From NCBI RefSeq assembly GCF_019285515.1, contig NZ_CP079095.1:744001-808000 (forward strand): a stretch of DNA of 64,000 bases. Direction: 5' to 3'. The notes under the pieces are model-generated. The model ran no database searches, was not told the DNA's origin, and saw only the letters and a list, made by a program, of their open reading frames with translations. How positions within the stretch are numbered: position 1 is the first letter of the stretch; every line of letters starts with the position of its first letter. Of the stretch, positions 1 through 64,000 are shown in pieces. Made by a program: the position numbers and the translations under genes. Origin of the DNA: Methylococcus sp. Mc7 (GTDB lineage Bacteria; Pseudomonadota; Gammaproteobacteria; Methylococcales; Methylococcaceae).

Positions 1-437
1 TCCATGCCCATGCGCCGGGCCGGATCGAACCGCCGGCTTCGTGCTTCGGCCCCGGCTGGCACGACACCGGCGACATCGTCAGCGTGGACGGGCACGGCTA
101 TGTCACCATCAAGGGCCGGGCCAAGCGCTTCGCCAAGATCGGCGGGGAAATGATCTCGCTGGCGGTCATCGAGGAACTGGCCGGGCGGGTGTGGCCGGAC
201 GCCCGGCATGCCGTGGTGAACCTCCCGGACCCGCGCAAGGGCGAACAGATCGTGCTGGCAACCAGCCAGCCGCGGGCCGACCGGACCCCGCTTTTCGAAC
301 GGGCGCGCGCCGAAGGACTGAGCGAACTCTACCTGCCCAAGCGGATCCGGATTCTGCCGGCCCTGCCTCTGCTCGGCTCCGGCAAGATCGATTACCCGGC
401 GCTCACGGCCCTGCTGGCGGCGGAGACCGGGGAATGA
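1..437 (+). CDS. aas: Acyl-[ACP] synthetase / Aas C-terminal part (partial)
   Basis: Only the last 144 or so codons are present; the gene enters from the left edge and ends with TGA at 435-437. The residues GWHDTGDIV, then GRAKRFAKIGGEMIS and a late GKIDY lysine motif are the C-terminal signature of AMP-forming acyl synthetases, and the exact wording matches the acyl-ACP synthetase half of Aas (2-acylglycerophosphoethanolamine acyltransferase/acyl-ACP synthetase). The role would be reacylation of lysophospholipid at the inner membrane. The stop overlaps the start of an LplT-like transporter (ATGA), and aas-lplT is a known functional pair, which supports the assignment. Whether the acyltransferase half is fused cannot be seen. 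Confidence 0.85.
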   Translation, partial: HAHAPGRIEPPASCFGPGWHDTGDIVSVDGHGYVTIKGRAKRFAKIGGEMISLAVIEELAGRVWPDARHAVVNLPDPRKGEQIVLATSQPRADRTPLFERARAEGLSELYLPKRIRILPALPLLGSGKIDYPALTALLAAETGE

Positions 438-1597
438 TCAAGGGGCTCGCTCCGCTGGTCGTCGCCCAGTTTCTCTCCGCCTTCGCCGACAACGCCATCC
501 TGTTCACCGTCATCGCCATCGTGCTGCAGGGCGGCGGACGCGGAGACTGGTACGTCCCGGCCCTGCAAAGCGTCTTCCTGGTCGCCTACGTGACGCTCGC
601 GCCCTGGGTCGGCATCTGGGCCGATCGGCTGCCTAAACCGCAGGTCCTGATCATCGCCAATCTGATCAAGACAGGGGGGGGATTTCTGCTGTTGGTCGGC
701 GTCGAGCCTCTGATCGCCTACTCGCTGGTCGGCGCCGGCGCGGCCCTGTACAGCCCCGCCAAGTACGGCATCCTGCCGGAAATCGCCGACAAGGATCATC
801 TGGTCAAGGCCAACGGCTGGGTGGAGGGGGCCACCATCGCCGCCATCCTGCTCGGAACCGTCGGCGGCGCCAAGATCGCCGACCAGTCGATCCCGGCGGC
901 CCTGGCGGTCATTTGCGGCTGCTTCCTGCTCTCGGTCCTGGTAGGTCTGCTGCTGCCCAGGCTGCCGGCGCGCCACACCGCCGAAGTCTCCGCCGTCCGC
1001 CAACTGGTCGTCCAGAGCAGGGCTTTGCTGAAATCCCAGCACGCACGGCTGGTACTGTTGGGGCTGGCCATGTTCTGGGCCGCCGCCGCGACTTTGCGCG
1101 TCGTACTGGTCGCCTGGGCGCCCGCCGTGCTGCACACCCGGACCGCCACCGACATCGCCGAACTGACCCTGTTCACGGCCAGCGGCATCATCATTGGCGC
1201 CGCCCTCGCGCCGCGCTGGATTCCATTGGCGGAAATCCGCCGCACCCGCTATGCAGGCTACGCCATGGCGCTCATGCTCGGCCTGCTCGCGGCCTCGTCC
1301 GAATTCTGGCCGGCCCGCGGCGCCTTGCTCGGCATCGGCATCGCCGGCGGCTTCTTCGTAGTGCCGCTCAACGCCGCCATCCAGGACATCGGCCACCGCA
1401 GCGTCGGCGCCGGCATCGCCGTCGCCATCCAGAACTTCTTCCTGAACGCCGCCATGCTCGTCGCCGTCGGCCTTTACACCGCCGCTGCCGCGCAAGGCGC
1501 AGACCCCGTCATGGTGCTGCTGGCCATGGGCGCCATCGTACTCGGCTGCATCATCAGGATAGCCGTCCGGCTCCCCCCAAAGGCGGCGGACGGCTGA
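434..1597 (+). CDS. lplT: Lysophospholipid transporter LplT-like (MFS)
   Basis: 387 aa. ATG at 434 overlaps the stop of the upstream synthetase by four bases, so the pair is translationally coupled. The N-terminus has the LplT pattern FLSAFADNAILF, followed by about ten to twelve hydrophobic segments and LYSPAKYGILPE, a motif typical of LplT rather than of general MFS carriers. LplT flips lysophosphatidylethanolamine across the inner membrane so that Aas can reacylate it. The longer reading frame starting near base 41 lies over the synthetase gene and is not the real start. Confidence 0.88.
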   Translation: MIKGLAPLVVAQFLSAFADNAILFTVIAIVLQGGGRGDWYVPALQSVFLVAYVTLAPWVGIWADRLPKPQVLIIANLIKTGGGFLLLVGVEPLIAYSLVGAGAALYSPAKYGILPEIADKDHLVKANGWVEGATIAAILLGTVGGAKIADQSIPAALAVICGCFLLSVLVGLLLPRLPARHTAEVSAVRQLVVQSRALLKSQHARLVLLGLAMFWAAAATLRVVLVAWAPAVLHTRTATDIAELTLFTASGIIIGAALAPRWIPLAEIRRTRYAGYAMALMLGLLAASSEFWPARGALLGIGIAGGFFVVPLNAAIQDIGHRSVGAGIAVAIQNFFLNAAMLVAVGLYTAAAAQGADPVMVLLAMGAIVLGCIIRIAVRLPPKAADG

Positions 1598-1635
1598 CGA
1601 CCCCCTGGCAAAGCGGCGGCGGGACCGACTCTATG

Positions 1636-1875
1636 ATCCTAAAAACGGCGGTTGACCGCTTCGATGAATTGACAAGCGGTTATGAGAAAACGATGTTTTC
1701 GCCAACCGTGTCTTCACCTTTTTGGGTGAGGCCGCTACGTACCCGATTGCACGGCGGGCAGACCGCCTGGCTGCGTTGCTCCTTCTTGTGGGGGACGGCC
1801 CCACGGCGTCGTCGCGCCTTGCCATCCGGCCTGCCCGCCGCACACTCGGGCACGTCCAACCGCCGTTTTTAGGAT
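1636..1875. repeat. MITE-like element with about 21-bp terminal inverted repeats
   Basis: The 320-base gap between lplT and the next gene is bounded by near-perfect inverted repeats: 1636-1656 (ATCCTAAAAACGGCGGTTGA plus C) and 1854-1875, which differ by one inserted base. A second nested inverted repeat, 1752-1771 against 1821-1840, and a small stem 1788-1793/1799-1804 lie inside. No open frame of coding quality is present. The size of about 240 bp, terminal repeats and lack of coding capacity fit a non-autonomous miniature element. A clear target duplication could not be settled. Confidence 0.6.
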
Positions 1876-1918
1876 AATATGATTAACACCCTGTAGACCT
1901 CAGACCTCTCAATCATCC

Positions 1919-2272
1919 ATGCCATTCCCGACCCGACGACTGCCCTTACTGCTCCTGCTGCTCGCGCCGCTTGCCTGGGGCATCGATTCGCCCGAGGAAG
2001 GGGAGCTCCAGCCGGTACCCGATCCGCCCGACATCCCGGGGCCGGTCCAGAGCGGGGAGGAACTGGAGCCGGACGTGACCATCATGCGCAAGGGCGAGGA
2101 CATCTACGAAGAGTACCGGATCAACGGCAGGCTCTACATGATCAAGGTCAAACCCAAGATCGGCCTGCCCTATATCATGATGGACAAGGACGGCGACGGT
2201 AACATGGATGTCCGGACGACCGACATGGCCCGCAGCATGGACATCCCGCAATGGGTCCTGTTCAGCTGGTAA
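1919..2272 (+). CDS. DUF2782 family small exported protein
   Basis: 117 aa. An N-terminal signal peptide (RRLPLLLLLLAPLAWG, cleavage near residue 21) is followed by an acidic proline-rich stretch and then the conserved block around YEEYRINGRLYMIKVKP and PYIMMDKDGDG. This matches the DUF2782 family, small periplasmic proteins of unknown function found in gammaproteobacteria. It is predicted to be exported. The gene stands alone between the MITE-like repeat and gshA, separated from gshA by 48 bases, so co-transcription with gshA is possible. Function is unknown. Confidence 0.75.
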   Translation: MPFPTRRLPLLLLLLAPLAWGIDSPEEGELQPVPDPPDIPGPVQSGEELEPDVTIMRKGEDIYEEYRINGRLYMIKVKPKIGLPYIMMDKDGDGNMDVRTTDMARSMDIPQWVLFSW

Positions 2273-2320
2273 ACCGCCCCTAGCGATCACGGCAACGCGT
2301 CTTTTTTAGGATTTCCGCGC

Positions 2321-3904
2321 TTGAGAAAACTCATCGACTCGCGGCTCGAGCAGCTCGCCCGCGCCGGGCAGGCGCATTTGCTGCGAAAAGGATTGAAGGG
2401 GCTGGAAAAGGAGAGCCTGCGGATCACCGCCGCCGGAGAAATCGCACGCACGCCGCATCCGAAGGCCCTGGGCTCGGCGCTGACCCATCCCGCCATCACC
2501 ACCGACTATTCCGAGGCGCTGATCGAGCTGATCACCCCGCCTTTCGAGGACAGCGCCGACACCCTGGCGGCGATGGAGGACATCCATCGCTTCGTTCACG
2601 CCAACATCGACGGCGAACTGCTGCTGGCGACCTCGATGCCCTGCCGGATCGAGGGCGACGAGAGCATCCCCATCGCGGTGTACGGCAGCTCCAACATCGG
2701 CCGGATGAAGCACATCTACCGGCGCGGCCTGGGCTACCGCTATGGCCGGGCCATGCAGGCCATCGCCGGCGTCCACTTCAATTACTCGGTGAGTGAGGAA
2801 CTCTGGCCGGCCCTGCAGACGCTGGCCGGCGACCGCCGCCCCCTGGCCGAATTCATCGCCGACCGCTATTTCGGCATGGTGCGCAACATCCAGCGCTTCG
2901 GCTGGCTGATCCTGTACCTGTTCGGCTCATCGCCCGCGATGTCCAAATCCTTCCTCACGGGGCGGGAGACGCCGCTGGCTTCGAGTTTCACCGAATTCGA
3001 CCCCGCCACCTGGCACCGTCCCTATGCCACTTCGCTGCGCATGAGCGATATCGGCTACCGTAACGACAACCAGGCCAGCCTGGACATCTCCTTCAACCGG
3101 CTCGACGACTACGTCCGCGATCTGAGCCATGCCATATCGACGCCCTATGCGCCCTACCAGGCCATCGGCGTGGAAGTGGAGGGCGAATACCGCCAGCTCA
3201 ACGCCAACATCCTGCAGATCGAAAACGAGTACTACAGCACGGTGCGCCCGAAGCAGGTCACCCGCTCCGGCGAAATGCCCACCTTGGCGCTGAAAAAGCG
3301 CGGCGTCAGTTACCTCGAACTGCGCTCGGTGGACCTGAACTGCTATCACCCGGCCGGAATCGGTCTCGAGCAGTTGAGGTTCCTGGAGACCTTCATGCTG
3401 CTGTCTTTGCTCGCCGACAGCCCGCCGATGAGTATCGAGGAGAAGAAAACCGCGGCCAACAACATGCTGGCTACCGCCTGTTGCGGACGCACGCCGGGCA
3501 TGGCGCTGATCCGGAGTGATGCCGCCGCGGATCTTCGAGCCTGGGCCAAGGAGCTGTGCGAATCCATGGCGCCGATCGCCGCCGCGCTGGACGGCGACTC
3601 GAATGGCCGGGCGTTTTCCGCCGCCCTGGAGCAGCAGTACGTGGCGATCGCCGATCCCGAACAGCATCTGCCTTCGGCCCGCATGCTGCAGGAAATGCGC
3701 GGCAACCGCGAATCCTTCGCCGAATTCGCGCAGCGGCTGTCGCTGCAGCACGCCGAGACCTTGCGCAGCCATCCTCTCGAACCCGTCAAGGCCGAGGCCA
3801 TGCGGCGCATGGCCGAAGCGTCCCTGACGGAACAGGAAGCCGTCGAGGCGAGCGATTCGCTAGCCTTCGCCGACTATCTGGAGCACTACTTCGCCCAAAC
3901 CTGA
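2321..3904 (+). CDS. gshA: Glutamate-cysteine ligase
   Basis: 527 aa, close to the 518 aa of E. coli GshA. It catalyses the ATP-dependent joining of glutamate and cysteine, the first step of glutathione synthesis, in the cytosol. Seen in the sequence: the GLEKESLRI substrate-binding start, DYSEALIELITPP, and a long middle block with VEVEGEYRQLN typical of the proteobacterial family. The start is TTG at 2321 with an AGGA box at 2308-2311; no ATG fits the conserved N-terminus. The following genes (cysH, cysB) also belong to sulfur metabolism. gshB is not in the window. Confidence 0.93.
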   Translation: MRKLIDSRLEQLARAGQAHLLRKGLKGLEKESLRITAAGEIARTPHPKALGSALTHPAITTDYSEALIELITPPFEDSADTLAAMEDIHRFVHANIDGELLLATSMPCRIEGDESIPIAVYGSSNIGRMKHIYRRGLGYRYGRAMQAIAGVHFNYSVSEELWPALQTLAGDRRPLAEFIADRYFGMVRNIQRFGWLILYLFGSSPAMSKSFLTGRETPLASSFTEFDPATWHRPYATSLRMSDIGYRNDNQASLDISFNRLDDYVRDLSHAISTPYAPYQAIGVEVEGEYRQLNANILQIENEYYSTVRPKQVTRSGEMPTLALKKRGVSYLELRSVDLNCYHPAGIGLEQLRFLETFMLLSLLADSPPMSIEEKKTAANNMLATACCGRTPGMALIRSDAAADLRAWAKELCESMAPIAAALDGDSNGRAFSAALEQQYVAIADPEQHLPSARMLQEMRGNRESFAEFAQRLSLQHAETLRSHPLEPVKAEAMRRMAEASLTEQEAVEASDSLAFADYLEHYFAQT

Positions 3905-3931
3905 AAGCATGCAACCGATTCCGCGATCCCC

Positions 3932-4654
3932 ATGACGCACACCGACATCGACACACTCCGGGCCGAACTGGCCGGCCGTTCCCCCCGCGCCGTTCTGGAA
4001 GCGGCGTTGAGCCGCTTCCAGCAGATCGCGGTATCTTTCAGCGGGGCGGAAGACGTCGTGCTGGTCGAAATGGCCTCACGCCTCCGTCCGGGCATCGAAG
4101 TGTTCACCCTGGACACGGGACGCCTGCACCCGGAAACCTACCGCTTCATCGAGGAAGTGCGCGAACGCTTTCCCGTCAGCCTCGAGGTGCTGTCGCCGGA
4201 CGCCGCGGCACTGGAAGCGATGGTGCAGGAAAAAGGGCTGTTCAGCTTCTACCGGGACGGCCATCAAGAATGCTGCGGAATCCGCAAGGTCGGACCGCTG
4301 CGCCGCAAGCTGGCGACGCTCGACGCGTGGATCACCGGCCAGCGCCGGGACCAGAACCCGACCCGGCTGGCGGTACCTGAAGTGGAGGCCGATCCGGCCT
4401 TTACGAGCGAAAGCCGCCCCCTCGTGAAGTTCAATCCGCTGGCCGGCTGGACTTCCGCCCAGGTGTGGGATTACATCGCGGCTTGCGAGCTCCCGTTCAA
4501 CGCTCTGCACCTCAAGGGGTACGTCAGCATCGGCTGCGAACCCTGCACCCGCCCGATCCGCCCGGGCCAGCACGAACGCGAGGGCCGCTGGTGGTGGGAG
4601 GACGCGCTCAAGAAGGAATGCGGCCTGCACATCGGCGACGCCTCCAAGGCCTGA
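3932..4654 (+). CDS. cysH: Assimilatory adenylyl-sulfate (APS) reductase
   Basis: 240 aa. The PP-loop motif SFSGAED lies near residue 36. The paired cysteines C114-C115, the C202-x2-C205 pair and the catalytic C230 in KKECGLH are all present. The CC...CxxC set binds a 4Fe-4S cluster and marks the APS-reducing form rather than the cluster-free PAPS reductase of E. coli. It reduces APS with thioredoxin to sulfite for cysteine synthesis. The gene is 27 bases downstream of gshA and convergent with cysB, the expected regulator of cysteine genes. Confidence 0.92.
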
Positions 4655-4664
4655 CGATCCGAAA

Positions 4665-5795
<1,131 letters not shown>

Positions 5796-6119
5796 TCAGC
5801 GCTCAAGATACCGCAGCTTGTCCGGCTTGCCATTCCACTCGTCGGCGTCCGGCAGGGCGTCCTTCACCTCGGAAATGCCGGGCCAGGTCTTGGAAAGCTC
5901 GGCGTTCAGCTGGATGAACTGCTCCTGCCCTTCCGGCAGCTCGTCCTCGGAATAGATCGCATGAGCGGGACATTCGGGTTCGCATAGCGTGCAATCGATG
6001 CATTCGTCGGGATCGATGACGAGAAAATTGGGGCCCTCGTGAAAACAATCCACGGGGCAGACATCAACGCAATCGGTGTATTTGCATTTGATGCAGTTTT
6101 CAGTCACAACAAAGGTCAT
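5796..6119 (-). CDS. fdxA: 7Fe ferredoxin (FdxA type)
   Basis: 107 aa. The N-terminus carries [18 protein letters not shown] and the second cluster motif [12 protein letters not shown], which together give one 3Fe-4S and one 4Fe-4S site as in FdxA of Azotobacter and Pseudomonas. The C-terminal tail of about 45 residues is normal for this family. It is a soluble low-potential electron carrier. It is separated from cysB by the REP-like pair, so it is probably transcribed on its own. Its redox partner cannot be read from the context. Confidence 0.9.
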
Positions 6120-6248
6120 CTGAGCAATCCTAAAGGTCGAAGGTCATTCGCTTGAGTGAAGCGTTGTCATCTCGGGAGCGGCCAAGTCCGGTCCCGCATC
6201 GTGGGCACGCATTTTACATGCGCGCCCCCCTTTTCCCAAAACCGGGGC

Positions 6249-7052
6249 TCATCCCTCCAATGGCATTGCGCCCAGCCACGACACCCATTGGGCGAACAGA
6301 TCGGGATCCAGCGCGGCCACGGCGGAACGCACGCCCATGTCCCCCGCGACAGCCACTTCCCGGGCAAGGCGGGTCGCCCGGCCGCCGGCCTCTTCCAGGA
6401 TCAGTATTCCAGCGGCATAGTCCCACAGCTTCTGGCCGCCGTGCAGGTAAAGATGGTAACGGCCCGCCGCCAGCCAGCACCACTCGAGGGCCGTGGAACC
6501 GAAGTTGCGTTGCGAGCTGAACGGCGGCTCGTCCACCAGCCGGCGCCTCAAGGCGCGATCGAGACGCTTGAAATCGACCACGGCGATGCAGCGCGGCAGG
6601 GGCAGGCCGACACGCCGCGGCAGCAGGCGCTCGCCGTTCACCCATGCCCCCTCGCCGGCCCTGGCGGAGAAGCATTCGCCGCGCACCGGATCGTATACCA
6701 GGCCGAGCACCGAACGCCCCTCCCGGATCAAGGCCAGCGATATCGAAAAGAAAGGAATCCCGGCGGCGAAATTGCTGGTCCCGTCCAGGGGATCTAGGCA
6801 CCACAGGCCGGCTCCGGCACGCGCCATGAGTCTCTCTTGCTCGCCCCGGCTCATTTCTTCTCCGAGCACGTCGATGCCGGGTGTCAGCCTGCGGAGCTCT
6901 CCGACCAACCGCTCCTGCACGGCCAGATCGGCCTCCGTCACGATGCTGCCGTCGGGCTTGACCGACCGCTGGGACCGGGCGAAACGGGGGAGCAGTTCGT
7001 CGCGCGCGACATCTTTCAGCAATGCCTCCAGGGCTGCGATTTCGGGAAACAT
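6249..7052 (-). CDS. Inositol monophosphatase family phosphatase
   Basis: 267 aa. The metal-binding motifs are clear: LGEE near residue 62, DPLDGTSNF near residue 86 and WDYAAG near residue 210. Members dephosphorylate inositol phosphates, fructose-1,6-bisphosphate or 3'-phosphoadenosine 5'-phosphate with Mg2+. The nearby cysH and cysB might suggest a CysQ-like role, but the presence of an APS rather than PAPS reductase makes that less compelling and the sequence alone does not decide. It is cytosolic, with no membrane segments. Confidence 0.8.
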   Translation of the reverse strand: MFPEIAALEALLKDVARDELLPRFARSQRSVKPDGSIVTEADLAVQERLVGELRRLTPGIDVLGEEMSRGEQERLMARAGAGLWCLDPLDGTSNFAAGIPFFSISLALIREGRSVLGLVYDPVRGECFSARAGEGAWVNGERLLPRRVGLPLPRCIAVVDFKRLDRALRRRLVDEPPFSSQRNFGSTALEWCWLAAGRYHLYLHGGQKLWDYAAGILILEEAGGRATRLAREVAVAGDMGVRSAVAALDPDLFAQWVSWLGAMPLEG

Positions 7053-7127
7053 TTTCCGGTCAGGCCTCTCTAACGTTCAGGCAAGTTTACGCGAAAAATC
7101 GGCGGATACGGCGGCCCCTGGTGGATA

Positions 7128-7149
7128 ACCACCCCTCATTGTGGGTGGT
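7128..7149. other. Small inverted repeat upstream of the SulP gene
   Basis: ACCACCC at 7128-7134 pairs with GGGTGGT at 7143-7149 around an 8-base loop. It lies in the 222-base divergent region between the phosphatase (minus strand) and the SulP transporter (plus strand). There is no T-run. It could be a regulator site or the stem of a leader. Role unknown. Confidence 0.35.
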
Positions 7150-7274
7150 GCAAACCACCGTTATCGGTCGGCCCCCGCAACCGGCCGCCATCAGGCCATT
7201 TTCAATCGGCCGGAGAATGGCACGGTCTTCGCTTGTCGGAAGATCACGAACCCCGTATCCGACGCGAGACCGCC

Positions 7275-8972
7275 ATGAACACATCGACGATTGCCGACAG
7301 CACGCCGCCGGGCGGTATTGCCGGCCTGAGAGCACACTGGAAGAACGACCTGGTCTCGGGCTTCCTGGTCTTCCTGATCGCTTTGCCCCTTTGCCTCGGC
7401 ATCGCCATGGCTTCGGGCTTCCCCCCGATGGCCGGGATCATTACCGCAGTCGTCGGCGGCCTGCTGATATCCCGGATCAACGGTTCTCATGTGACCATCA
7501 ACGGCCCCGCCGCCGGGCTCATCGTGGTGATCCTCGCCGCGACGCAGACGCTGGGCCAGGGCGACGCGATGCAGGGCTATCGCTGCACGCTGGCCGCCAT
7601 CGTGGTGGCTTCGGTGCTGCAGATAGCGCTGGGATTGTTCAAGGCGGGACGCCTCAACGCCTATTTCCCCGCCTCGGTGGTCCACGGCATGCTCGCCGCG
7701 ATCGGCATCATCATCCTGGCCAAGCAGATCCATGTCATGGTTGGCGTCAAGCCGGAAGCCGCCAGCGACGACCTCCTTGCAACGATTACTGAGATTCCCC
7801 GCAGCCTGCTCGACCCCAACCCGGAAATCGCACTGATCGGCGCCGTGGGCCTTTTGATCCTCATCGCCTGGTCGCTGATGCGAAGCCGCCATCTCAAGAT
7901 GGTCCCTGCGCCGCTGCTGGTCGTGATCGCCGGGATGGCCCTCGGCAAGTATTTCGACCTGGATCATGAACATATTTATATGTTCCATCCCGACAATCCG
8001 ATCCTGCCCCACCACGAATACACCGTCGGCCCCAAGTTCCTGGTGACCATTCCGGAAGACTTCACTGCGGGGTTCTATTTCCCGGATTTTTCCAAGGTCC
8101 GGACGGCGGAATTCTGGGGCGCCGTGATCAGCATCTGCCTGGTCGGCAGCCTGGAAACGCTGCTCAGCGCGGTGGCGGTGGACAAACTCGACCCCTATAA
8201 GCGCTATTCCGACCTGAATCGCGATCTCACCGCCGTCGGCGCCGGCAATCTGGTCTGCGGCATGATCGGCGGGCTGCCGATGATCGCGGAAATCGTCCGC
8301 AGTTCGGCCAACATCACCAACGAGGCCAAGACCGGCTGGTCCAACTTCTTCCACGGCACCTTCCTGCTACTGTTCGTCGCGCTGTTCCCGCATGTCATCC
8401 ACGAGATACCGCTGGCTTCACTGGCGGCGCTGTTGGTGTACACCGGCTTCCGCCTGGCCTCCCCCAAGGAATTCGCGAAGACCATGGACATCGGCTGGGA
8501 GCAGTTGACGCTGTTCGTGATCACCATCTTCGGCGTGCTTGCCACGGACCTCCTGATCGGCGTCGCCATCGGCATTCTCGCCAAGCTGGTCATCCACATG
8601 CTGCGCGGCGTTCACCCGAAGCATCTCCTCAAGATTTCCTACCGCGTCGAAGAGCGCCCGGCCGGCACCTTCGTGATCCACATCGACGGCTCTGCGATCT
8701 TCTCCAATTTCATCGCGCTGAAAAGCGAGGTTGCGGATTTGCCCGTCGGCAAGACGGTGATCTTCGACCTGTCAGATGCCGACTTCATCGATCACACCGT
8801 CATGGAATTCATCGACCATTTCCGCCACGACTATGCACAGCGGGGCGGCCGCTGCGAGATACGGGGCCTCGAATCCCACGTGCCGTATTCGAACCATCCC
8901 CTGGCGGCGAGAAAACGCAGATCGCAAGCGAACGGCCCCGGCAAGGTCAGATTGGGCAGGCAGGCCGGCTGA
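7275..8972 (+). CDS. SulP family anion transporter with STAS domain
   Basis: 565 aa. About ten to twelve membrane segments occupy the first 420 residues, with the SulP signature around DLVSGFLVFLIALPLCLGIA and GSHVTINGPAAGL. A C-terminal STAS-like domain follows (FDLSDADFIDHTVMEF). Members carry sulfate, bicarbonate or other anions; the first motif is that of the bicarbonate/sulfate branch, so bicarbonate uptake is as likely as sulfate. I chose ATG at 7275 (MNTSTIAD) over a TTG at 7233. No carbonic anhydrase gene adjoins it. Confidence 0.85.
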   Translation: MNTSTIADSTPPGGIAGLRAHWKNDLVSGFLVFLIALPLCLGIAMASGFPPMAGIITAVVGGLLISRINGSHVTINGPAAGLIVVILAATQTLGQGDAMQGYRCTLAAIVVASVLQIALGLFKAGRLNAYFPASVVHGMLAAIGIIILAKQIHVMVGVKPEAASDDLLATITEIPRSLLDPNPEIALIGAVGLLILIAWSLMRSRHLKMVPAPLLVVIAGMALGKYFDLDHEHIYMFHPDNPILPHHEYTVGPKFLVTIPEDFTAGFYFPDFSKVRTAEFWGAVISICLVGSLETLLSAVAVDKLDPYKRYSDLNRDLTAVGAGNLVCGMIGGLPMIAEIVRSSANITNEAKTGWSNFFHGTFLLLFVALFPHVIHEIPLASLAALLVYTGFRLASPKEFAKTMDIGWEQLTLFVITIFGVLATDLLIGVAIGILAKLVIHMLRGVHPKHLLKISYRVEERPAGTFVIHIDGSAIFSNFIALKSEVADLPVGKTVIFDLSDADFIDHTVMEFIDHFRHDYAQRGGRCEIRGLESHVPYSNHPLAARKRRSQANGPGKVRLGRQAG

Positions 8973-9013
8973 CGCCGCTTCCTGAAGCCGCCGGCGGGTA
9001 TCGGCCACGGGCG

Positions 9014-9042
9014 CTGGAGCGATGAATGGACTGGGCTATAAT
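9014..9042 (+). promoter_or_regulatory. Candidate sigma-70 promoter of the histidine kinase operon
   Basis: A perfect TATAAT is at 9037-9042, with CTGGAG at 9014-9019 as a weak -35 at 17-base spacing. The kinase ATG is at 9063 with no obvious Shine-Dalgarno between, so the leader would be short. Confidence 0.5.
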
Positions 9043-9062
9043 GCCCGCAGCCCCCATTCCCC

Positions 9063-10544
9063 ATGTCCGTCGTGAAACCTCTGGTCTACCGTGCGGCCCA
9101 GCTTCGCGGCTGGGCTCTCCTCGGCCTGCTCGTGCTGATCCTTGCCGTGCTGGTGGGCATGATCTGGCGCAACCTCGACCGGTTCGAGACCATCCGCGCC
9201 CACGTCAGTTACGCCCACCGCATCATGCAGACCGGCCTGGACCTCCAAAAGGCGCTGACGGATTCGTTGCAGGACAACGAAAAGGCGATCCGGCCCGGAC
9301 GCTTCGACACCCTCGCCCGCGACCTCAACCAGCTCCTCCAGTCCGATCAGCATTTCGATCCCGACACGCCGCGCAAACTTCAAACCGTCGAAACCTATCT
9401 CACCGATCCCCTGCTCGGCCAGTTGGGCCCTCGCCCCCGGCGGACCCGCCTGCTGCTCGCGCTGCATGTGATGAGCGAGATGCTGGATGCGGAAACCGCC
9501 CGCCGGGAGGAGCTGCTGGAGGACATCAGCGCGAATACCCGCCGCGAGATCACCCTGGCCAGCCTGACGCTGGCCGCCATCCTGCTGGTGACCATGCTGT
9601 TCCTCACCCAGCGCATCCTGACCCCCTTGCGGAACTTGCGGGAACTGCTGTCGCGGATCGCCCTCGAGGATTTCTCGCCGATCGCCACCCGCAACCTGGA
9701 CCCGGTGCTGCTGCCGGTCTTCACCAGCTACAACGAAATGGTGAGCCAGCTCGCCGAACTTCAGGAAACCAAGCGGCGCTATGCGGAATCTCTGGAAGCG
9801 GACGTGCGCGCAGCCACCCAGGCCCTGCTCGAACAGCAATACAGCCTCGCGAGGGCGGAACGCTTCGCCGCGCTGGGCGAGCTTGCCGCCGGCATCGCGC
9901 ACGAACTGCGCAATCCGCTGGCGGGCATCCAGATGAGCTGCAGCAACCTCAAGAATGAGGTGGGCAACCCGGAACACGTCGAACGGCTGGAGCTCATCAT
10001 CGACGAACTCAAGCGGATGGGCCGGCTGCTCAACGACCTGCTCGCTCAGGGCAAGCACACGCCGGCTCCGGCGCGGGATTTCAACCTGGCCTCGATGCTT
10101 CATGACCTGGTGGCGTTGACGCGCTATCAGGTTCCTTCCCACATCGCACTGAAATACGAAGTGCCCGAGGGGCTCGCCTGCCATCTGCCGGACAGCAGCT
10201 TGCGGCAGGCCTTGCTGAATCTGATCCTGAATGCCGCCGCGGCAATCGGCCCGGCGCCCGGCGAGATCGGCATCGAAGTGCATACCGAGGGGGAGCGATT
10301 GATCATCCAGGTCTGCGACAATGGCCCCGGGTTTTCGGACGAAATCCTGAAACACGGCGTGCGGCCGTTCGGGACCGGCCGCCCCGGCGGCACCGGCCTG
10401 GGCCTCGTCATGGTGCAGCGCTTCATCCGCGAGGTGAACGGCCGGATGCATTTGGCCAACCGCGCCGAGGGCGGCGCCTGCTGCACGCTCATCATCCCCC
10501 GCCACCTTGCTTCTTCCGGAGAAAAATCCTCCCATGGCCTATAG
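9063..10544 (+). CDS. Membrane sensor histidine kinase (NtrB-type)
   Basis: 493 aa. Membrane helix 1 is near residues 16-36 and helix 2 near 163-185, with a periplasmic helical sensor domain of about 125 residues between. A HAMP-like linker follows, then a coiled coil, and the phospho-acceptor His280 in GIAHELRNPLAG. ATPase boxes are LNLILNAAAA (N390), DNGPGF (419-424) and GGTGLGL (442-448). The stop overlaps the next gene by 11 bases. The partner is an NtrC-type activator, so the pair controls sigma-54 promoters. The signal is unknown. Confidence 0.88.
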   Translation: MSVVKPLVYRAAQLRGWALLGLLVLILAVLVGMIWRNLDRFETIRAHVSYAHRIMQTGLDLQKALTDSLQDNEKAIRPGRFDTLARDLNQLLQSDQHFDPDTPRKLQTVETYLTDPLLGQLGPRPRRTRLLLALHVMSEMLDAETARREELLEDISANTRREITLASLTLAAILLVTMLFLTQRILTPLRNLRELLSRIALEDFSPIATRNLDPVLLPVFTSYNEMVSQLAELQETKRRYAESLEADVRAATQALLEQQYSLARAERFAALGELAAGIAHELRNPLAGIQMSCSNLKNEVGNPEHVERLELIIDELKRMGRLLNDLLAQGKHTPAPARDFNLASMLHDLVALTRYQVPSHIALKYEVPEGLACHLPDSSLRQALLNLILNAAAAIGPAPGEIGIEVHTEGERLIIQVCDNGPGFSDEILKHGVRPFGTGRPGGTGLGLVMVQRFIREVNGRMHLANRAEGGACCTLIIPRHLASSGEKSSHGL

Positions 10545-11931
10545 CTTGCTGATCATCGAAGACGAGAAACTGCTCGGCTCGGAACTGGTCCGGCACTACG
10601 AACGGGCCGGCTGGGACGTCGATTGGGCCAAGACCTTGGCCGAGGCGCGCAACCTCTTCACCAAGAAAGCGGTGGATCCCCTGCTGGTGCTGTCCGACCG
10701 GAGCCTGCCGGACGGCAATGCGCTGGACCTGATGGAAGAGATGCGCGGCCAGGGCAACACTTCGGAATGGCTGCTGCTGACCGGCTACGGCAGCGTGCCG
10801 GATTCGGTCCGAGCGCTGCGTCTGGGCGCTTACGATTTCCTGGAGAAGCCCTGTGAACTCGAGCGCCTCGACCTGGTGGTCGCCAGCGCCACGCGTTCCG
10901 CCCAGGCGCAGCGCCGCCTGCTCGAACAGGCGCAGGAACGGCACCGCCGCTATTCGCCGGAAGCCTATGTCGGCCGCAGCGAAGCCGCGCAGCGGGTGCG
11001 CGACATGCTGGAGCGCCTCACCCGGGTGCCCTTCAGCGCCCTGATCATCGGCGGCGAGAGCGGCACCGGGAAGGGACTGGTCGCCCGCATCCTGCACTAT
11101 TCGGGCAAGCGCGCCCAGCACCCGCTGATCGAACTCAACTGCGCCGCCCTGCCCCACGACCTGCTCGAATCCGAGCTTTTCGGCCACGAGGCCGGCGCCT
11201 TCACCGGCGCCATCGGCCGCCACCGGGGTCTCATCGAGCAGGCCGACGGCGGCACCCTGTTCCTGGACGAGATCGGGGAAATGCACCTCGACCTGCAGGC
11301 CAAACTGCTCAAGGCCATCGAAGACCGCAAGATCCGCCGGTTGGGCTCGGAAAAGGAAATCAGCGTCGACGTCCAGATCCTGGCGGCCAGCAACCGCGAC
11401 CTGGAAGACATGGTGCGCAACGGCAGCTTCCGCGGCGACCTTTTTCACCGGCTGAGCGTCTTCCGGCTGCAACTGCCGCCGCTGCGCCAGGTCAAGCAGG
11501 ACCTGGACGAACTGGTGCCGTTGCTGATCGCGGAATTCAACGCCAAGGCCGGAAAGCAGGTGAAAGTCGTTCCCGACGACGCCTGGAGCCTGCTCCGGGC
11601 CTACGACTGGCCCGGCAACGTCCGTGAGCTGCGCAACGTCATCGAGCGCTGCGTGCTGTTCGCCGACGGCCCCGTATTCCCGGCGCAGTGGCTGCAACTG
11701 CCGGGACACGTCAACGCTCCGCCGCCTCCTTCAGCGGTGCCGCCGGGAACCGAGTGCATCGTGCTGCCCCTGGACGGCAGCATGGCGCTGGACGACATGG
11801 ACTGCTACATCATCCGCACCACGCTCGAACGCTATGGCGGCAACGTCACCGCCGCGGCCCGGGCGTTGGGTGCCACCCGCGAGACGCTGCGCTACCGCAT
11901 CCGCAAGTACGGTCTCAAGGAAACCGCCTGA
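10534..11931 (+). CDS. Sigma-54-dependent response regulator (NtrC family)
   Basis: 465 aa. The receiver domain is at 1-120 with phospho-acceptor Asp55 and Lys105. The AAA+ domain follows, with Walker A GESGTGK (174-180), the sigma-54 contact loop GAFTGA (221-226) and Walker B TLFLDEIG. A Fis-type helix-turn-helix occupies the end (GGNVTAAARALGATRETLRYRI). I chose ATG at 10534 because it matches the receiver start MAYSLLIIEDE and has GGAG upstream; it overlaps the kinase gene by 11 bases. Targets are unknown, but a candidate sigma-54 promoter lies 110 bases downstream. Confidence 0.92.
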   Translation: MAYSLLIIEDEKLLGSELVRHYERAGWDVDWAKTLAEARNLFTKKAVDPLLVLSDRSLPDGNALDLMEEMRGQGNTSEWLLLTGYGSVPDSVRALRLGAYDFLEKPCELERLDLVVASATRSAQAQRRLLEQAQERHRRYSPEAYVGRSEAAQRVRDMLERLTRVPFSALIIGGESGTGKGLVARILHYSGKRAQHPLIELNCAALPHDLLESELFGHEAGAFTGAIGRHRGLIEQADGGTLFLDEIGEMHLDLQAKLLKAIEDRKIRRLGSEKEISVDVQILAASNRDLEDMVRNGSFRGDLFHRLSVFRLQLPPLRQVKQDLDELVPLLIAEFNAKAGKQVKVVPDDAWSLLRAYDWPGNVRELRNVIERCVLFADGPVFPAQWLQLPGHVNAPPPPSAVPPGTECIVLPLDGSMALDDMDCYIIRTTLERYGGNVTAAARALGATRETLRYRIRKYGLKETA

Positions 11932-11944
11932 TCCGCCCGCGGCC

Positions 11945-11962
11945 TTGTCGGATTCCCGACAA
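11945..11962. promoter_or_regulatory. Palindrome, candidate NtrC-type enhancer site
   Basis: TTGTCGG at 11945-11951 and CCGACAA at 11956-11962 form a 7-bp perfect inverted repeat with a 4-base centre. It begins 14 bases after the regulator's stop and would lie about 110-125 bases upstream of the start point predicted from the sigma-54 promoter at 12045, a normal distance for an activator binding site. There is no T-run, so a terminator is less likely. Confidence 0.5.
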
Positions 11963-12044
11963 ATGGCCGCACGATTCGGGTGCGCAGGACATGCGGGGGC
12001 CAGCCCTGGTGCTTGCTATCTTTGATTTTCAAGGCCCGGCCGCG

Positions 12045-12061
12045 ACGGCACGGGATATGCT
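12045..12061 (+). promoter_or_regulatory. Candidate sigma-54 (-24/-12) promoter
   Basis: The sequence ACGGCACGGGATATGCT has GG at 12047-12048 and GC at 12059-12060, exactly 10 bases apart. It agrees with the consensus TGGCACG-N4-TTGCW at 10 of 12 fixed positions. It lies between the NtrC-type regulator and a small gene at 12130. Confidence 0.6.
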
Positions 12062-12129
12062 GGACACAGGACAAGGACCACCGCGCTACGGAACGGCTTC
12101 GACCTCACCGACGACCGGAGGACATGCCG

Positions 12130-12366
12130 ATGACCACGCCCATCGCGAGCCGCATGCACAAGGCCAAGACCTTCCTGATGCTATGGGGCAGCGGCTGGAA
12201 ACGCCGCAAACTCCCCTCAGCGACCTCGTACCGCATCGAATGGCAGGATCCCGCATCCGGCGCCTGGTACGGCGACCGGGCCGCCCTGCGCCTGCTGAAG
12301 GTCCAGGCCCTGGCACCCTATGACCGGCCGGAGTCAACCCGCGGGGGTTACTGCCGGCGCTTCTGA
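12130..12366 (+). CDS. Small hypothetical basic protein
   Basis: 78 aa, rich in Lys and Arg, with no signal peptide and no membrane segment. I do not recognise it. A GGAGG box at 12117-12121 is 8 bases from the ATG at 12130; an ATG at 12124 is too close to that box. The core WGSGWKRRKLPSATSYRIEW and the segment SGAWYGDRAALRLL look like a folded domain rather than random translation. It follows the candidate sigma-54 promoter. Its 3' end overlaps the convergent riboflavin gene by 33 bases. The coding call is moderate only. Confidence 0.5.
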   Translation: MTTPIASRMHKAKTFLMLWGSGWKRRKLPSATSYRIEWQDPASGAWYGDRAALRLLKVQALAPYDRPESTRGGYCRRF

Positions 12367-13548
12367 TGCCTCGGCGCGCAAGGGGCCGTACACGACCAGA
12401 TCGCGCCCCAGCGGCTGGCAGCCGCAATCGGCGATCCTGGCGGATTCCGGTCCGGTGCCGCCATTCCCGCTGCCGCCCCGGAACCGCGGCACCACGGTGA
12501 TCACACAGTAGTCCGCCAGCGCCCCATCGAGGAAACGGCCGGTCAAGCCGGCATCCCCCTCGACCAGGAGAGAACGCACCCCGAGGCCAAGGACGGCCGC
12601 CAGCACTGCAGCAAGGTCGGCTTCGCCCCGGGCATCGGCGGATACCGTGACGGCATCGCCGGCAGCCGTCGGCGTGCCGGCCACGGCGAACCTGACGGGG
12701 GCTTTCGAAGCGCCGCGCAAAGCGAGCCGCAGCTCCGGACCGGCCGCCGTCAGCACCCCCTCGTGAGCGGCCCGCAGGGCGCCGGACAGCTCGCACGCCT
12801 CAGGCCCTGCCGCCTGCGCTTCCCCCCCATCCAGACTCTGGACGCGGCTCAGCGTCACGAACGGCCGGCCTGGCGAAACCGGGCCTTCGACCAGTCGTTC
12901 GAACAGGGCATCGAGAAACGCAAAACGCGGACGTTTCCGCTCGAACGACAGCATATGCGACATTTTTTCGACCTTGGCCCGGAGATAACGGACGTTCTCC
13001 GGATGGCTGGGCGCCTCGATCGGCACCCGCGCGCCGATGGGGATACCGTAACGGCGCAGCTCGTCGAGCTTCTTGGGATTGTTGGTCATCAGCCGCACGC
13101 TCTTCACGCCGAGGTCGTCCAGCATGCGGGCCGCGACGTAATAATCGCGCTCATCGGCCTGATGGCCCAGGCGCAGATTGGCCTCCACCGTGTCCAGCCC
13201 CTCATCCTGCAGATTGTAGGCCCGTAGCTTCTGCACCAGACCGATGCCGCGGCCTTCCTGGCGCAGATACAGCAGCACCCCGCATTCCGCCTCGCCGATC
13301 GCGCTGAGCGCCAGCTCGAGCTGCTCGCCGCAATCGCAGCGGCGCGAACCGAACACGTCGCCGGTCAGGCATTCGGAATGGACACGGGCCAGCACTCCCT
13401 CCCGCCCCCGGACCTCGCCCTTCACCAAAGCCAGATGCTGCTTATCGTCCTGGGCGCCGCCGTAGCAATGGATGACGAAATCGCCGAAGCGGTTGGGAAG
13501 GCGGGTGCTGACGAGCTCGTGAACGACGGGGGAAGTCCGGGTTTTCAT
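12334..13548 (-). CDS. ribA: GTP cyclohydrolase II fused to a RibD reductase-like domain
   Basis: 404 aa. Residues 1 to about 200 are GTP cyclohydrolase II, with the zinc ligands in CLTGDVFGSRRCDC, the LRQEGRGIGL motif and LMTNNPKK. This enzyme opens GTP to the first riboflavin intermediate. Residues from about 215 on (RPFVTLSRVQSLDG, then LLVEGDAGLTGRFLDG) resemble the RibD C-terminal reductase domain, shortened and diverged. No RibB domain is present, so this is not the usual RibBA. I chose ATG at 13548 because it fits the RibA start; a TTG at 13617 has no ribosome site. Confidence 0.85.
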   Translation of the reverse strand: MKTRTSPVVHELVSTRLPNRFGDFVIHCYGGAQDDKQHLALVKGEVRGREGVLARVHSECLTGDVFGSRRCDCGEQLELALSAIGEAECGVLLYLRQEGRGIGLVQKLRAYNLQDEGLDTVEANLRLGHQADERDYYVAARMLDDLGVKSVRLMTNNPKKLDELRRYGIPIGARVPIEAPSHPENVRYLRAKVEKMSHMLSFERKRPRFAFLDALFERLVEGPVSPGRPFVTLSRVQSLDGGEAQAAGPEACELSGALRAAHEGVLTAAGPELRLALRGASKAPVRFAVAGTPTAAGDAVTVSADARGEADLAAVLAAVLGLGVRSLLVEGDAGLTGRFLDGALADYCVITVVPRFRGGSGNGGTGPESARIADCGCQPLGRDLVVYGPLRAEASEAPAVTPAG

Positions 13549-13676
13549 GCAGGCGGTGAATTCCGAGAGAGTGCGGCTGAACGGCCCCGGAACCGAAGTT
13601 CCGGGAAGCTCGCTCAAGGTGAAAATCTACGCTTATACACAAGTTTGGCAATGCATGCCAAGGGCGGAGCACGGGG

Positions 13677-15716
13677 TCAGCGTGCCGAGAGGATTTCATT
13701 CAGGGTGGCGAGGGAATCTGCCGGCGCTGCGCAGACCCGCCCCCGGCAGACATAGGCCAGCGGCCCGCGCGGACCCGGAACCCGTGCCGCCAGCGCCGGC
13801 GGCAGCCCGGCCGCATCGGCGGGAATGGCATAGACCAGGGCTTCGGGGGCGGCTTCGCGAGCCCTTGCGCGCCATTGCTCCAGCGCCTCGCCTTCGCCCC
13901 GCAGGATGATCAGCGGCGGCGGGGTGAGCCATTCCCGCGCCGCGTTCATCAAAGCGCCGTGGGCATTGGGGTACCTCGCCATCGCGCCGCGCGCCGCCCG
14001 CAAGCCCCGTTCGGCCGCATCGGCATAGCGCAGGTCCCCATTCAGGCCGGCGAGCCGGATCAGCGCGCGGATCGCGACGCCGTTGCCGGACGGCATGGAC
14101 TCGTCCATCCAGGGCTTGGGGCGCTGGATGAGCGCTTCGTGGTCGGCAGAGGTGAAGAAGAACCCGCCGTGTTCGGCATCCTCGAAACGCTCCAGCAGCC
14201 GGTCCGCCAGGTCGGACGCCCAGGCCAGGTCATCCGTGCACCAGCGCGTCTGCAGGAGCTCCAGCGTGGCGTCCAGCAGGAAGGCGTGATCGTCGAGATA
14301 GGCGTCGAACCGCGCCCGTCCGTCCTTGTAGACCGACATCAGCCGGCCATCGACGTCCATGGTCCGGCGCAGGAACCCGAAGGCCCGGTCCGCGGAGTCC
14401 TTGAAATCCTCCCGTCCCAGCAAACGCCCGGCCACGGTCATGCCCCGGATCATGAGGCCGTTCCATGCAGCGATGACCTTGTCGTCCCTGCCCGGCCGGA
14501 CCCGCAGCCCCCTCGCCTGACGCAGGCAAGCCCTGGCCGATTCGAGGAGCCCGGCCACCTCGTCGCCGGCCTTCCCGGAATCCGCCGCAACGGCTTCCAG
14601 GGACCGGACAATGCGCAAATGCCAACGGCTTTCGAAGTTCGGGGGCTCGTCCAGGCCATAACGGCGGGAAAACACCGCGTACTCGTCCGCGGTGAGCAGC
14701 GCCTGAACCTCCCGGCGATCCCAGACGTAGAACCTGCCCTCCCCGCCCTCCGAATCCGCGTCGAGAGCCGCGTAATAGCCGCCCTCCGGGGACTGCATCT
14801 CGCGGATCACCCACTCGGCGGTTCCGATCGCGACGGCGGCATAGGCCGGATCGCCGGTGTGCGCCGCCATCCTGGCATACAGCTCGAGCAACGGTCCGTT
14901 GTCGTAGAGCATCTTCTCGAAATGGGGAATCTCCCAGCGTTCGTCCACCGAATAGCGGGCGAAGCCGCCGCCGAGATGATCGTAGATGCCGCCCCGGGCC
15001 ATGCCGTCGAGCGTCGTGCGAAGCATCTCGAAACCCTCGCCGTCCGAGCACAGCAGGAATTCGAGGTCGCCCGTGTGGGGAAACTTGGGCGCGCCGCCGA
15101 ACCCGCCGTGAACGGGATCGAAATTGGTCCGAAGCGCCTGCTTCGCACGCGCCAACAGTTCGGCATCCGGCGGCATGGTGCCGCGGTCTTCGCGACCCAT
15201 GGCCTCCAGGGCCTCGCGCAACACCTGGCCGTTCCGGGCCAGGTCACCCCGGTGCTCCGCATAGAAGGCGGCCAACTGGTGCAGCACGGACACGAAAGCC
15301 GGCATGTCGTAGCGCGGTTCCTTGGGAAAATAGGTGCCGGTGAAGAAAGGCACCAGATCGTGCGGGTTCAGGCACACCGTGAGCGGCCAGCCCCCGCCGC
15401 GGCGCGAGAGCATCTGGTGGACGGTCTGGTAGATGCGGTCGAGATCGGGCCGCTCCTCCCGGTCCACCTTGACGTTGACGAACAGCCGGTTCATGACTTC
15501 CGCCGTCGCCTCGTCCTCGAACGATTCATGCGCCATGACGTGGCACCAGTGGCAGGCGGAATAGCCGATGGAAAGCAGGATCGGCCGGTCGGAACGGCGG
15601 GCTTCTTCCAACGCCTCCGGCCCCCAGGGATACCAGTCCACCGGATTGTGCGCATGCTGCAGCAGGTAGGGACTGGTCTCGCCTGCCAGGCGGTTGGAAC
15701 GCTGTGGGTCGAGCAT
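13677..15716 (-). CDS. YyaL/DUF255 family thioredoxin-domain protein
   Basis: 679 aa. The N-terminus from [20 protein letters not shown] to the SACHWCHVM motif is the thioredoxin-like DUF255 domain. The rest is an alpha/alpha-barrel of the glycosidase type ([35 protein letters not shown]). The family (YyaL, human SPATA20) has no firmly established reaction. I chose ATG at 15716, the family's start; the frame is open about 165 bases further upstream, but that part has no similarity. It is followed by ribA on the same strand after 128 bases. The 267 bases upstream, up to oadB, show no gene. Confidence 0.85.
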
Positions 15717-15983
15717 GCTCGGGCGGCTTCTCGGAAGGGGGATACGGCCCAGTGTACCAGTTCCCCCGCATTTCCGAGTATCCCGCTGGGATTCAAAGGT
15801 CTGTTTCCGACCCTCGGCGAGGCGCGGCAGATCGAACCGGACGATCTCCTGCAAAGCCTTGGCGCCGAAAGGTGCCGGCAAAGGCGATCGCCATCACAGC
15901 CCCGGAGCGGCGCGCGATTTTGGGGGTTTCCAGCAGAGAACGGTTCGGACGGATTATCCTAAGCCGGCTAGTCCGACTTGGGA

Positions 15984-17111
15984 TTATTGCACCAGCGCCA
16001 GCAACACGCCCGCCGCCACGGCGGAGCCGATGACGCCGGCCACGTTCGGGCCCATGGCGTGCATCAGGAGGAAGTTGTGGGGATTGCCCTCCTGGCCCAC
16101 CTTGTTGGCCACCCGCGCCGACATCGGGACGGCGGAAACGCCGGCCGCGCCGATCAGGGGATTGATCTTGTGGTGAGTAAAGCGGTTCATGAGCTTCGCC
16201 ATCAGCACCCCGGAGGCCGTGCCGAAACCGAAGGCGATCGCGCCGAGCACGAGGATTCCCAAGGTCTCCGGGCGGAGGAAGGCATTGGCGCTCAGCTTGG
16301 AACCGACCGATAGCCCCAGGAAGATGGTAACGATGTTGATCAGTTCATTCTGGGACGTTTTGCTCAGCCGTTCGACCACACCGCATTCGCGCATCAGGTT
16401 GCCCAGGCAGAACATGCCGATCAAAGGCGCTGCCGATGGCAGCAGCAAAGCGGTCAGGATCAGCAGCACCACCGGGAAAATGATTTTCTCCGTCTTGCCG
16501 ACCACGCGCAGTTGCGACATTTCGATCAGGCGCTCCTCCGGCGTGGTCAGGGCGCGCATGATGGGGGGCTGGATCAACGGCACGAGGGCCATATAGGAAT
16601 AGGCCGCGACGGCGATGGCGCCGAGCAGGTCCGGTGCGAGCCTGGAGGCCACGTAGATGGCGGTCGGGCCGTCGGCGCCGCCGATGATGGCGATGGCGGC
16701 CGCATCCCTGAAGCTGAACTGCAGGCCGGGCACCAGGTTCAGCGCCAGCGCGCCGAACAGGGTGCCGAAGATGCCGAACTGTGCGGCCGCCCCCAGCAGC
16801 AGGGTCTTGGGGTTGGCCAGCATGGGACCGAAATCGGTCATGGCCCCCACACCCATGAAGATCAGCAGCGGGAATATCCCGGACTTGATGCCGAAATACA
16901 GATACGAGAGCAGCCCGCCCTCTTCAGCGATACCGGCCACCGGAATGTTGCTGAGCACCGCGCCGAAGCCGATGGGAAGCAGCAGCAAAGGCTCGAAGCC
17001 TTTGCGGATGGCGAGGTAGATGAGCAGGAACCCCACCGTCATCATGACGACTTGTCCCCACTGGAAGTTGGACAGGCCGGTGCTGCCCCACAATTCGACG
17101 AATCCGTTCAT
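15984..17111 (-). CDS. oadB: Sodium-pumping oxaloacetate decarboxylase, beta subunit
   Basis: 375 aa, an integral membrane protein with about nine to eleven helices. Motifs typical of OadB/GcdB are [34 protein letters not shown] (with the coupling Asp) and the C-terminal [18 protein letters not shown]. It decarboxylates carboxybiotin and exports Na+. I chose ATG at 17111, 13 bases after the end of oadA. The order on the minus strand is oadG-oadA-oadB, a complete three-subunit pump. Confidence 0.93.
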
Positions 17112-17124
17112 GGATCGGCCTGCC

Positions 17125-18921
17125 TCAGCCCAGCGTGACCAGCACGTCGCCGGTATTGACGGTATCGCCCGGCTTGACGGCGATACCAACCACGACGCCG
17201 CCGCTGCGCGCCCTCACTTCGGTCTCCATTTTCATGGCCTCCATGACGACGACGACCTGGCCCTCGGCCACTTTCTGCCCTTCCGTGACGTTGATCCGCA
17301 GCACGTGTCCCGCCATCGGCGCGCTGACCGACTCGCTGACGGCCCGCGCGGCGAGGATCTGCGCCGCCGCGGACGGCGAAGCGGCGCCGGCCGCCGGATT
17401 GATCGCCCCGATGGCGCCGCCCGGCGCCACCTCGACCTGATAACTGCGGCCATTGACCGTGACGGTGTAGAGCCTGGCGCCATCGGGCGCCACCGCCTCG
17501 CCGGTGACCTCGGCCACGGGTGCTGCGGGCTCTGCGCCGGGGGCAGGCTCGAAGGCCGCCGGATTGCCCCGGTTCTGCAGGAAACGCCAGCCGACCTGGG
17601 GGAACAGGGCGTAGGTCAGCACATCCTCGACCTGCGGGGAGGACAGCTTCACCCCGTGCTCCTTGGCCAGGCGCTTCAATTCGTCGGTCAGCCTCTTCAG
17701 TTCAGGCTCGAGCAGATCGGCGGGACGGCAGGTGATGGGCTCGTCACCCTTCAGCACCCGGGCCTGCAATTCGGCGTTGACGGGCGCCGGGGTGGCGCCG
17801 TATTCGCCCCGCAGGACGCCCGCGGTCTCCTTGGTGACGGTCTTGTAGCGCTCGCCGGCGAGCACGTTGAGGACGGCCTGGGTGCCGACGATCTGCGAGG
17901 TCGGCGTGACCAGCGGGATGAAGCCCAGATCCTCGCGGACCTTGGGAATCTCCCGCATCACCTCGTCGAAGCGCTCCAGCGCCCCCTGCTCCTTGAGCTG
18001 GCTTTCCATGTTGGTGAGCATCCCCCCCGGCACCTGGGCCACCAGAATGCGGCTGTCGACACCTTTCAGGCTGCCCTCGAACTTGGCGTACTTTTTCCGG
18101 ACCTCGCGGAAATAGGCCGCGATCTCCTCCAGCAGATGGATGTCGAGGCCGGTATCGCGCTCGCGTCCCTGGAAGATCGCCACGACCGCCTCGGTGGGGC
18201 TGTGGCCGTAGGTCATGCTCATGGACGAAATCGCCGTGTCGACGTTGTCGATGCCGGCCTCGACCGCCTTCACGATGGCGGCCGTGCTCAAGCCCGTGGT
18301 CGCATGACATTGCATGTGGATCGGCACGCCGACCTCCTGCTTGAGGCGTCCGACCAGTTCCTCGGCGACATAAGGCTTGAGGAGGCCCGCCATGTCCTTG
18401 ATGCAGATCGAATGGGCGCCCATGTCCTCCAGGCGCTTGGACAGATCGACCCACATGTCGACCGTGTGCACGGGGCTCACGGTATACGAAATCGTGCCCT
18501 GGGCGTGCTTGCCCACGGCGATGGTCGCGCGGATGGCCTTTTCGAAGTTGCGGAGGTCGTTGAGCGCATCGAAGATGCGGAACACGTCGACGCCGTTTTC
18601 GGCCGAGCGCTCCACGAATTTCTCCACCACGTCGTCCGCATAGTGGCGATAGCCCAGCAGGTTCTGGCCCCGCAGCAACATCTGCAGACGGGTGTTCGGC
18701 AAAGCCTTCTTCAGCGTCCGCAGGCGCACCCAAGGGTCTTCGCCCAGATAGCGGATGCAGGCATCGAAGGTCGCACCGCCCCAAGCCTCCAGGGACCAGA
18801 ATCCGACCTTGTCCAGCTTGGGACAGATCGGCAGCATGTCCTCAAGACGAACGCGGGTGGCCAGGAGGGACTGATGTGCATCGCGCAGGACGACGTCAGT
18901 GATGCCCAAGGGGGTTGCCAT
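17125..18921 (-). CDS. oadA: Oxaloacetate decarboxylase, alpha subunit (biotin protein)
   Basis: 598 aa. The N-terminal carboxyltransferase domain ([13 protein letters not shown], with metal and substrate residues in [10 protein letters not shown]) is followed by a conserved linker domain. An Ala/Pro-rich hinge leads to a biotinyl domain with EAMKM, whose biotin lysine is K564. The subunit transfers CO2 from oxaloacetate to biotin, and the beta subunit then releases it with Na+ export. It lies 23 bases after oadG and 13 bases before oadB, so it is one operon. A pyruvate carboxylase B-subunit reading is possible from this gene alone, but not with oadB and oadG beside it. Confidence 0.94.
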
Positions 18922-18944
18922 GCAAAAACTCCTTAGAATGTGCC

Positions 18945-19202
18945 TTACTTGTTCTGGTAGCGGTGGATCGCAGCCGTGATGGCGGCGACGATCTCCGCCT
19001 CGTCCTCACCCCCGGCGCTCCTGACGGGCACGGCGCTCACGGGCTTCAGGGCGACCGGCTCCTCCGGCGAATAACGGCCGATCAGCCGCGAAGACGTGTG
19101 GATGACCCCCACCAGCAGAGCCAGAAACAGGAACACGATGGTCATGCCGATGAGCATGAGCCTGCTCCCGGCCAGCAAGAGCTCTGGGATCGACGATTCC
19201 AT
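18945..19202 (-). CDS. oadG: Oxaloacetate decarboxylase, gamma subunit
   Basis: 85 aa. A single membrane helix (residues 14-37, [19 protein letters not shown]) and a cytosolic tail ending in [15 protein letters not shown] fit OadG, which anchors the alpha subunit to the membrane complex and assists zinc binding. It is the first gene of the oadGAB operon. Confidence 0.88.
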
Positions 19203-19329
19203 GCGGGAAATTTCAGGTTAGCGACAAAACGCCGGAATGATAAAGCGCTCCGGCGGGAAAGTCGAACCGCGGCGCGGCGGCCCCTCCCCCACGGCGCACA
19301 TTCGGGATTGGCGGAAGGAGTTTTTCGCG

Positions 19330-19623
19330 CTAACGGTTGAGTTGAAGCATGTTCTGGTCGTCCCTCGAACCGCGCTGTTCCTCGTGACGCTGCTGCGGCT
19401 CCTTCGGCTTGAGCGTCAGCTTCGCGATGCCGGTCCAACTGGCCATGAACATCAGCATCGCGATCGTCGACACCGTCACCGCCGCCATCAGCCGATCCGG
19501 ACTTTTGGCCCAGAACAGCACCCACTTGGGCTTGATCAGGCTGATGATTATGCCGATCACGAAAAAGGCGGCGGCGAACGCCACCAGAATTCTTAAAATC
19601 ATCACTTTGGTAGCCAGATCCAT
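19330..19623 (-). CDS. Small membrane protein, function unknown
   Basis: 97 aa. Two hydrophobic helices, about 9-29 (ILVAFAAAFFVIGIIISLI) and 44-66, are followed by a charged Gln/Arg-rich tail. ATG at 19623. It precedes oadG by 127 bases on the same strand and might belong to the same transcript. I do not recognise the family. The regular helix pattern and lack of coding on the other strand support a real gene. Confidence 0.6.
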   Translation of the reverse strand: MDLATKVMILRILVAFAAAFFVIGIIISLIKPKWVLFWAKSPDRLMAAVTVSTIAMLMFMASWTGIAKLTLKPKEPQQRHEEQRGSRDDQNMLQLNR

Positions 19624-20052
19624 GCGCTCGTCCTCGAAACGAGTAAACGGGGAAAAGCGCGATTAAACCGGATTCGATGAATCCGCGCCACTCGCCGCCC
19701 GTGACGCCGGGGTTCAACGCTCGGCGCAGAATTCGAAACGGGCCGCTCCGCTCGTCCAGGCTGCGGACGGAAAGCCCTCTTATCCGATTCATCCGTATGA
19801 CCTGCGTAGGAACGAGATGTCATCCGGCCCCCACCGGCTGACGATGCCGACAGGACAAAGCCGGTGCCAAGCCGCCGGAGCCCTTGCAATCCGGGCGCTG
19901 CAGCGGCTCAACGGGCCAGGGGAACGGAATTTTCGACGCTCCGAGGCAACGGGAATCGGGGATTGACACCCGAGTAAGGAACTAGGAAATTAGCCGGGAG
20001 CGCGTCAGCTGGTAAAATCGGCCGGTTGACTCCCAATCTTTTCAGGTAACGC
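19624..20052. other. Intergenic region upstream of ispG
   Basis: 429 bases without a convincing gene between two divergent genes. The right part holds a TTGACA at 19963-19968 and an extended -10 (TGGTAAAAT) at 20010-20018, either of which may start the ispG transcript. The left part shows nothing I can name. Confidence 0.4.
20010..20018 (+). promoter_or_regulatory. ispG: Extended -10 promoter element of ispG
   Basis: TGGTAAAAT is a TGn-extended -10 box 35 bases before the ATG. The matching -35 (TTAGCC at 19990) is poor, as is usual for extended -10 promoters. Confidence 0.4.
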
Positions 20053-21276
20053 ATGATGAATCGCAAACAGACTGTCGGCGTGCGCGTCGGTTCGGTACAG
20101 ATCGGGGGCGGCGCGCCCATCGTGGTCCAGTCCATGACCAACACCGACACCGCCGACGTGGCGGGAACCGTCCGCCAGGTCGTCGACCTCGCCCGCGCCG
20201 GTTCGGAACTGGTGCGCGTCACCGTCAACAACGAAGAAGCCGCCGAAGCCGTGCCCCGCATCCGGGAAGAATTGGACCGGCAGGGCTGCAACGTGCCGCT
20301 GGTGGGCGACTTCCACTTCAACGGCCACAAGCTGCTGGAAAAATACCCCGCCTGTGCCGAGGCCCTGGGCAAGTTCCGCATCAATCCGGGCAACGTCGGC
20401 CGCGGCTCCAAGCGCGACCCGCAGTTCGCCCAGATGATCGAGTTCGCCTGCCGCTACGGCAAACCGGTCCGCATCGGCGTCAACTGGGGCAGCCTGGACC
20501 AGTCGGTGCTGGCCCGTTTGCTCGATGAGAACGCGCAGCTCGCCGAGCCCCGGCCCCTGCCGGAAGTCATGCGCGAAGCCGTCATCACCTCGGCGCTGGA
20601 AAGCGCGGAAAAGGCACAGGGCTTAGGGCTGCCGAAGGACCGCATCGTGCTGTCGTGCAAGATGAGCGGGGTGCAGGAGCTGATTTCGGTCTACGAATCC
20701 TTGTCGAGCCGCTGCGACTATGCCCTGCACCTGGGGCTGACCGAGGCCGGCATGGGTTCCAAGGGCATCGTCGCCTCCACCGCCGCGCTGTCGGTGCTGC
20801 TGCAGCAGGGCATCGGCGACACCATCCGGATATCGCTGACCCCCGAGCCCGGCGCCGACCGCAGCCTGGAAGTCATCGTCGCCCAGGAAATCCTGCAGAC
20901 CATGGGCCTGCGCTCGTTCACCCCGATGGTCATCTCCTGCCCCGGCTGCGGCCGCACCACCAGCGACTATTTCCAGAAGCTGGCCCAGCAGATCCAGTCG
21001 CACCTGCGGCACAAGATGCCGGAATGGCGCAAGCGCTACCATGGCGTGGAAGACATGCACGTGGCCGTCATGGGCTGCGTGGTGAACGGCCCGGGCGAGA
21101 GCAAGAACGCCAACATCGGCATCAGCCTGCCGGGCACGGGAGAACAGCCGGTCGCCCCGGTGTTCGAGGACGGCGTGAAAACGGTGACCCTGAAGGGCGA
21201 CCGCATCGCCGAGGAATTCCAGGAACTGGTCGAGCGCTACATCGAGACCCATTACGGCACCCGGGCCGAAGCCTAG
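20053..21276 (+). CDS. ispG: 4-hydroxy-3-methylbut-2-enyl diphosphate synthase
   Basis: 407 aa. The 4Fe-4S enzyme of the non-mevalonate isoprenoid pathway, which converts methylerythritol cyclodiphosphate to HMBPP. Seen: [22 protein letters not shown] at the start, the cluster cysteines SCPGCGRT and GCVVNGPGE with its following Glu, and the TIM-barrel pattern between them. ATG at 20053 is followed at once by a second ATG. No rodZ or hisS, its frequent neighbours, is adjacent. Confidence 0.95.
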
Positions 21277-21286
21277 GCGCCGCGCC

Positions 21287-22096
21287 TCATTGCGGGGAAC
21301 CGGCCGCCGCCAGACGTTCGAGTTCCCTGTCGCTGAATCCCGCGCGCCGGCGCAGTTCGAGATTGAACGGCCCGCGCGCCTGGCCGCGCAGATGGCGCTC
21401 CACGAGAGCGAAATACTCACCTTCCGGATCGATCCCGCGCTGATCGCAGACCCACTGGAACCAGCGGGAGCCCAAGGCCACGTGCCCGACCTCGTCATGC
21501 AGGATGCGTTCGAGCGCTTCGACGCTGCGCGCATCCCCCGCCTGTCGCAGCCGCTCGATCATGCCCGGCGTCACGTCCAGCCCGCGCGCCTCCATGAAGC
21601 GCGGCACCAACGCCATGCGGGCGGCGACGTCGTAAGCCGTTTCCTCCGCGATGCTCCACAACCCGCCATGGGCCGGGAGCTCCCCGTAATCGGCGCCGAG
21701 TTCGCGCAGCCGCTGCCGCACCAGCGCGAAGTGCTCCGCCTCCTCGGCCGCCACCCTCAGCCAGTCGCGGTAGTAGCCTTCCGGCAGGCCGCGGAAGCGG
21801 TAGAGATGATCCCACGCCAATTGGATCGCGCTGAACTCGATGTGGGCCACTGCGTGCAATAGCGCCACCCGCCCCTCGAGGGTGTTGATGCCGCGACGCG
21901 GCAGATCGCGCGGATCGACCCGCGGCGGGCGCTCGGGGAACCGGGCGAAGCCGGTCGGCAGCGGCTCGCCTTCCGCGCCGAAATCGAGTTCGTCGGCCAG
22001 ACAGGCCTGCCAGGCCTCGTGGGACAATGCCAGCTTGGTTTCGACGTCGGGCGAGCCGAGACAGCGCTCGGCGTACGTGTATACGTTCCCGGTCAT
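21287..22096 (-). CDS. DUF455 ferritin-like protein
   Basis: 269 aa, helical. Residues around HAVAHIEFSAIQLAWDH, EEAEHFALVRQRL and LHDEVGHVALG supply the repeated E...ExxH ligands of a ferritin-like di-metal site. DUF455 proteins are widespread in proteobacteria and their reaction is not known. The ATG at 22096 is preferred to a TTG at 22102. It follows acnB by 34 bases on the same strand and is convergent with ispG, so it may be read from the acnB transcript. Confidence 0.8.
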   Translation of the reverse strand: MTGNVYTYAERCLGSPDVETKLALSHEAWQACLADELDFGAEGEPLPTGFARFPERPPRVDPRDLPRRGINTLEGRVALLHAVAHIEFSAIQLAWDHLYRFRGLPEGYYRDWLRVAAEEAEHFALVRQRLRELGADYGELPAHGGLWSIAEETAYDVAARMALVPRFMEARGLDVTPGMIERLRQAGDARSVEALERILHDEVGHVALGSRWFQWVCDQRGIDPEGEYFALVERHLRGQARGPFNLELRRRAGFSDRELERLAAAGSPQ

Positions 22097-22130
22097 CCCC
22101 AAGGTCGCAACGAATCCCCGCCGACCGCCC

Positions 22131-24707
22131 TCAAGCCGCTTCCACGGCCTTCACGTCCGCCGCCCGCTCGGCATAAGCCGGCGTCTGGTCGAAATTCAGA
22201 TAGCGGTAGGTGTCGGCCGCCTTCTCCTCGATCTTGCCGGCATAAGCCATGTATTCCTCCAGGCTGGGAATCCGGCCCAGGATGGAGCAGACCGCCGCCA
22301 GCTCGGCCGAAGCCAGAAACACCTGGGCACCGGCGCCGAGGCGGTTGGGGAAGTTGCGGGTGGAGGTCGACACCACCGTGGCGTTGTCGGCCACCCGCGC
22401 CTGGTTGCCCATGCACAAGGAGCAGCCGGGCATCTCGGTGCGGGCGCCGGCCTTGCCGTAGGTGGCGTAATAGCCTTCCTCGCTGAGCTGGGCCTGGTCC
22501 ATGCGGGTCGGCGGGGCGATCCACAGCCGGGTCGGCGTGGGCTTGCCGAAGGCTTCCAGCAGCCTGCCGGCGGCACGGAAATGGCCGATGTTGGTCATGC
22601 AGGAGCCGAGGAATACCTCGTCGATATGGGTGCCGGCGACCTGGGACAGCGGCTTGACGTCGTCCGGATCGTTGGGACAGCAAAGCAAAGGCTCGGTGAT
22701 CTGGTTCAGGTCGATCTCGATGACTTCGGCGTATTCGGCGTCCGGGTCCGCCTCCAGCAACTGCGGATCGGCCAGCCAGGTCTCCATCGCCGCGATGCGC
22801 CGCCGCAGGGTGCGCGCGTCGCCGTAGCCCTCGGCGATCATCCAGCGCAGCAGGGTGATGTTGGAATGCAGGTATTCCTCGATCGGCGCTTGGTTCAACT
22901 TGATGGTGCAGGCCGCGGCCGAACGTTCGGCGGAGGCGTCGGCCAATTCGAACGCCTGCTCGACCTTGAGGTCCGGCAAGCCCTCGATCTCCAGGATGCG
23001 GCCGGAGAAGACGTTCTTCTTGCCTTGCTTCTCGACCGTCAACAGGCCCCGCTGCAGCGCGACGTAGGGAATCGCGTGGACCAGGTCGCGCAGGGTGATC
23101 CCCGGCTGCATCTCGCCCTTGAAGCGCACCAGCACCGATTCCGGCATGTCCAGCGGCATCACGCCGGTGGCGGCGGCGAAGGCCACCAGGCCCGAACCCG
23201 CCGGAAAGGAAATGCCGATCGGGAAGCGGGTGTGCGAATCGCCGCCGGTACCGACCGTATCCGGCAGCAGCATGCGGTTGAGCCAGGAATGGATGATGCC
23301 ATCGCCCGGCCGCAGCGACACGCCGCCCCGGTTCATGATGAAGTCCGGCAGGGTGTGGTGGGTCTCGACGTCGACCGGCTTGGGATAGGCCGCGGTATGG
23401 CAGAACGACTGCATCACCAGGTCGGCCGAGAAGCCCAAGCAGGCCAGATCCTTCAGCTCGTCCCGCGTCATCGGGCCGGTCGTGTCCTGCGAACCCACCG
23501 TGGTCATCGCCGGCTCGCAGTAGGTGCCGGGACGAATGCCCGCCACCCCACAGGCCTTGCCCACGATCTTCTGCGCCAGGGTGTAGCCTTTTCCACTCTC
23601 GGCCGGCGCCTTGGGGCGGCGGAAGACTTCGGAAGGCGGCAGGCCCAAGGCCTTGCGCGCCCGGTCGGTGAGGCCGCGGCCGATGATCAGGTTGATGCGC
23701 CCGCCGGCCCGCACCTCGTCCAGCAGGATGTCGGTCTTGAGCGCGAACCGGCAGATTTCCTCGCCCGTTTCGTGGCGGCGGATCACGCCTTGGTAGGGGT
23801 AGATGTCGATCACATCGCCCATCCGCATGGCGGTGACGTCGCATTCGATCGGCAAGGCACCCGAGTCTTCCATGGTGTTGAAGAAGATCGGCGCGATCTT
23901 GCCGCCGATGCAGACCCCGCCCTGGCGCTTGTTGGGGACGTGGGGGATGTCCTCGCCGGTGAACCACAGCACGGAGTTGGTGGCGGACTTGCGCGACGAG
24001 CCGGTGCCGACCACGTCACCCACGTAGGCCACCGGGAAACCCTTGGTCTTGAGTTCGGCGATCTGCGCTTCGGCGTCGTGGATACCCTCGCGCGGCACCT
24101 TCAGCATGGCCTTGGCGTGCAGCGGGATGTCCGGGCGCGACCAGGCATCCTGGGCCGGCGACAGGTCGTCGGTATTGGTCTCGCCGGCCACCTTGAACAC
24201 GGTCACGGTCAGCTTCCCGGGCACTTCCGGGCGGGAGGTGAACCATTCGGCCTCCGCCCAGGAGCGCAGCACGGCCTGAGCGTGGACATTGCCGCCCTGC
24301 GCCTTGGCCTCGACATCGTGGAAGGCGTCGAACACGAGCAGGGTGCGGGACAGGCCGTGAGCCGCAACCGGGGCCAGCGACGGATGGTCCAGCAACTCGA
24401 TCAGCGGCGCGACGTTGTAGCCGCCCAGCATGGTGCCGAGCAGCTCGGCGGCCTGCCTGGGAGACACGATCGGCGAAACCGCCTCCCCCTTGGCGACCGC
24501 GGCCAGGAAACCCGCCTTCACGTAGGCCGCCTCGTCCACCCCGGCCGGGACGCGGTTGCTCAGGAGATCGAGCAGAAACGCTTCTTCGCCGGCGGGCGGC
24601 GCCTTCAGCAGTTCCACCAGCGCCGCGGTCTGTTCGGCGGTCAGCGGCTTGGGTACGACGCCCTGTGCGGCACGTTCGGCCACGTGCTCTCGGTATTCGG
24701 TCAACAT
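22131..24707 (-). CDS. acnB: Aconitate hydratase B
   Basis: 858 aa, the length of E. coli AcnB. The start [15 protein letters not shown] and [20 protein letters not shown] match AcnB closely. The HEAT-like N-terminal domain comes first, then the swivel and catalytic domains with cluster cysteines in [12 protein letters not shown] and [12 protein letters not shown]. It isomerises citrate and isocitrate in the TCA cycle, and AcnB also binds mRNA when its cluster is lost. ATG at 24707 fits the family start; a TTG at 24713 adds two residues. Confidence 0.96.
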
Positions 24708-24845
24708 GTTCAACCCCAGATAAGTAAAGAAACCCGCCCCGCCCTCTTAAGACAACCAACTGCGGTAAAGCGACGTCGCTCCGACAGGGAATGCCGGAGC
24801 CCAGAAGTCATGGACGACACGAGCTTGGCGTTCCCTGTGTAGTCA

Positions 24846-24930
24846 CGTAGGTCGGAACCGGCTTCATCGGGTTCCGACGCCAGGAAACCCCGTTTGGCGG
24901 AACCCGAAAAGACGGTTCCGCCAAACTACG
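24846..24930. repeat. Palindromic intergenic repeat, two hairpins
   Basis: In the 295-base gap between acnB and the next gene, GTCGGAACC (24851-24859) pairs with GGTTCCGAC (24870-24878). Then GTTTGGCGGAACC (24892-24904) pairs perfectly with GGTTCCGCCAAAC (24914-24926). The block is bracketed by GTAG at 24847 and CTAC at 24926. Both stems share the GGAACC core. The GTAGG...CTAC frame is like the small palindromic repeats scattered in many proteobacterial genomes. There is no T-run. Confidence 0.6.
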
Positions 24931-25002
24931 CGACCGGAGCTGGGCGGGAAATATTAGGGCTATTATATGGAATAACCCGCCCCGAAACGGCATGCTCAAA
25001 CC

Positions 25003-25959
25003 ATGACGACGCTCTACATCAGCCACCCGGTCTTTCTCCGCCATGACACCGGCCCCGGCCATCCGGAAGGTTCGGTGCGCCTTGCCGCCATCGAAAGCGC
25101 CCTGGCCGCACCGGAATTCCAGGATCTGCGGCGTCTGCAAGCCCCGCGCGCCGAAATCTCCCGGCTCGAACTGGTCCATTCCAAGGGGCACATCGAACGG
25201 GTGTTCGCCGCGATTCCGCAGACCGGCCATCACTTCGTCGATGCCGACACCGTAGTCTCGCCCGAATCCGGTGAAGCCGCCCTGCACGCGGTCGGCGCGG
25301 TTTGCCTGGCGGTGGACGAGGTGGTGGCCGGCACCGCGCGCAACGCCTTCTGCGCGGTACGCCCGCCCGGACATCACGCGGAACCGGACGCGGCCATGGG
25401 CTTCTGCCTGTTCAACAACGTCGCCATCGCCGCCGCCCATGCCCTCGCCAACCGCGGGCTGCAGCGCGTCGCCATCGTGGATTTCGACGTGCATCACGGC
25501 AACGGCACCCAGGCCGCGTTCAGGCGCAACCCGGCGGTCCTGTACGCCTCGACCCACCAGTATCCCTGGTATCCGGGCACGGGCAGCGTGAAGGAAACCG
25601 GCGTCGGCAACCTGGTCAACATCCCCCTGCCCGCGGGCACGGGCTCCGCGGCCTACCGCAAGGCCGTCACGGACACCGCGCTGCCCGCCATCGACCGCTT
25701 CCGGCCCGAATTGATCCTGGTGTCGGCCGGCTTCGACGCCCACCGCGACGACCCGCTGGCCGACCTCGCGCTCACCGAGGACGACTACGGCTGGATCACG
25801 GCGGAACTCGTGACGCTGGCGGACCGCCATGCGTGCGGGCGCGTCGTGTCGGCACTCGAAGGCGGTTACGCCCTGCAGGCGCTGGGCCGCAGCGTGGCGG
25901 CCCATGTTCGGGCGCTACTCCTCCCCAACCCTGGCGCCCTCCCCGCGGCGGCAGCCTAG
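25003..25959 (+). CDS. Histone deacetylase family hydrolase (AcuC/acetylpolyamine amidohydrolase-like)
   Basis: 318 aa. The class II deacetylase fold is shown by [20 protein letters not shown] (catalytic His pair), the zinc ligands in [11 protein letters not shown], and [10 protein letters not shown]. Bacterial members remove acetyl groups from polyamines or proteins such as acetyl-CoA synthetase; which one applies here cannot be read. ATG at 25003. Its TAG overlaps the stop of the convergent ugd by three bases. Confidence 0.87.
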
Positions 25960-27284
25960 GCCGTGCCTCGCCCGATGGCGAAATAATCGAAGCCCTGCGC
26001 CTTCATATGCGCGGGATCGTAGATGTTGCGGCCGTCGAAGACCGCGGGGCGTGTGAGGGTCTGCTTGATTTCGTCGAAGTCGGGGCTGCGGAACACGTTC
26101 CATTCGGTGACCACCGCCAGCGCATCGGCGCCCTGCAGGGCCGATTCCGGCGAATCGCACAGGATCAGGTCCGCCCGGTCGCCGTAGATGCGATGGGCCT
26201 CCTCCTGCGCCACGGGATCGAACGCGCGCACTTTCGCCCCCGCCTGCCACAGCGCATCCATCAGGGTGCGGCTGGGCGCTTCGCGCATGTCGTCCGTGTT
26301 CGGCTTGAAGGCCAAGCCCCAGACAGCGACGGTCTTGCCGGCCAGATCGCCCTGGAAATAGGCGTTGATCTTCTCGAACAGCTTTTCCTTCTGGCGGTCG
26401 TTCACGGCTTCCACCGCCTGCAGCAACTGGGCGGGATAGCCGGCGTCGCGGGCGGTACGCTCTAAGGCCTTGACGTCCTTGGGGAAGCAGGAGCCGCCGT
26501 AGCCGCAGCCGGGATAGATGAAGTGGTAGCCGATGCGCGGGTCCGAGCCGATGCCGACGCGGACCTTCTCGATGTCGGCGCCGAGCCGCTCGGCGAGGTT
26601 GGCCAGTTCGTTCATGAAGCTGATCTTGGTGGCCAGCATGGCGTTGGCGGCGTACTTGGTCAGCTCCGCCGAGCGGATGTCCATGCACACCATGCGGTCG
26701 TGGCTGCGGTTGAAAGGCGCGTAAAGGGCGCGCAGCAGCTCGGTGGTGCGCGGGTTGTCGGTGCCGACCACGATCCGGTCCGGCTTCATGAAGTCCTCGA
26801 TGGCCGCGCCCTCCTTGAGGAATTCCGGGTTCGACACCACGTCGAACTCCATGGCGGCACCGCGACGGGCCAGCACTTCGTTCACGGCGCCGCGCACCTT
26901 GTCCGCCGTACCGACCGGGACGGTGGACTTGTTGACGATGATCCGGTAGTCCCGCATCCGCTCGCCGATGCTGCGCGCCACGGCCAGCACGTATTGCAGG
27001 TCGGCCGAGCCGTCCTCGTCGGGCGGCGTGCCGACGGCGACGAACTGGAACAGGCCATGGCTCACGCCGAGGTCGATGTCGGTGGTGAACTGCAGGCGGC
27101 CGGCGGCCATGTTGCGCTTGATGATGGTATCGAGGCCGGGCTCGTAGATCGGCACTTCGCCCCGGTTGAGGCGCTCGATCTTGCCCGCGTCGATGTCGAT
27201 GCAGACCACGTCGTTGCCGACCTCGGCCAGACAGGCGCCGGTGACCAGGCCGACATAGCCGGAACCAAAGATTGTGACTTTCAT
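25956..27284 (-). CDS. ugd: UDP-glucose 6-dehydrogenase
   Basis: 442 aa. The Rossmann start [16 protein letters not shown], the catalytic cysteine in [13 protein letters not shown] and the C-terminal domain ([18 protein letters not shown]) are all present. It oxidises UDP-glucose to UDP-glucuronate with two NAD+ for surface polysaccharides. ATG at 27284; the frame remains open far upstream over metZ but only as antisense-like composition. It follows metZ by 32 bases on the same strand, probably one transcript, although the two pathways are unrelated. Confidence 0.95.
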
Positions 27285-27316
27285 GCGGTTTCCTTGGAAA
27301 TAAGAAAAAAAGGACT

Positions 27317-28498
27317 TTAGGCGAAGCGGGCCAGATCGGCCTGAATGTCGGCGAGGTTCTCGAGGCCGACGGCGATGCGGACCAACCCGTCGGCGATGCC
27401 CGCCGCGGCCCTGGCTTCCGGGCTCAAACGGCCGTGGGTGGTGGTCGCCGGATGGGTGATGGTGGTCTTGGCATCGCCCAGGTTGCCGGTGATCGACAGC
27501 AGCCGGGTGCTGTCGATCAGACGCCAGGCGGCTTCCTGTCCGCCCTTGACCTCGAAACTGACGATGCCGCCGAAGCCGGACTGCTGGCGGGCGGCGAGTT
27601 CGTGCTGGGGATGGCTGGCGAGCCCCGGGTAATGCACCCGCTCGACCCAGGGCTGCGCCTCCAGCCAGCGGGCCAGGCCGAGCGCGTTCTCGCAATGGGC
27701 TTTCATCCTGAGATTCAGCGTTTCCAGGCCTTTGAGGAACACCCAGGCGTTGAACGGACTCATGCTGGGGCCGCCGGTGCGCAGGAAGGGGAAGATCTCC
27801 GCGTCGAGCAAGTCGCGCGCGCCGACGATCGCGCCGCCCACGCAGCGGCCCTGGCCATCGAGGTACTTGGTGGCCGAGTGGATCACGATGTCCGCGCCCA
27901 AAGCCAGCGGCCGCTGCAGAGCCGGGGTGCAGAAGCAGTTATCCACCACCAGCAGGCAGCCGCGGGCGTGGGCGATGTCCGCGAGACGGGGGATGTCGGC
28001 GATTTCGGTCAGCGGATTGGAGGGCGTCTCCAGAAACAGGAAACGGGTCTCGGGCCGGATGGCCGCTTCCCAGCCCGCGTAGTCGGTGAGACCGATGAAA
28101 GTCGTCGGCACCCCGAATTTGGCCAGGTAGTTCTGGAACAGCAGGGTGGTGTTGCCGAACACGCTGCGCGAGCACACCACGTGATCGCCGGCCTTCAGCA
28201 ACCCGAACGCGGTGCTGGCGATGGCCGCCATGCCGGAGCCGACGGCGACGCAGCGCTCCCCGCCCTCGAGCGCCGCCAGCCGCTCCTCGAAGGTGCGCAC
28301 CGTGGGGTTGGTGAAACGCGAGTAGATGTTGCCCGGCGTCTTGCCGGCGAAGCGTTCGGCCGCCTCGGCGGCACTCCGGAATACGTAGCTGGAAGTGGCG
28401 AAGATCGGCTCCGCGTGCTCCTGCTCCATCGTCCTGCGCTGCCCGACGCGCACGGCCCGGGTTTCCATGGCGAATTCGTTCCAGTCCAGATCGTCCAC
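27317..28498 (-). CDS. metZ: O-succinylhomoserine sulfhydrylase
   Basis: 393 aa. A PLP enzyme of the Cys/Met family: [20 protein letters not shown], the PLP lysine in [13 protein letters not shown] and [19 protein letters not shown]. The wording and its place directly after purF are those of MetZ, which makes homocysteine from O-succinylhomoserine and sulfide. I chose GTG at 28498 with GGGAG upstream; an ATG at 28468 would remove ten residues. It lies 13 bases after purF. Confidence 0.92.
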
Positions 28499-28511
28499 GG
28501 CTCCTGCTCCC

Positions 28512-30020
28512 TTAGACGGTGTTGTAAAGATCGATGGCGGTCGCAACCGCGTCACGTTTGGCTTTGGCGTCGTCCGAACGGTGCTCTCCCAGGCTGTCCA
28601 GGTAGGCCTGGTCGATGTCGCCGGTGACATAGTCCTTGTCGAAGCACGAAGTGTCGAAACGGGGAATCGACGGATTGCCCTTCTGCACCGACTCGACCAA
28701 GTCGGCCAAGTCCTGGTAGACCAGCCAGTCCGCGCCCAGCTCTTCCCGCACCTCCTCGTCGGTCCGGCCGTGGGCGATCAGCTCCTCGACCGCCGGCATG
28801 TCGATGCCGTAGACGTTGGGGTAGCGGACCGGCGGCGAGGCCGAGGCGAAATAGACCTTGCGGGCACCGGCGTCGCGGGCCATCTGGATGATCTGGGTCG
28901 AGGTGGTGCCGCGCACGATGGAATCGTCCACCAGCAGCACGTTCTTGCCCTTGAACTCCAGGTCGATGGCGTTGAGCTTCTGCCGCACCGACTTCTTGCG
29001 CAGAGTCTGCCCCGGCATGATGAAGGTGCGCCCGATGTAGCGGTTCTTGATGAAGCCCTCGCTGTATTTCACTCCCAGCCGGTTGGCGAGCTGCAGCGCC
29101 GAGGTGCGGCTGGTGTCCGGGATGGGGATGACCACGTCGATGTCGTGCCCGGGGCGCTCCCTCAGAATCTTGTCGGCCAGCTTGTCGCCCATGCGCAGCC
29201 GGGCCTTGTAGACGGAGATGTCGTCGATGATGGAGTCCGGCCGGGCGAAATAGACGAATTCGAAGATGCAGGGGGAATATACGACGTGTTCGGCGCACTG
29301 CCGGGTATGCAGGGTGCCGTCCTTCTCGATCAGGACCGCCTCGCCGGGTGCCACGTCCCGGATCAGCTCGAAGCCGAGCACGTCCAGGGCCACGCTCTCG
29401 GAAGCGATCATGTATTCCTTGCCGAGCCGCCCCTCGCGCTCGCCGAAAACCAGGGGGCGGATGCCGTGCGGATCGCGGAAGCCGACGACGCCGAAACCCG
29501 TGACCATCGCCACCACGGCGTAAGCGCCGCGGCAGCGCCGGTGCACCGCCGAGACGGCGCGGAACACGTCGTCCGGCGACACCCGCAGCTTGCCGATGCC
29601 CTGCATTTCATGGGCGAAGACGTTGAGCAGGACCTCCGAATCCGAATCGGTGTTGATGTGGCGCTGGTCCTGCCGGAACAGCTCGCGCTTGAGCATGGCC
29701 GCATTGGTCAGATTGCCGTTGTGGGCGAGCGAGATGCCGTAAGGGGAATTGACGTAGAACGGCTGGGCTTCGGCGGTACTGGAACAGCCGGCGGTGGGAT
29801 AGCGCACGTGGCCGATGCCCATCGAGCCCTTCAGCTCCACCATGTGGCGGGTGTGGAACACGTCCCGCACCAGGCCGCTTTCCTTGCGCAGATGCAGCCG
29901 CTCCCTCTCGCAGGTCACGATGCCGGCGGCATCCTGGCCGCGATGCTGAAGCACGGTAAGCGCCTCGTACAGCTCCTGGTTGACCTCATCATTGGAAACG
30001 ATACCGGCAATTCCGCACAT
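28512..30020 (-). CDS. purF: Amidophosphoribosyltransferase
   Basis: 502 aa. The mature N-terminal nucleophile Cys2 is present in MCGIAGIV. The glutaminase domain is followed by the PRTase domain with [14 protein letters not shown] as the PRPP loop. It makes phosphoribosylamine, the first step of purine synthesis. The order cvpA-purF-metZ on one strand is conserved in gammaproteobacteria. Confidence 0.96.
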
Positions 30021-30056
30021 AGCCTGAACCTGTAAAGCGATTGAACGAAGGGGGTG

Positions 30057-30590
30057 TTAAGGATAGGCGACCTGACCTGCGATTTCAGCCGGCAGCAGGG
30101 CCTTGATCCATAGCGCCATGGACTGAAACGGTGGAATGAGGCGCGACTCCCGCCACCACGGGTCCCGGGGCAGCGGGGTGAACCCGGCCAGGAGCACCAG
30201 CACCGACACGAGCAGCACGCCGCGCGCCAGCCCGAACACCAGCCCGGCCAGCCGGTCGGTACCCCCCAGGCCAGTGCCCGTCACCAGCCGCCCGAGCAGG
30301 AAACCCGTGAGACCGCCCGCCACCAGGCTGACCAGGAAGATCGCGACGAAAGCGACGCCGAGCCGCAGCGACGGCACCGAAATCAGGGTTTCGAGATGGA
30401 CCGCCAGATCCTGGCTGAACCGTAGCCCCAACCAGATCGACGCGGCCCAGGCCGCCAGCGAGAACACTTCGCGCACCAGGCCGCGGATCAACCCGACCAG
30501 GGCGGACAAGCCCATCAACGATAGGATGAGATAGTCGGCCCAGGTCAAACCACCCGCGACCGCCGTGGCCGGCACGACCTGCGGCAACAT
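30057..30590 (-). CDS. cvpA: Colicin V production protein CvpA
   Basis: 177 aa, with four to five predicted membrane helices. The start LTWADYLILSLMGLSALVGLIRGLVREVFSL is the CvpA family pattern. The inner-membrane protein has an unclear role in envelope homeostasis and colicin V export. It lies upstream of purF by 36 bases. Confidence 0.9.
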   Translation of the reverse strand: MLPQVVPATAVAGGLTWADYLILSLMGLSALVGLIRGLVREVFSLAAWAASIWLGLRFSQDLAVHLETLISVPSLRLGVAFVAIFLVSLVAGGLTGFLLGRLVTGTGLGGTDRLAGLVFGLARGVLLVSVLVLLAGFTPLPRDPWWRESRLIPPFQSMALWIKALLPAEIAGQVAYP

Positions 30591-30593
30591 CGC

Positions 30594-31415
30594 CTAGCGG
30601 GCGCGGGACGGCACCAGATAGCCGCGGATGCCGGCGACCGCCTCGAGCTGGCGGAGTGCCTGCTCGGCCTTGGCCTTGTCGGGTTCGGGCCCGATCCGGA
30701 CACGGTAGGTCACCTTGCCGGTGCTGCCGTGGACGGTTTCGGCGTAGGCGGACAGCTTGTTCTGGCGCAGCTTCTCGACCAACGCCTTCGCATTGGCCTC
30801 CTCGACGAAGCTTCCGGCCTGAACCAGCCAGACCGAAGAACCGGCGGCCGGCGTCGCGGGCGGTGTGTTTTCCGGCTTGCGGACCGGCGGCTCGGCCGGC
30901 ACCACCTTCGCCTGGGACTTGCTCGCCTTGTCTGCCGGCGGCCTCACCTCGGCCGGCGCGGCGGGGATTTTCTTCGGTGCGGACGGTTTCGCCGTGGGTT
31001 TCACCCGCGGCGCCGCCTCTGCGGGCGGCACGTCTTCCTCGACGAACCCCTCGGCCGGCACCTCCTCCGGTTCGGCCGGCTGGCCGGGTCTCTCCTTCTG
31101 CGGGGCCGCTCCGCGTTTCGCTGCCGGCGCAGACGGGACCGCGCCCTCTCCCGCGGCGCCGTTTTCGCCGCCCGTAATCGGAATGATGCGGTCCGCTCCT
31201 TCGGCCTCCACCGGCTCGGCCGTCGCGACCTCGTCCACCGAGCGGGGCAGCTCGATCGGCTGTTCCTCCATGTCCTTGGGCATCGGCGGAATTTCGGCCA
31301 CTTCCGCACGGGACGGCTCGTCCGGCTTCTCGTCGAACAGCATGGGCACGAAAATCACGGCGAAGGCGACGATGACCGTTGCGCCGATCAGCCGCTGTTT
31401 CAACTGTTCATCCAT
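30594..31415 (-). CDS. dedD: DedD-like SPOR-domain cell division protein
   Basis: 273 aa. One membrane helix (residues 9-27, IGATVIVAFAVIFVPMLF) follows MDEQLKQRL. A long Pro/Ala/Glu-rich periplasmic linker comes next, then a C-terminal SPOR domain of about 75 residues (VWLVQAGSFVEEANAKAL, YRVRIGPEPDKAKAEQAL) that binds denuded peptidoglycan at the septum. ATG at 31415 has GAGGA upstream and overlaps nothing; a TTG at 31427 adds four residues. It lies three bases before cvpA. Confidence 0.9.
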   Translation of the reverse strand: MDEQLKQRLIGATVIVAFAVIFVPMLFDEKPDEPSRAEVAEIPPMPKDMEEQPIELPRSVDEVATAEPVEAEGADRIIPITGGENGAAGEGAVPSAPAAKRGAAPQKERPGQPAEPEEVPAEGFVEEDVPPAEAAPRVKPTAKPSAPKKIPAAPAEVRPPADKASKSQAKVVPAEPPVRKPENTPPATPAAGSSVWLVQAGSFVEEANAKALVEKLRQNKLSAYAETVHGSTGKVTYRVRIGPEPDKAKAEQALRQLEAVAGIRGYLVPSRAR

Positions 31416-31423
31416 ACGTTTCC

Positions 31424-32704
31424 TCAAGCTTTGGATGGATTGGCTTCGATTCGGGCCAGATACTCGGCGACCAGAAAAAATGAACCGAACACCAGAATGA
31501 TGGATTCATTCTCGGCATTTCGACGGACCCTTGCAAACGCCTCGGCGGCATCCGCAAAACCCTGCTGCACACTGCTTACGCCGAGCCCCGCGAACACCGG
31601 CATCAGGATATCCGGCGTCGCGGCCCGCGGCAGTTGCAACGGCGCGAGATACCAGTCGTCCACCAGATCACGGATGCATTCGACCACGCCGCGGATGTCC
31701 TTGTCGCGCATCATGGCGAACACCGCGTGCACCGGACGCCCCCGCTTGAACTGCCGCAGGAACTCGGCGAGCACGCGCACCGCATGGGGATTGTGCGCGA
31801 CGTCGAGCAGCACCGTGGGCTCGCCCTCCTGTATCTGGAACCGGCCCGGCAGATGGACGCTCGCCAGCCCCGCCCGGACAGCCGCTTCCGGCACCGGGAG
31901 ATGGGGCCTGACCGCTTCGATCACCTGCAACACCGCGGACATGTTGAAATACTGATGGTCGCCCAGCAGACAGGGCTTGGGCAGCGCCGTGTGGGTTTCA
32001 CCGCGTCCGTACCAGATCCAGCCACCGTCTTCACGCCGGAAGGAAAAATCGCGCCCCTGCATCAGCAAATCCGCACCGATCTCCTCCGCATGCCGCAATA
32101 CCGTGGCCGGGGCATCGGGATCGCCCAGGACGCATGGCCGCCCCGGTCGGAAGATGCCGGCCTTCTCCTGGCCGATGGCCTCGCGGGTCAGCCCCAGCCA
32201 TTCCTCGTGGTCGATGCCGATGCTGGCGACCAGCGCGGCATCGGCGTCGACGATGTTCACGGCATCGAGCCGCCCCCCGAGGCCGACCTCGAGGATCTGC
32301 ACGTCGAGTCCGGCGCGGCGGAAGATGTCCAGTGCCGCCAGCGTGCCGAACTCGAAGAAACTCAGCGTGGTATCGCCGCGCACCGCTTCGATCCGTTCGA
32401 ACGAGGCACAGATGGCCGCGTCGTCGACCGGCATCCCGCCGATGCAGATGCGTTCGTTGTAGCGCAGGATGTGGGGCGAGGTGTAGGCGCCGACGCGGTA
32501 GCCGGCCCGGCGCAGGATGGTGTCCAACGCCGCGACGCAGGAACCCTTGCCGTTGGTGCCTCCGACCGTGATGGTGAAAGGCCGGTCCTGGGCCGGATTG
32601 AGTGCGCGGTAGACCCTGCGCACCCGCTCCAGGCCGAGATCGATGGCCTGGGGGTGTAGGGTCTCCTGCCAAGACAGCCACTCCCCGAGAGTCGAGAAGC
32701 GCAT
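31424..32704 (-). CDS. folC: Bifunctional folylpolyglutamate/dihydrofolate synthase
   Basis: 426 aa. The Mur-ligase-type P-loop TVGGTNGKGS, YTSPHILRYNERI, and the C-terminal LLDVAHNPHAVRVL are all FolC features. It adds glutamate to dihydropteroate and to folates. It lies between accD and dedD, the standard gammaproteobacterial order. Confidence 0.94.
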   Translation of the reverse strand: MRFSTLGEWLSWQETLHPQAIDLGLERVRRVYRALNPAQDRPFTITVGGTNGKGSCVAALDTILRRAGYRVGAYTSPHILRYNERICIGGMPVDDAAICASFERIEAVRGDTTLSFFEFGTLAALDIFRRAGLDVQILEVGLGGRLDAVNIVDADAALVASIGIDHEEWLGLTREAIGQEKAGIFRPGRPCVLGDPDAPATVLRHAEEIGADLLMQGRDFSFRREDGGWIWYGRGETHTALPKPCLLGDHQYFNMSAVLQVIEAVRPHLPVPEAAVRAGLASVHLPGRFQIQEGEPTVLLDVAHNPHAVRVLAEFLRQFKRGRPVHAVFAMMRDKDIRGVVECIRDLVDDWYLAPLQLPRAATPDILMPVFAGLGVSSVQQGFADAAEAFARVRRNAENESIILVFGSFFLVAEYLARIEANPSKA

Positions 32705-32707
32705 CGG

Positions 32708-33685
32708 CTATTCGGCTTCCGGATCGTCCACCGGCAACGCGGAAAGATAACGGGCCAGATCGGCCTCGCCGCCGGCCTCCCCGATCGCCGGCGGCGGCGC
32801 CTTCGGCACGGCGGGAACGATTGCCCGGCCGTCGCGGGTCATGAGACCCAGCAGCGCGGCGATGCGCTCGCGCAGGTCGCGGCGGTCGACGATCATGTCG
32901 ATGGCGCCGTGTTCGAGCAGGAATTCGCTGCGCTGGAACCCTTCCGGAAGCTTCTCCCGCACCGTCTGCTCGATCACGCGGGGGCCGGCGAAACCGATCA
33001 GGGCGCCCGGTTCGGCGATGTTGATGTCGCCGAGCATGGCGAAGCTGGCCGAGACCCCGCCCATGGTCGGATCGGTCAGGACGGAAACGAAGGGAATCCT
33101 CGCCTTGGACAGACGCCCCAGGGCGGCGCTGGTCTTGGCCATCTGGAACAGCGACAACAGCGATTCCTGCATGCGGGCACCGCCGCTGGCGCTGAAAACC
33201 ACGAACGGCGCGCCATGCTCCAGGCTGTGGTTGACGCCGCGCACGAAGCGCTCGCCGACCACCGAGCCCATGGAGCCGCCCATGAACTCGAAATTGAAGG
33301 CTCCCGCCACGATCGGCAGACCCAGCAACTGGCCGGCCACCACGATCAGCGCATCCTTTTCGCCGGTGGCTTTCTGCGCTTGCAGCAGACGGTCCTTGTA
33401 CTTCTTGTTGTCCTTGAATTTCAGCGGGTCCTGCGGCGCCAGACCCTCGCCGATTTCCAGCCGGTTGCCCGGATCGAGAAACAGGTGCAGGCGCTTCCGG
33501 GCCGAAATGCGCATGTGATGCGAGCACTTCGGGCACACCTCGAGATTGCGCTCGACTTCCGACCTGTACAGGATCGCATTACAGCTCGGGCACTTGCACC
33601 ACAGCCCTTCGGGCACGGTGCTCTTGGTCGAGGCCTCGGTGCGGATCGTGGAAGGAATGAGTTTATGGAACCAGCTCAAGGTCAT
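32708..33685 (-). CDS. accD: Acetyl-CoA carboxylase carboxyltransferase subunit beta
   Basis: 325 aa. The N-terminal zinc ribbon CKCPSC...CPKC (residues 28-50) and the crotonase-like core ([33 protein letters not shown]) identify AccD. It transfers CO2 from carboxybiotin to acetyl-CoA with AccA to make malonyl-CoA. It ends three bases before folC. Confidence 0.96.
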
Positions 33686-33699
33686 GATCTCTCCCGGAT

Positions 33700-34503
33700 T
33701 CAGGCATCCAGCGCCCGCCGCATGGCGGCGAGCAGGTCGACGATGTCCTTGCGCGCCTGGTCGGGCCGGTCCTGCGCCGCCGCGATCTTTTCCACCAGGG
33801 CGCTGCCCACCACCACGGCGTCGGCGAACCGCCCTATGGCCGCCGCGGTTTCGGCGTTCTTCACGCCGAAACCGACCCCGACGGGCAGATCGGTCAGCGA
33901 CTTGATGTGGGCGATCCTGCTTTCGACTTCGCCGAGGTCGAGGTGCGATGCCCCGGTCACCCCCTTGAGGGATACGTAGTACAGATAGCCGCGGCCCAGC
34001 GAGGCCATCCGCTGAACCCGCGCGTCGGAACTGTTGGGCGCCAGCAGGAAGATCGGGTCGATTCCCGCCTGGTGCAGCATCGGCACGAATTCACCCGCCT
34101 CTTCCGGCGGCATGTCGACGGTCAGCACGCCATCGACGCCGGCGTCCTTGGCACGGTCGGCGAAGGTCTGGTAACCCATGCATTCGATGGGATTGAGGTA
34201 GCCCATAAGTACGATGGGCGTCGTCTGGTCGGTGCGGCGGAACTCGGCCACCATGTCCAGCGTCTTGCGCAGGCTCATGTGATGGACAAGAGCCCGCTCG
34301 CTGGCTTTCTGGATCACCGGGCCGTCGGCCATGGGATCGGAAAACGGCACGCCCAGCTCGATGATGTCGGCCCCGGCTTCGACCATGGCGTGCATCGCCG
34401 GCAAGGTGAATCCGGGCTCCGGGTCGCCGGCGGTGATGAAGGGGATCAGGGCCTTGCGCCCGTCCTGGCGCAGCGCTTGGAAAGTCGAGGTCAGACGGCT
34501 CAC
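33700..34503 (-). CDS. trpA: Tryptophan synthase alpha chain
   Basis: 267 aa. [15 protein letters not shown], the catalytic Glu in [20 protein letters not shown] and [14 protein letters not shown] identify TrpA, which cleaves indoleglycerol phosphate to indole. The start is GTG at 34503, overlapping the TGA of trpB by three bases, so the two are coupled. The open frame continuing upstream is over trpB and is not coding. Confidence 0.95.
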
Positions 34504-35711
34504 AGGACGATGCCCTCCCGGGTGGCGATGGTGTTGATGTCCTTGTCGCCACGGCCGGACAGGTTGACCAGGACGATCTTGTCGGGACTCAGGGTCGGCG
34601 CCAGCTTGAGGGCATAGGCGACGGCATGGCTGGACTCCAGCGCCGGGATGATGCCCTCCAGCCGCGTCAGGGTATGGAACGCCTCCAGCGCCTCGTCGTC
34701 GGTGGCGCTGACATAGGTCGCGCGGCCGGAATCCTTGAGCCAGGCGTGTTCCGGGCCGACGCCGGGATAGTCCAGGCCGGCGGAGATGGAGTGGGTCTCG
34801 ATGATCTCGCCGTCGTCGTCTTCCATCAGATAGGTCCGGTTGCCGTGCAATACGCCGGGACGGCCAGCGCTCAGCGGCGCCGAATGGCGGCCGGTTTCGA
34901 TGCCGTCGCCGGCAGCCTCCACCCCGTACATGGCAACCTCGCGGTCGTCGACGAAGGGGTAGAACAGGCCGATCGCGTTGGACCCTCCGCCCACGCAGGC
35001 GACCAGAGCGTCGGGAAGGCGCCCGGCCAGGTCCAGCATCTGGCTGCGTGCCTCGCGTCCGATCACGGCCTGGAAGTCGCGCACCATGGCGGGATAGGGA
35101 TGGGGGCCCGCCACCGTGCCGATGATGTAGAAGGTATCGTCGACGTTGGTGACCCAGTCGCGCATGGCCTCGTTCAGGGCGTCCTTGAGCGTCCTGGAGC
35201 CCGACTCGACCGCCACCACGGTGGCGCCGAGCAGCTTCATGCGGAACACGTTGAGGGCCTGGCGCTGGACGTCGACCGCGCCCATGTAGACCACGCATTC
35301 CATCCCCAGCCGGGCGGCCACGGTGGCGGTGGCCACGCCGTGCTGGCCGGCGCCGGTCTCGGCGATCACCCGCCGCTTGCCCATGCGCTTGGCCAAGAGG
35401 GCCTGGCCGACGGTGTTGTTGACCTTGTGCGCGCCGGTATGATTGAGGTCTTCGCGCTTGAAGTAGATCTGCGCGCCGCCCAGTACGCGGCTCAGGCGCT
35501 CGGCGTGGTAGATCGGCGAGGGACGGCCGACGTAATGGTTCAGATCGTGATCCAGCTCGGCGAGAAATTCCGGGTCCTTCAGGTAGCGATGGTAGGCGGC
35601 TCTCAGCTCTTCCAGCGGCTCCATCAGGGTCTCGGCGACGAAAATGCCGCCGTAGGGTCCGAAATGGCCGCGGTCATCCGGCAGGTTATAGGGCTGAATC
35701 TCGTCTCGCAT
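34500..35711 (-). CDS. trpB: Tryptophan synthase beta chain
   Basis: 403 aa. The PLP lysine is in [14 protein letters not shown], followed by [13 protein letters not shown] and the GGGSNAIG phosphate loop. It condenses indole with serine. I chose ATG at 35711 ([12 protein letters not shown]); it lies inside the end of trpF, with a 26-base overlap, which suggests translational coupling. Confidence 0.96.
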
Positions 35712-36354
35712 AGTCAAAGTCGTATACCTCGCGTAAAAACGCCGCCATCTTGTCGTGGTCCTTGATTCCCTTCCGCTCACCTTCCACGCCGCTCGAAACG
35801 TCGACGGCATAGGGCCTCGCCGTTGCCAGGGCCTCTTTCACATTGGCCGGGGTGAGCCCGCCCGCCAGGATCAGCGGCAGCGCGCACCCGGCTTCGGCCC
35901 TGCGCCAGTCGAACGTCATGCCGGTTCCGCCCTGCTCTCCCGGGTGGTAGGCGTCGAGCAGCAGGCCAGAAGCACCGGCATACCGGCGAGCCTCGGCCCC
36001 GACGTCGATGCCGGGCTTCATCCGGAGGGCCTTGAGATAGGGCCGGCCGAAAGCCGCGCAATACTCCGGGGATTCTTCGCCATGGAATTGCAGCAGGTCG
36101 ATCCGCACGGCACCGCAGATCTCCCGAACCCGCTCCGGCCCGGCATCCACGAACAGGCCCACCACCGTGACGAATGCCGGGACGGCCGAGGCGATGGCCC
36201 GCGCCTGGCCGACGCTCACGTTGCGCGGGCTGGGACCGTGGAACACCAGGCCCAGCGCATCGGCGCCGAGAGCCACCGCGCGAGCCGCGTCCTCGGCCTG
36301 CGTGAAACCGCAAATTTTAACCCGAGTTCGCCCTGAGGGATATGCCGGCATCAT
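35686..36354 (-). CDS. trpF: Phosphoribosylanthranilate isomerase
   Basis: 222 aa. The TIM-barrel enzyme is recognised by [13 protein letters not shown] with the catalytic Cys, [19 protein letters not shown] and [11 protein letters not shown]. It isomerises PRA to CdRP. The ATG at 36354 overlaps the stop of truA (ATGA) and its 3' end overlaps trpB by 26 bases. Confidence 0.94.
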
Positions 36355-37166
36355 GATTCGTCGGCCGGTTGGTAGCGGCGGGCGTCCGCCGGCAGATCTC
36401 CGAAAACGGGGTCCCGCGCCAGCCCGAATTCTTCTGGATAGCACACGCCTCCCAGGTAAAGCCCGTCCGGCGGCGCCGTGACGCCACCCTGGGCGCGGTC
36501 ACGCATGGCCAGCAGTTCGCCGACCCAGGCCGGATCGTGCTTGCCCGCACCCACCGCCATCAGCACCCCGGCGATGTTGCGCACCATGTGGTGCACGAAG
36601 GCGTTGGCGGCGATTTCCATGACCACCCTTTCACCTTCCCGGCGCACGCGCAGGAAATGAACGCGGCGGAAAGGGCTGAGGGACTGGCACTGCTGGGCTC
36701 GAAAGGATGAGAAATCATGTTCGCCGATCAGATGGGCCGCACCTTCCCGCATCCGCTCGACGTCCAGCGGGGCGTGGCACCAGGTGAGCTGGCGGGGCCG
36801 CAAAGCGGAACGCATGGGGCGGTTCAGTATCTCATAGCGGTAATAGCGGGCGATCGCGCTCAACCGGGCATGGAAATGGGGTTCGGTCTCCCGCACCCAT
36901 AAAATCCGCACATCCTCCGGCAGCGCGGTATTGGCACCCAGCAGCCAGGAGCGCTCGCTGCGCCGGCTTTCGGTATCGAAATGCACTACCTGCTCGATGG
37001 CATGCACCCCCGCATCGGTGCGCCCCGCGCACACGACCCGGACCGGAGCGTTTGCGATCCGGCTCAGGGCCTGCTCGACCACGGCCTGAATGGTGCGCTT
37101 GCCGTTCTGCCGTTGCCAACCGGCGAAGCGGCTGCCGTCATATTCTATGCCTAAGGCGATCCTCAT
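36351..37166 (-). CDS. truA: tRNA pseudouridine(38-40) synthase
   Basis: 271 aa. Seen: IEYDGSRFAGWQRQ, the catalytic Asp in CAGRTDAGVHA, and FRAQQCQSLSPFR. It modifies the anticodon arm of tRNAs. It is the first gene of the truA-trpF-trpB-trpA-accD-folC block and has two DnaA boxes about 55-75 bases upstream. Confidence 0.95.
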   Translation of the reverse strand: MRIALGIEYDGSRFAGWQRQNGKRTIQAVVEQALSRIANAPVRVVCAGRTDAGVHAIEQVVHFDTESRRSERSWLLGANTALPEDVRILWVRETEPHFHARLSAIARYYRYEILNRPMRSALRPRQLTWCHAPLDVERMREGAAHLIGEHDFSSFRAQQCQSLSPFRRVHFLRVRREGERVVMEIAANAFVHHMVRNIAGVLMAVGAGKHDPAWVGELLAMRDRAQGGVTAPPDGLYLGGVCYPEEFGLARDPVFGDLPADARRYQPADES

Positions 37167-37218
37167 GTTCCGGGCCTGGTTCGAGGCGCGCTATCGTACC
37201 AGAAACGCCCCCGCCGGC

Positions 37219-37241
37219 TTATCCACAGATTCTGTGGATAA
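37219..37241. promoter_or_regulatory. Two perfect DnaA boxes in inverted orientation
   Basis: TTATCCACA at 37219-37227 and its reverse complement TGTGGATAA at 37233-37241 are separated by five bases. Both match the strict E. coli DnaA-box consensus at 9 of 9 positions. They lie upstream of truA on the minus strand. Confidence 0.65.
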
Positions 37242-37343
37242 TTCTGTGAGCCCCCTGCAGACTGTCCGCGCAACACGTTGATTCGAAAAGGCCCCGCCGA
37301 ACCTGACAAAATCGAGACACCGCCTGCGCGGGCTTCCGGGTGA

Positions 37344-37384
37344 GCCCGTATCGGCGAGGCGGACACTGCGGCGCCGATACGGGC
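37344..37384 (-). terminator. Strong inverted repeat after the cysteine-rich gene
   Basis: GCCCGTATCGGCG (37344-37356) pairs perfectly with CGCCGATACGGGC (37372-37384) around 15 bases. It begins 13 bases beyond the stop of the minus-strand gene at 37397. There is no T-run, so it may be a stabilising stem or a bent terminator rather than a classical one. Confidence 0.45.
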
Positions 37385-37396
37385 GGAATCGAACCG

Positions 37397-37864
37397 TTAT
37401 TTGATTTTGTTCAAGCCAGTATCCTCGATCGCCTGCTCGCAACGCGAACTGACCTTGGCTTCGTTCTTTTCCAGGCAGGCCAACAGCCGCCCTTCGCCGG
37501 GTTCGACGTTGGCGCAGTACTTGTCCAGATCGTCGTCGCATTCCGCGGCCACATAGCTCAAGGCATTGACTTCACGCTGAAGCTGGGCCGCCGCATCGTA
37601 AATGGCGTATTCGCAACGCGTGGAAAGCTTGTCCTGGTAAGCGTAGAGGCAAGCCAGTTGGCGTCCGTCGCCCGGCATCACGTCCTTGCAGAACTTGTCC
37701 AGTTCGGCCTTGCAGCCGGTCTTGAACGTCGAGACCGGGTCGTCGGCCTGGGCCTGCTCGGCGGGCGCTGGAGCCTTGGTCTGGGCCTTCTTCGCCGCAC
37801 AAGCGGGCTGCGTCATGAACGCCGCCAGCAGCAGGCCGGCGAACAGATATCGTGCACTGTACAT
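37397..37864 (-). CDS. Exported cysteine-rich repeat protein (GLG1-type repeats)
   Basis: 155 aa. A signal peptide (LFAGLLLAAFMTQPACA, cleavage near residue 24) is followed by two repeats of about 55 residues: CKAELDKFCKDVMPGDGRQL then LACLYAYQDKLSTRCEYAI, and CDDDLDKYCANVEPGEGRLL then LACLEKNEAKVSSRCEQAI. This is the cysteine-rich repeat of Golgi protein GLG1, which also occurs in bacterial exported proteins of unknown role. Each repeat has four cysteines, so two disulfides each are likely in the periplasm. ATG at 37864 with AGGA upstream. Confidence 0.8.
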   Translation of the reverse strand: MYSARYLFAGLLLAAFMTQPACAAKKAQTKAPAPAEQAQADDPVSTFKTGCKAELDKFCKDVMPGDGRQLACLYAYQDKLSTRCEYAIYDAAAQLQREVNALSYVAAECDDDLDKYCANVEPGEGRLLACLEKNEAKVSSRCEQAIEDTGLNKIK

Positions 37865-38168
37865 GAGATGTTCCTTATTATTGATGGGTGATGTGAGGAA
37901 TCGCGCACCCTCTTGCCCGCAAGTTCCGACCCGAGCCGGCCCTTCCGTTGGCGGCGCGCGCCCGGCATTGTAGCCAGACGCCCCGGGAAAACCTATCCGG
38001 CTTGAGGCACGACCATCGTCCGAACGGTAAGAGACCACCGTTTTGCAAAATGGAGGAGGTGGACGGAAAATAACCGAGCGGCACACTCAACCATGCGAAG
38101 CCATCTTCCGCTGCCGCCGCGACTTGCCAAACGCACAAGGTGCCCCCTCCCCGTACATTTTCGCCCAC

Positions 38169-38894
38169 ATGAAGAACCCGTCCGAATCCGCTATCCGGTT
38201 GCTGAACCGAGGACTCTTCGTCGCCGGGATATCTCCTTTTCTCTCGCTTGCGCTGGGCAGCTTCACCCACGGCCTGGGCGCCAATCCCGTGGAGACCATT
38301 TCCCACAGCAGCGGCCTTTGGACATTGAGGCTGTTGCTGGGCGCCCTGGCCATCACGCCCTTGGCCAAATTTCCCGGCGGACACTGGCTCGTTAGCCTGC
38401 GCCGCACAGCCGCCCTGCTGGCTTTCTTCTACGCCTGCCTTCATGTCTCGAGCTACCTGATATTCGATCAGTTTTTCGACGCCCGCGAAATCTGGCGGGA
38501 CATTGCCAGGCGACCCTCTATCGTTGCCGGCATGACGAGCTTTCTGATAATGGTTCCGTTGGCCGTCACATCCAGCCAGGCCATGGCCCGCCGTCTCGGC
38601 CGCAGAAACTGGCGACTGCTGCACCGGTGGGTATATGTCGCCGCTGCCGCGGGCGTATTCCATTATTTTTGGCTGGTAAAACGGGACACATCGGGGCCGG
38701 CGCTCTACGCCGTGATCCTGGCGATCCTGCTGTGCCTGCGACTGGACGATGCAGCCCGACGGCAGGCCGGCCGCGGCGGGGCCGACCGCCCTTCCGCGAC
38801 ATCCCCCGATTACAAACCCCTCGGCACCACAGCCAACGGATTAGCGCCGGAACCGGGCAACCAAGGAACCGCCCCCAATCGACGCATAATGTAA
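38169..38894 (+). CDS. msrQ: Haem-binding membrane subunit MsrQ (YedZ family)
   Basis: 241 aa. About six helices; the ferric-reductase-like core with haem histidines appears in ACLHVSSYL and RLLHRWVYVAAAAGVFHYFW. MsrQ passes electrons from the quinone pool to the periplasmic methionine sulfoxide reductase MsrP. I chose ATG at 38169; the frame is open upstream without similarity. No msrP gene adjoins it in this window. The C-terminus has an unusual polar tail of about 50 residues. Confidence 0.82.
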   Translation: MKNPSESAIRLLNRGLFVAGISPFLSLALGSFTHGLGANPVETISHSSGLWTLRLLLGALAITPLAKFPGGHWLVSLRRTAALLAFFYACLHVSSYLIFDQFFDAREIWRDIARRPSIVAGMTSFLIMVPLAVTSSQAMARRLGRRNWRLLHRWVYVAAAAGVFHYFWLVKRDTSGPALYAVILAILLCLRLDDAARRQAGRGGADRPSATSPDYKPLGTTANGLAPEPGNQGTAPNRRIM

Positions 38895-39136
38895 ACTCCA
38901 TCTAATACCATGCAGCTGGTCGCTAGACGCCAGCCATGTGCCAAGCCACTTACGTAATGGACATGCCTGACAAACAAAACGCGCTATGTTTCTTACCGTG
39001 ACCGACGGTGGTTCCCCGGCCATATGAAATCCCAAGTTTCATGTCATGGAAACCAGTTGGCGGCGACCGGCGGTCCCCTTCCACCGCGGGCCGCCGCCGC
39101 TTAGTTCCTCCCGCCCGGCGCTTCCGCCACCGGCCG

Positions 39137-39697
39137 TCAATGCTCCCGCACGTCCCTTGCGTCTTCGTTCCAGATCGGATTATCCCGGTCCTGCGGATCG
39201 AGTTTGACCACGTCCTCAGGGAAAATATGCCAGAACGAACGGTCGATCGCACCCTCCTGATAATGGGCATCTTTCCGTCCGTGGTGGAAGGGGCACCACC
39301 AGTTCTCCACCAGCTTGACGAGATAGGCGTGCCATTCGAACAACCCCACGCTGAAAGGACAATACCAGGTACAATTAAGTATCCAAAATAACTTGGACTG
39401 GGTTGGGCTAAGCCTGTAGCCAGGCTGCATGACGATCTGGTTTGACAGCTTATATCGGAAGCTGGCCCGATCCGGGAGAAACTCTTTCAAAGACTTTACA
39501 TTTTCAGCGCCCATCAGCTTCAGATGGAAATAACTGATATAGGCGCTGATTATCACAAAAGGCAGCGTCAGGATGGGCAAATAAATCAGAAACACTCCCA
39601 AGATGCGCGTCGCATACGAGATATCATTATGATTTTTCCCGATTACGACACGGCTCCCGTCCACCCCCGACGGACCACAAGTTTCGCACTTTTTCAT
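39137..39697 (-). CDS. Hypothetical membrane protein with aromatic/cysteine motifs
   Basis: 186 aa. A CETCG motif opens the protein. One or two hydrophobic helices span about 29-57 (ILGVFLIYLPILTLPFVIIS). The second half has CTWYCPFSVGLFEW, WWCPFHHGRKDAHY and FWHIFPEDVVKLDP, rich in Trp, Cys and His. The composition suggests a membrane protein with a cytosolic or periplasmic metal- or redox-like region, but no family is recognised. The base composition is more AT-rich than its neighbours, hinting at transfer. Confidence 0.6.
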   Translation of the reverse strand: MKKCETCGPSGVDGSRVVIGKNHNDISYATRILGVFLIYLPILTLPFVIISAYISYFHLKLMGAENVKSLKEFLPDRASFRYKLSNQIVMQPGYRLSPTQSKLFWILNCTWYCPFSVGLFEWHAYLVKLVENWWCPFHHGRKDAHYQEGAIDRSFWHIFPEDVVKLDPQDRDNPIWNEDARDVREH

Positions 39698-40057
39698 TTT
39701 GAGCCTCAGCCAAAGCGTTCTCGTTCTTATGAATGCGGCTCAGATATGCCTGAGACGCCGCCCCATATCCTCTGTTTTCGATCCCGGCAAGGACCTTTGC
39801 CGGCATCGCGGCAGAGAAGCTATGAGGTCGAAAGCGCCGCGTCAAGCGGCGGCATCCCGCCGAAACGGCTCGAGCCGCGGGGACGGAGCGGGAATGATCC
39901 GTGGCATACAGCCGGGAGGGGTAGCGCAGTGATCGCACTGGTGCCGACGACCGGCTGGCAAGTTCTTGCGCTGAAGGGGGCGGAACCTCCTTCCGGCACC
40001 CGCCCCCAATTCCATTGCAGGCCGGGGCGGAAGTTACCACCCCGGCAATGAGACGGG
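39698..40057. other. 360-base gap with two GC-rich hairpins
   Basis: No gene of coding quality is seen. GGGGGCGG (39976-39983) can pair with CCGCCCCC (40000-40007). GCCGGGG (40021-40027) pairs with CCCCGGC (40040-40046) 11 bases beyond the stop of the minus-strand gene at 40058 and may end its transcript, though without a T-run. Confidence 0.4.
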
Positions 40058-40384
40058 CTATTGCATGCCTTTCTTCAACGCATCGAGCAATTTGCTGCCG
40101 GCGGCCGCATCGTCGCTGCCCACCAGCACCATCACCATCATGTGATCGCCCATCCGAATGCATTCGATCACTGCCAGGGTCTTGTCGGTCCAGGAACGGA
40201 CGGAGTCGGCATCCTTACTGATCCTACCCGTCGTCTGCGCGGACATGAGCGACTCGCCCCGGCTCACGCAGTCGGCTTCGCTCAGAGCCGACTGCATATG
40301 ATCCCAGTACATGTTAGGGGTGGCCAGTGCAGCTTGAGATACGCCCAGCAGGGCAATCAGCATCAGAGAAAATTTTGCAAACAT
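40058..40384 (-). CDS. Small exported protein, function unknown
   Basis: 108 aa. A signal peptide (FSLMLIALLGVSQAALA, cleavage after residue 21) leads to a mature domain of about 87 residues with two cysteines (ADCVSRG and IECIRMG) and a repeated C...RG/MG pattern, possibly one disulfide. ATG at 40384 has AGGA eight bases upstream. No family is recognised. Confidence 0.7.
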   Translation of the reverse strand: MFAKFSLMLIALLGVSQAALATPNMYWDHMQSALSEADCVSRGESLMSAQTTGRISKDADSVRSWTDKTLAVIECIRMGDHMMVMVLVGSDDAAAGSKLLDALKKGMQ

Positions 40385-40562
40385 GGTCGGTCCTCCTCGT
40401 TTTCTACACCAAAAACGGAACCCGCTTCGGGAGCGTTTGCCGGACGAAGCGGAGGCTCGCCTTGCAAGCTGGATATTACGTCAATCCTCACGAACTTGCC
40501 CAGCAGCGGATTGGGCGCCGCCAGGGTCGGGCCGCTGCCCCCGATTCCGGCCGACTTTGCTG

Positions 40563-40778
40563 TCAGGCTTCGAAGGAACCGTAGCCATGCAAAGCACCGG
40601 GCTTCCGGCTCGGCGAGCCGGCGTCGGCACCCCGCTCCTTGTAAAGGAGATAGATGAAAACCGCCATCAGCCCAATCAGAATCCAATACTTCAACCAAAA
40701 CAGGAACTTCAGTTTGGCCAGGAATGCGGGATGGCCGAGGAGATAAGCGTTGAATTCAGCGAAGAAATTTTCGAACAC
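40563..40778 (-). CDS. Small single-helix membrane protein
   Basis: 71 aa. One membrane helix (about 26-46, LFWLKYWILIGLMAVFIYLLY) is followed by a short basic tail. The start is GTG at 40778 with GAGAGG upstream. The 5' half is amphipathic (FENFFAEFNAYLLGHPAF). Function unknown. It precedes the 40058 gene on the same strand by 178 bases. Confidence 0.55.
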   Translation of the reverse strand: MFENFFAEFNAYLLGHPAFLAKLKFLFWLKYWILIGLMAVFIYLLYKERGADAGSPSRKPGALHGYGSFEA

Positions 40779-41035
40779 AGCGGATGACCTCTCAGATCTG
40801 CCAGCCAGTTGCCCGGCTTCCGCCCCCGCTCGCCTAATTCGAAGTCAGGGGCCCTTGGTAATGCGATGCGGGAAAGGGCGAAACCCCTGACCGTGACATA
40901 CGCAGGTGAGGCACTTACATCGAAATTAGACCGCAGACACGTCCACTCAGTTCCATCGACCTGCCGTCAATGAGTTATGCGAGGCGACCCCGCAGCCATC
41001 CGGAGAGCCGTCTAGCTTTGGGTCGCGGCGCCCCC

Positions 41036-42313
41036 TCAGCGATTGCGGAAGGCCCGTACGATGGGCGCAACGATCGGAACCAAGAAGGCGCCTGCCACTG
41101 CCCGGAATTTTCCCCACGGCCCGTATGGCCCCCATAGTTCGGGCGGGAATACACGATGCCACAGTGCCTCGTTCAGCCATTTTTTCAGAGCACACCCCCA
41201 TGAGGGAAGGGAAACCGAGGGCACGGCGCACAAGCAAAACCTCACCAGCCCCGCATCGACATCGAGAATGATCGACTCCATCTCGGCCCATGTCGGAAAG
41301 AACGAATGCACCCGATTGAATTCCATCGTGTAGGCGGCGACCTTTTTGCGGCTCGGATCGGAGAAATAACGGCTGAACGCCCAGTCGTCGCTCGCCCCGG
41401 AGGTCGGATATGGCGCGCCCCAGCTCGGAAGAAAAAATGACTGGGCGACCGCATAGGTTTCACCGCGGACCCCCGTAATGGCGGCACTCACGGCGTTACC
41501 GACGTCCGCAAACTTGGCGAGGTCGCAGGCCCCTATGAATTCACCATAGGCATCTCCCGACAGCCCTCTCTGCCCGTTCCAGGCCGGATTGGTGAAGTTC
41601 TTCTCCGTAGCCGTCACCTGGTTCGCATCGTCGCCCCATGAATGCAGAATGTCGCCCCCATACGAGTGGATATCCATGAACCAGCCAATATGGGGAAACT
41701 GATCGAACAACCAGCGGACGTTTTTCGTCTCGGCCTCGGAGAAAGGCGCCGTCCCGTGAAAAATATCGCTGGCCGGATCCGCCGACGCCAATGTCCCGCC
41801 AGCCTGAGCGCCTGGGGCGAATGCGGTATTGAAGTCCCATAGAAAATCGTAGTTCCGATTGGGGTCGACGCCGATCCTGCTCGCCTGGCCACCGCTGCTG
41901 GCGGGGTTTCGGTTCTTCCGCCACATGGCATAGGAATTCTGGCTATAGTGTCGACCGTCGGGATTGACATCCGGAAAGACAATCACGTCAAGCCGCTCGA
42001 CGATCGATTTGATCTCACCGGCGGAATAAGATGTCCCCCCGTAGACGAGCCCTGTGCCCGGGGTATAGGCCTCGAGTAAATCCGCAGCGAAATCGATGCA
42101 GATGTCGGGGCCACCCCACTCGCGCGCATGCGCACCACTGATGACAAGCACGCCCGTTTTCGGACACGAGGTCCCGGTACCGACGACGAGCGCATGACTT
42201 TGACGGCCCTCGGCGGTGAAATAGGGTAACGTGAGAAGTTTGGAGATGTTCGGATAGGCCGAGGCGAGGCCCATCAGCGCAGACTCGATCTCGACAACGT
42301 TCAAGAAGCTCAT
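41036..42313 (-). CDS. M14 family zinc carboxypeptidase
   Basis: 425 aa. The zinc ligands H62 and E65 lie in SGAHAREWGGPD and H216 in MDIHSYGGD. The substrate residues are in NPDGR (117-121) and GVDPNRNYDF, and the general base is E331 in TMEFNRVHSF. All catalytic residues of the M14A group are intact. There is no signal peptide, so the enzyme is unlike the secreted family members and may act inside the cell or leave by another route. A basic, Trp/Pro-rich tail of about 60 residues follows the peptidase domain. ATG at 42313 has GGAGG eight bases upstream and overlaps the stop of a small upstream gene. Confidence 0.85.
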   Translation of the reverse strand: MSFLNVVEIESALMGLASAYPNISKLLTLPYFTAEGRQSHALVVGTGTSCPKTGVLVISGAHAREWGGPDICIDFAADLLEAYTPGTGLVYGGTSYSAGEIKSIVERLDVIVFPDVNPDGRHYSQNSYAMWRKNRNPASSGGQASRIGVDPNRNYDFLWDFNTAFAPGAQAGGTLASADPASDIFHGTAPFSEAETKNVRWLFDQFPHIGWFMDIHSYGGDILHSWGDDANQVTATEKNFTNPAWNGQRGLSGDAYGEFIGACDLAKFADVGNAVSAAITGVRGETYAVAQSFFLPSWGAPYPTSGASDDWAFSRYFSDPSRKKVAAYTMEFNRVHSFFPTWAEMESIILDVDAGLVRFCLCAVPSVSLPSWGCALKKWLNEALWHRVFPPELWGPYGPWGKFRAVAGAFLVPIVAPIVRAFRNR

Positions 42314-42528
42314 AGAGCCGCCCCTCCTTTGGCTTCACTGGGGGCTTTTTCGCCTAGTCCGCGAGGAGTGATCCGGCCGCCCTTGAACCGGTCGCCTTTC
42401 CCCACTTCCGCCTGGCGTTCGCGGCCCAATGCCGAGACATTCTCGCCAACCGCTATCGAATAACCTGCTGCTTGGAGCTCACGAATACGCTCCTCCGTGG
42501 CATAGAAGAGCTCATTACCTTTGCCCAC
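42310..42528 (-). CDS. Small hypothetical protein coupled to the carboxypeptidase
   Basis: 72 aa, charged, no membrane segment. The TGA at 42310-42312 overlaps the ATG of the M14 peptidase, so the two are probably co-translated; it might be a chaperone, inhibitor or substrate. The start (GTG at 42528) lacks a clear ribosome site and overlaps the start of a divergent gene, so the 5' end is uncertain. Confidence 0.45.
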   Translation of the reverse strand: MGKGNELFYATEERIRELQAAGYSIAVGENVSALGRERQAEVGKGDRFKGGRITPRGLGEKAPSEAKGGAAL

Positions 42529-42873
42529 AGTCGCGTGTTCGACGGCTGGTCATTTCCCTGGCCGCTGTTGGTGCTTTACGGGGTTTGCGTGGTGATCATC
42601 GTCTCCTATCCCCTGCGGCTGTCGTGGGCGGCGGAGGCGAGCCGCGCCCATGGACTGGAATATCTCGAGACCGCCCTCGCCAGAGCCAGGGCCTCGCCAC
42701 CGGAAAACAACACCACCCTCGTTGCGGAACTCCAAGCGATCATCGAGGATGCGAAACGGTTGGATAAAGGAGCCTTCGCGCCATTCACCCGCCAGGATTG
42801 GGTTCAGACCTTGCTGGCTCTGGCAGGGAGCGCGTCCGCCTATACGCTGCTGGATTATTTCCAGTTCGGCTGA
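42472..42873 (+). CDS. Hypothetical membrane protein
   Basis: Up to 133 aa. A membrane helix lies near residues 30-48 (WPLLVLYGVCVVIIVSYPL). A soluble helical stretch follows (EYLETALARARA, LVAELQAIIEDAKRLDKGAF), and a C-terminal hydrophobic segment (VQTLLALAGSASAYTLLDYF) ends the protein. The only long start is TTG at 42472 without a ribosome site; GTG at 42535 is the alternative and would avoid overlap with the divergent gene. Family not recognised. Confidence 0.6.
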   Translation: MELTNTLLRGIEELITFAHSRVFDGWSFPWPLLVLYGVCVVIIVSYPLRLSWAAEASRAHGLEYLETALARARASPPENNTTLVAELQAIIEDAKRLDKGAFAPFTRQDWVQTLLALAGSASAYTLLDYFQFG

Positions 42874-43208
42874 TCCATTTATTGTTCGATCCGGTAAACC
42901 CCGTATTACAATCAGGTCTTGACAGACAGCATCGCGTGCGGGGTACGCCGGCCCCGATTTTTGACTGGAGGGGATCGCTATGAGCCAGTTTCTGAATCCC
43001 GATAGCGTGTACTTTAATCCGCTGCCAATCCAGAAGGCAGCCTAAACCGCAGAAGCCCACTTAAGCTCGGGAAAATTCTGTCCAAAAAACCGGGGCCACC
43101 GCTGTGAGTGCCCGCTTGAGTTCCTCGAGCTCCGCAAGCGGTTGCTGCGATTGCGGAGTGCCGGCACCCCCCGCGACGGCGCCACGGGGGGGCATGCCAC
43201 ATAAGCTA
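42874..43208. other. Gap before the IS630 element, with a 21-codon frame
   Basis: The only candidate is a 21-codon frame at 42980-43045 (listed separately). The rest, including 43086-43206 just outside the insertion, holds no gene I can support. Confidence 0.3.
42980..43045 (+). CDS. Very short frame with strong ribosome site (21 aa)
   Basis: MSQFLNPDSVYFNPLPIQKA plus A, then TAA. GGAGGGG lies 5-11 bases upstream of the ATG, one of the best ribosome sites in the region. It may be a small peptide or the stub of a gene truncated by later rearrangement next to the IS. Not recognised. Confidence 0.3.
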   Translation: MSQFLNPDSVYFNPLPIQKAA

Positions 43209-44350
43209 GTGTCTAATTGCATTATTAAGCGACTGTAATATCATGTCTCCGTTACCCACAGGAACGGAGGGAAGGATGGCGCGAGTTGCCATATCGGTGA
43301 GTTGTACGGACCAAGACCGGCGTGAGTTGGAGCGTTTGAGCAATAGCCGCACCGAGGAGGCTCGTCTGGTCGAACGCGCCAAGATTGTCATGGGCTGTCT
43401 GGCGGGCAAGCGCAATGACGAAATTGCTGCTGAACTCGGTATCCGGCCCGGCACGGTCGGTGTCTGGCGCAGGCGCTTTGCGGCTGAAGGATTGAAAGGG
43501 CTGCGTGATCGAAAAAGACCGGGCAAGCCTCCGCGGTACCCGCCGTCCGAGTTGCGCAATCGATTGCTTGCGCAAATTGAGCAGCCGCCGCCGGCCGGGC
43601 AGGCCACGTGGGATGGCGGGTCGTTGTCGAAAGCCTTGGGGGTTTCCGATGATGCCGTCTGGCGACTGTTGCGCAAAGAAGGCATCCAACTCCAGCGGCA
43701 TCGCTCGTGGTGCGTCAGCACGGACCCTCAGTTTGCCATCAAGTCGGCCGACATTATCGGGCTGTACCTGAATCCGCCGCAAAATGCGTTGGTCATTTCC
43801 GTTGATGAAAAGCCTTCCATTCAGGCGCTGGAAAGGGCCAGCGGTTTCGTCTTTACCAGCAGCGGCAAGCTGGTTCGTGGATTGAAAAGCACCTATAAGC
43901 GCCATGGCACGATCAATCTTTTTGCGGCCTTGAATGTGGCGACCGGTACCATTCAGTCCAAAACCACCACGACCAAGAAGCGTCCTGACTTTCAGGCCTT
44001 TCTCGATGAGGTGGTCGCCGATGTTCCGGCTGATCGGGAAATTCATGTGATTCTCGACAACTATTGCACTCACAAGAAGAACGATGACTGGTTGGCCGCC
44101 CATCCCAACGTGCACTTTCACTTCACGCCCACTTCAGCCAGTTGGTTGAACCAAGTGGAAATCTGGTTTGGCATCATGACCCGCAAGGCCTTACGTGGGG
44201 CCAGTTTCAACAGCATCGACCAACTGGCGCAGGCGATCAACGATTTCATCGCCGCCTACAACGACAAGGCCGCCCCATTCGTCTGGCGCAAGCGGGAAGT
44301 CAAAGGCTCCCAGCTGCGCAATACTATCGCTAATTTACGCAATTAAACAC
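43209..44350 (+). mobile_element. IS630 family insertion sequence with TA target duplication
   Basis: 1142 bp. The left end GTGTCTAATTGCATTATTAA and the right end (inverted) GTGTTTAATTGCGTAAATTA are imperfect inverted repeats, followed in both by GCGA. The element is flanked by TA at 43207-43208 and 44351-44352, the IS630/Tc1-type target. One intact transposase gene fills it, so it may be active. Confidence 0.88.
43276..44346 (+). CDS. IS630 family transposase
   Basis: 356 aa. The N-terminal helix-turn-helix pair (KRNDEIAAELGIRPGTVGVWRRRF) is followed by the DDE catalytic domain: Asp in VISVDEKPSIQ, Asp in HVILDNYCTHK and Glu in LNQVEIWFGIM. I chose ATG at 43276 with GGAGG upstream; an earlier in-frame start at 43243 has none. 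It ends four bases before the IS end. Confidence 0.92.
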   Translation: MARVAISVSCTDQDRRELERLSNSRTEEARLVERAKIVMGCLAGKRNDEIAAELGIRPGTVGVWRRRFAAEGLKGLRDRKRPGKPPRYPPSELRNRLLAQIEQPPPAGQATWDGGSLSKALGVSDDAVWRLLRKEGIQLQRHRSWCVSTDPQFAIKSADIIGLYLNPPQNALVISVDEKPSIQALERASGFVFTSSGKLVRGLKSTYKRHGTINLFAALNVATGTIQSKTTTTKKRPDFQAFLDEVVADVPADREIHVILDNYCTHKKNDDWLAAHPNVHFHFTPTSASWLNQVEIWFGIMTRKALRGASFNSIDQLAQAINDFIAAYNDKAAPFVWRKREVKGSQLRNTIANLRN

Positions 44351-44363
44351 TAGGTTCCTTCAT

Positions 44364-45077
44364 TTACCCTGTTCCCAGGATACGCTCGTAGATGTCTTTA
44401 TCGGCCCGATAACACCCGCAAGAAGCGGCTTCCAGGCCGACCCGGTCGAGCACCGTAATATTCCCGCGGCGGTAGCGGATGAGCTTTTTCTGCTGTAGCG
44501 AATTCGCTGCCTTGGTGATGCCGACGCGGCGTACACCCAACATATAGGCCAGGAATACGTGGGTGACATGGAAGTGGTCCAAGTGCGCCCGGTCCTGAGT
44601 CATCAACAGCCAGCGGGCGAGGTGCGCCTCCACCACATGGAAGCGGTTACAGGCGGCTGTCTGCGCGAGTTGGTTCATCCGCACATAGAGGTAGCGGTTC
44701 AGCCCCCGTCGCAGTGCCAGGCTCTGTTCGAGTTCACGGCGAAACGGCGCGGCGTTCATGCGGAGCGCGGGACCCGCCCCTTGGACCAAGGCCTGAAATT
44801 GCGAAACATCGACCCCCAGCAGGAGGGGGATCCCCAACATGCCCTCGTTACCGACCATCCCCACTTCCAAGTTTGCGCTGCCACCGATGGGCGCCACCAG
44901 GGAAACGAAGCTTCCGGTCGGGAAGTAAACGTGCGGAATGAGTTCTCCGGCGTGGTAAAGCACCTCGGCAAAAATGAGCTCGATGGGTTCGCAATGTGCG
45001 AGCAACTGTTCGCGATCCGGGCGAGGCAGGGCAGCCAGCAGACGATTGGTAGCGGGAGCGGCTTGGGTGGACGGCAC
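44364..45077 (-). CDS. Crp/Fnr-like transcription regulator
   Basis: 237 aa. A cupin-type effector domain (LPHVYFPTGSFVSLV, EVGMVGNEGMLGIPLLLG) is followed by a C-terminal winged helix (AYMLGVRRVGITKAANSLQQ). It has no N-terminal FNR cysteine cluster, and the cyclic-nucleotide pocket arginine is not evident, so the signal is unknown. I chose GTG at 45077, which has GGAG seven bases before it; a TTG at 45110 lacks one. The IS630 insertion ends 13 bases beyond its stop, so the native downstream sequence is lost. Confidence 0.82.
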   Translation of the reverse strand: MPSTQAAPATNRLLAALPRPDREQLLAHCEPIELIFAEVLYHAGELIPHVYFPTGSFVSLVAPIGGSANLEVGMVGNEGMLGIPLLLGVDVSQFQALVQGAGPALRMNAAPFRRELEQSLALRRGLNRYLYVRMNQLAQTAACNRFHVVEAHLARWLLMTQDRAHLDHFHVTHVFLAYMLGVRRVGITKAANSLQQKKLIRYRRGNITVLDRVGLEAASCGCYRADKDIYERILGTG

Positions 45078-45241
45078 GGGTGTTCTCCTGCGACGTTTCC
45101 GGAAACCCAACAGGCGACACCAGGATCGATGGCGATGTAATCCCGATGTCGGAGGTGGCTAGGGAGCATGGCTCCACGCATCAGAAAAGCAAATTACCGC
45201 GGAAGCTTTCCGTCGTCTGCACGTTAGCGCACGTATATCCG

Positions 45242-46000
45242 TCACGGTAGCGTAGCGCTCGAATGCGCGATATCAATGGGCCACGCCGGGGGGGGGGGGA
45301 GCAGGCGATCGAATTCCGTTTTGACCACTCGGTAGCACTCGCAGACCCGCGCTTCCAATCCCGGCCGGTCCAGCACCGCGATGTGGCCGCGGCGGTAATC
45401 AATCAATCCGGCTCGCTGCAATTTCCCTGCGGCCTCGCTGACGCCCTCGCGCCGCACGCCCAGCATGTTGGCGATCAATTCCTGAGTCATGGTCAACTCG
45501 TTTCCGGGTAGCCGGTCCAGGCTTAGCAGCAGCCAGCGACAGAGTTGCTGGTCCACGGAATGATGCCGATTGCAGACCGCGGTTTGGGCCATCTGCGTAA
45601 TCAGCGCCTGGGTATAACGCAGCAACAAATGGTGTAGCACCCCGTAGCGATTGAATTCCTGCATCAGTAGCCCCCCCCGCAGCCGATAGGCGTCGCCCGC
45701 GCTCTGCACGATGGCCCGATTCGGCATGGTGCCGCCACCCATGAAGAGGGCGACACCGACGATGCCCTCGTTACCGACCACGGCGATTTCGGACGACGCG
45801 CCATTCTCCATGAGATAAAGCATCGATACGATGCAGGTCGTGGGGAAATAGGCGTGAAGCAACTCGTCCCCCGACTCGTAAAGGACTTCGCCGAGCGGCA
45901 TCGGGACCAGTTCCAGATGGGGGAAAAGGCGCTCGTATTCGGCGGCGGGCAGAGTGTCGAGAAGATGGTTCTGGCGAGGGCTATGAGCATCCTTCGGCAT
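45242..46000 (-). CDS. Crp/Fnr-like regulator with a 12-cytosine tract
   Basis: 252 aa. It is a paralogue of the gene at 44364, with the same layout: cupin domain (LLHAYFPTTCIVSMLYLMEN, EIAVVGNEGIVGVALFMGGG) and a winged helix (ELIANMLGVRREGVSEAAGK). A run of 12 G at 45288-45299 (C on the coding strand) encodes the LPPPPAW segment 16 residues before the stop. Loss or gain of one base would replace the tail by another open frame ending at 45181. ATG at 46000. An IS5-type element ends about 143 bases upstream. Confidence 0.82.
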   Translation of the reverse strand: MPKDAHSPRQNHLLDTLPAAEYERLFPHLELVPMPLGEVLYESGDELLHAYFPTTCIVSMLYLMENGASSEIAVVGNEGIVGVALFMGGGTMPNRAIVQSAGDAYRLRGGLLMQEFNRYGVLHHLLLRYTQALITQMAQTAVCNRHHSVDQQLCRWLLLSLDRLPGNELTMTQELIANMLGVRREGVSEAAGKLQRAGLIDYRRGHIAVLDRPGLEARVCECYRVVKTEFDRLLPPPPAWPIDIAHSSATLP

Positions 46001-46562
46001 AAAAGAACTCCAAATCGAACAGTTCGAGAATGTGGTCAACTGGGAGATCCCTGGGAAAATAATACAAATCTCTGTGTGTGCGGTAAAGCACGGAGCGGCC
46101 ACCAACCGTGGGGAGTTGTCGCCGACGAGCTTGCAAGACAACAGAGTTGTTTCCGATGATAACCGCATAATTACAAATAAATTTTAGATTCCAAAGGCCG
46201 GCGCCAAGCCCGAAAAAGCTATCTATGAATATACTGAGTCGGTTTCTAATGCGATGCATCAAGCAATGAAAGGTCTTCATTCCTCCAATGGAGTGTTCGA
46301 CGGAGATGCGAGTTCGCGCTTGCTTTTTGTTCTCGCGCCTTTGTTGATCTGCCAACGCGGGATGAGGATTGTTCTTGGAGGCTCTGGGTTTCTTATGAGG
46401 CAGGTGAATTCTGGCTTTATTCCCATAATCGGAAGCGGCCCCCAAGAACCCCAAATCCAACCAGACATCGGCACCGTCAAACCATGATAAGGCAGGATCG
46501 AACCATCGCTTCATCAGCGCATAATCATGAACACTGCCGGCCACGATACTTCCAACGAACAA
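45981..46562 (-). CDS. IS5-type transposase, second part (orfB, -1 frame)
   Basis: It carries the second Asp (WLDLGFLG) and the Glu (RISVEHSIGGMK) of the DDE site, with the standard IRNRLSIFIDSF end. The frame is open without a stop up to the slippery site at 46610-46618, so it is made as a fusion with orfA. There is no stop inside the element: the frame crosses the inverted repeat at 46143 and reads 160 bases of flanking DNA, overlapping the start of the Crp-like gene by 20 bases. Confidence 0.75.
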   Translation of the reverse strand: MFVGSIVAGSVHDYALMKRWFDPALSWFDGADVWLDLGFLGAASDYGNKARIHLPHKKPRASKNNPHPALADQQRRENKKQARTRISVEHSIGGMKTFHCLMHRIRNRLSIFIDSFFGLGAGLWNLKFICNYAVIIGNNSVVLQARRRQLPTVGGRSVLYRTHRDLYYFPRDLPVDHILELFDLEFFYAEGCS

Positions 46563-46588
46563 AATTTGCCGTGCAAGGGTCGAAATGA

Positions 46589-47104
46589 CTAGGGTTTTAA
46601 CCGTATGGCGTTTTTTTTACCGCTATAGTGGGCTTTCTGCTGATCGTCAGCCTGCGGCCTGACGCAACTGCATTCCACCCCGTCAATGATGATATCTCCA
46701 TGTTTTTCAATCAGCTTCATCATCTCTTCCGGGGTCGTCAGCTCCCGCTCGGGCAGCAGATCAAGTTTCGCCAGGCTGCGCCGTAACACGGGCAGAAGTT
46801 GCGCCACATGGCGATGCGCGTGTCCCGAGCTGAAGCCAAAATGAAAGCCCAGGACATCGAAGGTACAGTAGGTCTTGAGGTAATGCAAAATGAAGAACAG
46901 CTTCTTATCTATCCGATCGAGATAGCCCACATGGCCACCTTTGGGTACCCGTTTTATTTCGCCTTGCTGAACGCGTTCTTGCTGAATCTCCGCATGGGCC
47001 TCCTCAAAGATAGGGCAAAGCTTGGCGAATTGAGCCTTACTCATTCCGATCAGGGCTCTGACGGTACGCTCACTGGTTTCTTCCATGAACTTTTCAAAAA
47101 TCAT
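46589..47104 (-). CDS. IS5-type transposase, first part (orfA)
   Basis: 171 aa. A helical DNA-binding region (ALIGMSKAQFAKLCPIFEEA; TYCTFDVLGFHFGFSSGHAH) is followed by the first catalytic Asp in DIIIDGVECSCVRP. The frame ends with a short tail after GKKNAIRLKP; a -1 slip at A-AAA-AAC (46616-46610, minus strand) joins it to orfB, giving a full DDE transposase. ATG at 47104. Confidence 0.8.
   Translation of the reverse strand: MIFEKFMEETSERTVRALIGMSKAQFAKLCPIFEEAHAEIQQERVQQGEIKRVPKGGHVGYLDRIDKKLFFILHYLKTYCTFDVLGFHFGFSSGHAHRHVAQLLPVLRRSLAKLDLLPERELTTPEEMMKLIEKHGDIIIDGVECSCVRPQADDQQKAHYSGKKNAIRLKP
46610..46616 (-). other. -1 frameshift heptamer A-AAA-AAC
   Basis: On the coding strand the zero-frame codons are AAA AAA AAC, giving the classical slippery heptamer A-AAA-AAC inside a run of eight A. 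Slipping back one base gives AAA CGC CAT and continues in orfB. Two-frame transposases with such sites are known in the IS427 group of IS5. Confidence 0.65.
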
Positions 47105-47181
47105 TGGCTGACATCATTCGATTGTTGTTAATCATTTTATACCACAGCAAATCCATTTAGTTCAACGGAAGCAACTCTAAC

Positions 47182-47505
47182 AGCTATCTGTGCGCTACCG
47201 TACAGACCCAGCAGAGGATTCGGCGCATGTTTTCCTCGGGTCACGGCAGGAGAACTGCGATGTGCCTCCAAATGCCTTTCCGGTTTCCCGCGAGTTGCCG
47301 TGGTGGGGGGCGGGGCGTTTTTCGGCTATAGCCCGGAACGTTCGGGCGGGCAAGGCAAACGAACGCCGCCGGAGAAAGCGAGTGCGGTCGCCACCGAAAC
47401 GGGCCACGGGGAGACCGGCGAGGCTTCCCGATATGGACCGGGATTTCAAGGCCGCGAAACCGCCAATATCGGTTCGGTTCTTACATGTATCCGGAGTGTT
47501 TGGTC
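47182..47505. other. Gap between the IS5-type element and the BON gene
   Basis: 324 bases. No gene of coding quality is seen. A GGAG at 47492 serves the next gene. The region probably holds the promoter of the BON-cfa pair, but no clear -35/-10 pair was found. Confidence 0.3.
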
Positions 47506-47820
47506 ATGAAACAACTTATCAAATATCTATCCGCATTTTTCTTGGCCCTGACGTTACTGGCGGCCGTGGGTTGCGCATCGACGCAAAAGCAGGAGGGAAC
47601 CGGGGAATATTTTGACGACAGCGTCATTACCAGCAAAGTCAAGGCGGCCATATTAAACGAGCCCGGCCTGAGTTCCGCCGAGATCAATGTCGAAACCTTC
47701 AAGGGCGTCGTTCAATTGAGCGGCTTCGTGAGTTCGCGCGCGGATATTAACAAAGCGGTTGCGGTGGCACGCGGCGTCGCCGGCGTGAAGTCGGTCAAGA
47801 ATGACATGCGGCTCAAATAA
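47506..47820 (+). CDS. BON-domain lipoprotein
   Basis: 104 aa. A lipoprotein signal (FFLALTLLAAVGCAS, acylated Cys near residue 23) precedes one BON domain (FDDSVITSKVKAAILNEPGL, then GVVQLSGFVSSRADINKAV). BON domains bind phospholipid surfaces; OsmY-like proteins respond to osmotic stress. I chose ATG at 47506 with GGAG upstream. It lies 35 bases before a cyclopropane-fatty-acid synthase, so both may act on the membrane under stress. Confidence 0.85.
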   Translation: MKQLIKYLSAFFLALTLLAAVGCASTQKQEGTGEYFDDSVITSKVKAAILNEPGLSSAEINVETFKGVVQLSGFVSSRADINKAVAVARGVAGVKSVKNDMRLK

Positions 47821-47855
47821 AACCGAGTTCCGAAAGTTTCATGGAGGTATGATCG

Positions 47856-49025
47856 ATGAGCCAATCTGCGGAAGATTTCGGGGCACCGGCCCACGACGGA
47901 CTCTATCGGCTGATTCAGAAGCAGGTATCCGTCGGTAAGGTCAAAATCCCTCTAGAAATTCGGTTATGGGGAGGCCGTACTTATCGCTTTGGAGAAGACG
48001 AACCCGCGGTTAAGGTTCTAGTGAAGGATCGCAAGGGCTTGGAAGCTTTGCGCCGACTGGATGAACTGAGAATCTGTGAAGCGTATATGAACGGCAGCCT
48101 GGACGTCGTGGGAGACATGCTGGGGTTCGTCAGCCTCCGGCGAGCCTTGAGTGACAATCATCCACTGCAATACCTGTGGCGGCGGATTGCACCGTGGTTC
48201 ATCGGGCGGATACCGACCGACCGGAAAGCCATCGCGGCCCACTACGACTTTCCCAACGAGTTTTATCTCCAGTTCCTGGACCCGACCCGCTGTTATTCCC
48301 AGGCCGTGTTCGAATGCGATGATGAAACGCTGGAAACGGCGCAGCGTCGCAAGCTGGATTTTGCGATCGACGCCTGTCGGCTGAAGCCGGGAGATCGCGT
48401 TCTGGATGTCGGCGGGGGCTGGGGCAGCTTCACGGAATACGCCGGACGACGTGGCATCCAGGTCACCTCACTGACGATTTCCCGCCAGTCGGAGACGTTT
48501 TTGGCGGACTTGATTCACCGGCGCCAACTGCCCTGCCGGGTGGTGAATCAGGACTTCTTGGCGTATGCCTCGCCCGAACCTTATGACGCGATCGTCATTC
48601 TGGGCGTGATGGAACACCTTCCCGATTACCCGGCCGTGCTGCGGCAGTTCCAGCGGTTGCTGAAGCCGGGCGGACGGGTCTATCTCGATGCCAGCGCTTT
48701 CCGGGAAAAGTATGCCAAGCCCACCTTCATCGCCCGCTACGTGTTTCCGGCGGACCATGCCTACTTCTGCCTGCACGACTTCCTGACCGCGGCGGCCAAG
48801 ACCCCGATGGAGGTAACGGAGGTTTACAACGATCGCCACAGTTACTTCCTCACCTGCAAGGCCTGGGCCGAGAATCTGGAGGCCGCCCGGGATGAAATCA
48901 TCCGCCGTTGGGGCGAGGCGCTCTACCGCCGCTTCCGACTCTATCTCTGGGGTTCGGCCTATGCCTTTCTCAGCCGCGGCATGGAAGCGTTCCGGGTGGT
49001 TCTGGAACGGCCCCAGGAGGCTTGA
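47856..49025 (+). CDS. cfa: Cyclopropane-fatty-acyl-phospholipid synthase family methyltransferase
   Basis: 389 aa. The N-terminal lipid-binding domain (CEAYMNGSLDVVGDMLGFV) is followed by HYDFPNEFYLQFLDPTRCYSQ and the SAM loop LDVGGGWGSF, then VMEHLPDYPAVLRQFQRLLK. This is the Cfa type that methylenates unsaturated acyl chains of membrane lipids, a stationary-phase and stress reaction. Some relatives modify other lipids, so the exact product is not certain. ATG at 47856 has GGAGGT upstream. Confidence 0.85.
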   Translation: MSQSAEDFGAPAHDGLYRLIQKQVSVGKVKIPLEIRLWGGRTYRFGEDEPAVKVLVKDRKGLEALRRLDELRICEAYMNGSLDVVGDMLGFVSLRRALSDNHPLQYLWRRIAPWFIGRIPTDRKAIAAHYDFPNEFYLQFLDPTRCYSQAVFECDDETLETAQRRKLDFAIDACRLKPGDRVLDVGGGWGSFTEYAGRRGIQVTSLTISRQSETFLADLIHRRQLPCRVVNQDFLAYASPEPYDAIVILGVMEHLPDYPAVLRQFQRLLKPGGRVYLDASAFREKYAKPTFIARYVFPADHAYFCLHDFLTAAAKTPMEVTEVYNDRHSYFLTCKAWAENLEAARDEIIRRWGEALYRRFRLYLWGSAYAFLSRGMEAFRVVLERPQEA

Positions 49026-49211
49026 GCCATCGGGTTTGGCGATCGTGGAAGCCCTGTCCGGAGTGCTTTATTGGGGACAGTAGAAATCCCGAGCAATCAA
49101 CGATGGGGCGAAAAAATGGAGAACTGAAAGCAAAGCGAGTGGGTCACAACGTACCCTGTCAATCTCGAAACTTACCGAGATACCGATCGTTTTACGGAGT
49201 GGGAGGATACT

Positions 49212-49308
49212 ATGAAAACATTGATTTCAATTATTGCCGCGTCTTTTTTGAGTGCGGCATTCGTGGGCACCGCCTGTGCGGCGGACGTCCAGGAGAAACA
49301 ACAGGAGG
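49212..49308 (+). pseudogene. PRC-barrel exported protein, 5' fragment (IS-interrupted)
   Basis: ATG at 49212 with GGGAGG upstream encodes a signal peptide (ISIIAASFLSAAFVGTACAA) and VQEKQQEV. The frame stops two bases into an IS21-type insertion. The codons GAG GT at its end continue exactly as GAG GTC at 55050 on the other side of the insertion. The intact protein would have about 172 aa. Confidence 0.85.
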
Positions 49309-49607
49309 TGTGAATGGCGCTGAAAAACCGCGCATAGATGGCGACGAACGCATCCCAAGCCCGCTTCAGTCCTGATCGGAGGATGGATCGGGATGTGAAG
49401 ACGTAGGGGGAAAGATGGCGCGGAAAGAGGGTGTGCGGTAAAAAGCGCCCTGCCGAAGAGACTTGGGTCGCGCCACGGCTCTCAACCGCCAAGTTTCGCT
49501 CCGTGACGCGCCCCACCCCTCCCTCGTGAGAGGGAATGCCCTGTCATTTTCCAAGGTCCGAACAATCCCGTCCAGACCGACGCTCCTCGGCGTGATGACC
49601 AACGCCA

Positions 49608-50051
49608 ATGGAGTCTTCGGGTCGTTTCTTTGTCTGCGGGCGCTGCCGCGTCCAAGTTCTGCTGTGCAGCCACTGCGACCGGGGCCAGATCTATTGTGGC
49701 GACGGTTGCTCGAAGGTGGCGCGTCGCCGCTCCCTGCGGGAGGCCGGTCGGCGCTATCAACGCAGTCGTCCCGGTCGATTCGCCCATGCCGAACGGTCCC
49801 GTCGTTACCGCCTGCGCCGCAAAAACGTGACGCATCAGGGTTCACCCGCGCCGACACCTCAGGGTTTACTGCCGTCACCCTCGATGGCTGCCGCGAAGCG
49901 ACCTTCGCTTCTCACCACCCCGCCGCCCATCACCGTTTGGCACTGCCATCGCTGTGGCCGGCGTTGTGCCTCGTTCGTCCGGCTCGGTTTCCGGCGCCGC
50001 CGAGGGTCTCACGCGATCCTTTTCACACCACCGGAGACATTCTCGACATGA
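49608..50051 (+). CDS. Cysteine-rich accessory protein of the IS21 element
   Basis: 147 aa. [20 protein letters not shown] plus CGDGC and the late [15 protein letters not shown] give two zinc-ribbon-like clusters joined by an Arg-rich middle ([20 protein letters not shown]). This looks like a nucleic-acid-binding protein. Its TGA overlaps the ATG of istA (ATGA), so it is part of the transposition operon. The role is not established; it may help target choice or regulate IstA. The 299 bases before it are the IS21 left end and show no gene. Confidence 0.7.
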
Positions 50052-51088
50052 CCATCGCGCAAGAACTGGAGGCTCAAATCCTCCGTTACCATCACGTCGA
50101 ACACTGGCGAATCGGCACCATCGCCACCCAGTTGGGGGTACATCGCACCACGGTGCAACGGGTGCTGGCCCAAGCCGGCCTGCCCGCCCGGGTGGCCCAG
50201 CCTCGGGCCTCCGCCGTGGATCCCTATGTGCCCTTCATCCGGGAAACCCTGGAGAAGTTTCCCACCCTGACCGCCAGCCGGCTCCATGCCATGGTGCGCG
50301 AGCGCGGCTATCCAGGCGGGGCGGACCATTTCCGCCATCTCATCGCCCTGCATCGGCCCAGACCCAAGGCGGAAGCTTACCTGCGGCTGCGGACCCTGCC
50401 GGGGGAGCAGGCCCAAGTGGACTGGGGCCATTTCGGTTATCTGACCCTCGGCCGGGCCCGGCGGCCACTCATGGCCTTCGTGATGGTGCTGTCCTACTCC
50501 CGTTGCCTCTTTCTGCGCTTCTTCCTGGACGCCCGCATGGAGAACTTCCTGCGCGGCCACGTGGCGGCCTTCCAGGCGTTCAACGGCGTGGCCAGAGTCC
50601 TGCTGTACGATAATTTGAAGAGCGCCGTGCTGGAGCGCCAGGGGGAGGCGATCCGCTTCCATCCCACCTTGCTGGCCCTGGCCGGGCATTACCGGTTCGA
50701 ACCGCGGCCGGTGGCGGTGGCCCGTGGCAACGAGAAGGGCCGGGTGGAACGGGCCATCCGTTATGTTCGCGACCACTTCTTCGCCGCCCGGACCTTTGCC
50801 GATCTGGCCGATCTGAACGCGCAGGCCTCGGCCTGGTGCCGGGGCTCTGCCGCCGAAAGACGCTGGCCCGAAGACCGCAGTCGCAAGGTCGGCGAGGTTT
50901 TCGCCGAGGAGCAGCCCCGGCTGATCGGCTTGCCGGACAATCCCTTTCCCACCGAGGAGCGGACCGAGGTGAAAGCCGGCAAGACGCCTTACATCCGCTT
51001 CGATCTCAACGACTACTCCATTCCTCACACCCACGTCCGGCGGCTGTTGACCGTGATGGCCGATCCCGAGCGGGTACGGGTACTGGAC
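50048..51088 (+). pseudogene. istA: IS21 transposase IstA, N-terminal 347 codons (split by IS66)
   Basis: Helix-turn-helix ([20 protein letters not shown]), then the DDE core with Asp in [11 protein letters not shown], Asp in [11 protein letters not shown] and Glu in [18 protein letters not shown]. The frame is cut after VRVLD by the IS66 insertion. Joined to 53449-53937 it gives about 509 aa, a normal IstA length. ATG at 50048. Confidence 0.85.
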
Positions 51089-51149
51089 GTAAGCGTTCGG
51101 CGGTGCCCGGTCTTGTGGTCTCAGTGGCGAACGGTTAGGTGGCGGCTCG

Positions 51150-52721
51150 TTACGCCCCGGGCAGCTTGCAATTGTGAGGTAGCAGGCTGTCGATGTCCTT
51201 CTGCTTGGTGGAAGGCAGGCGGGTGAGGACATCCTTCAGATAGGCCTCCGGATTGATGCCCAGCTCCTTGCAGGTCTGGATCAGGCTGAACACCGTGGCG
51301 GCGACCTGGCCGCCCTTGGGCGAGCCGAGAAACAGCCAATTCTTGCGGCCGATGGTGAGGGGGCGGATGGCCCGTTCGCTCCGGTTGTTGTCGATTTCCA
51401 GGCGGCCGTCTTCGGTGTAGCGCTCCAGCGCCGGCCAGTTCTTGAGGGCATAGCCGATGGCTTGGGCCGTGGGCGTCTTGGGCGCTAACTGGCGCAGCCG
51501 GTCTTCGAGCCAGGCCTTGAACTCGGCCAGGATCGGCCGCGCCTGTTGCTGCCGCAGCTTGCGGATGCCTTCGGCGTCGAGTTGCTGTTCCTTGGCTTCC
51601 CGTTCGATGGCATAGAGCCGGCCGATGAATTCCAAGGCCTCGTGGGCGCTGATGCGCTTGCCAGCCTCCGCTTGGCGGGCGATGTCGAAGAACTTGCGGC
51701 GCGCATGCGCCCAGCAGGCCACTTCCAGGACCTTGCCTGCGGCGAAGATCTGGTCGTAACCGGCATAGGCGTCCGCCTGCAGGTAGCCGCGGTAGCCTTC
51801 CAGTTTGGCCTTGGGATGTTTGCCCGCCCGGGTTTCGGTGTGATCGTAGACGACGATCGGCGGGGAGTGGCCGGCGTAGACCCAAAACCGCGTCTCCCGC
51901 GTCTTGCCGCGGTCCTGCACGGCCACAGTGGTGTCGTCCGAGAAGATCACCGGCTGCTGCTTGAGCAACGCCAGCATCCGCTCAGCCAAGGGTTTCAGTT
52001 GCCAGCCGCTCTGGATGACCCAGTCGCACAACGTGGTGCGGGCAATGGGCACACCCTGGTGGGCAAAAATTTGCTCGATGCGGTAGAGGGGCAGGTGATA
52101 GCCGTATTTGGCCATCAGCAGATGCGCCAGAAGACCCGGCAGCGGGATGCCCCCTTCGATAATCTCAGGCTTCGCCGGCACCGTGGTCAGCTGCCCCTGG
52201 CACTTGGAACAGGCGCATTTTTCCCGGCGGGTCTCGACCACCTTGAGGGTGGCCGGTAGGTAGTCCAGCCGCTCGGAACTTTCGTAGCCGATCACCGGCC
52301 GCTCTTCGCCGCATTCAGGACACCGGCGATCTTCCGCCGACAGCGGCAACACCACGATCTCGCGCGGCAGATGCTCCGGCAGCGCGGTGCGTTTGGGCGG
52401 ATTCTTGACCGGCGATTGCACCACCGTCTTGAACTCCACCGGACTGGCGACGGGGGCGTCCTCGGGCACTTCCGCCGACAGCGGCAGTTGTTCACTGTCG
52501 GGGAGCGTTTTGAGCTTCTCGGAGCGAGCGCCGAACAGCAGCTTCTTCAGCTGTGCCAGGTCGAATTCCAGCCGTTCGATGCGCGCCTCGCGCTGGGCCA
52601 GGGTGGCCTTCAGCGTACGATTTTCTTCGGCGAGAGCGGCGGCATTCATGGCTGCCATGATACCCGGTAGACCACCCGAAAGCCCAGCTCTGATGCGGGT
52701 TTCAGCCACTTTTTCGATCAC
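51150..52721 (-). CDS. tnpC: IS66 transposase TnpC
   Basis: 523 aa. An N-terminal coiled coil ([20 protein letters not shown]) leads to a zinc-finger region (CPECG, CACSKC) and the transposase domain with Asp in [11 protein letters not shown], Asp in [10 protein letters not shown] and Glu in [14 protein letters not shown]. The GTG at 52721 overlaps the stop of tnpB (GTGA). Confidence 0.92.
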
Positions 52722-53059
52722 CCGACCCGGCCGGCCCGAACCTCCCGCAAACGCACCACCGACAAGTCCACGCCTTCCAGCAACAGCAGCAGGTCCGAGC
52801 GCGAAATCGTCCCCTGAACCGGATTGCGGAAGCGGCCTTTCTCCAGCCGCTTGTAGGCCAGCCAGAAACCATGACGATCCCACCACAACAGCTTCACCTT
52901 GTCCCGGCCCCGGTTGAAGAACACGAACACCGAACCCGACAACGGCGAATGCCCCAGGCTGCTCTCCACCGCCAGCGCCAAACCATCGATGGACTTGCGC
53001 AGATCGCAGGGTTCGGCAACCACATACACCGTCGTCGCACTCAGCAGCGTCGCCAGCAT
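52718..53059 (-). CDS. tnpB: IS66 accessory protein TnpB
   Basis: 113 aa. VAEPCDLRKSIDGLALAVE, VFVFFNRGRDKVKLLWWDRH and GFWLAYKRLEKGRF are the TnpB (IS66 Orf2) signature. The ATG at 53059 overlaps the stop of tnpA (TGATG). It is required for IS66 transposition, with an unclear role. Confidence 0.92.
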   Translation of the reverse strand: MLATLLSATTVYVVAEPCDLRKSIDGLALAVESSLGHSPLSGSVFVFFNRGRDKVKLLWWDRHGFWLAYKRLEKGRFRNPVQGTISRSDLLLLLEGVDLSVVRLREVRAGRVG

Positions 53060-53361
53060 CACGACACCAATGCCGCCACGACCTGCTTCAGCAAGGCGGC
53101 ATCGAACCCGCCCTTCACCTCGATGCGTGCACCGCCCACCAACAGCCACAAACCGTCACTGACCGCGTCCTCCTCGATCACGCGGATCAGTGTCAGCGGC
53201 GCCGCCTTAGTCCGCTGCACCAAGCGCCGGCGCCAGTACATGAACGTCGCATAGCCAATCGCCTTTTGAACGCACCAAGCCCGCGCCGACAATCCGCTCG
53301 CCGCCTGCTGTTCCAACAGCCCCAGCCAAAAAACTTCACGCTCTTGCCTCGTCATCGCCAT
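53059..53361 (-). CDS. tnpA: IS66 accessory protein TnpA
   Basis: 100 aa. A helix-turn-helix-like N-terminus (WLGLLEQQAASGLSARAWCV, then GYATFMYWRRRL) is typical of IS66 TnpA (Orf1). First gene of the tnpABC operon. The 79 bases upstream to the IS end carry its control region. Confidence 0.88.
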   Translation of the reverse strand: MAMTRQEREVFWLGLLEQQAASGLSARAWCVQKAIGYATFMYWRRRLVQRTKAAPLTLIRVIEEDAVSDGLWLLVGGARIEVKGGFDAALLKQVVAALVS

Positions 53362-53448
53362 ATCCTCCTCTGTAGGAATCCGGCGATACTGTGCCTCGCG
53401 CGCTAAGGCCGCGAAAGAATGCGCTCGGCCGGACGCTTACTACTGGAC

Positions 53449-53937
53449 GGGGTGGCGGTCATCGCCAGCCATCCCCGCAGTTACGACCGCGGCGCTCAGA
53501 TCGAGGAGCCCGCCCATCTCGAACGGCTCGTGACCGAAAAGCGCGAGGCCCGCCAGCATCGGGATACCGATCGGCTGACGAAAACCGTTCCCGCCAGCCC
53601 GTTGCTGCTGACCCAAGCGGCCGAACGCGGCGGCCGTCTCGGCGCCCTCACCCGCGAGTTGCTGGCTCTGTGGGAGCGCTATGGGGCCGATGAGCTCCAG
53701 GCCGCCATCGAGATCGCCCTCGAACGCGGCGTCCCTCATCCCAACGCCGTGCGCCTGGCCCTGGAACAGCGCCGCGAAGCCCGCCAACTCCCACCCCCCC
53801 TGGCCGTTCCCCTGTCACCCGCCGCACAACAACGGGATGTCCCGGTTCGACCCCATGGCCTCGACGGTTACGACCAATTGGTGGACGGTCGCGACTCAAG
53901 CGACGTTTTGCAAGGGGAGGGCGGCCATGATCGATGA
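53449..53937 (+). pseudogene. istA: IS21 transposase IstA, C-terminal part
   Basis: 162 codons (GVAVIASHPRSYDRGAQIEE onward) continue the IstA frame exactly after removal of the IS66 and one copy of its target. They form the small C-terminal beta domain and helical tail of IstA. The TGA overlaps istB by 11 bases. Confidence 0.85.
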
Positions 53938-54685
53938 TCCCTTGCTACACCGCGCCCAGGCGCTGCATCTCCACGGCCTGGTGGCTCACTGGGCGGAGGT
54001 CGCCGGGCAGCCCTGGGTCGAAGCGCTGATCGGCTGGGAGGCACAGGAACGCCAGCGCCGCAGCCTGGAACGGCGCCTGCAGGCCGCCCACATCGGCTCG
54101 TTCAAGCCGGTCTGCGACTTCGACTGGAGCTGGCCCAAACGCTGCGACCGCGCCGCCCTGGAAGCCCTGATGACCCTCGACTTCCTCAAAGAGGCCGCCA
54201 ACGTGATCCTGATCGGCCCCAACGGCGTGGGCAAATCCCTGTGGGCGCAGAACCTCGCCCATCAGGCCCTGCTCCTGGGCGCCACCGTCTTGTTCACCAC
54301 CGCCGGGCAACTGCTCGGCGAACTGGCTGCTCTCGACAGCGACTCCGCCCTGCGCCGCAGACTCCGCCACTACGCCGCCCCGGACCTGCTGGTGATCGAC
54401 GAGGTCGGCTACCTCTCCTACGGCAACCGCCACGCCGATCTCTTGTTCGAGCTGGTCAGCCGCCGCTACCAGGCTCACAGCACCCTCATCACCACCAACC
54501 GCCCCTTCGCCGAATGGGGCGAGGTCTTCCCCAATGCCGCCTGCGTCGTCTCCCTCATCGACCGCCTGATCCACAACGCCGAGGTCATCGCCATCGAGGG
54601 TGAGTCCTACCGCCTCAAGGAGGCCAAAGAACGCTCCGAACAACGCGCCAAACGGCGCCGCAAGAAAACCGAGGACAACTTATGA
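53927..54685 (+). CDS. istB: IS21 helper ATPase IstB
   Basis: 252 aa. AAA+ protein with Walker A LIGPNGVGKS, Walker B LLVIDEVGYLS and ITTNRPFAEWGEVF. IstB assists IstA in target capture. ATG at 53927 has GGGGAGGG upstream and overlaps istA. Longer readings upstream lie over istA and are not real. Confidence 0.92.
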   Translation: MIDDPLLHRAQALHLHGLVAHWAEVAGQPWVEALIGWEAQERQRRSLERRLQAAHIGSFKPVCDFDWSWPKRCDRAALEALMTLDFLKEAANVILIGPNGVGKSLWAQNLAHQALLLGATVLFTTAGQLLGELAALDSDSALRRRLRHYAAPDLLVIDEVGYLSYGNRHADLLFELVSRRYQAHSTLITTNRPFAEWGEVFPNAACVVSLIDRLIHNAEVIAIEGESYRLKEAKERSEQRAKRRRKKTEDNL

Positions 54686-54906
54686 AACACCCGCATCAAG
54701 CGTCAGGACTGACCCGGGGCCTGCCGCTCCTCATCCCCGACCACTGGACGCCCGAGCAGGCCCAAGCCGTCTTCGAAGTCCTGGACGATCTCCGCGAAAG
54801 GATCTGGGAGCATTATGCGCTCTCCCTACAGGAGCTTTATCGGCAACAGCGGCTGCCCGATGAAGCGAACCAACCACCTCCCGGTGATCCCGCCGAGCCG
54901 TTTTGA
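54682..54906 (+). CDS. Small accessory protein of the IS21 element
   Basis: 74 aa. LLIPDHWTPEQAQAVFEVLD and LRERIWEHYALSLQELYRQQ form two helices. The ATG overlaps the stop of istB (ATGA). It is followed by a strong terminator, so it closes the element's operon. Function unknown. Confidence 0.65.
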   Translation: MKHPHQASGLTRGLPLLIPDHWTPEQAQAVFEVLDDLRERIWEHYALSLQELYRQQRLPDEANQPPPGDPAEPF

Positions 54907-54925
54907 GGCAGTCATCACCACACCG

Positions 54926-54952
54926 AAAGGGCCGCTCTGCGGCCCTTTCTTT
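54926..54952 (+). terminator. Rho-independent terminator of the IS21 operon
   Basis: AAAGGGCCGC (54926-54935) pairs with GCGGCCCTTT (54939-54948) around a 3-base loop, followed by CTTTC. It lies 20 bases after the stop of the 74-aa gene. Confidence 0.8.
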
Positions 54953-55048
54953 CGGGCGCCTTCCAACCGAAAACATCGCCATATATCGGCGCTTCCTCAC
55001 CGCCAACTAACGCCGCCAGATATCCGCGCTTCTTGGCAGCCGCTAACA

Positions 55049-55475
55049 GGAGGTCAAAGAAAAGCAGAAGGAACTCAAGCAAGAGCGCCAAAAGGAATCG
55101 GTCGAACGTTCCCGCGAGGCTAACCAAGAGATGCAGCAGGTGAGCCGGGCCAGCAAGATCATCGGCACCAAAGTGAAGAATCCCAACGGAGAAAACCTCG
55201 GCGACATCAAGGAGTTGGTTATCGATCCGGAGAATGGCCAAGTGGTCTATGCCGTCGTTTCCTTCGGTGGTGTATTGGGTATGGGGAACAAGCTCTTTGC
55301 CATTCCATGGAGGGCGCTGCATTGGACTCGCGATAAGGAGTATTACGTCCTCGATCTGGATAAGGACACCTTAAAAAAGGCGCCGGGGTTTGATAAGAAG
55401 CACTGGCCAGAAAATTCAAAAAAATGGGAGGAGCAACGCGAGGCGCTCGGGCAGTTTTATCGCGTCAATCCCTGA
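55049..55475 (+). pseudogene. PRC-barrel exported protein, 3' fragment
   Basis: From GAG GTC at 55050 the frame continues the 49212 gene: a charged coiled stretch (KEKQKELKQERQKESVERSR), then a PRC-barrel domain (SKIIGTKVKNPNGENLGDIK, ELVIDPENGQVVYAVVSFGG, LFAIPWRALHW). Internal re-start at ATG 55131 could give a 114-aa cytosolic PRC-barrel protein, but without its signal peptide. PRC-barrel proteins take part in RNA processing or photosynthetic/envelope assembly; the role here is unknown. Confidence 0.85.
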
Positions 55476-55730
55476 CGGGAAGTCGGCAGACGGCAGCGAT
55501 TTTTGGGGATGACGTGGCTATAGACATCCCGCAGAGAGGCCGAATGGGCGAGGATTCGAGAGGTATTCTCGGAGACTGCACCCGCGAGAGCCTTTTTGCA
55601 GGTCGTGGTACATGGTTTATCGACGGCGGCTACACATTAGTGCAGCTGACGAGATGAGACCATGAAACTCAGGGATATCGCGGGATAGCGATGGTCCTAA
55701 TTATTACTAGGAATCCACAGGAGAAGAGAC

Positions 55731-55931
55731 ATGAGCTGGGATCAAGTAGAAGGCAATTGGAAGCAATTCAAGGGTAAGGTTAAGGAGACATGGGGCAAAT
55801 TGACCGACGATGAGCTCGAGCAAATCGCCGGTAAACGCGACATGCTCCTTGGCAAAATCCAGGAGAAATACGGAATCGCGAAAGACGAAGCCGAAAAGCG
55901 GATCAAGGACTTCGAGAAGGCTATCGATTGA
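55731..55931 (+). CDS. CsbD family stress protein
   Basis: 66 aa. MSWDQVEGNWKQFKGKVKET, then GKLTDDELEQIAGKRDMLLG is the CsbD/YjbJ pattern. These small hydrophilic proteins are induced by general stress; the mechanism is unknown. GGAG lies 10 bases upstream, and a strong terminator follows, so it is transcribed alone. The 255 bases before it show no gene. Confidence 0.92.
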   Translation: MSWDQVEGNWKQFKGKVKETWGKLTDDELEQIAGKRDMLLGKIQEKYGIAKDEAEKRIKDFEKAID

Positions 55932-55965
55932 CCGTTTGTTTTCTGGCTAAGAACTGAGTGGAGCC

Positions 55966-55996
55966 GTGCCGCTCGCCGAGCGAGCGGCACCTTTTG
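55966..55996 (+). terminator. Rho-independent terminator after csbD-like gene
   Basis: GTGCCGCTCG (55966-55975) pairs perfectly with CGAGCGGCAC (55981-55990) around 5 bases and is followed by CTTTTG. Confidence 0.85.
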
Positions 55997-56024
55997 AGTT
56001 TCTTTCTCTAACGGGAGCACTACC

Positions 56025-56182
56025 ATGTCACTTGGCACAATCTTACTCGTAATTCTGATCCTGATGCTTGTGGGAGTAATTCCAACCTGGCCACATAGCC
56101 GGGGGTGGGTTATGCACCCAGCGGAGTGCTCGGGCTGGTGCTGATCATCGTGCTGATCCTGGTCTTGATGGGCAGAATCTAG
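56025..56182 (+). pseudogene. DUF3309 small membrane protein, frameshifted
   Basis: ATG at 56025 encodes MSLGTILLVILILMLVGVIP plus TWPHSRGW, then the frame shifts and stops at 56144 after 39 codons. One extra G in the TGGG run near 56107 would restore YAPSGVLGLVLIIVLILVLM and GRI, the full DUF3309 pattern, ending at TAG 56180-56182. Either a single-base deletion or a sequencing error. Confidence 0.7.
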
Positions 56183-56218
56183 TCGTGACAGCGGCATTGA
56201 AAATTAGGCCCCACCGCA

Positions 56219-56308
56219 TTATACACAAGTCGTGCAAAAGCAATGAAATCAATGCCATCAGCAAAAATCCATAGGGCTGTTTTTGTTGGTTTTTAGACTT
56301 GTGTGTAA
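56219..56308. repeat. Inverted repeat with 64-base loop
   Basis: TTATACACAAGTC (56219-56231) and, inverted, TTACACACAAGTC (56308-56296) match at 12 of 13 bases. They lie in the 210-base gap before the second BON gene. Role unknown; may be the remnant of a small element. Confidence 0.45.
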
Positions 56309-56392
56309 GCGTGTGCGGTGAACCCTGATAAAGCGATTACCCATTCTCCGCGAATGGCCACACCTTTTAACGAACTATTTAAGGAGTAACCC

Positions 56393-56833
56393 ATGAAAAC
56401 GAAAGACGAGTACAAGCCGATGAGTCTGTCAAATAGAGTTTTTTTTATCGTCTTCTTGTCTGCCGTTCTCGGTCTAGCCGGTTGCGAACGAGAGGGGACC
56501 GCTGAAAAGGCAGGGCAAAAGATTGATCAAGCGGCTGAAAAAGCAGGCGAAAAACTTGAAAGCACAAGGGAGTCGCTGGGCGAGAAAGCCGACAGCGCTG
56601 GAGAATACATGGATGATTCGGCTATTACCGCCAAGATTAAGGCAGGAATTCTGAGTGACCCGTTGCTTAAGGTATCTCAGATTAGCGTGACCACCACCAA
56701 CGGTGTGGTGAACCTGAGCGGTGTCGTTGATTCCCAACAAAGTATCGACAGAGCTATGGAAATAGCCCGTAGCAACCCGAATGTCAAATCGGTGGAAAAC
56801 AGTCTTGTCATTCAGGGTGCCAGAAAAAGGTGA
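56393..56833 (+). CDS. BON-domain lipoprotein (OsmY-like)
   Basis: 146 aa. A lipoprotein signal (FFIVFLSAVLGLAGCE, acylated Cys near residue 31) is followed by a Lys/Glu/Ala-rich helical repeat (AEKAGQKIDQAAEKAGEKLE) and one BON domain (DDSAITAKIKAGILSDPLLK, then GVVNLSGVVDSQQSIDRAME). It is related to the BON protein at 47506 but has the extra helical region. ATG at 56393 with AGGAG upstream. Probably outer-membrane or periplasm-facing stress protein. Confidence 0.88.
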   Translation: MKTKDEYKPMSLSNRVFFIVFLSAVLGLAGCEREGTAEKAGQKIDQAAEKAGEKLESTRESLGEKADSAGEYMDDSAITAKIKAGILSDPLLKVSQISVTTTNGVVNLSGVVDSQQSIDRAMEIARSNPNVKSVENSLVIQGARKR

Positions 56834-56927
56834 TGCATTGCGGTTCGCGGCTTCAACGCGAAAGCCGAGGTGAGTGGTCTCATTCGAATATGAGAGAGGC
56901 GACGCCTAACAACACAGGAGTAGAGCT

Positions 56928-57293
56928 ATGGATCTACTTTCTTTGGTAGTGGTTCTTATCGTCGTCGGCGTACTGCTATGGCTGGTCAACAACTACATAC
57001 CGATGGAAGCGCGCATCAAGCAAATCCTGAACATCGTGGTAATCATCGCGGTGATCCTGTGGTTACTGAGTGCATTCGGAGTTTTAAGCGTGTTTCCGCA
57101 GGCATTGGTGTCGTTGGTGGTGGCCCTGATTGTCGTCGGTCTGTTGTTGTGGGTGGTCAACAGTTACCTGCCGATGGACGCCCGCCTCAAGCAGATATTG
57201 AATGTCGTGGTGATCATCGCGGTGATTTTGTGGCTGCTGAGTGTATTCGGGATTTTGAGCGGACTCCCGCGGATTCACATCGGGAATCCGTAG
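56928..57293 (+). CDS. Duplicated Thivi_2564-type small membrane protein
   Basis: 121 aa, two copies of a unit of about 60 residues fused head to tail: LIVVGVLLWLVNNYIPMEAR / LIVVGLLLWVVNSYLPMDAR and IKQILNIVVIIAVILWLLSA / LKQILNVVVIIAVILWLLSV. Each unit has two membrane helices around a short polar loop. Single-unit forms are named Thivi_2564 family. Function unknown. ATG at 56928, about 95 bases after the BON gene. Confidence 0.85.
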   Translation: MDLLSLVVVLIVVGVLLWLVNNYIPMEARIKQILNIVVIIAVILWLLSAFGVLSVFPQALVSLVVALIVVGLLLWVVNSYLPMDARLKQILNVVVIIAVILWLLSVFGILSGLPRIHIGNP

Positions 57294-57400
57294 TTTTGGT
57301 TTCAGCCGAGGGACTTCCCTGATGTTTCATTTCCGGAGCACCCCTTGGCTGTGTTAGGCGGTAGTATCGGCTATGGAAGGCCTATTTTGGAGAAGCAAAA

Positions 57401-57550
57401 ATGCTCGAAACTATAGCGATCATCCTGATTATCGGCTGGGTGTTCGGTTTGGTCTCTTCGTACACACTGGGCGGATTCATTCACATTCTATTGGTTATTG
57501 CGATCGTCGTGATCGTGCTTCGCGTCATTCAAGGTCGAAAGCCACTGTAG
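57401..57550 (+). CDS. lmo0937 family small membrane protein
   Basis: 49 aa. MLETIAIILIIGWVFGLVSS plus YTLGGFIHILLVIAIVVIVL, then RVIQGRKPL. Two helices with the central TLGGFIHILLVIA motif are the lmo0937 (DUF5670) pattern. GGAG lies 13 bases upstream. Such proteins often sit among CsbD, BON and DUF3309 genes, as here. Confidence 0.85.
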   Translation: MLETIAIILIIGWVFGLVSSYTLGGFIHILLVIAIVVIVLRVIQGRKPL

Positions 57551-57640
57551 CGGCCCTGGAATCCTAAGATGCAGCAGAGCACTGGGTGTAGTGAAATCCG
57601 GAAGTACCCGGTAAAAGGGGCGAAGCGAAAAGCATGTCAC

Positions 57641-57665
57641 TCCGGGCTCTCGGGAGAGAGCCGGG
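57641..57665. terminator. Stem after the lmo0937-type gene
   Basis: CCGGGCTCTC and GAGAGCCGG pair around GGGA. No T-run follows on either strand, so it may equally be a dispersed palindromic repeat. Confidence 0.35.
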
Positions 57666-57750
57666 GTGAGGGATATTAGTTATATTGAGTTCGCCATGAC
57701 GGGTATTGAGCTTCCCTTTAGTTTTAATTTTTTGAACCGGAGATAAAGTT

Positions 57751-57918
57751 ATGAGCCTGTTTAATGATATCGGTAACGCCCTCAGTCGGCTGGGAAATGC
57801 CATCGGCAATGCAATCACCACCGCAGTGAATGTGGTTGTCGATACAATCGAAAGAATCGTGGCTGCTTTGGTTGATCTATTCGATCGTCTCTTTCGGCAA
57901 CCCGCGATTACTGGGTAA
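57751..57918 (+). CDS. Small amphipathic helical protein
   Basis: 55 aa: MSLFNDIGNALSRLGNAIGN, then AITTAVNVVVDTIERIVAAL and VDLFDRLFRQ. The spacing of Leu/Ile/Val against Asn/Asp/Arg predicts one long amphipathic helix, able to lie on a membrane. GGAG lies nine bases before the ATG. No family is recognised. It is the last gene of the small-protein cluster. The 237 bases after it, to 58155, show no gene. Confidence 0.6.
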   Translation: MSLFNDIGNALSRLGNAIGNAITTAVNVVVDTIERIVAALVDLFDRLFRQPAITG

Positions 57919-58155
57919 GTATCGGGTGCGATAAGGTTCCATATGTAGCAATGACCTGGTAAGCGTTCATTCGCCGCAATGCCCTCGTTGTGATCTCGTC
58001 TGTAGCGACTGTCGGCGACTTCATCTGCAGCAGGGACATGGGCTTGAACTTTAGGGCCGCTCACGTTCCTGCTGCTTGTGGGTAGGAAGCTGTCTAAAAA
58101 GTCAGGAGTGTCTAAGAAACGCCGTATTGGGCGGGTGGCAATATTCAGTTGACCG

Positions 58156-58236
58156 ATGCGGCACGAGCATATTGCATTGGTTAAACTGCTGGCCGAACTT
58201 GCCGTGAAAAATTACCTGCGCCAATCCAGGCCGTGA
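58156..58236 (+). CDS. Short frame before the recombinase (26 aa)
   Basis: MRHEHIALVKLLAELAVKNY plus LRQSRP. It ends nine bases before the recombinase ATG. The regular helical pattern suggests a real peptide, perhaps a leader or small partner for the recombinase. No ribosome site stands out. Confidence 0.4.
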   Translation: MRHEHIALVKLLAELAVKNYLRQSRP

Positions 58237-58245
58237 CGTCCGCCC

Positions 58246-59944
<1,699 letters not shown>

Positions 59945-60016
59945 ATTGAGAAAAGGAATTGTAACAGCAATTTTCAGACTTGCAAGCCCTGTTTGTCGAT
60001 CCTCGCCCCCTAACGC

Positions 60017-60445
60017 CTAGGTCTTGCCTTCCGGTCCAAAGCCCATGCGAGCCGCATCGGCCAGCGTGTGGCGTTCGAGCGCGGCCAGGAAATCTTTCCG
60101 CGCTTCGTACAGGATGGCCTTGAGGAAACAGCCCCGGTCGATCCGGCAATGGCTGGCCTTCGGATCGAAACATTCCACCAGGTTCATGTTCGGCTCGGTC
60201 AGGCGAACCACCTCGGCGATGGTGACGGTATCAGCCGGACGCGCAAGCCTCAGTCCGCCGCCCTTGCCGCGCATCGTCACGAGCAGGCCGGCGTTGGCCA
60301 GGGTGTTCACCACCTTCACCAGGTGATTCCGCGAAATCCGATAGTACTCGGCGATTTCCGGGATCGTCGCCATGCCGGGCTCCGGCAGGCGCACCAGATA
60401 GATCAGGACCCGCAGCGAGAAATCCGTGAACTGGGTCAGTTGCAT
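60017..60445 (-). CDS. nsrR: Rrf2 family repressor, NsrR-like
   Basis: 142 aa. An N-terminal winged helix (MQLTQFTDFSLRVLIYLVRL, AEYYRISRNHLVKVVNTLAN) precedes three cysteines, C92, C100 and C106, in a short segment, the Fe-S ligands of NsrR. NsrR senses nitric oxide and represses NO-removal genes. It is divergent from a truncated haemoglobin and its reductase, and an NsrR-like site lies between. ATG at 60445 matches the family start. Confidence 0.87.
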   Translation of the reverse strand: MQLTQFTDFSLRVLIYLVRLPEPGMATIPEIAEYYRISRNHLVKVVNTLANAGLLVTMRGKGGGLRLARPADTVTIAEVVRLTEPNMNLVECFDPKASHCRIDRGCFLKAILYEARKDFLAALERHTLADAARMGFGPEGKT

Positions 60446-60500
60446 GGCTGATACCTGTTTTGGCTGCTGACGATAGAATAACACGCTCTCGGAGAAGGAC

Positions 60501-60529
60501 TTGACACGAGCTTGTATCGACTCTAAATT
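60501..60529 (+). promoter_or_regulatory. Sigma-70 promoter of the globin-reductase operon
   Basis: TTGACA at 60501-60506 and TAAATT at 60524-60529 with exactly 17 bases between. The transcript would start near 60536, inside the NsrR-like site. Confidence 0.65.
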
Positions 60530-60550
60530 TGTATTTGCAATGCATCTTAT
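60527..60550. promoter_or_regulatory. Candidate NsrR operator
   Basis: On the minus strand the bases 60548-60538 read AAGATGCATTG, 10 of 11 of the E. coli NsrR half-site AAGATGCATTT. The other half (AAATACAAAT) is weaker. It overlaps the predicted start point, as expected for a repressor. Confidence 0.6.
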
Positions 60551-60604
60551 AACAGTACTCGACTCCGGTGCATCGCATTCGCATAAATCGACTAGGAGAA
60601 GATC

Positions 60605-61009
60605 ATGACCGAAAAGAAACTCGCCGACTGGTGGACCGAATCCCATGCCTCGCTCTACGCAAAACTGGGGGGAGAAGCCGCGGTGAATGCCGCCGTGGAC
60701 ATTTTCTACCGCAAGGTCCTGGCGGACCCGCGCATCAACCGCTTTTTCGAAGGGGTCGACATGGAGAAGCAGGCCGCCAAGCAGAAAGCCTTCCTGACCA
60801 TGGCTTTCGGTGGGCCGCACAATTACACCGGCATGGACATGCGGCGCGGCCACGCGCACCTGGTTCAGCAGGGCCTGAACGACTCCCACTTCGACGCCGT
60901 CATGGAACACCTGGGCGCCACCATGAAAGAGCTGAACGTGCCCGACGAATTGATCGCGCAGGCGGCGGCGATCGCCGAGAGCACGCGCAACGACGTGCTC
61001 GGCCGCTAA
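60605..61009 (+). CDS. Group 1 truncated haemoglobin
   Basis: 134 aa. LYAKLGGEAAVNAAVDIFYR, the B10 Tyr35, and the proximal His83 in MRRGHAHLV place it in group I (GlbN type), ending NDVLGR. Such globins oxidise nitric oxide to nitrate with bound O2 when re-reduced. It is first in an operon with a reductase, 25 bases apart, under a promoter with an NsrR-like site, so NO removal is the most likely role. Confidence 0.9.
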   Translation: MTEKKLADWWTESHASLYAKLGGEAAVNAAVDIFYRKVLADPRINRFFEGVDMEKQAAKQKAFLTMAFGGPHNYTGMDMRRGHAHLVQQGLNDSHFDAVMEHLGATMKELNVPDELIAQAAAIAESTRNDVLGR

Positions 61010-61034
61010 CCGGGGAATCGACAGGAGCGCTGCC

Positions 61035-62009
61035 ATGACGAACATCAAATACGGCAGAGACACCTACCCCCTCGGCAAGGACCAGTCCGTCCTGGACTGT
61101 CTCGTCGAGCGCGGCGCGCCTGTCCCTTTTTCCTGCCGGAGCGGGGTCTGCCAGACCTGCCTGATGCGAGCCGTACGCGGCGTCCCGCCGGAGGTCTCGC
61201 AGCGGGGACTGAAAGATTCGTTGAAGGTCCAGAACTATTTCCTCGCCTGTGTCTGCCACCCCACGGAGGACCTCGAAGCGGCACTCCCGCACGAAGTCCT
61301 GAGTTCGGTACCGGCGACCGTCACAGCGCTGGAACCGCTCAACGGCGAAATCATGCACGTGGCGCTTGAATGCCACGCCCCCTTGGAATACCGCGCCGGA
61401 CAGTTCATCAATTTGTTCCGCGACCCCACGCTCGGACGCAGCTATTCCCTGGCCAGCGTGCCGCAGCAGGACGCGCATTTGCATCTGCACGTGCGGCGGC
61501 TGCCGCAAGGAAAAGTCAGCGGCTGGATACACGAAGAACTGCGCACCGGCCAGACCGTGGAAATTCGGGGTCCGAGCGGCGACTGTTTCTACGTTCCCGG
61601 CCGGCCGGCGCAGGAAATCGTGCTGATAGGCACCGGCTCCGGGTTGGCCCCGCTGTACGGCATCCTGCGCGACGCCCTGGATCGAGGACACAGCGGGCCG
61701 ATCCGCTTGTTCCACGGCAGCCGGAACCGCGCGGGCCTTTATCTGACCGGCGAGCTGCGGGATCTGGCGAGGGAACATTCGAATTTCGACTACGTGCCCT
61801 GCGTCTCCGGTGAGGAACCGGCGCCGGGCCTGGCGGGAGGACGCGCCCACGAGATAGCTTTCCGGGAGGTCGCGGATTTCAAGGACAAGCGGCTGTTCCT
61901 CTGCGGCCATCCGGAGATGGTGAGCGCCGCGAAAAAGCGCGCCTTCCTGGCGGGCGCCGCGATGAAGGATATCTACGCCGATCCCTTCAACGTGAACGCC
62001 GCGCCCTAG
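61035..62009 (+). CDS. 2Fe-2S/FAD NADH oxidoreductase
   Basis: 324 aa. Plant-type ferredoxin domain with C34, C39, C42 and C72, then an FAD domain (RSYSLA, 135-140) and an NAD domain (LIGTGSGLAPLYGILRDAL, LFLCGHPEMV). This is the layout of reductase components of phenol hydroxylase, methane monooxygenase and toluene oxygenases. Beside a truncated haemoglobin it is probably its electron donor. Its 3' end overlaps the convergent ClC gene by 23 bases. Confidence 0.88.
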   Translation: MTNIKYGRDTYPLGKDQSVLDCLVERGAPVPFSCRSGVCQTCLMRAVRGVPPEVSQRGLKDSLKVQNYFLACVCHPTEDLEAALPHEVLSSVPATVTALEPLNGEIMHVALECHAPLEYRAGQFINLFRDPTLGRSYSLASVPQQDAHLHLHVRRLPQGKVSGWIHEELRTGQTVEIRGPSGDCFYVPGRPAQEIVLIGTGSGLAPLYGILRDALDRGHSGPIRLFHGSRNRAGLYLTGELRDLAREHSNFDYVPCVSGEEPAPGLAGGRAHEIAFREVADFKDKRLFLCGHPEMVSAAKKRAFLAGAAMKDIYADPFNVNAAP

Positions 62010-63318
62010 TCCTGCGCGGTTCCCGCTCCAGCAGCGCTTCGTAGATCGGCAGATCGTGCAGGCGGTCGGCGACCACCAGCGCCGCGAAGCAGGCCGCCAG
62101 CAGCGGCAGGATGAGCGCATAGTTGCCGGTCATTTCGATCATCAGCACCACGCCGGTGAGCGGCGCCCTCACCACACCGGTAAAAAACGCCGCCATCCCT
62201 GCCACCGCGAAAACCTTGGGCTCCACGGGCAGCAACGGTGCCATCTGCTGGATCAACATTCCGGAACCGAGCCCGAGCAGGGCGCCCAGCAGCAGTATCG
62301 GCGAGAAGATGCCGCCGGCCGCGCCGGTGGCGTAACTGCCGATGGTCAGAACGAAGCGGGCGGCGAAGTAGAGCGCCATCAGGTTCAGCGCCGGGCTGAC
62401 TTCGCCGTCCAGCATCCCGCCGACCAAGCCCTGGCCCCCGCCCAACAGTTCCGGCGCCAGCCAGCCGACCAGCCCGATCGAGCCGCCCCAGCCCAGCCAG
62501 AGCGCTTTGCGCGGCCCGGCCCGGCTCGGGCGCAGCCGCTGTACCGCCAGCAAGGCACGATTGAAAGCGACGCCGAGCAAACCGCACGCCATGCCCAGCC
62601 CGACGAATGCCGGCAGCAGCGAGAGTGGGGGGAGAACGGAAATCTCGACCCGGAACGCCGGCAACTCGCCCAAGACCAGACGGCAGACCGTGTCCGCAAT
62701 GAGGCAAGCGATCGCCGCGGCGAAAAACTCCAGAGAAGAACATTGTCCGCGCAGTTCCTCGACCACGAATATCAGTCCCGAAAGCGGCGCGTTGAAGGCG
62801 GCCGCCAGGCCGGCCCCGGCCCCAGCCGCGATCAGGGCGCGGCGTTGGTCGGGGGAGGAGGAAAACGTCGTCGCCACGCCTTCCGCGACCGCCCCGCCCA
62901 TCTGCACGGTCGGGCCTTCCCGCCCCAGAGCGAGCCCGCCGCCGATGCCGATCAGGCCGCTCAGGAACTTGACGGCCAACACCCTGGCCCAACGGAACCC
63001 GTGCAAGCCCATCAGCACCGCCTTCACCTGCGGAACACCGCTGCCGGCCGCTTCCGGTGCGAACCGCTCGACCAGCCAGGCCGCCAGGAATACGCACAGG
63101 GCCGAGGCCGCCGCGGCGACGGCCAGTCCCGGTGCGCCGCAGCCGTGCGCGAAGTCCTGCAGCCGGGCGCGCCATGCTTCGCCGGCATCCATCCCGAGAT
63201 GGAAGCCGACCGCGGCGCACCCGGCCAGCAGGCCCACCAGCAAGGCGCGCGGAAACAGGCGCCGCCGTTCCCGGTTCAGGCGGATGAACCGCTCCTCTTC
63301 AGTCGTCCGGGAAGACAT
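61987..63318 (-). CDS. ClC family chloride channel/transporter
   Basis: 443 aa, about ten membrane spans. Selectivity motifs GSGVPQVKAVLMG and GREGPTVQMGGA (with the gating Glu) and the late GAAGGIFSPILLLGALLG are present, so it can be an H+/Cl- exchanger. No CBS domains follow. I chose ATG at 63318. Its start overlaps the end of the DUF2490 gene by 20 bases, on the same strand. Confidence 0.9.
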   Translation of the reverse strand: MSSRTTEEERFIRLNRERRRLFPRALLVGLLAGCAAVGFHLGMDAGEAWRARLQDFAHGCGAPGLAVAAAASALCVFLAAWLVERFAPEAAGSGVPQVKAVLMGLHGFRWARVLAVKFLSGLIGIGGGLALGREGPTVQMGGAVAEGVATTFSSSPDQRRALIAAGAGAGLAAAFNAPLSGLIFVVEELRGQCSSLEFFAAAIACLIADTVCRLVLGELPAFRVEISVLPPLSLLPAFVGLGMACGLLGVAFNRALLAVQRLRPSRAGPRKALWLGWGGSIGLVGWLAPELLGGGQGLVGGMLDGEVSPALNLMALYFAARFVLTIGSYATGAAGGIFSPILLLGALLGLGSGMLIQQMAPLLPVEPKVFAVAGMAAFFTGVVRAPLTGVVLMIEMTGNYALILPLLAACFAALVVADRLHDLPIYEALLEREPRRTRARRSR

Positions 63319-64000
63319 AGTGAAGATCGAACTGAATGTTGTGCGTCCAGACATCGGCGGTACCCGGCGTGCCTGCCATGTATTGGCCCAGATAGCCGAA
63401 ATCCACGCCGAGACGCCCTGTCAGGCGATAGGTCACGCCGGACAGGATCCGGTTCTGGCAGAATCCGGCCGGCCCGAATACGCTGTAGTTCGGACACACC
63501 ATGAGCTCGTCCCCGACGTAAACGTCCACCCCATCCGCCACGAAACGCAAGGGATGGCTCCAAGTCACCGCCTCGCGGAAGCGGATACCGACTTCACCTC
63601 CCTGCTGCGCGATCCTCTCCTCGAGCCTGGTCCTGCTGACCAGCTTCCCCCCACCCGCTTCATGGGTGAACACCGCCTCCAGATACGGGCGATTTTCCTG
63701 ATAAGCCGGCTGGCCCAACGGATGCAGCCAAGTGTGAGCGTAACCGATGCCGAGTAGGAAGTGGGGGTAGACCTGATAGCCCAACCCCACCCAAAGCAAA
63801 TCTTCGTACATGCGCCAGGCATTCGGCGGATCGTCGTCGCGCAGACGGACCTGATCCCGCACATACCACTTGAATTTGCGCCAGTCCGGAGCCACGCTAC
63901 CCAGGCTGCCCAGCAAGCTGAGCGAGGTCCAGGCGCCGGCCATGCCCTCGATTCCGTCGGCGCCGACGGGTTGGCACGATGCCATCAGCAGCGATGCTCC
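63299..64000 (-). CDS. DUF2490 family outer-membrane-like protein (partial)
   Basis: At least 233 codons; the 5' end is beyond the window, since the frame stays open to the edge through the residues GASLLMASCQPVGADG, which look like the end of a signal peptide. The mature part has alternating beta strands (FLLGIGYAHTWLHP, VSRTRLEERI, LGVDFGYLGQYM, NIQFDLHYVF), typical of DUF2490 beta-barrel proteins of the outer membrane. Function unknown. Confidence 0.7.
   Translation of the reverse strand, partial: GASLLMASCQPVGADGIEGMAGAWTSLSLLGSLGSVAPDWRKFKWYVRDQVRLRDDDPPNAWRMYEDLLWVGLGYQVYPHFLLGIGYAHTWLHPLGQPAYQENRPYLEAVFTHEAGGGKLVSRTRLEERIAQQGGEVGIRFREAVTWSHPLRFVADGVDVYVGDELMVCPNYSVFGPAGFCQNRILSGVTYRLTGRLGVDFGYLGQYMAGTPGTADVWTHNIQFDLHYVFPDD

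Follow-up and report, generated by a model that had tools for sequence, protein, structure and literature searches.

The closest described counterpart of the locus presented here is the cyanoglobin-ferredoxin reductase operon glbN-lpg2536 of Legionella pneumophila, a predicted NsrR target for which a role like that of Hmp was proposed (Rodionov 2005, PMC1274295) and for which the proposal was later repeated (Gardner 2012, PMC3820574). The first of these papers also describes a cgb-COG0543-COG0446 operon in Acidithiobacillus ferrooxidans (PMC1274295). A sequence-only reading of the present DNA had held that no well-described system of such make-up was known, a statement that the Legionella proposal and its repetition contradict. 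The Legionella operon is a sequence-based prediction, likened here to the Methylococcus operon by its published description; what the two share is a cyanoglobin-type globin and a ferredoxin reductase in one operon, predicted control by NsrR, and a setting without hmp.

A further analogue is found in Bradyrhizobium japonicum, where the globin Bjgb and the flavoprotein Flp are separate proteins encoded together, and where bjgb or flp mutants are described as sensitive to NO donors (PMC4724949). According to the same source, Bjgb is a single-domain globin akin to the globin part of Hmp, encoded in an operon for nitrate assimilation that NasS-NasT controls. For most NO dioxygenases that are single-domain haemoglobins, the electron donor is reported as unknown (PMC3820574). 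In the open-licence literature, a scope in which a subscription-journal study could be missed, we came across no biochemical study that tests a group 1 truncated haemoglobin (trHb1) together with a reductase of this kind, nor any work on such a pair in methanotrophs apart from the papers cited.

The window analysed, a stretch of 64,000 nucleotides, comes from the complete 4.0 Mb genome of Methylococcus sp. Mc7. Its positions 60017-62009 comprise a divergent Rrf2 repressor gene, a trHb1 globin gene and a 2Fe-2S/FAD/NAD reductase gene, and thereby correspond to the unit described in PMC1274295, with a globin-reductase operon, an NsrR site and no hmp found in the genome; the text of that paper makes no mention of Methylococcus. 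This type of operon was thus already predicted in 2005, and what is new here is the support for its breadth and for a dedicated reductase subfamily. On the evidence of gene families and their arrangement, the operon probably specifies an NO dioxygenase made of two proteins and controlled by a repressor that senses NO.

Organisation of the locus

The globin and reductase frames lie on the same strand with 25 nt between the globin stop codon and the reductase start, each opening with ATG behind an AGGAG-type ribosome-binding site (Table 1), in agreement with the earlier claim that they form one operon. The intergenic region between the Rrf2 and globin genes measures 159 nt and holds a single sigma-70-like promoter and an NsrR-type palindrome. 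Methylococcus capsulatus Texas (L065) is the nearest named relative among the best 80 of 569, with identities of 96% for the globin, 89% for the reductase and 96% for the Rrf2 protein, and a DNA identity of 88% over 59868-64000.

Two neighbouring features were also recorded. Within 58246-59944, a large serine recombinase gene (Resolvase, Recombinase and Zn ribbon domains) ends on a tRNA-Met gene, and the similarity to M. capsulatus Texas starts exactly at 59868, which makes it probable that a mobile element sits at the tRNA-Met just outside the operon. On the other side, a CLC chloride channel gene (61987-63354, minus strand; PF00654, 327 bits) is convergent with the reductase gene, the last 23 nt of which it overlaps.

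Table 1. Features of the globin-reductase locus, in window coordinates
Feature	Position	Strand	Basis or remark
tRNA-Met gene	59868-59944		
NsrR-type Rrf2 repressor, 142 aa	60017..60445	-	PF02082; divergent from globin gene
Sigma-70-type promoter TTGACA-17-TAAATT	60501..60529	+	Sequence pattern
NsrR-type predicted operator palindrome TTTGTATTTGCAATGCATC	60528..60546	+	12/14 consensus positions; overlaps -10 hexamer
Ribosome-binding site AGGAGA, globin gene	60594..60599	+	Sequence
Group 1 truncated haemoglobin (trHb1), 134 aa	60605..61009	+	PF01152
Ribosome-binding site AGGAG, reductase gene	61023..61027	+	Sequence
2Fe-2S / FAD / NAD(P)H reductase, 324 aa, globin partner	61035..62009	+	Fer2 + FAD_binding_6 + NAD_binding_1

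The globin

The globin matches the bacterial-like globin family PF01152 at 71.7 bits (cut-off 21), and its best solved relatives are cyanoglobins (5.9e-35) and other group 1 truncated haemoglobins. Five residues, Y35, Q56, K59, Q60 and H83, are invariant in 20/20 aligned paired globins; we take them to occupy helix positions B10, E7, E10, E11 and F8, respectively, and these assignments agree with the cyanoglobin alignment. The proximal His F8 and the distal Tyr B10 and Gln E11 expected of a trHb1 are present, and the protein is, as had been proposed, a group 1 truncated globin. Position E10 is the haem-binding His of cyanoglobin, where the paired globins carry Lys. In mycobacterial HbN, the TyrB10-GlnE11 pair has been discussed in connection with NO dioxygenation (PMC3493545).

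These residues bear on an alternative according to which the pair is induced by NO but has no dioxygenase activity, and instead reduces NO, or nitrite or peroxide, when oxygen is low, or traps NO as haem nitrosyl. Control of the NsrR type leaves the type of chemistry undefined, and peroxidase activity has been described for some truncated globins (PMC4319818). The invariant Lys E10 could moreover ligate haem and slow ligand access, as a distal lysine binds haem in Chlamydomonas THB1, yet in vitro NO dioxygenase activity was still seen for THB1 despite that lysine (PMC4304232). With TyrB10 and GlnE11 invariant in every aligned paired globin, we consider such non-dioxygenase chemistry unlikely. 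The named organisms that carry the pair belong to what we take to be largely aerobic genera, a point that also counts against a role at low oxygen.

Besides the globin of the operon, the genome encodes two further truncated globins, consistent with the remark that M. capsulatus has all three truncated-globin classes (PMC1457004). In a Methyloprofundus methanotroph, a group I trHb ranked among the ten most transcribed genes and was tied to NO by the authors (PMC8788690).

The reductase and its natural fusion to a globin

The reductase is built of Fer2, FAD_binding_6 and NAD_binding_1 domains, with the four Fer2 cysteines (C34, C39, C42 and C72) and the R135-Y137-S138 residues invariant in 25/25 aligned relatives. 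The same domain order is found in component C of methane monooxygenase (MMO) and in aromatic oxygenase reductases (MmoC, BenC, T4MO reductase and the GcoB-type 5ogx), which are also its best solved relatives, and its description as a methane-monooxygenase-like 2Fe-2S/FAD reductase was thus upheld, with MmoC among the best models. It is not MmoC proper: its scores lie far below the equivalog cut-offs of the MmoC model NF045803 (132.7 bits, cut-off 500) and the BenC model (120.5 bits, cut-off 430), and its gene adjoins a globin gene, not an oxygenase gene. The Hmp model gave 72.7 bits and matched positions 183-388 of 399 only. When a profile of the pair reductase was run over 274 genomes (eight candidates scored per genome), 42 matches reached at least 287 bits and the next best had 246; by these scores, the reductase is a sharply separate subfamily.

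The MMO component C domain order and the MmoC score could also be read as pointing to oxygen handling, with a globin that stores or delivers O2, for example to methane monooxygenase, and a reductase that supplies a monooxygenase or maintains the globin in the ferrous state; indeed, truncated globins of groups II and III in other methanotrophs have been proposed to carry O2 to MMO (PMC11102522). The genome, however, has a separate MmoC-like candidate that is closer to MmoC, and which scored 156 bits against the pair-reductase profile vs 473 for the reductase of the operon. Since the pair also stands under an NsrR-type predicted operator and is common in records not titled as methanotrophs (Sideroxydans, Gallionella, Ferrovum), we regard oxygen handling as quite improbable.

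The two partners also occur as one protein. A natural fusion was found in 7/24 genomes of a single order, all with one genus label (L166, L172-L177); in L166:2168-3757 (minus strand), Fer2, FAD, NAD and Bac_globin domains follow one another in a chain of 530 aa with the globin at the C-terminus. All seven frames match both the reductase and the globin profiles, one of them being cut at a contig start. In the fused globin, the distal and proximal sites still carry Tyr, Lys-Gln and His. This domain has diverged to 27% identity to the globin of the window, and the L166 genome also has a separate globin-reductase pair. Relative to flavohaemoglobin the domain order is reversed (reductase-globin). 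Despite its divergent globin domain, the fusion is good evidence, at the level of gene structure, that reductase and globin work together.

Promoter, operator and repressor

Within 60000-62200, a search for sigma-70-like sites gave the TTGACA-17-TAAATT promoter and no other (0.4 expected), and its -35 and -10 hexamers are both identical in M. capsulatus Texas, in line with the good promoter that had been claimed. The operator was scored against the consensus gATGyAT-N5-ATrCATc, with 14 scored positions, taken from PMC1274295. At this target promoter the palindrome TTTGTATTTGCAATGCATC agrees at 12 of the 14, the right half being the better one; the NsrR-like site with one good half that had been noted is therefore present, with bounds of 60528-60546, not 60527-60550. 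As a bare pattern it is not significant, with 2 matches in the window at up to 2 mismatches vs 2.9 expected. The whole genome has 19 NsrR-type sites at 2 mismatches, that of the window among them and none better (control 0), and no recognisable NO gene was seen by eye near 5 of the 18 other sites. The weight of the operator comes from its placement over the promoter and its conservation upstream of homologous pairs.

This conservation was surveyed in 148 regions, kept after upstream regions shorter than 60 nt and repeats of the last 60 nt had been dropped; the intergenic stretch (up to 400 nt) was scanned if the Rrf2 gene was divergent, and 250 nt otherwise, with first-order Markov resamples as controls (mean best palindrome score 9.0/14). 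A palindrome of at least 11/14 formed a footprint in 41/44 intergenic regions with a divergent Rrf2 gene, and reached at least 12/14 in 36/44. The corresponding counts (at least 11/14) were 23/56 upstream regions for pairs with no Rrf2 gene nearby and 2/8 for pairs with Rrf2 downstream, from which it follows that NsrR control is not universal. Upstream of globins lacking the reductase, the palindrome appeared in 12/37 regions, including 3/3 where Rrf2 was divergent. The predicted link between NsrR and the globin operon is thus strong where the repressor gene adjoins and partial elsewhere.

The repressor itself matches PF02082 at 114.6 bits (cut-off 30), and its best NCBIfam model is NsrR (NF008240, 138.4 bits); as the equivalog cut-off of 182 is not reached, we name it NsrR-type, not NsrR. 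This shortfall, together with a RirA score of 105.8 bits, leaves room for an iron or redox sensor in place of an NO sensor, in which case the operon would be an iron- or redox-stress system. NsrR nevertheless leads RirA by 33 bits, the DNA motif is an NsrR palindrome, and the best solved relative is NsrR 5n07, with a profile match of 1e-28 vs 1.7e-14 for the next Rrf2 protein once the NsrR variant 5n08 is set aside. Furthermore, D8, C92, C100 and C106 are invariant in 17/17 aligned relatives, and the cluster ligands of Streptomyces coelicolor NsrR are the same set, Asp8 and three Cys (PMC9338935). We therefore judge the iron or redox sensor very unlikely, and the NsrR-like repressor of the sequence-only reading is supported by best model, operator and ligands. 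Of the three remaining Rrf2 proteins in the genome, two score strongly, one being an IscR and one a SUF regulator, and the last matched no model at 1e-10.

Conservation of the pair and its relation to Hmp

In a class sample of 274 genomes, 52 had a globin match at 1e-10, giving 63 strong globin domains, 10 of them halves of tandem two-globin genes. The reductase lay directly downstream of 39/53 non-tandem trHb1 genes, and of 36/43 at 60% identity or more; the other 14/53 had no such reductase adjoining. In a named sample, which leans to close homologues because it consists of the best 80 of 569 relatives, the reductase followed 74/77 globins, 36 of these with a divergent Rrf2 gene as well (4/90 globins with less than 400 nt downstream were left out of the count). 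Seen from the reductase, 37/42 subfamily members in the 274 genomes adjoin a trHb1 gene, adjacency being judged by eye, and they span 27 family labels; among the matches listed, none of the lower-scoring reductases (246 bits or less) does so. Of the five exceptions, one is a contig-end fragment (G001), one is fused to a truncated-globin domain (L166), one has a hemerythrin neighbour (L167), one lies near a COX1-family gene (L169) and one has a DmsC-family neighbour (L168). Judged from these neighbourhoods, globin and reductase are a conserved, widespread unit with a dedicated reductase subfamily.

Sideroxydans-, Gallionella- and Ferrovum-titled records commonly carry the pair, and a role confined to methanotrophs was rejected on that account.

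No Hmp globin part was found in the Methylococcus genome, where four matches to Hmp were all confined to its reductase part and one of them was the reductase of the operon; as a control for the search, Hmp exceeded the cut-off in 2/14 control genomes. In the class sample (six candidates scored per genome), 20 genomes had a full-length Hmp match. These included 0/37 pair genomes vs 2.7 expected (P 0.049) and 0/50 trHb1 genomes vs 3.6 expected (P 0.015), both with kinship ignored, and the mutual exclusion of Hmp and the pair is weak.

Hmp and the operon share the presumed reaction, the NAD(P)H to FAD to haem path and control by NsrR. In Hmp, however, a full-length globin and the reductase form a single chain that lacks a 2Fe-2S domain, whereas the operon has two genes, a truncated PF01152 globin and an extra Fer2 domain, and so is not a flavohaemoglobin. 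The label of a split flavohaemoglobin fits by presumed function and fails by descent; we discarded the idea that an Hmp gene had literally been split, the globin being of the truncated family and the reductase nearer to the MmoC/BenC type (132.7 bits for MmoC vs 72.7 for Hmp).

Proposed function

By analogy with the families to which the proteins belong, the sensing and oxidation of NO, and the passage of electrons from reductase to globin, may be pictured as follows. Without NO, NsrR with its iron-sulphur cluster would occupy the palindrome (60528-60546) and block the promoter (60501-60529). NO would damage the cluster, NsrR would leave the DNA, and globin and reductase would be made together, so that the operon is presumably NO-induced. 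Ferrous oxy-globin would then convert NO to nitrate and itself become ferric, and the reductase would re-reduce the haem with electrons drawn from NAD(P)H and relayed via FAD and 2Fe-2S.

The NO-dioxygenase reading is supported by the dedicated reductase, the fusions, the NsrR palindrome, the cluster ligands, the invariant TyrB10-GlnE11 and the fact that Hmp was not found. Against it we count the Rrf2 score below the NsrR cut-off, the imperfect site in the window, the partial NsrR control, the 14/53 trHb1 genes without the reductase, the second halves of tandem globins, which likewise lack it, and the weak exclusion of Hmp. The tested Bradyrhizobium analogue also weighs against it, since loss of the globin Bjgb raised NO consumption, an effect attributed by the authors to NorCB induction (PMC4724949).

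More broadly, we lean towards the view that many Hmp-less Gammaproteobacteria (as GTDB defines the class), methanotrophs and iron oxidisers among them, have as their standard aerobic defence against NO a two-protein dioxygenase consisting of a trHb1 and a dedicated Fer2-FAD-NAD reductase controlled by NsrR, and that the fused reductase-globin of one genus is an independent mirror image of flavohaemoglobin. A reductase subfamily that keeps company with a single kind of globin, in some genomes within the same chain, offers a concrete electron-donor candidate in a system of two small proteins, and would show how Hmp-less bacteria, including methanotrophs that may make NO, handle NO.

Variant gene arrangements

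Some records depart from the usual layout. In L167, a hemerythrin-domain gene takes the place of the globin beside a subfamily reductase, the two genes lying at 1556-2263 and 2351-3337 (both minus strand). Tandem group 1 truncated globin domains, each tandem being one open frame in the class-sample cases, occur in L003:1051-1860, L009:1501-2292 (minus strand) and L013:1087-1908 (minus strand) with no reductase adjoining, and similar globin-domain pairs, again with the reductase not adjoining, were seen in L005, L017, L066, L070, L076, L090 and L137. Reductase-less trHb1 genes in L042, L045, L046 and L047 lie near molybdopterin oxidoreductase genes, with a Rieske protein in L045, a setting possibly related to nitrate reduction. 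Finally, L075, L092, L126, L127 and L139, mostly Methylobacter-titled, each carry a pair of neighbouring globin-reductase units in opposite orientation, accompanied by a single Rrf2 gene.
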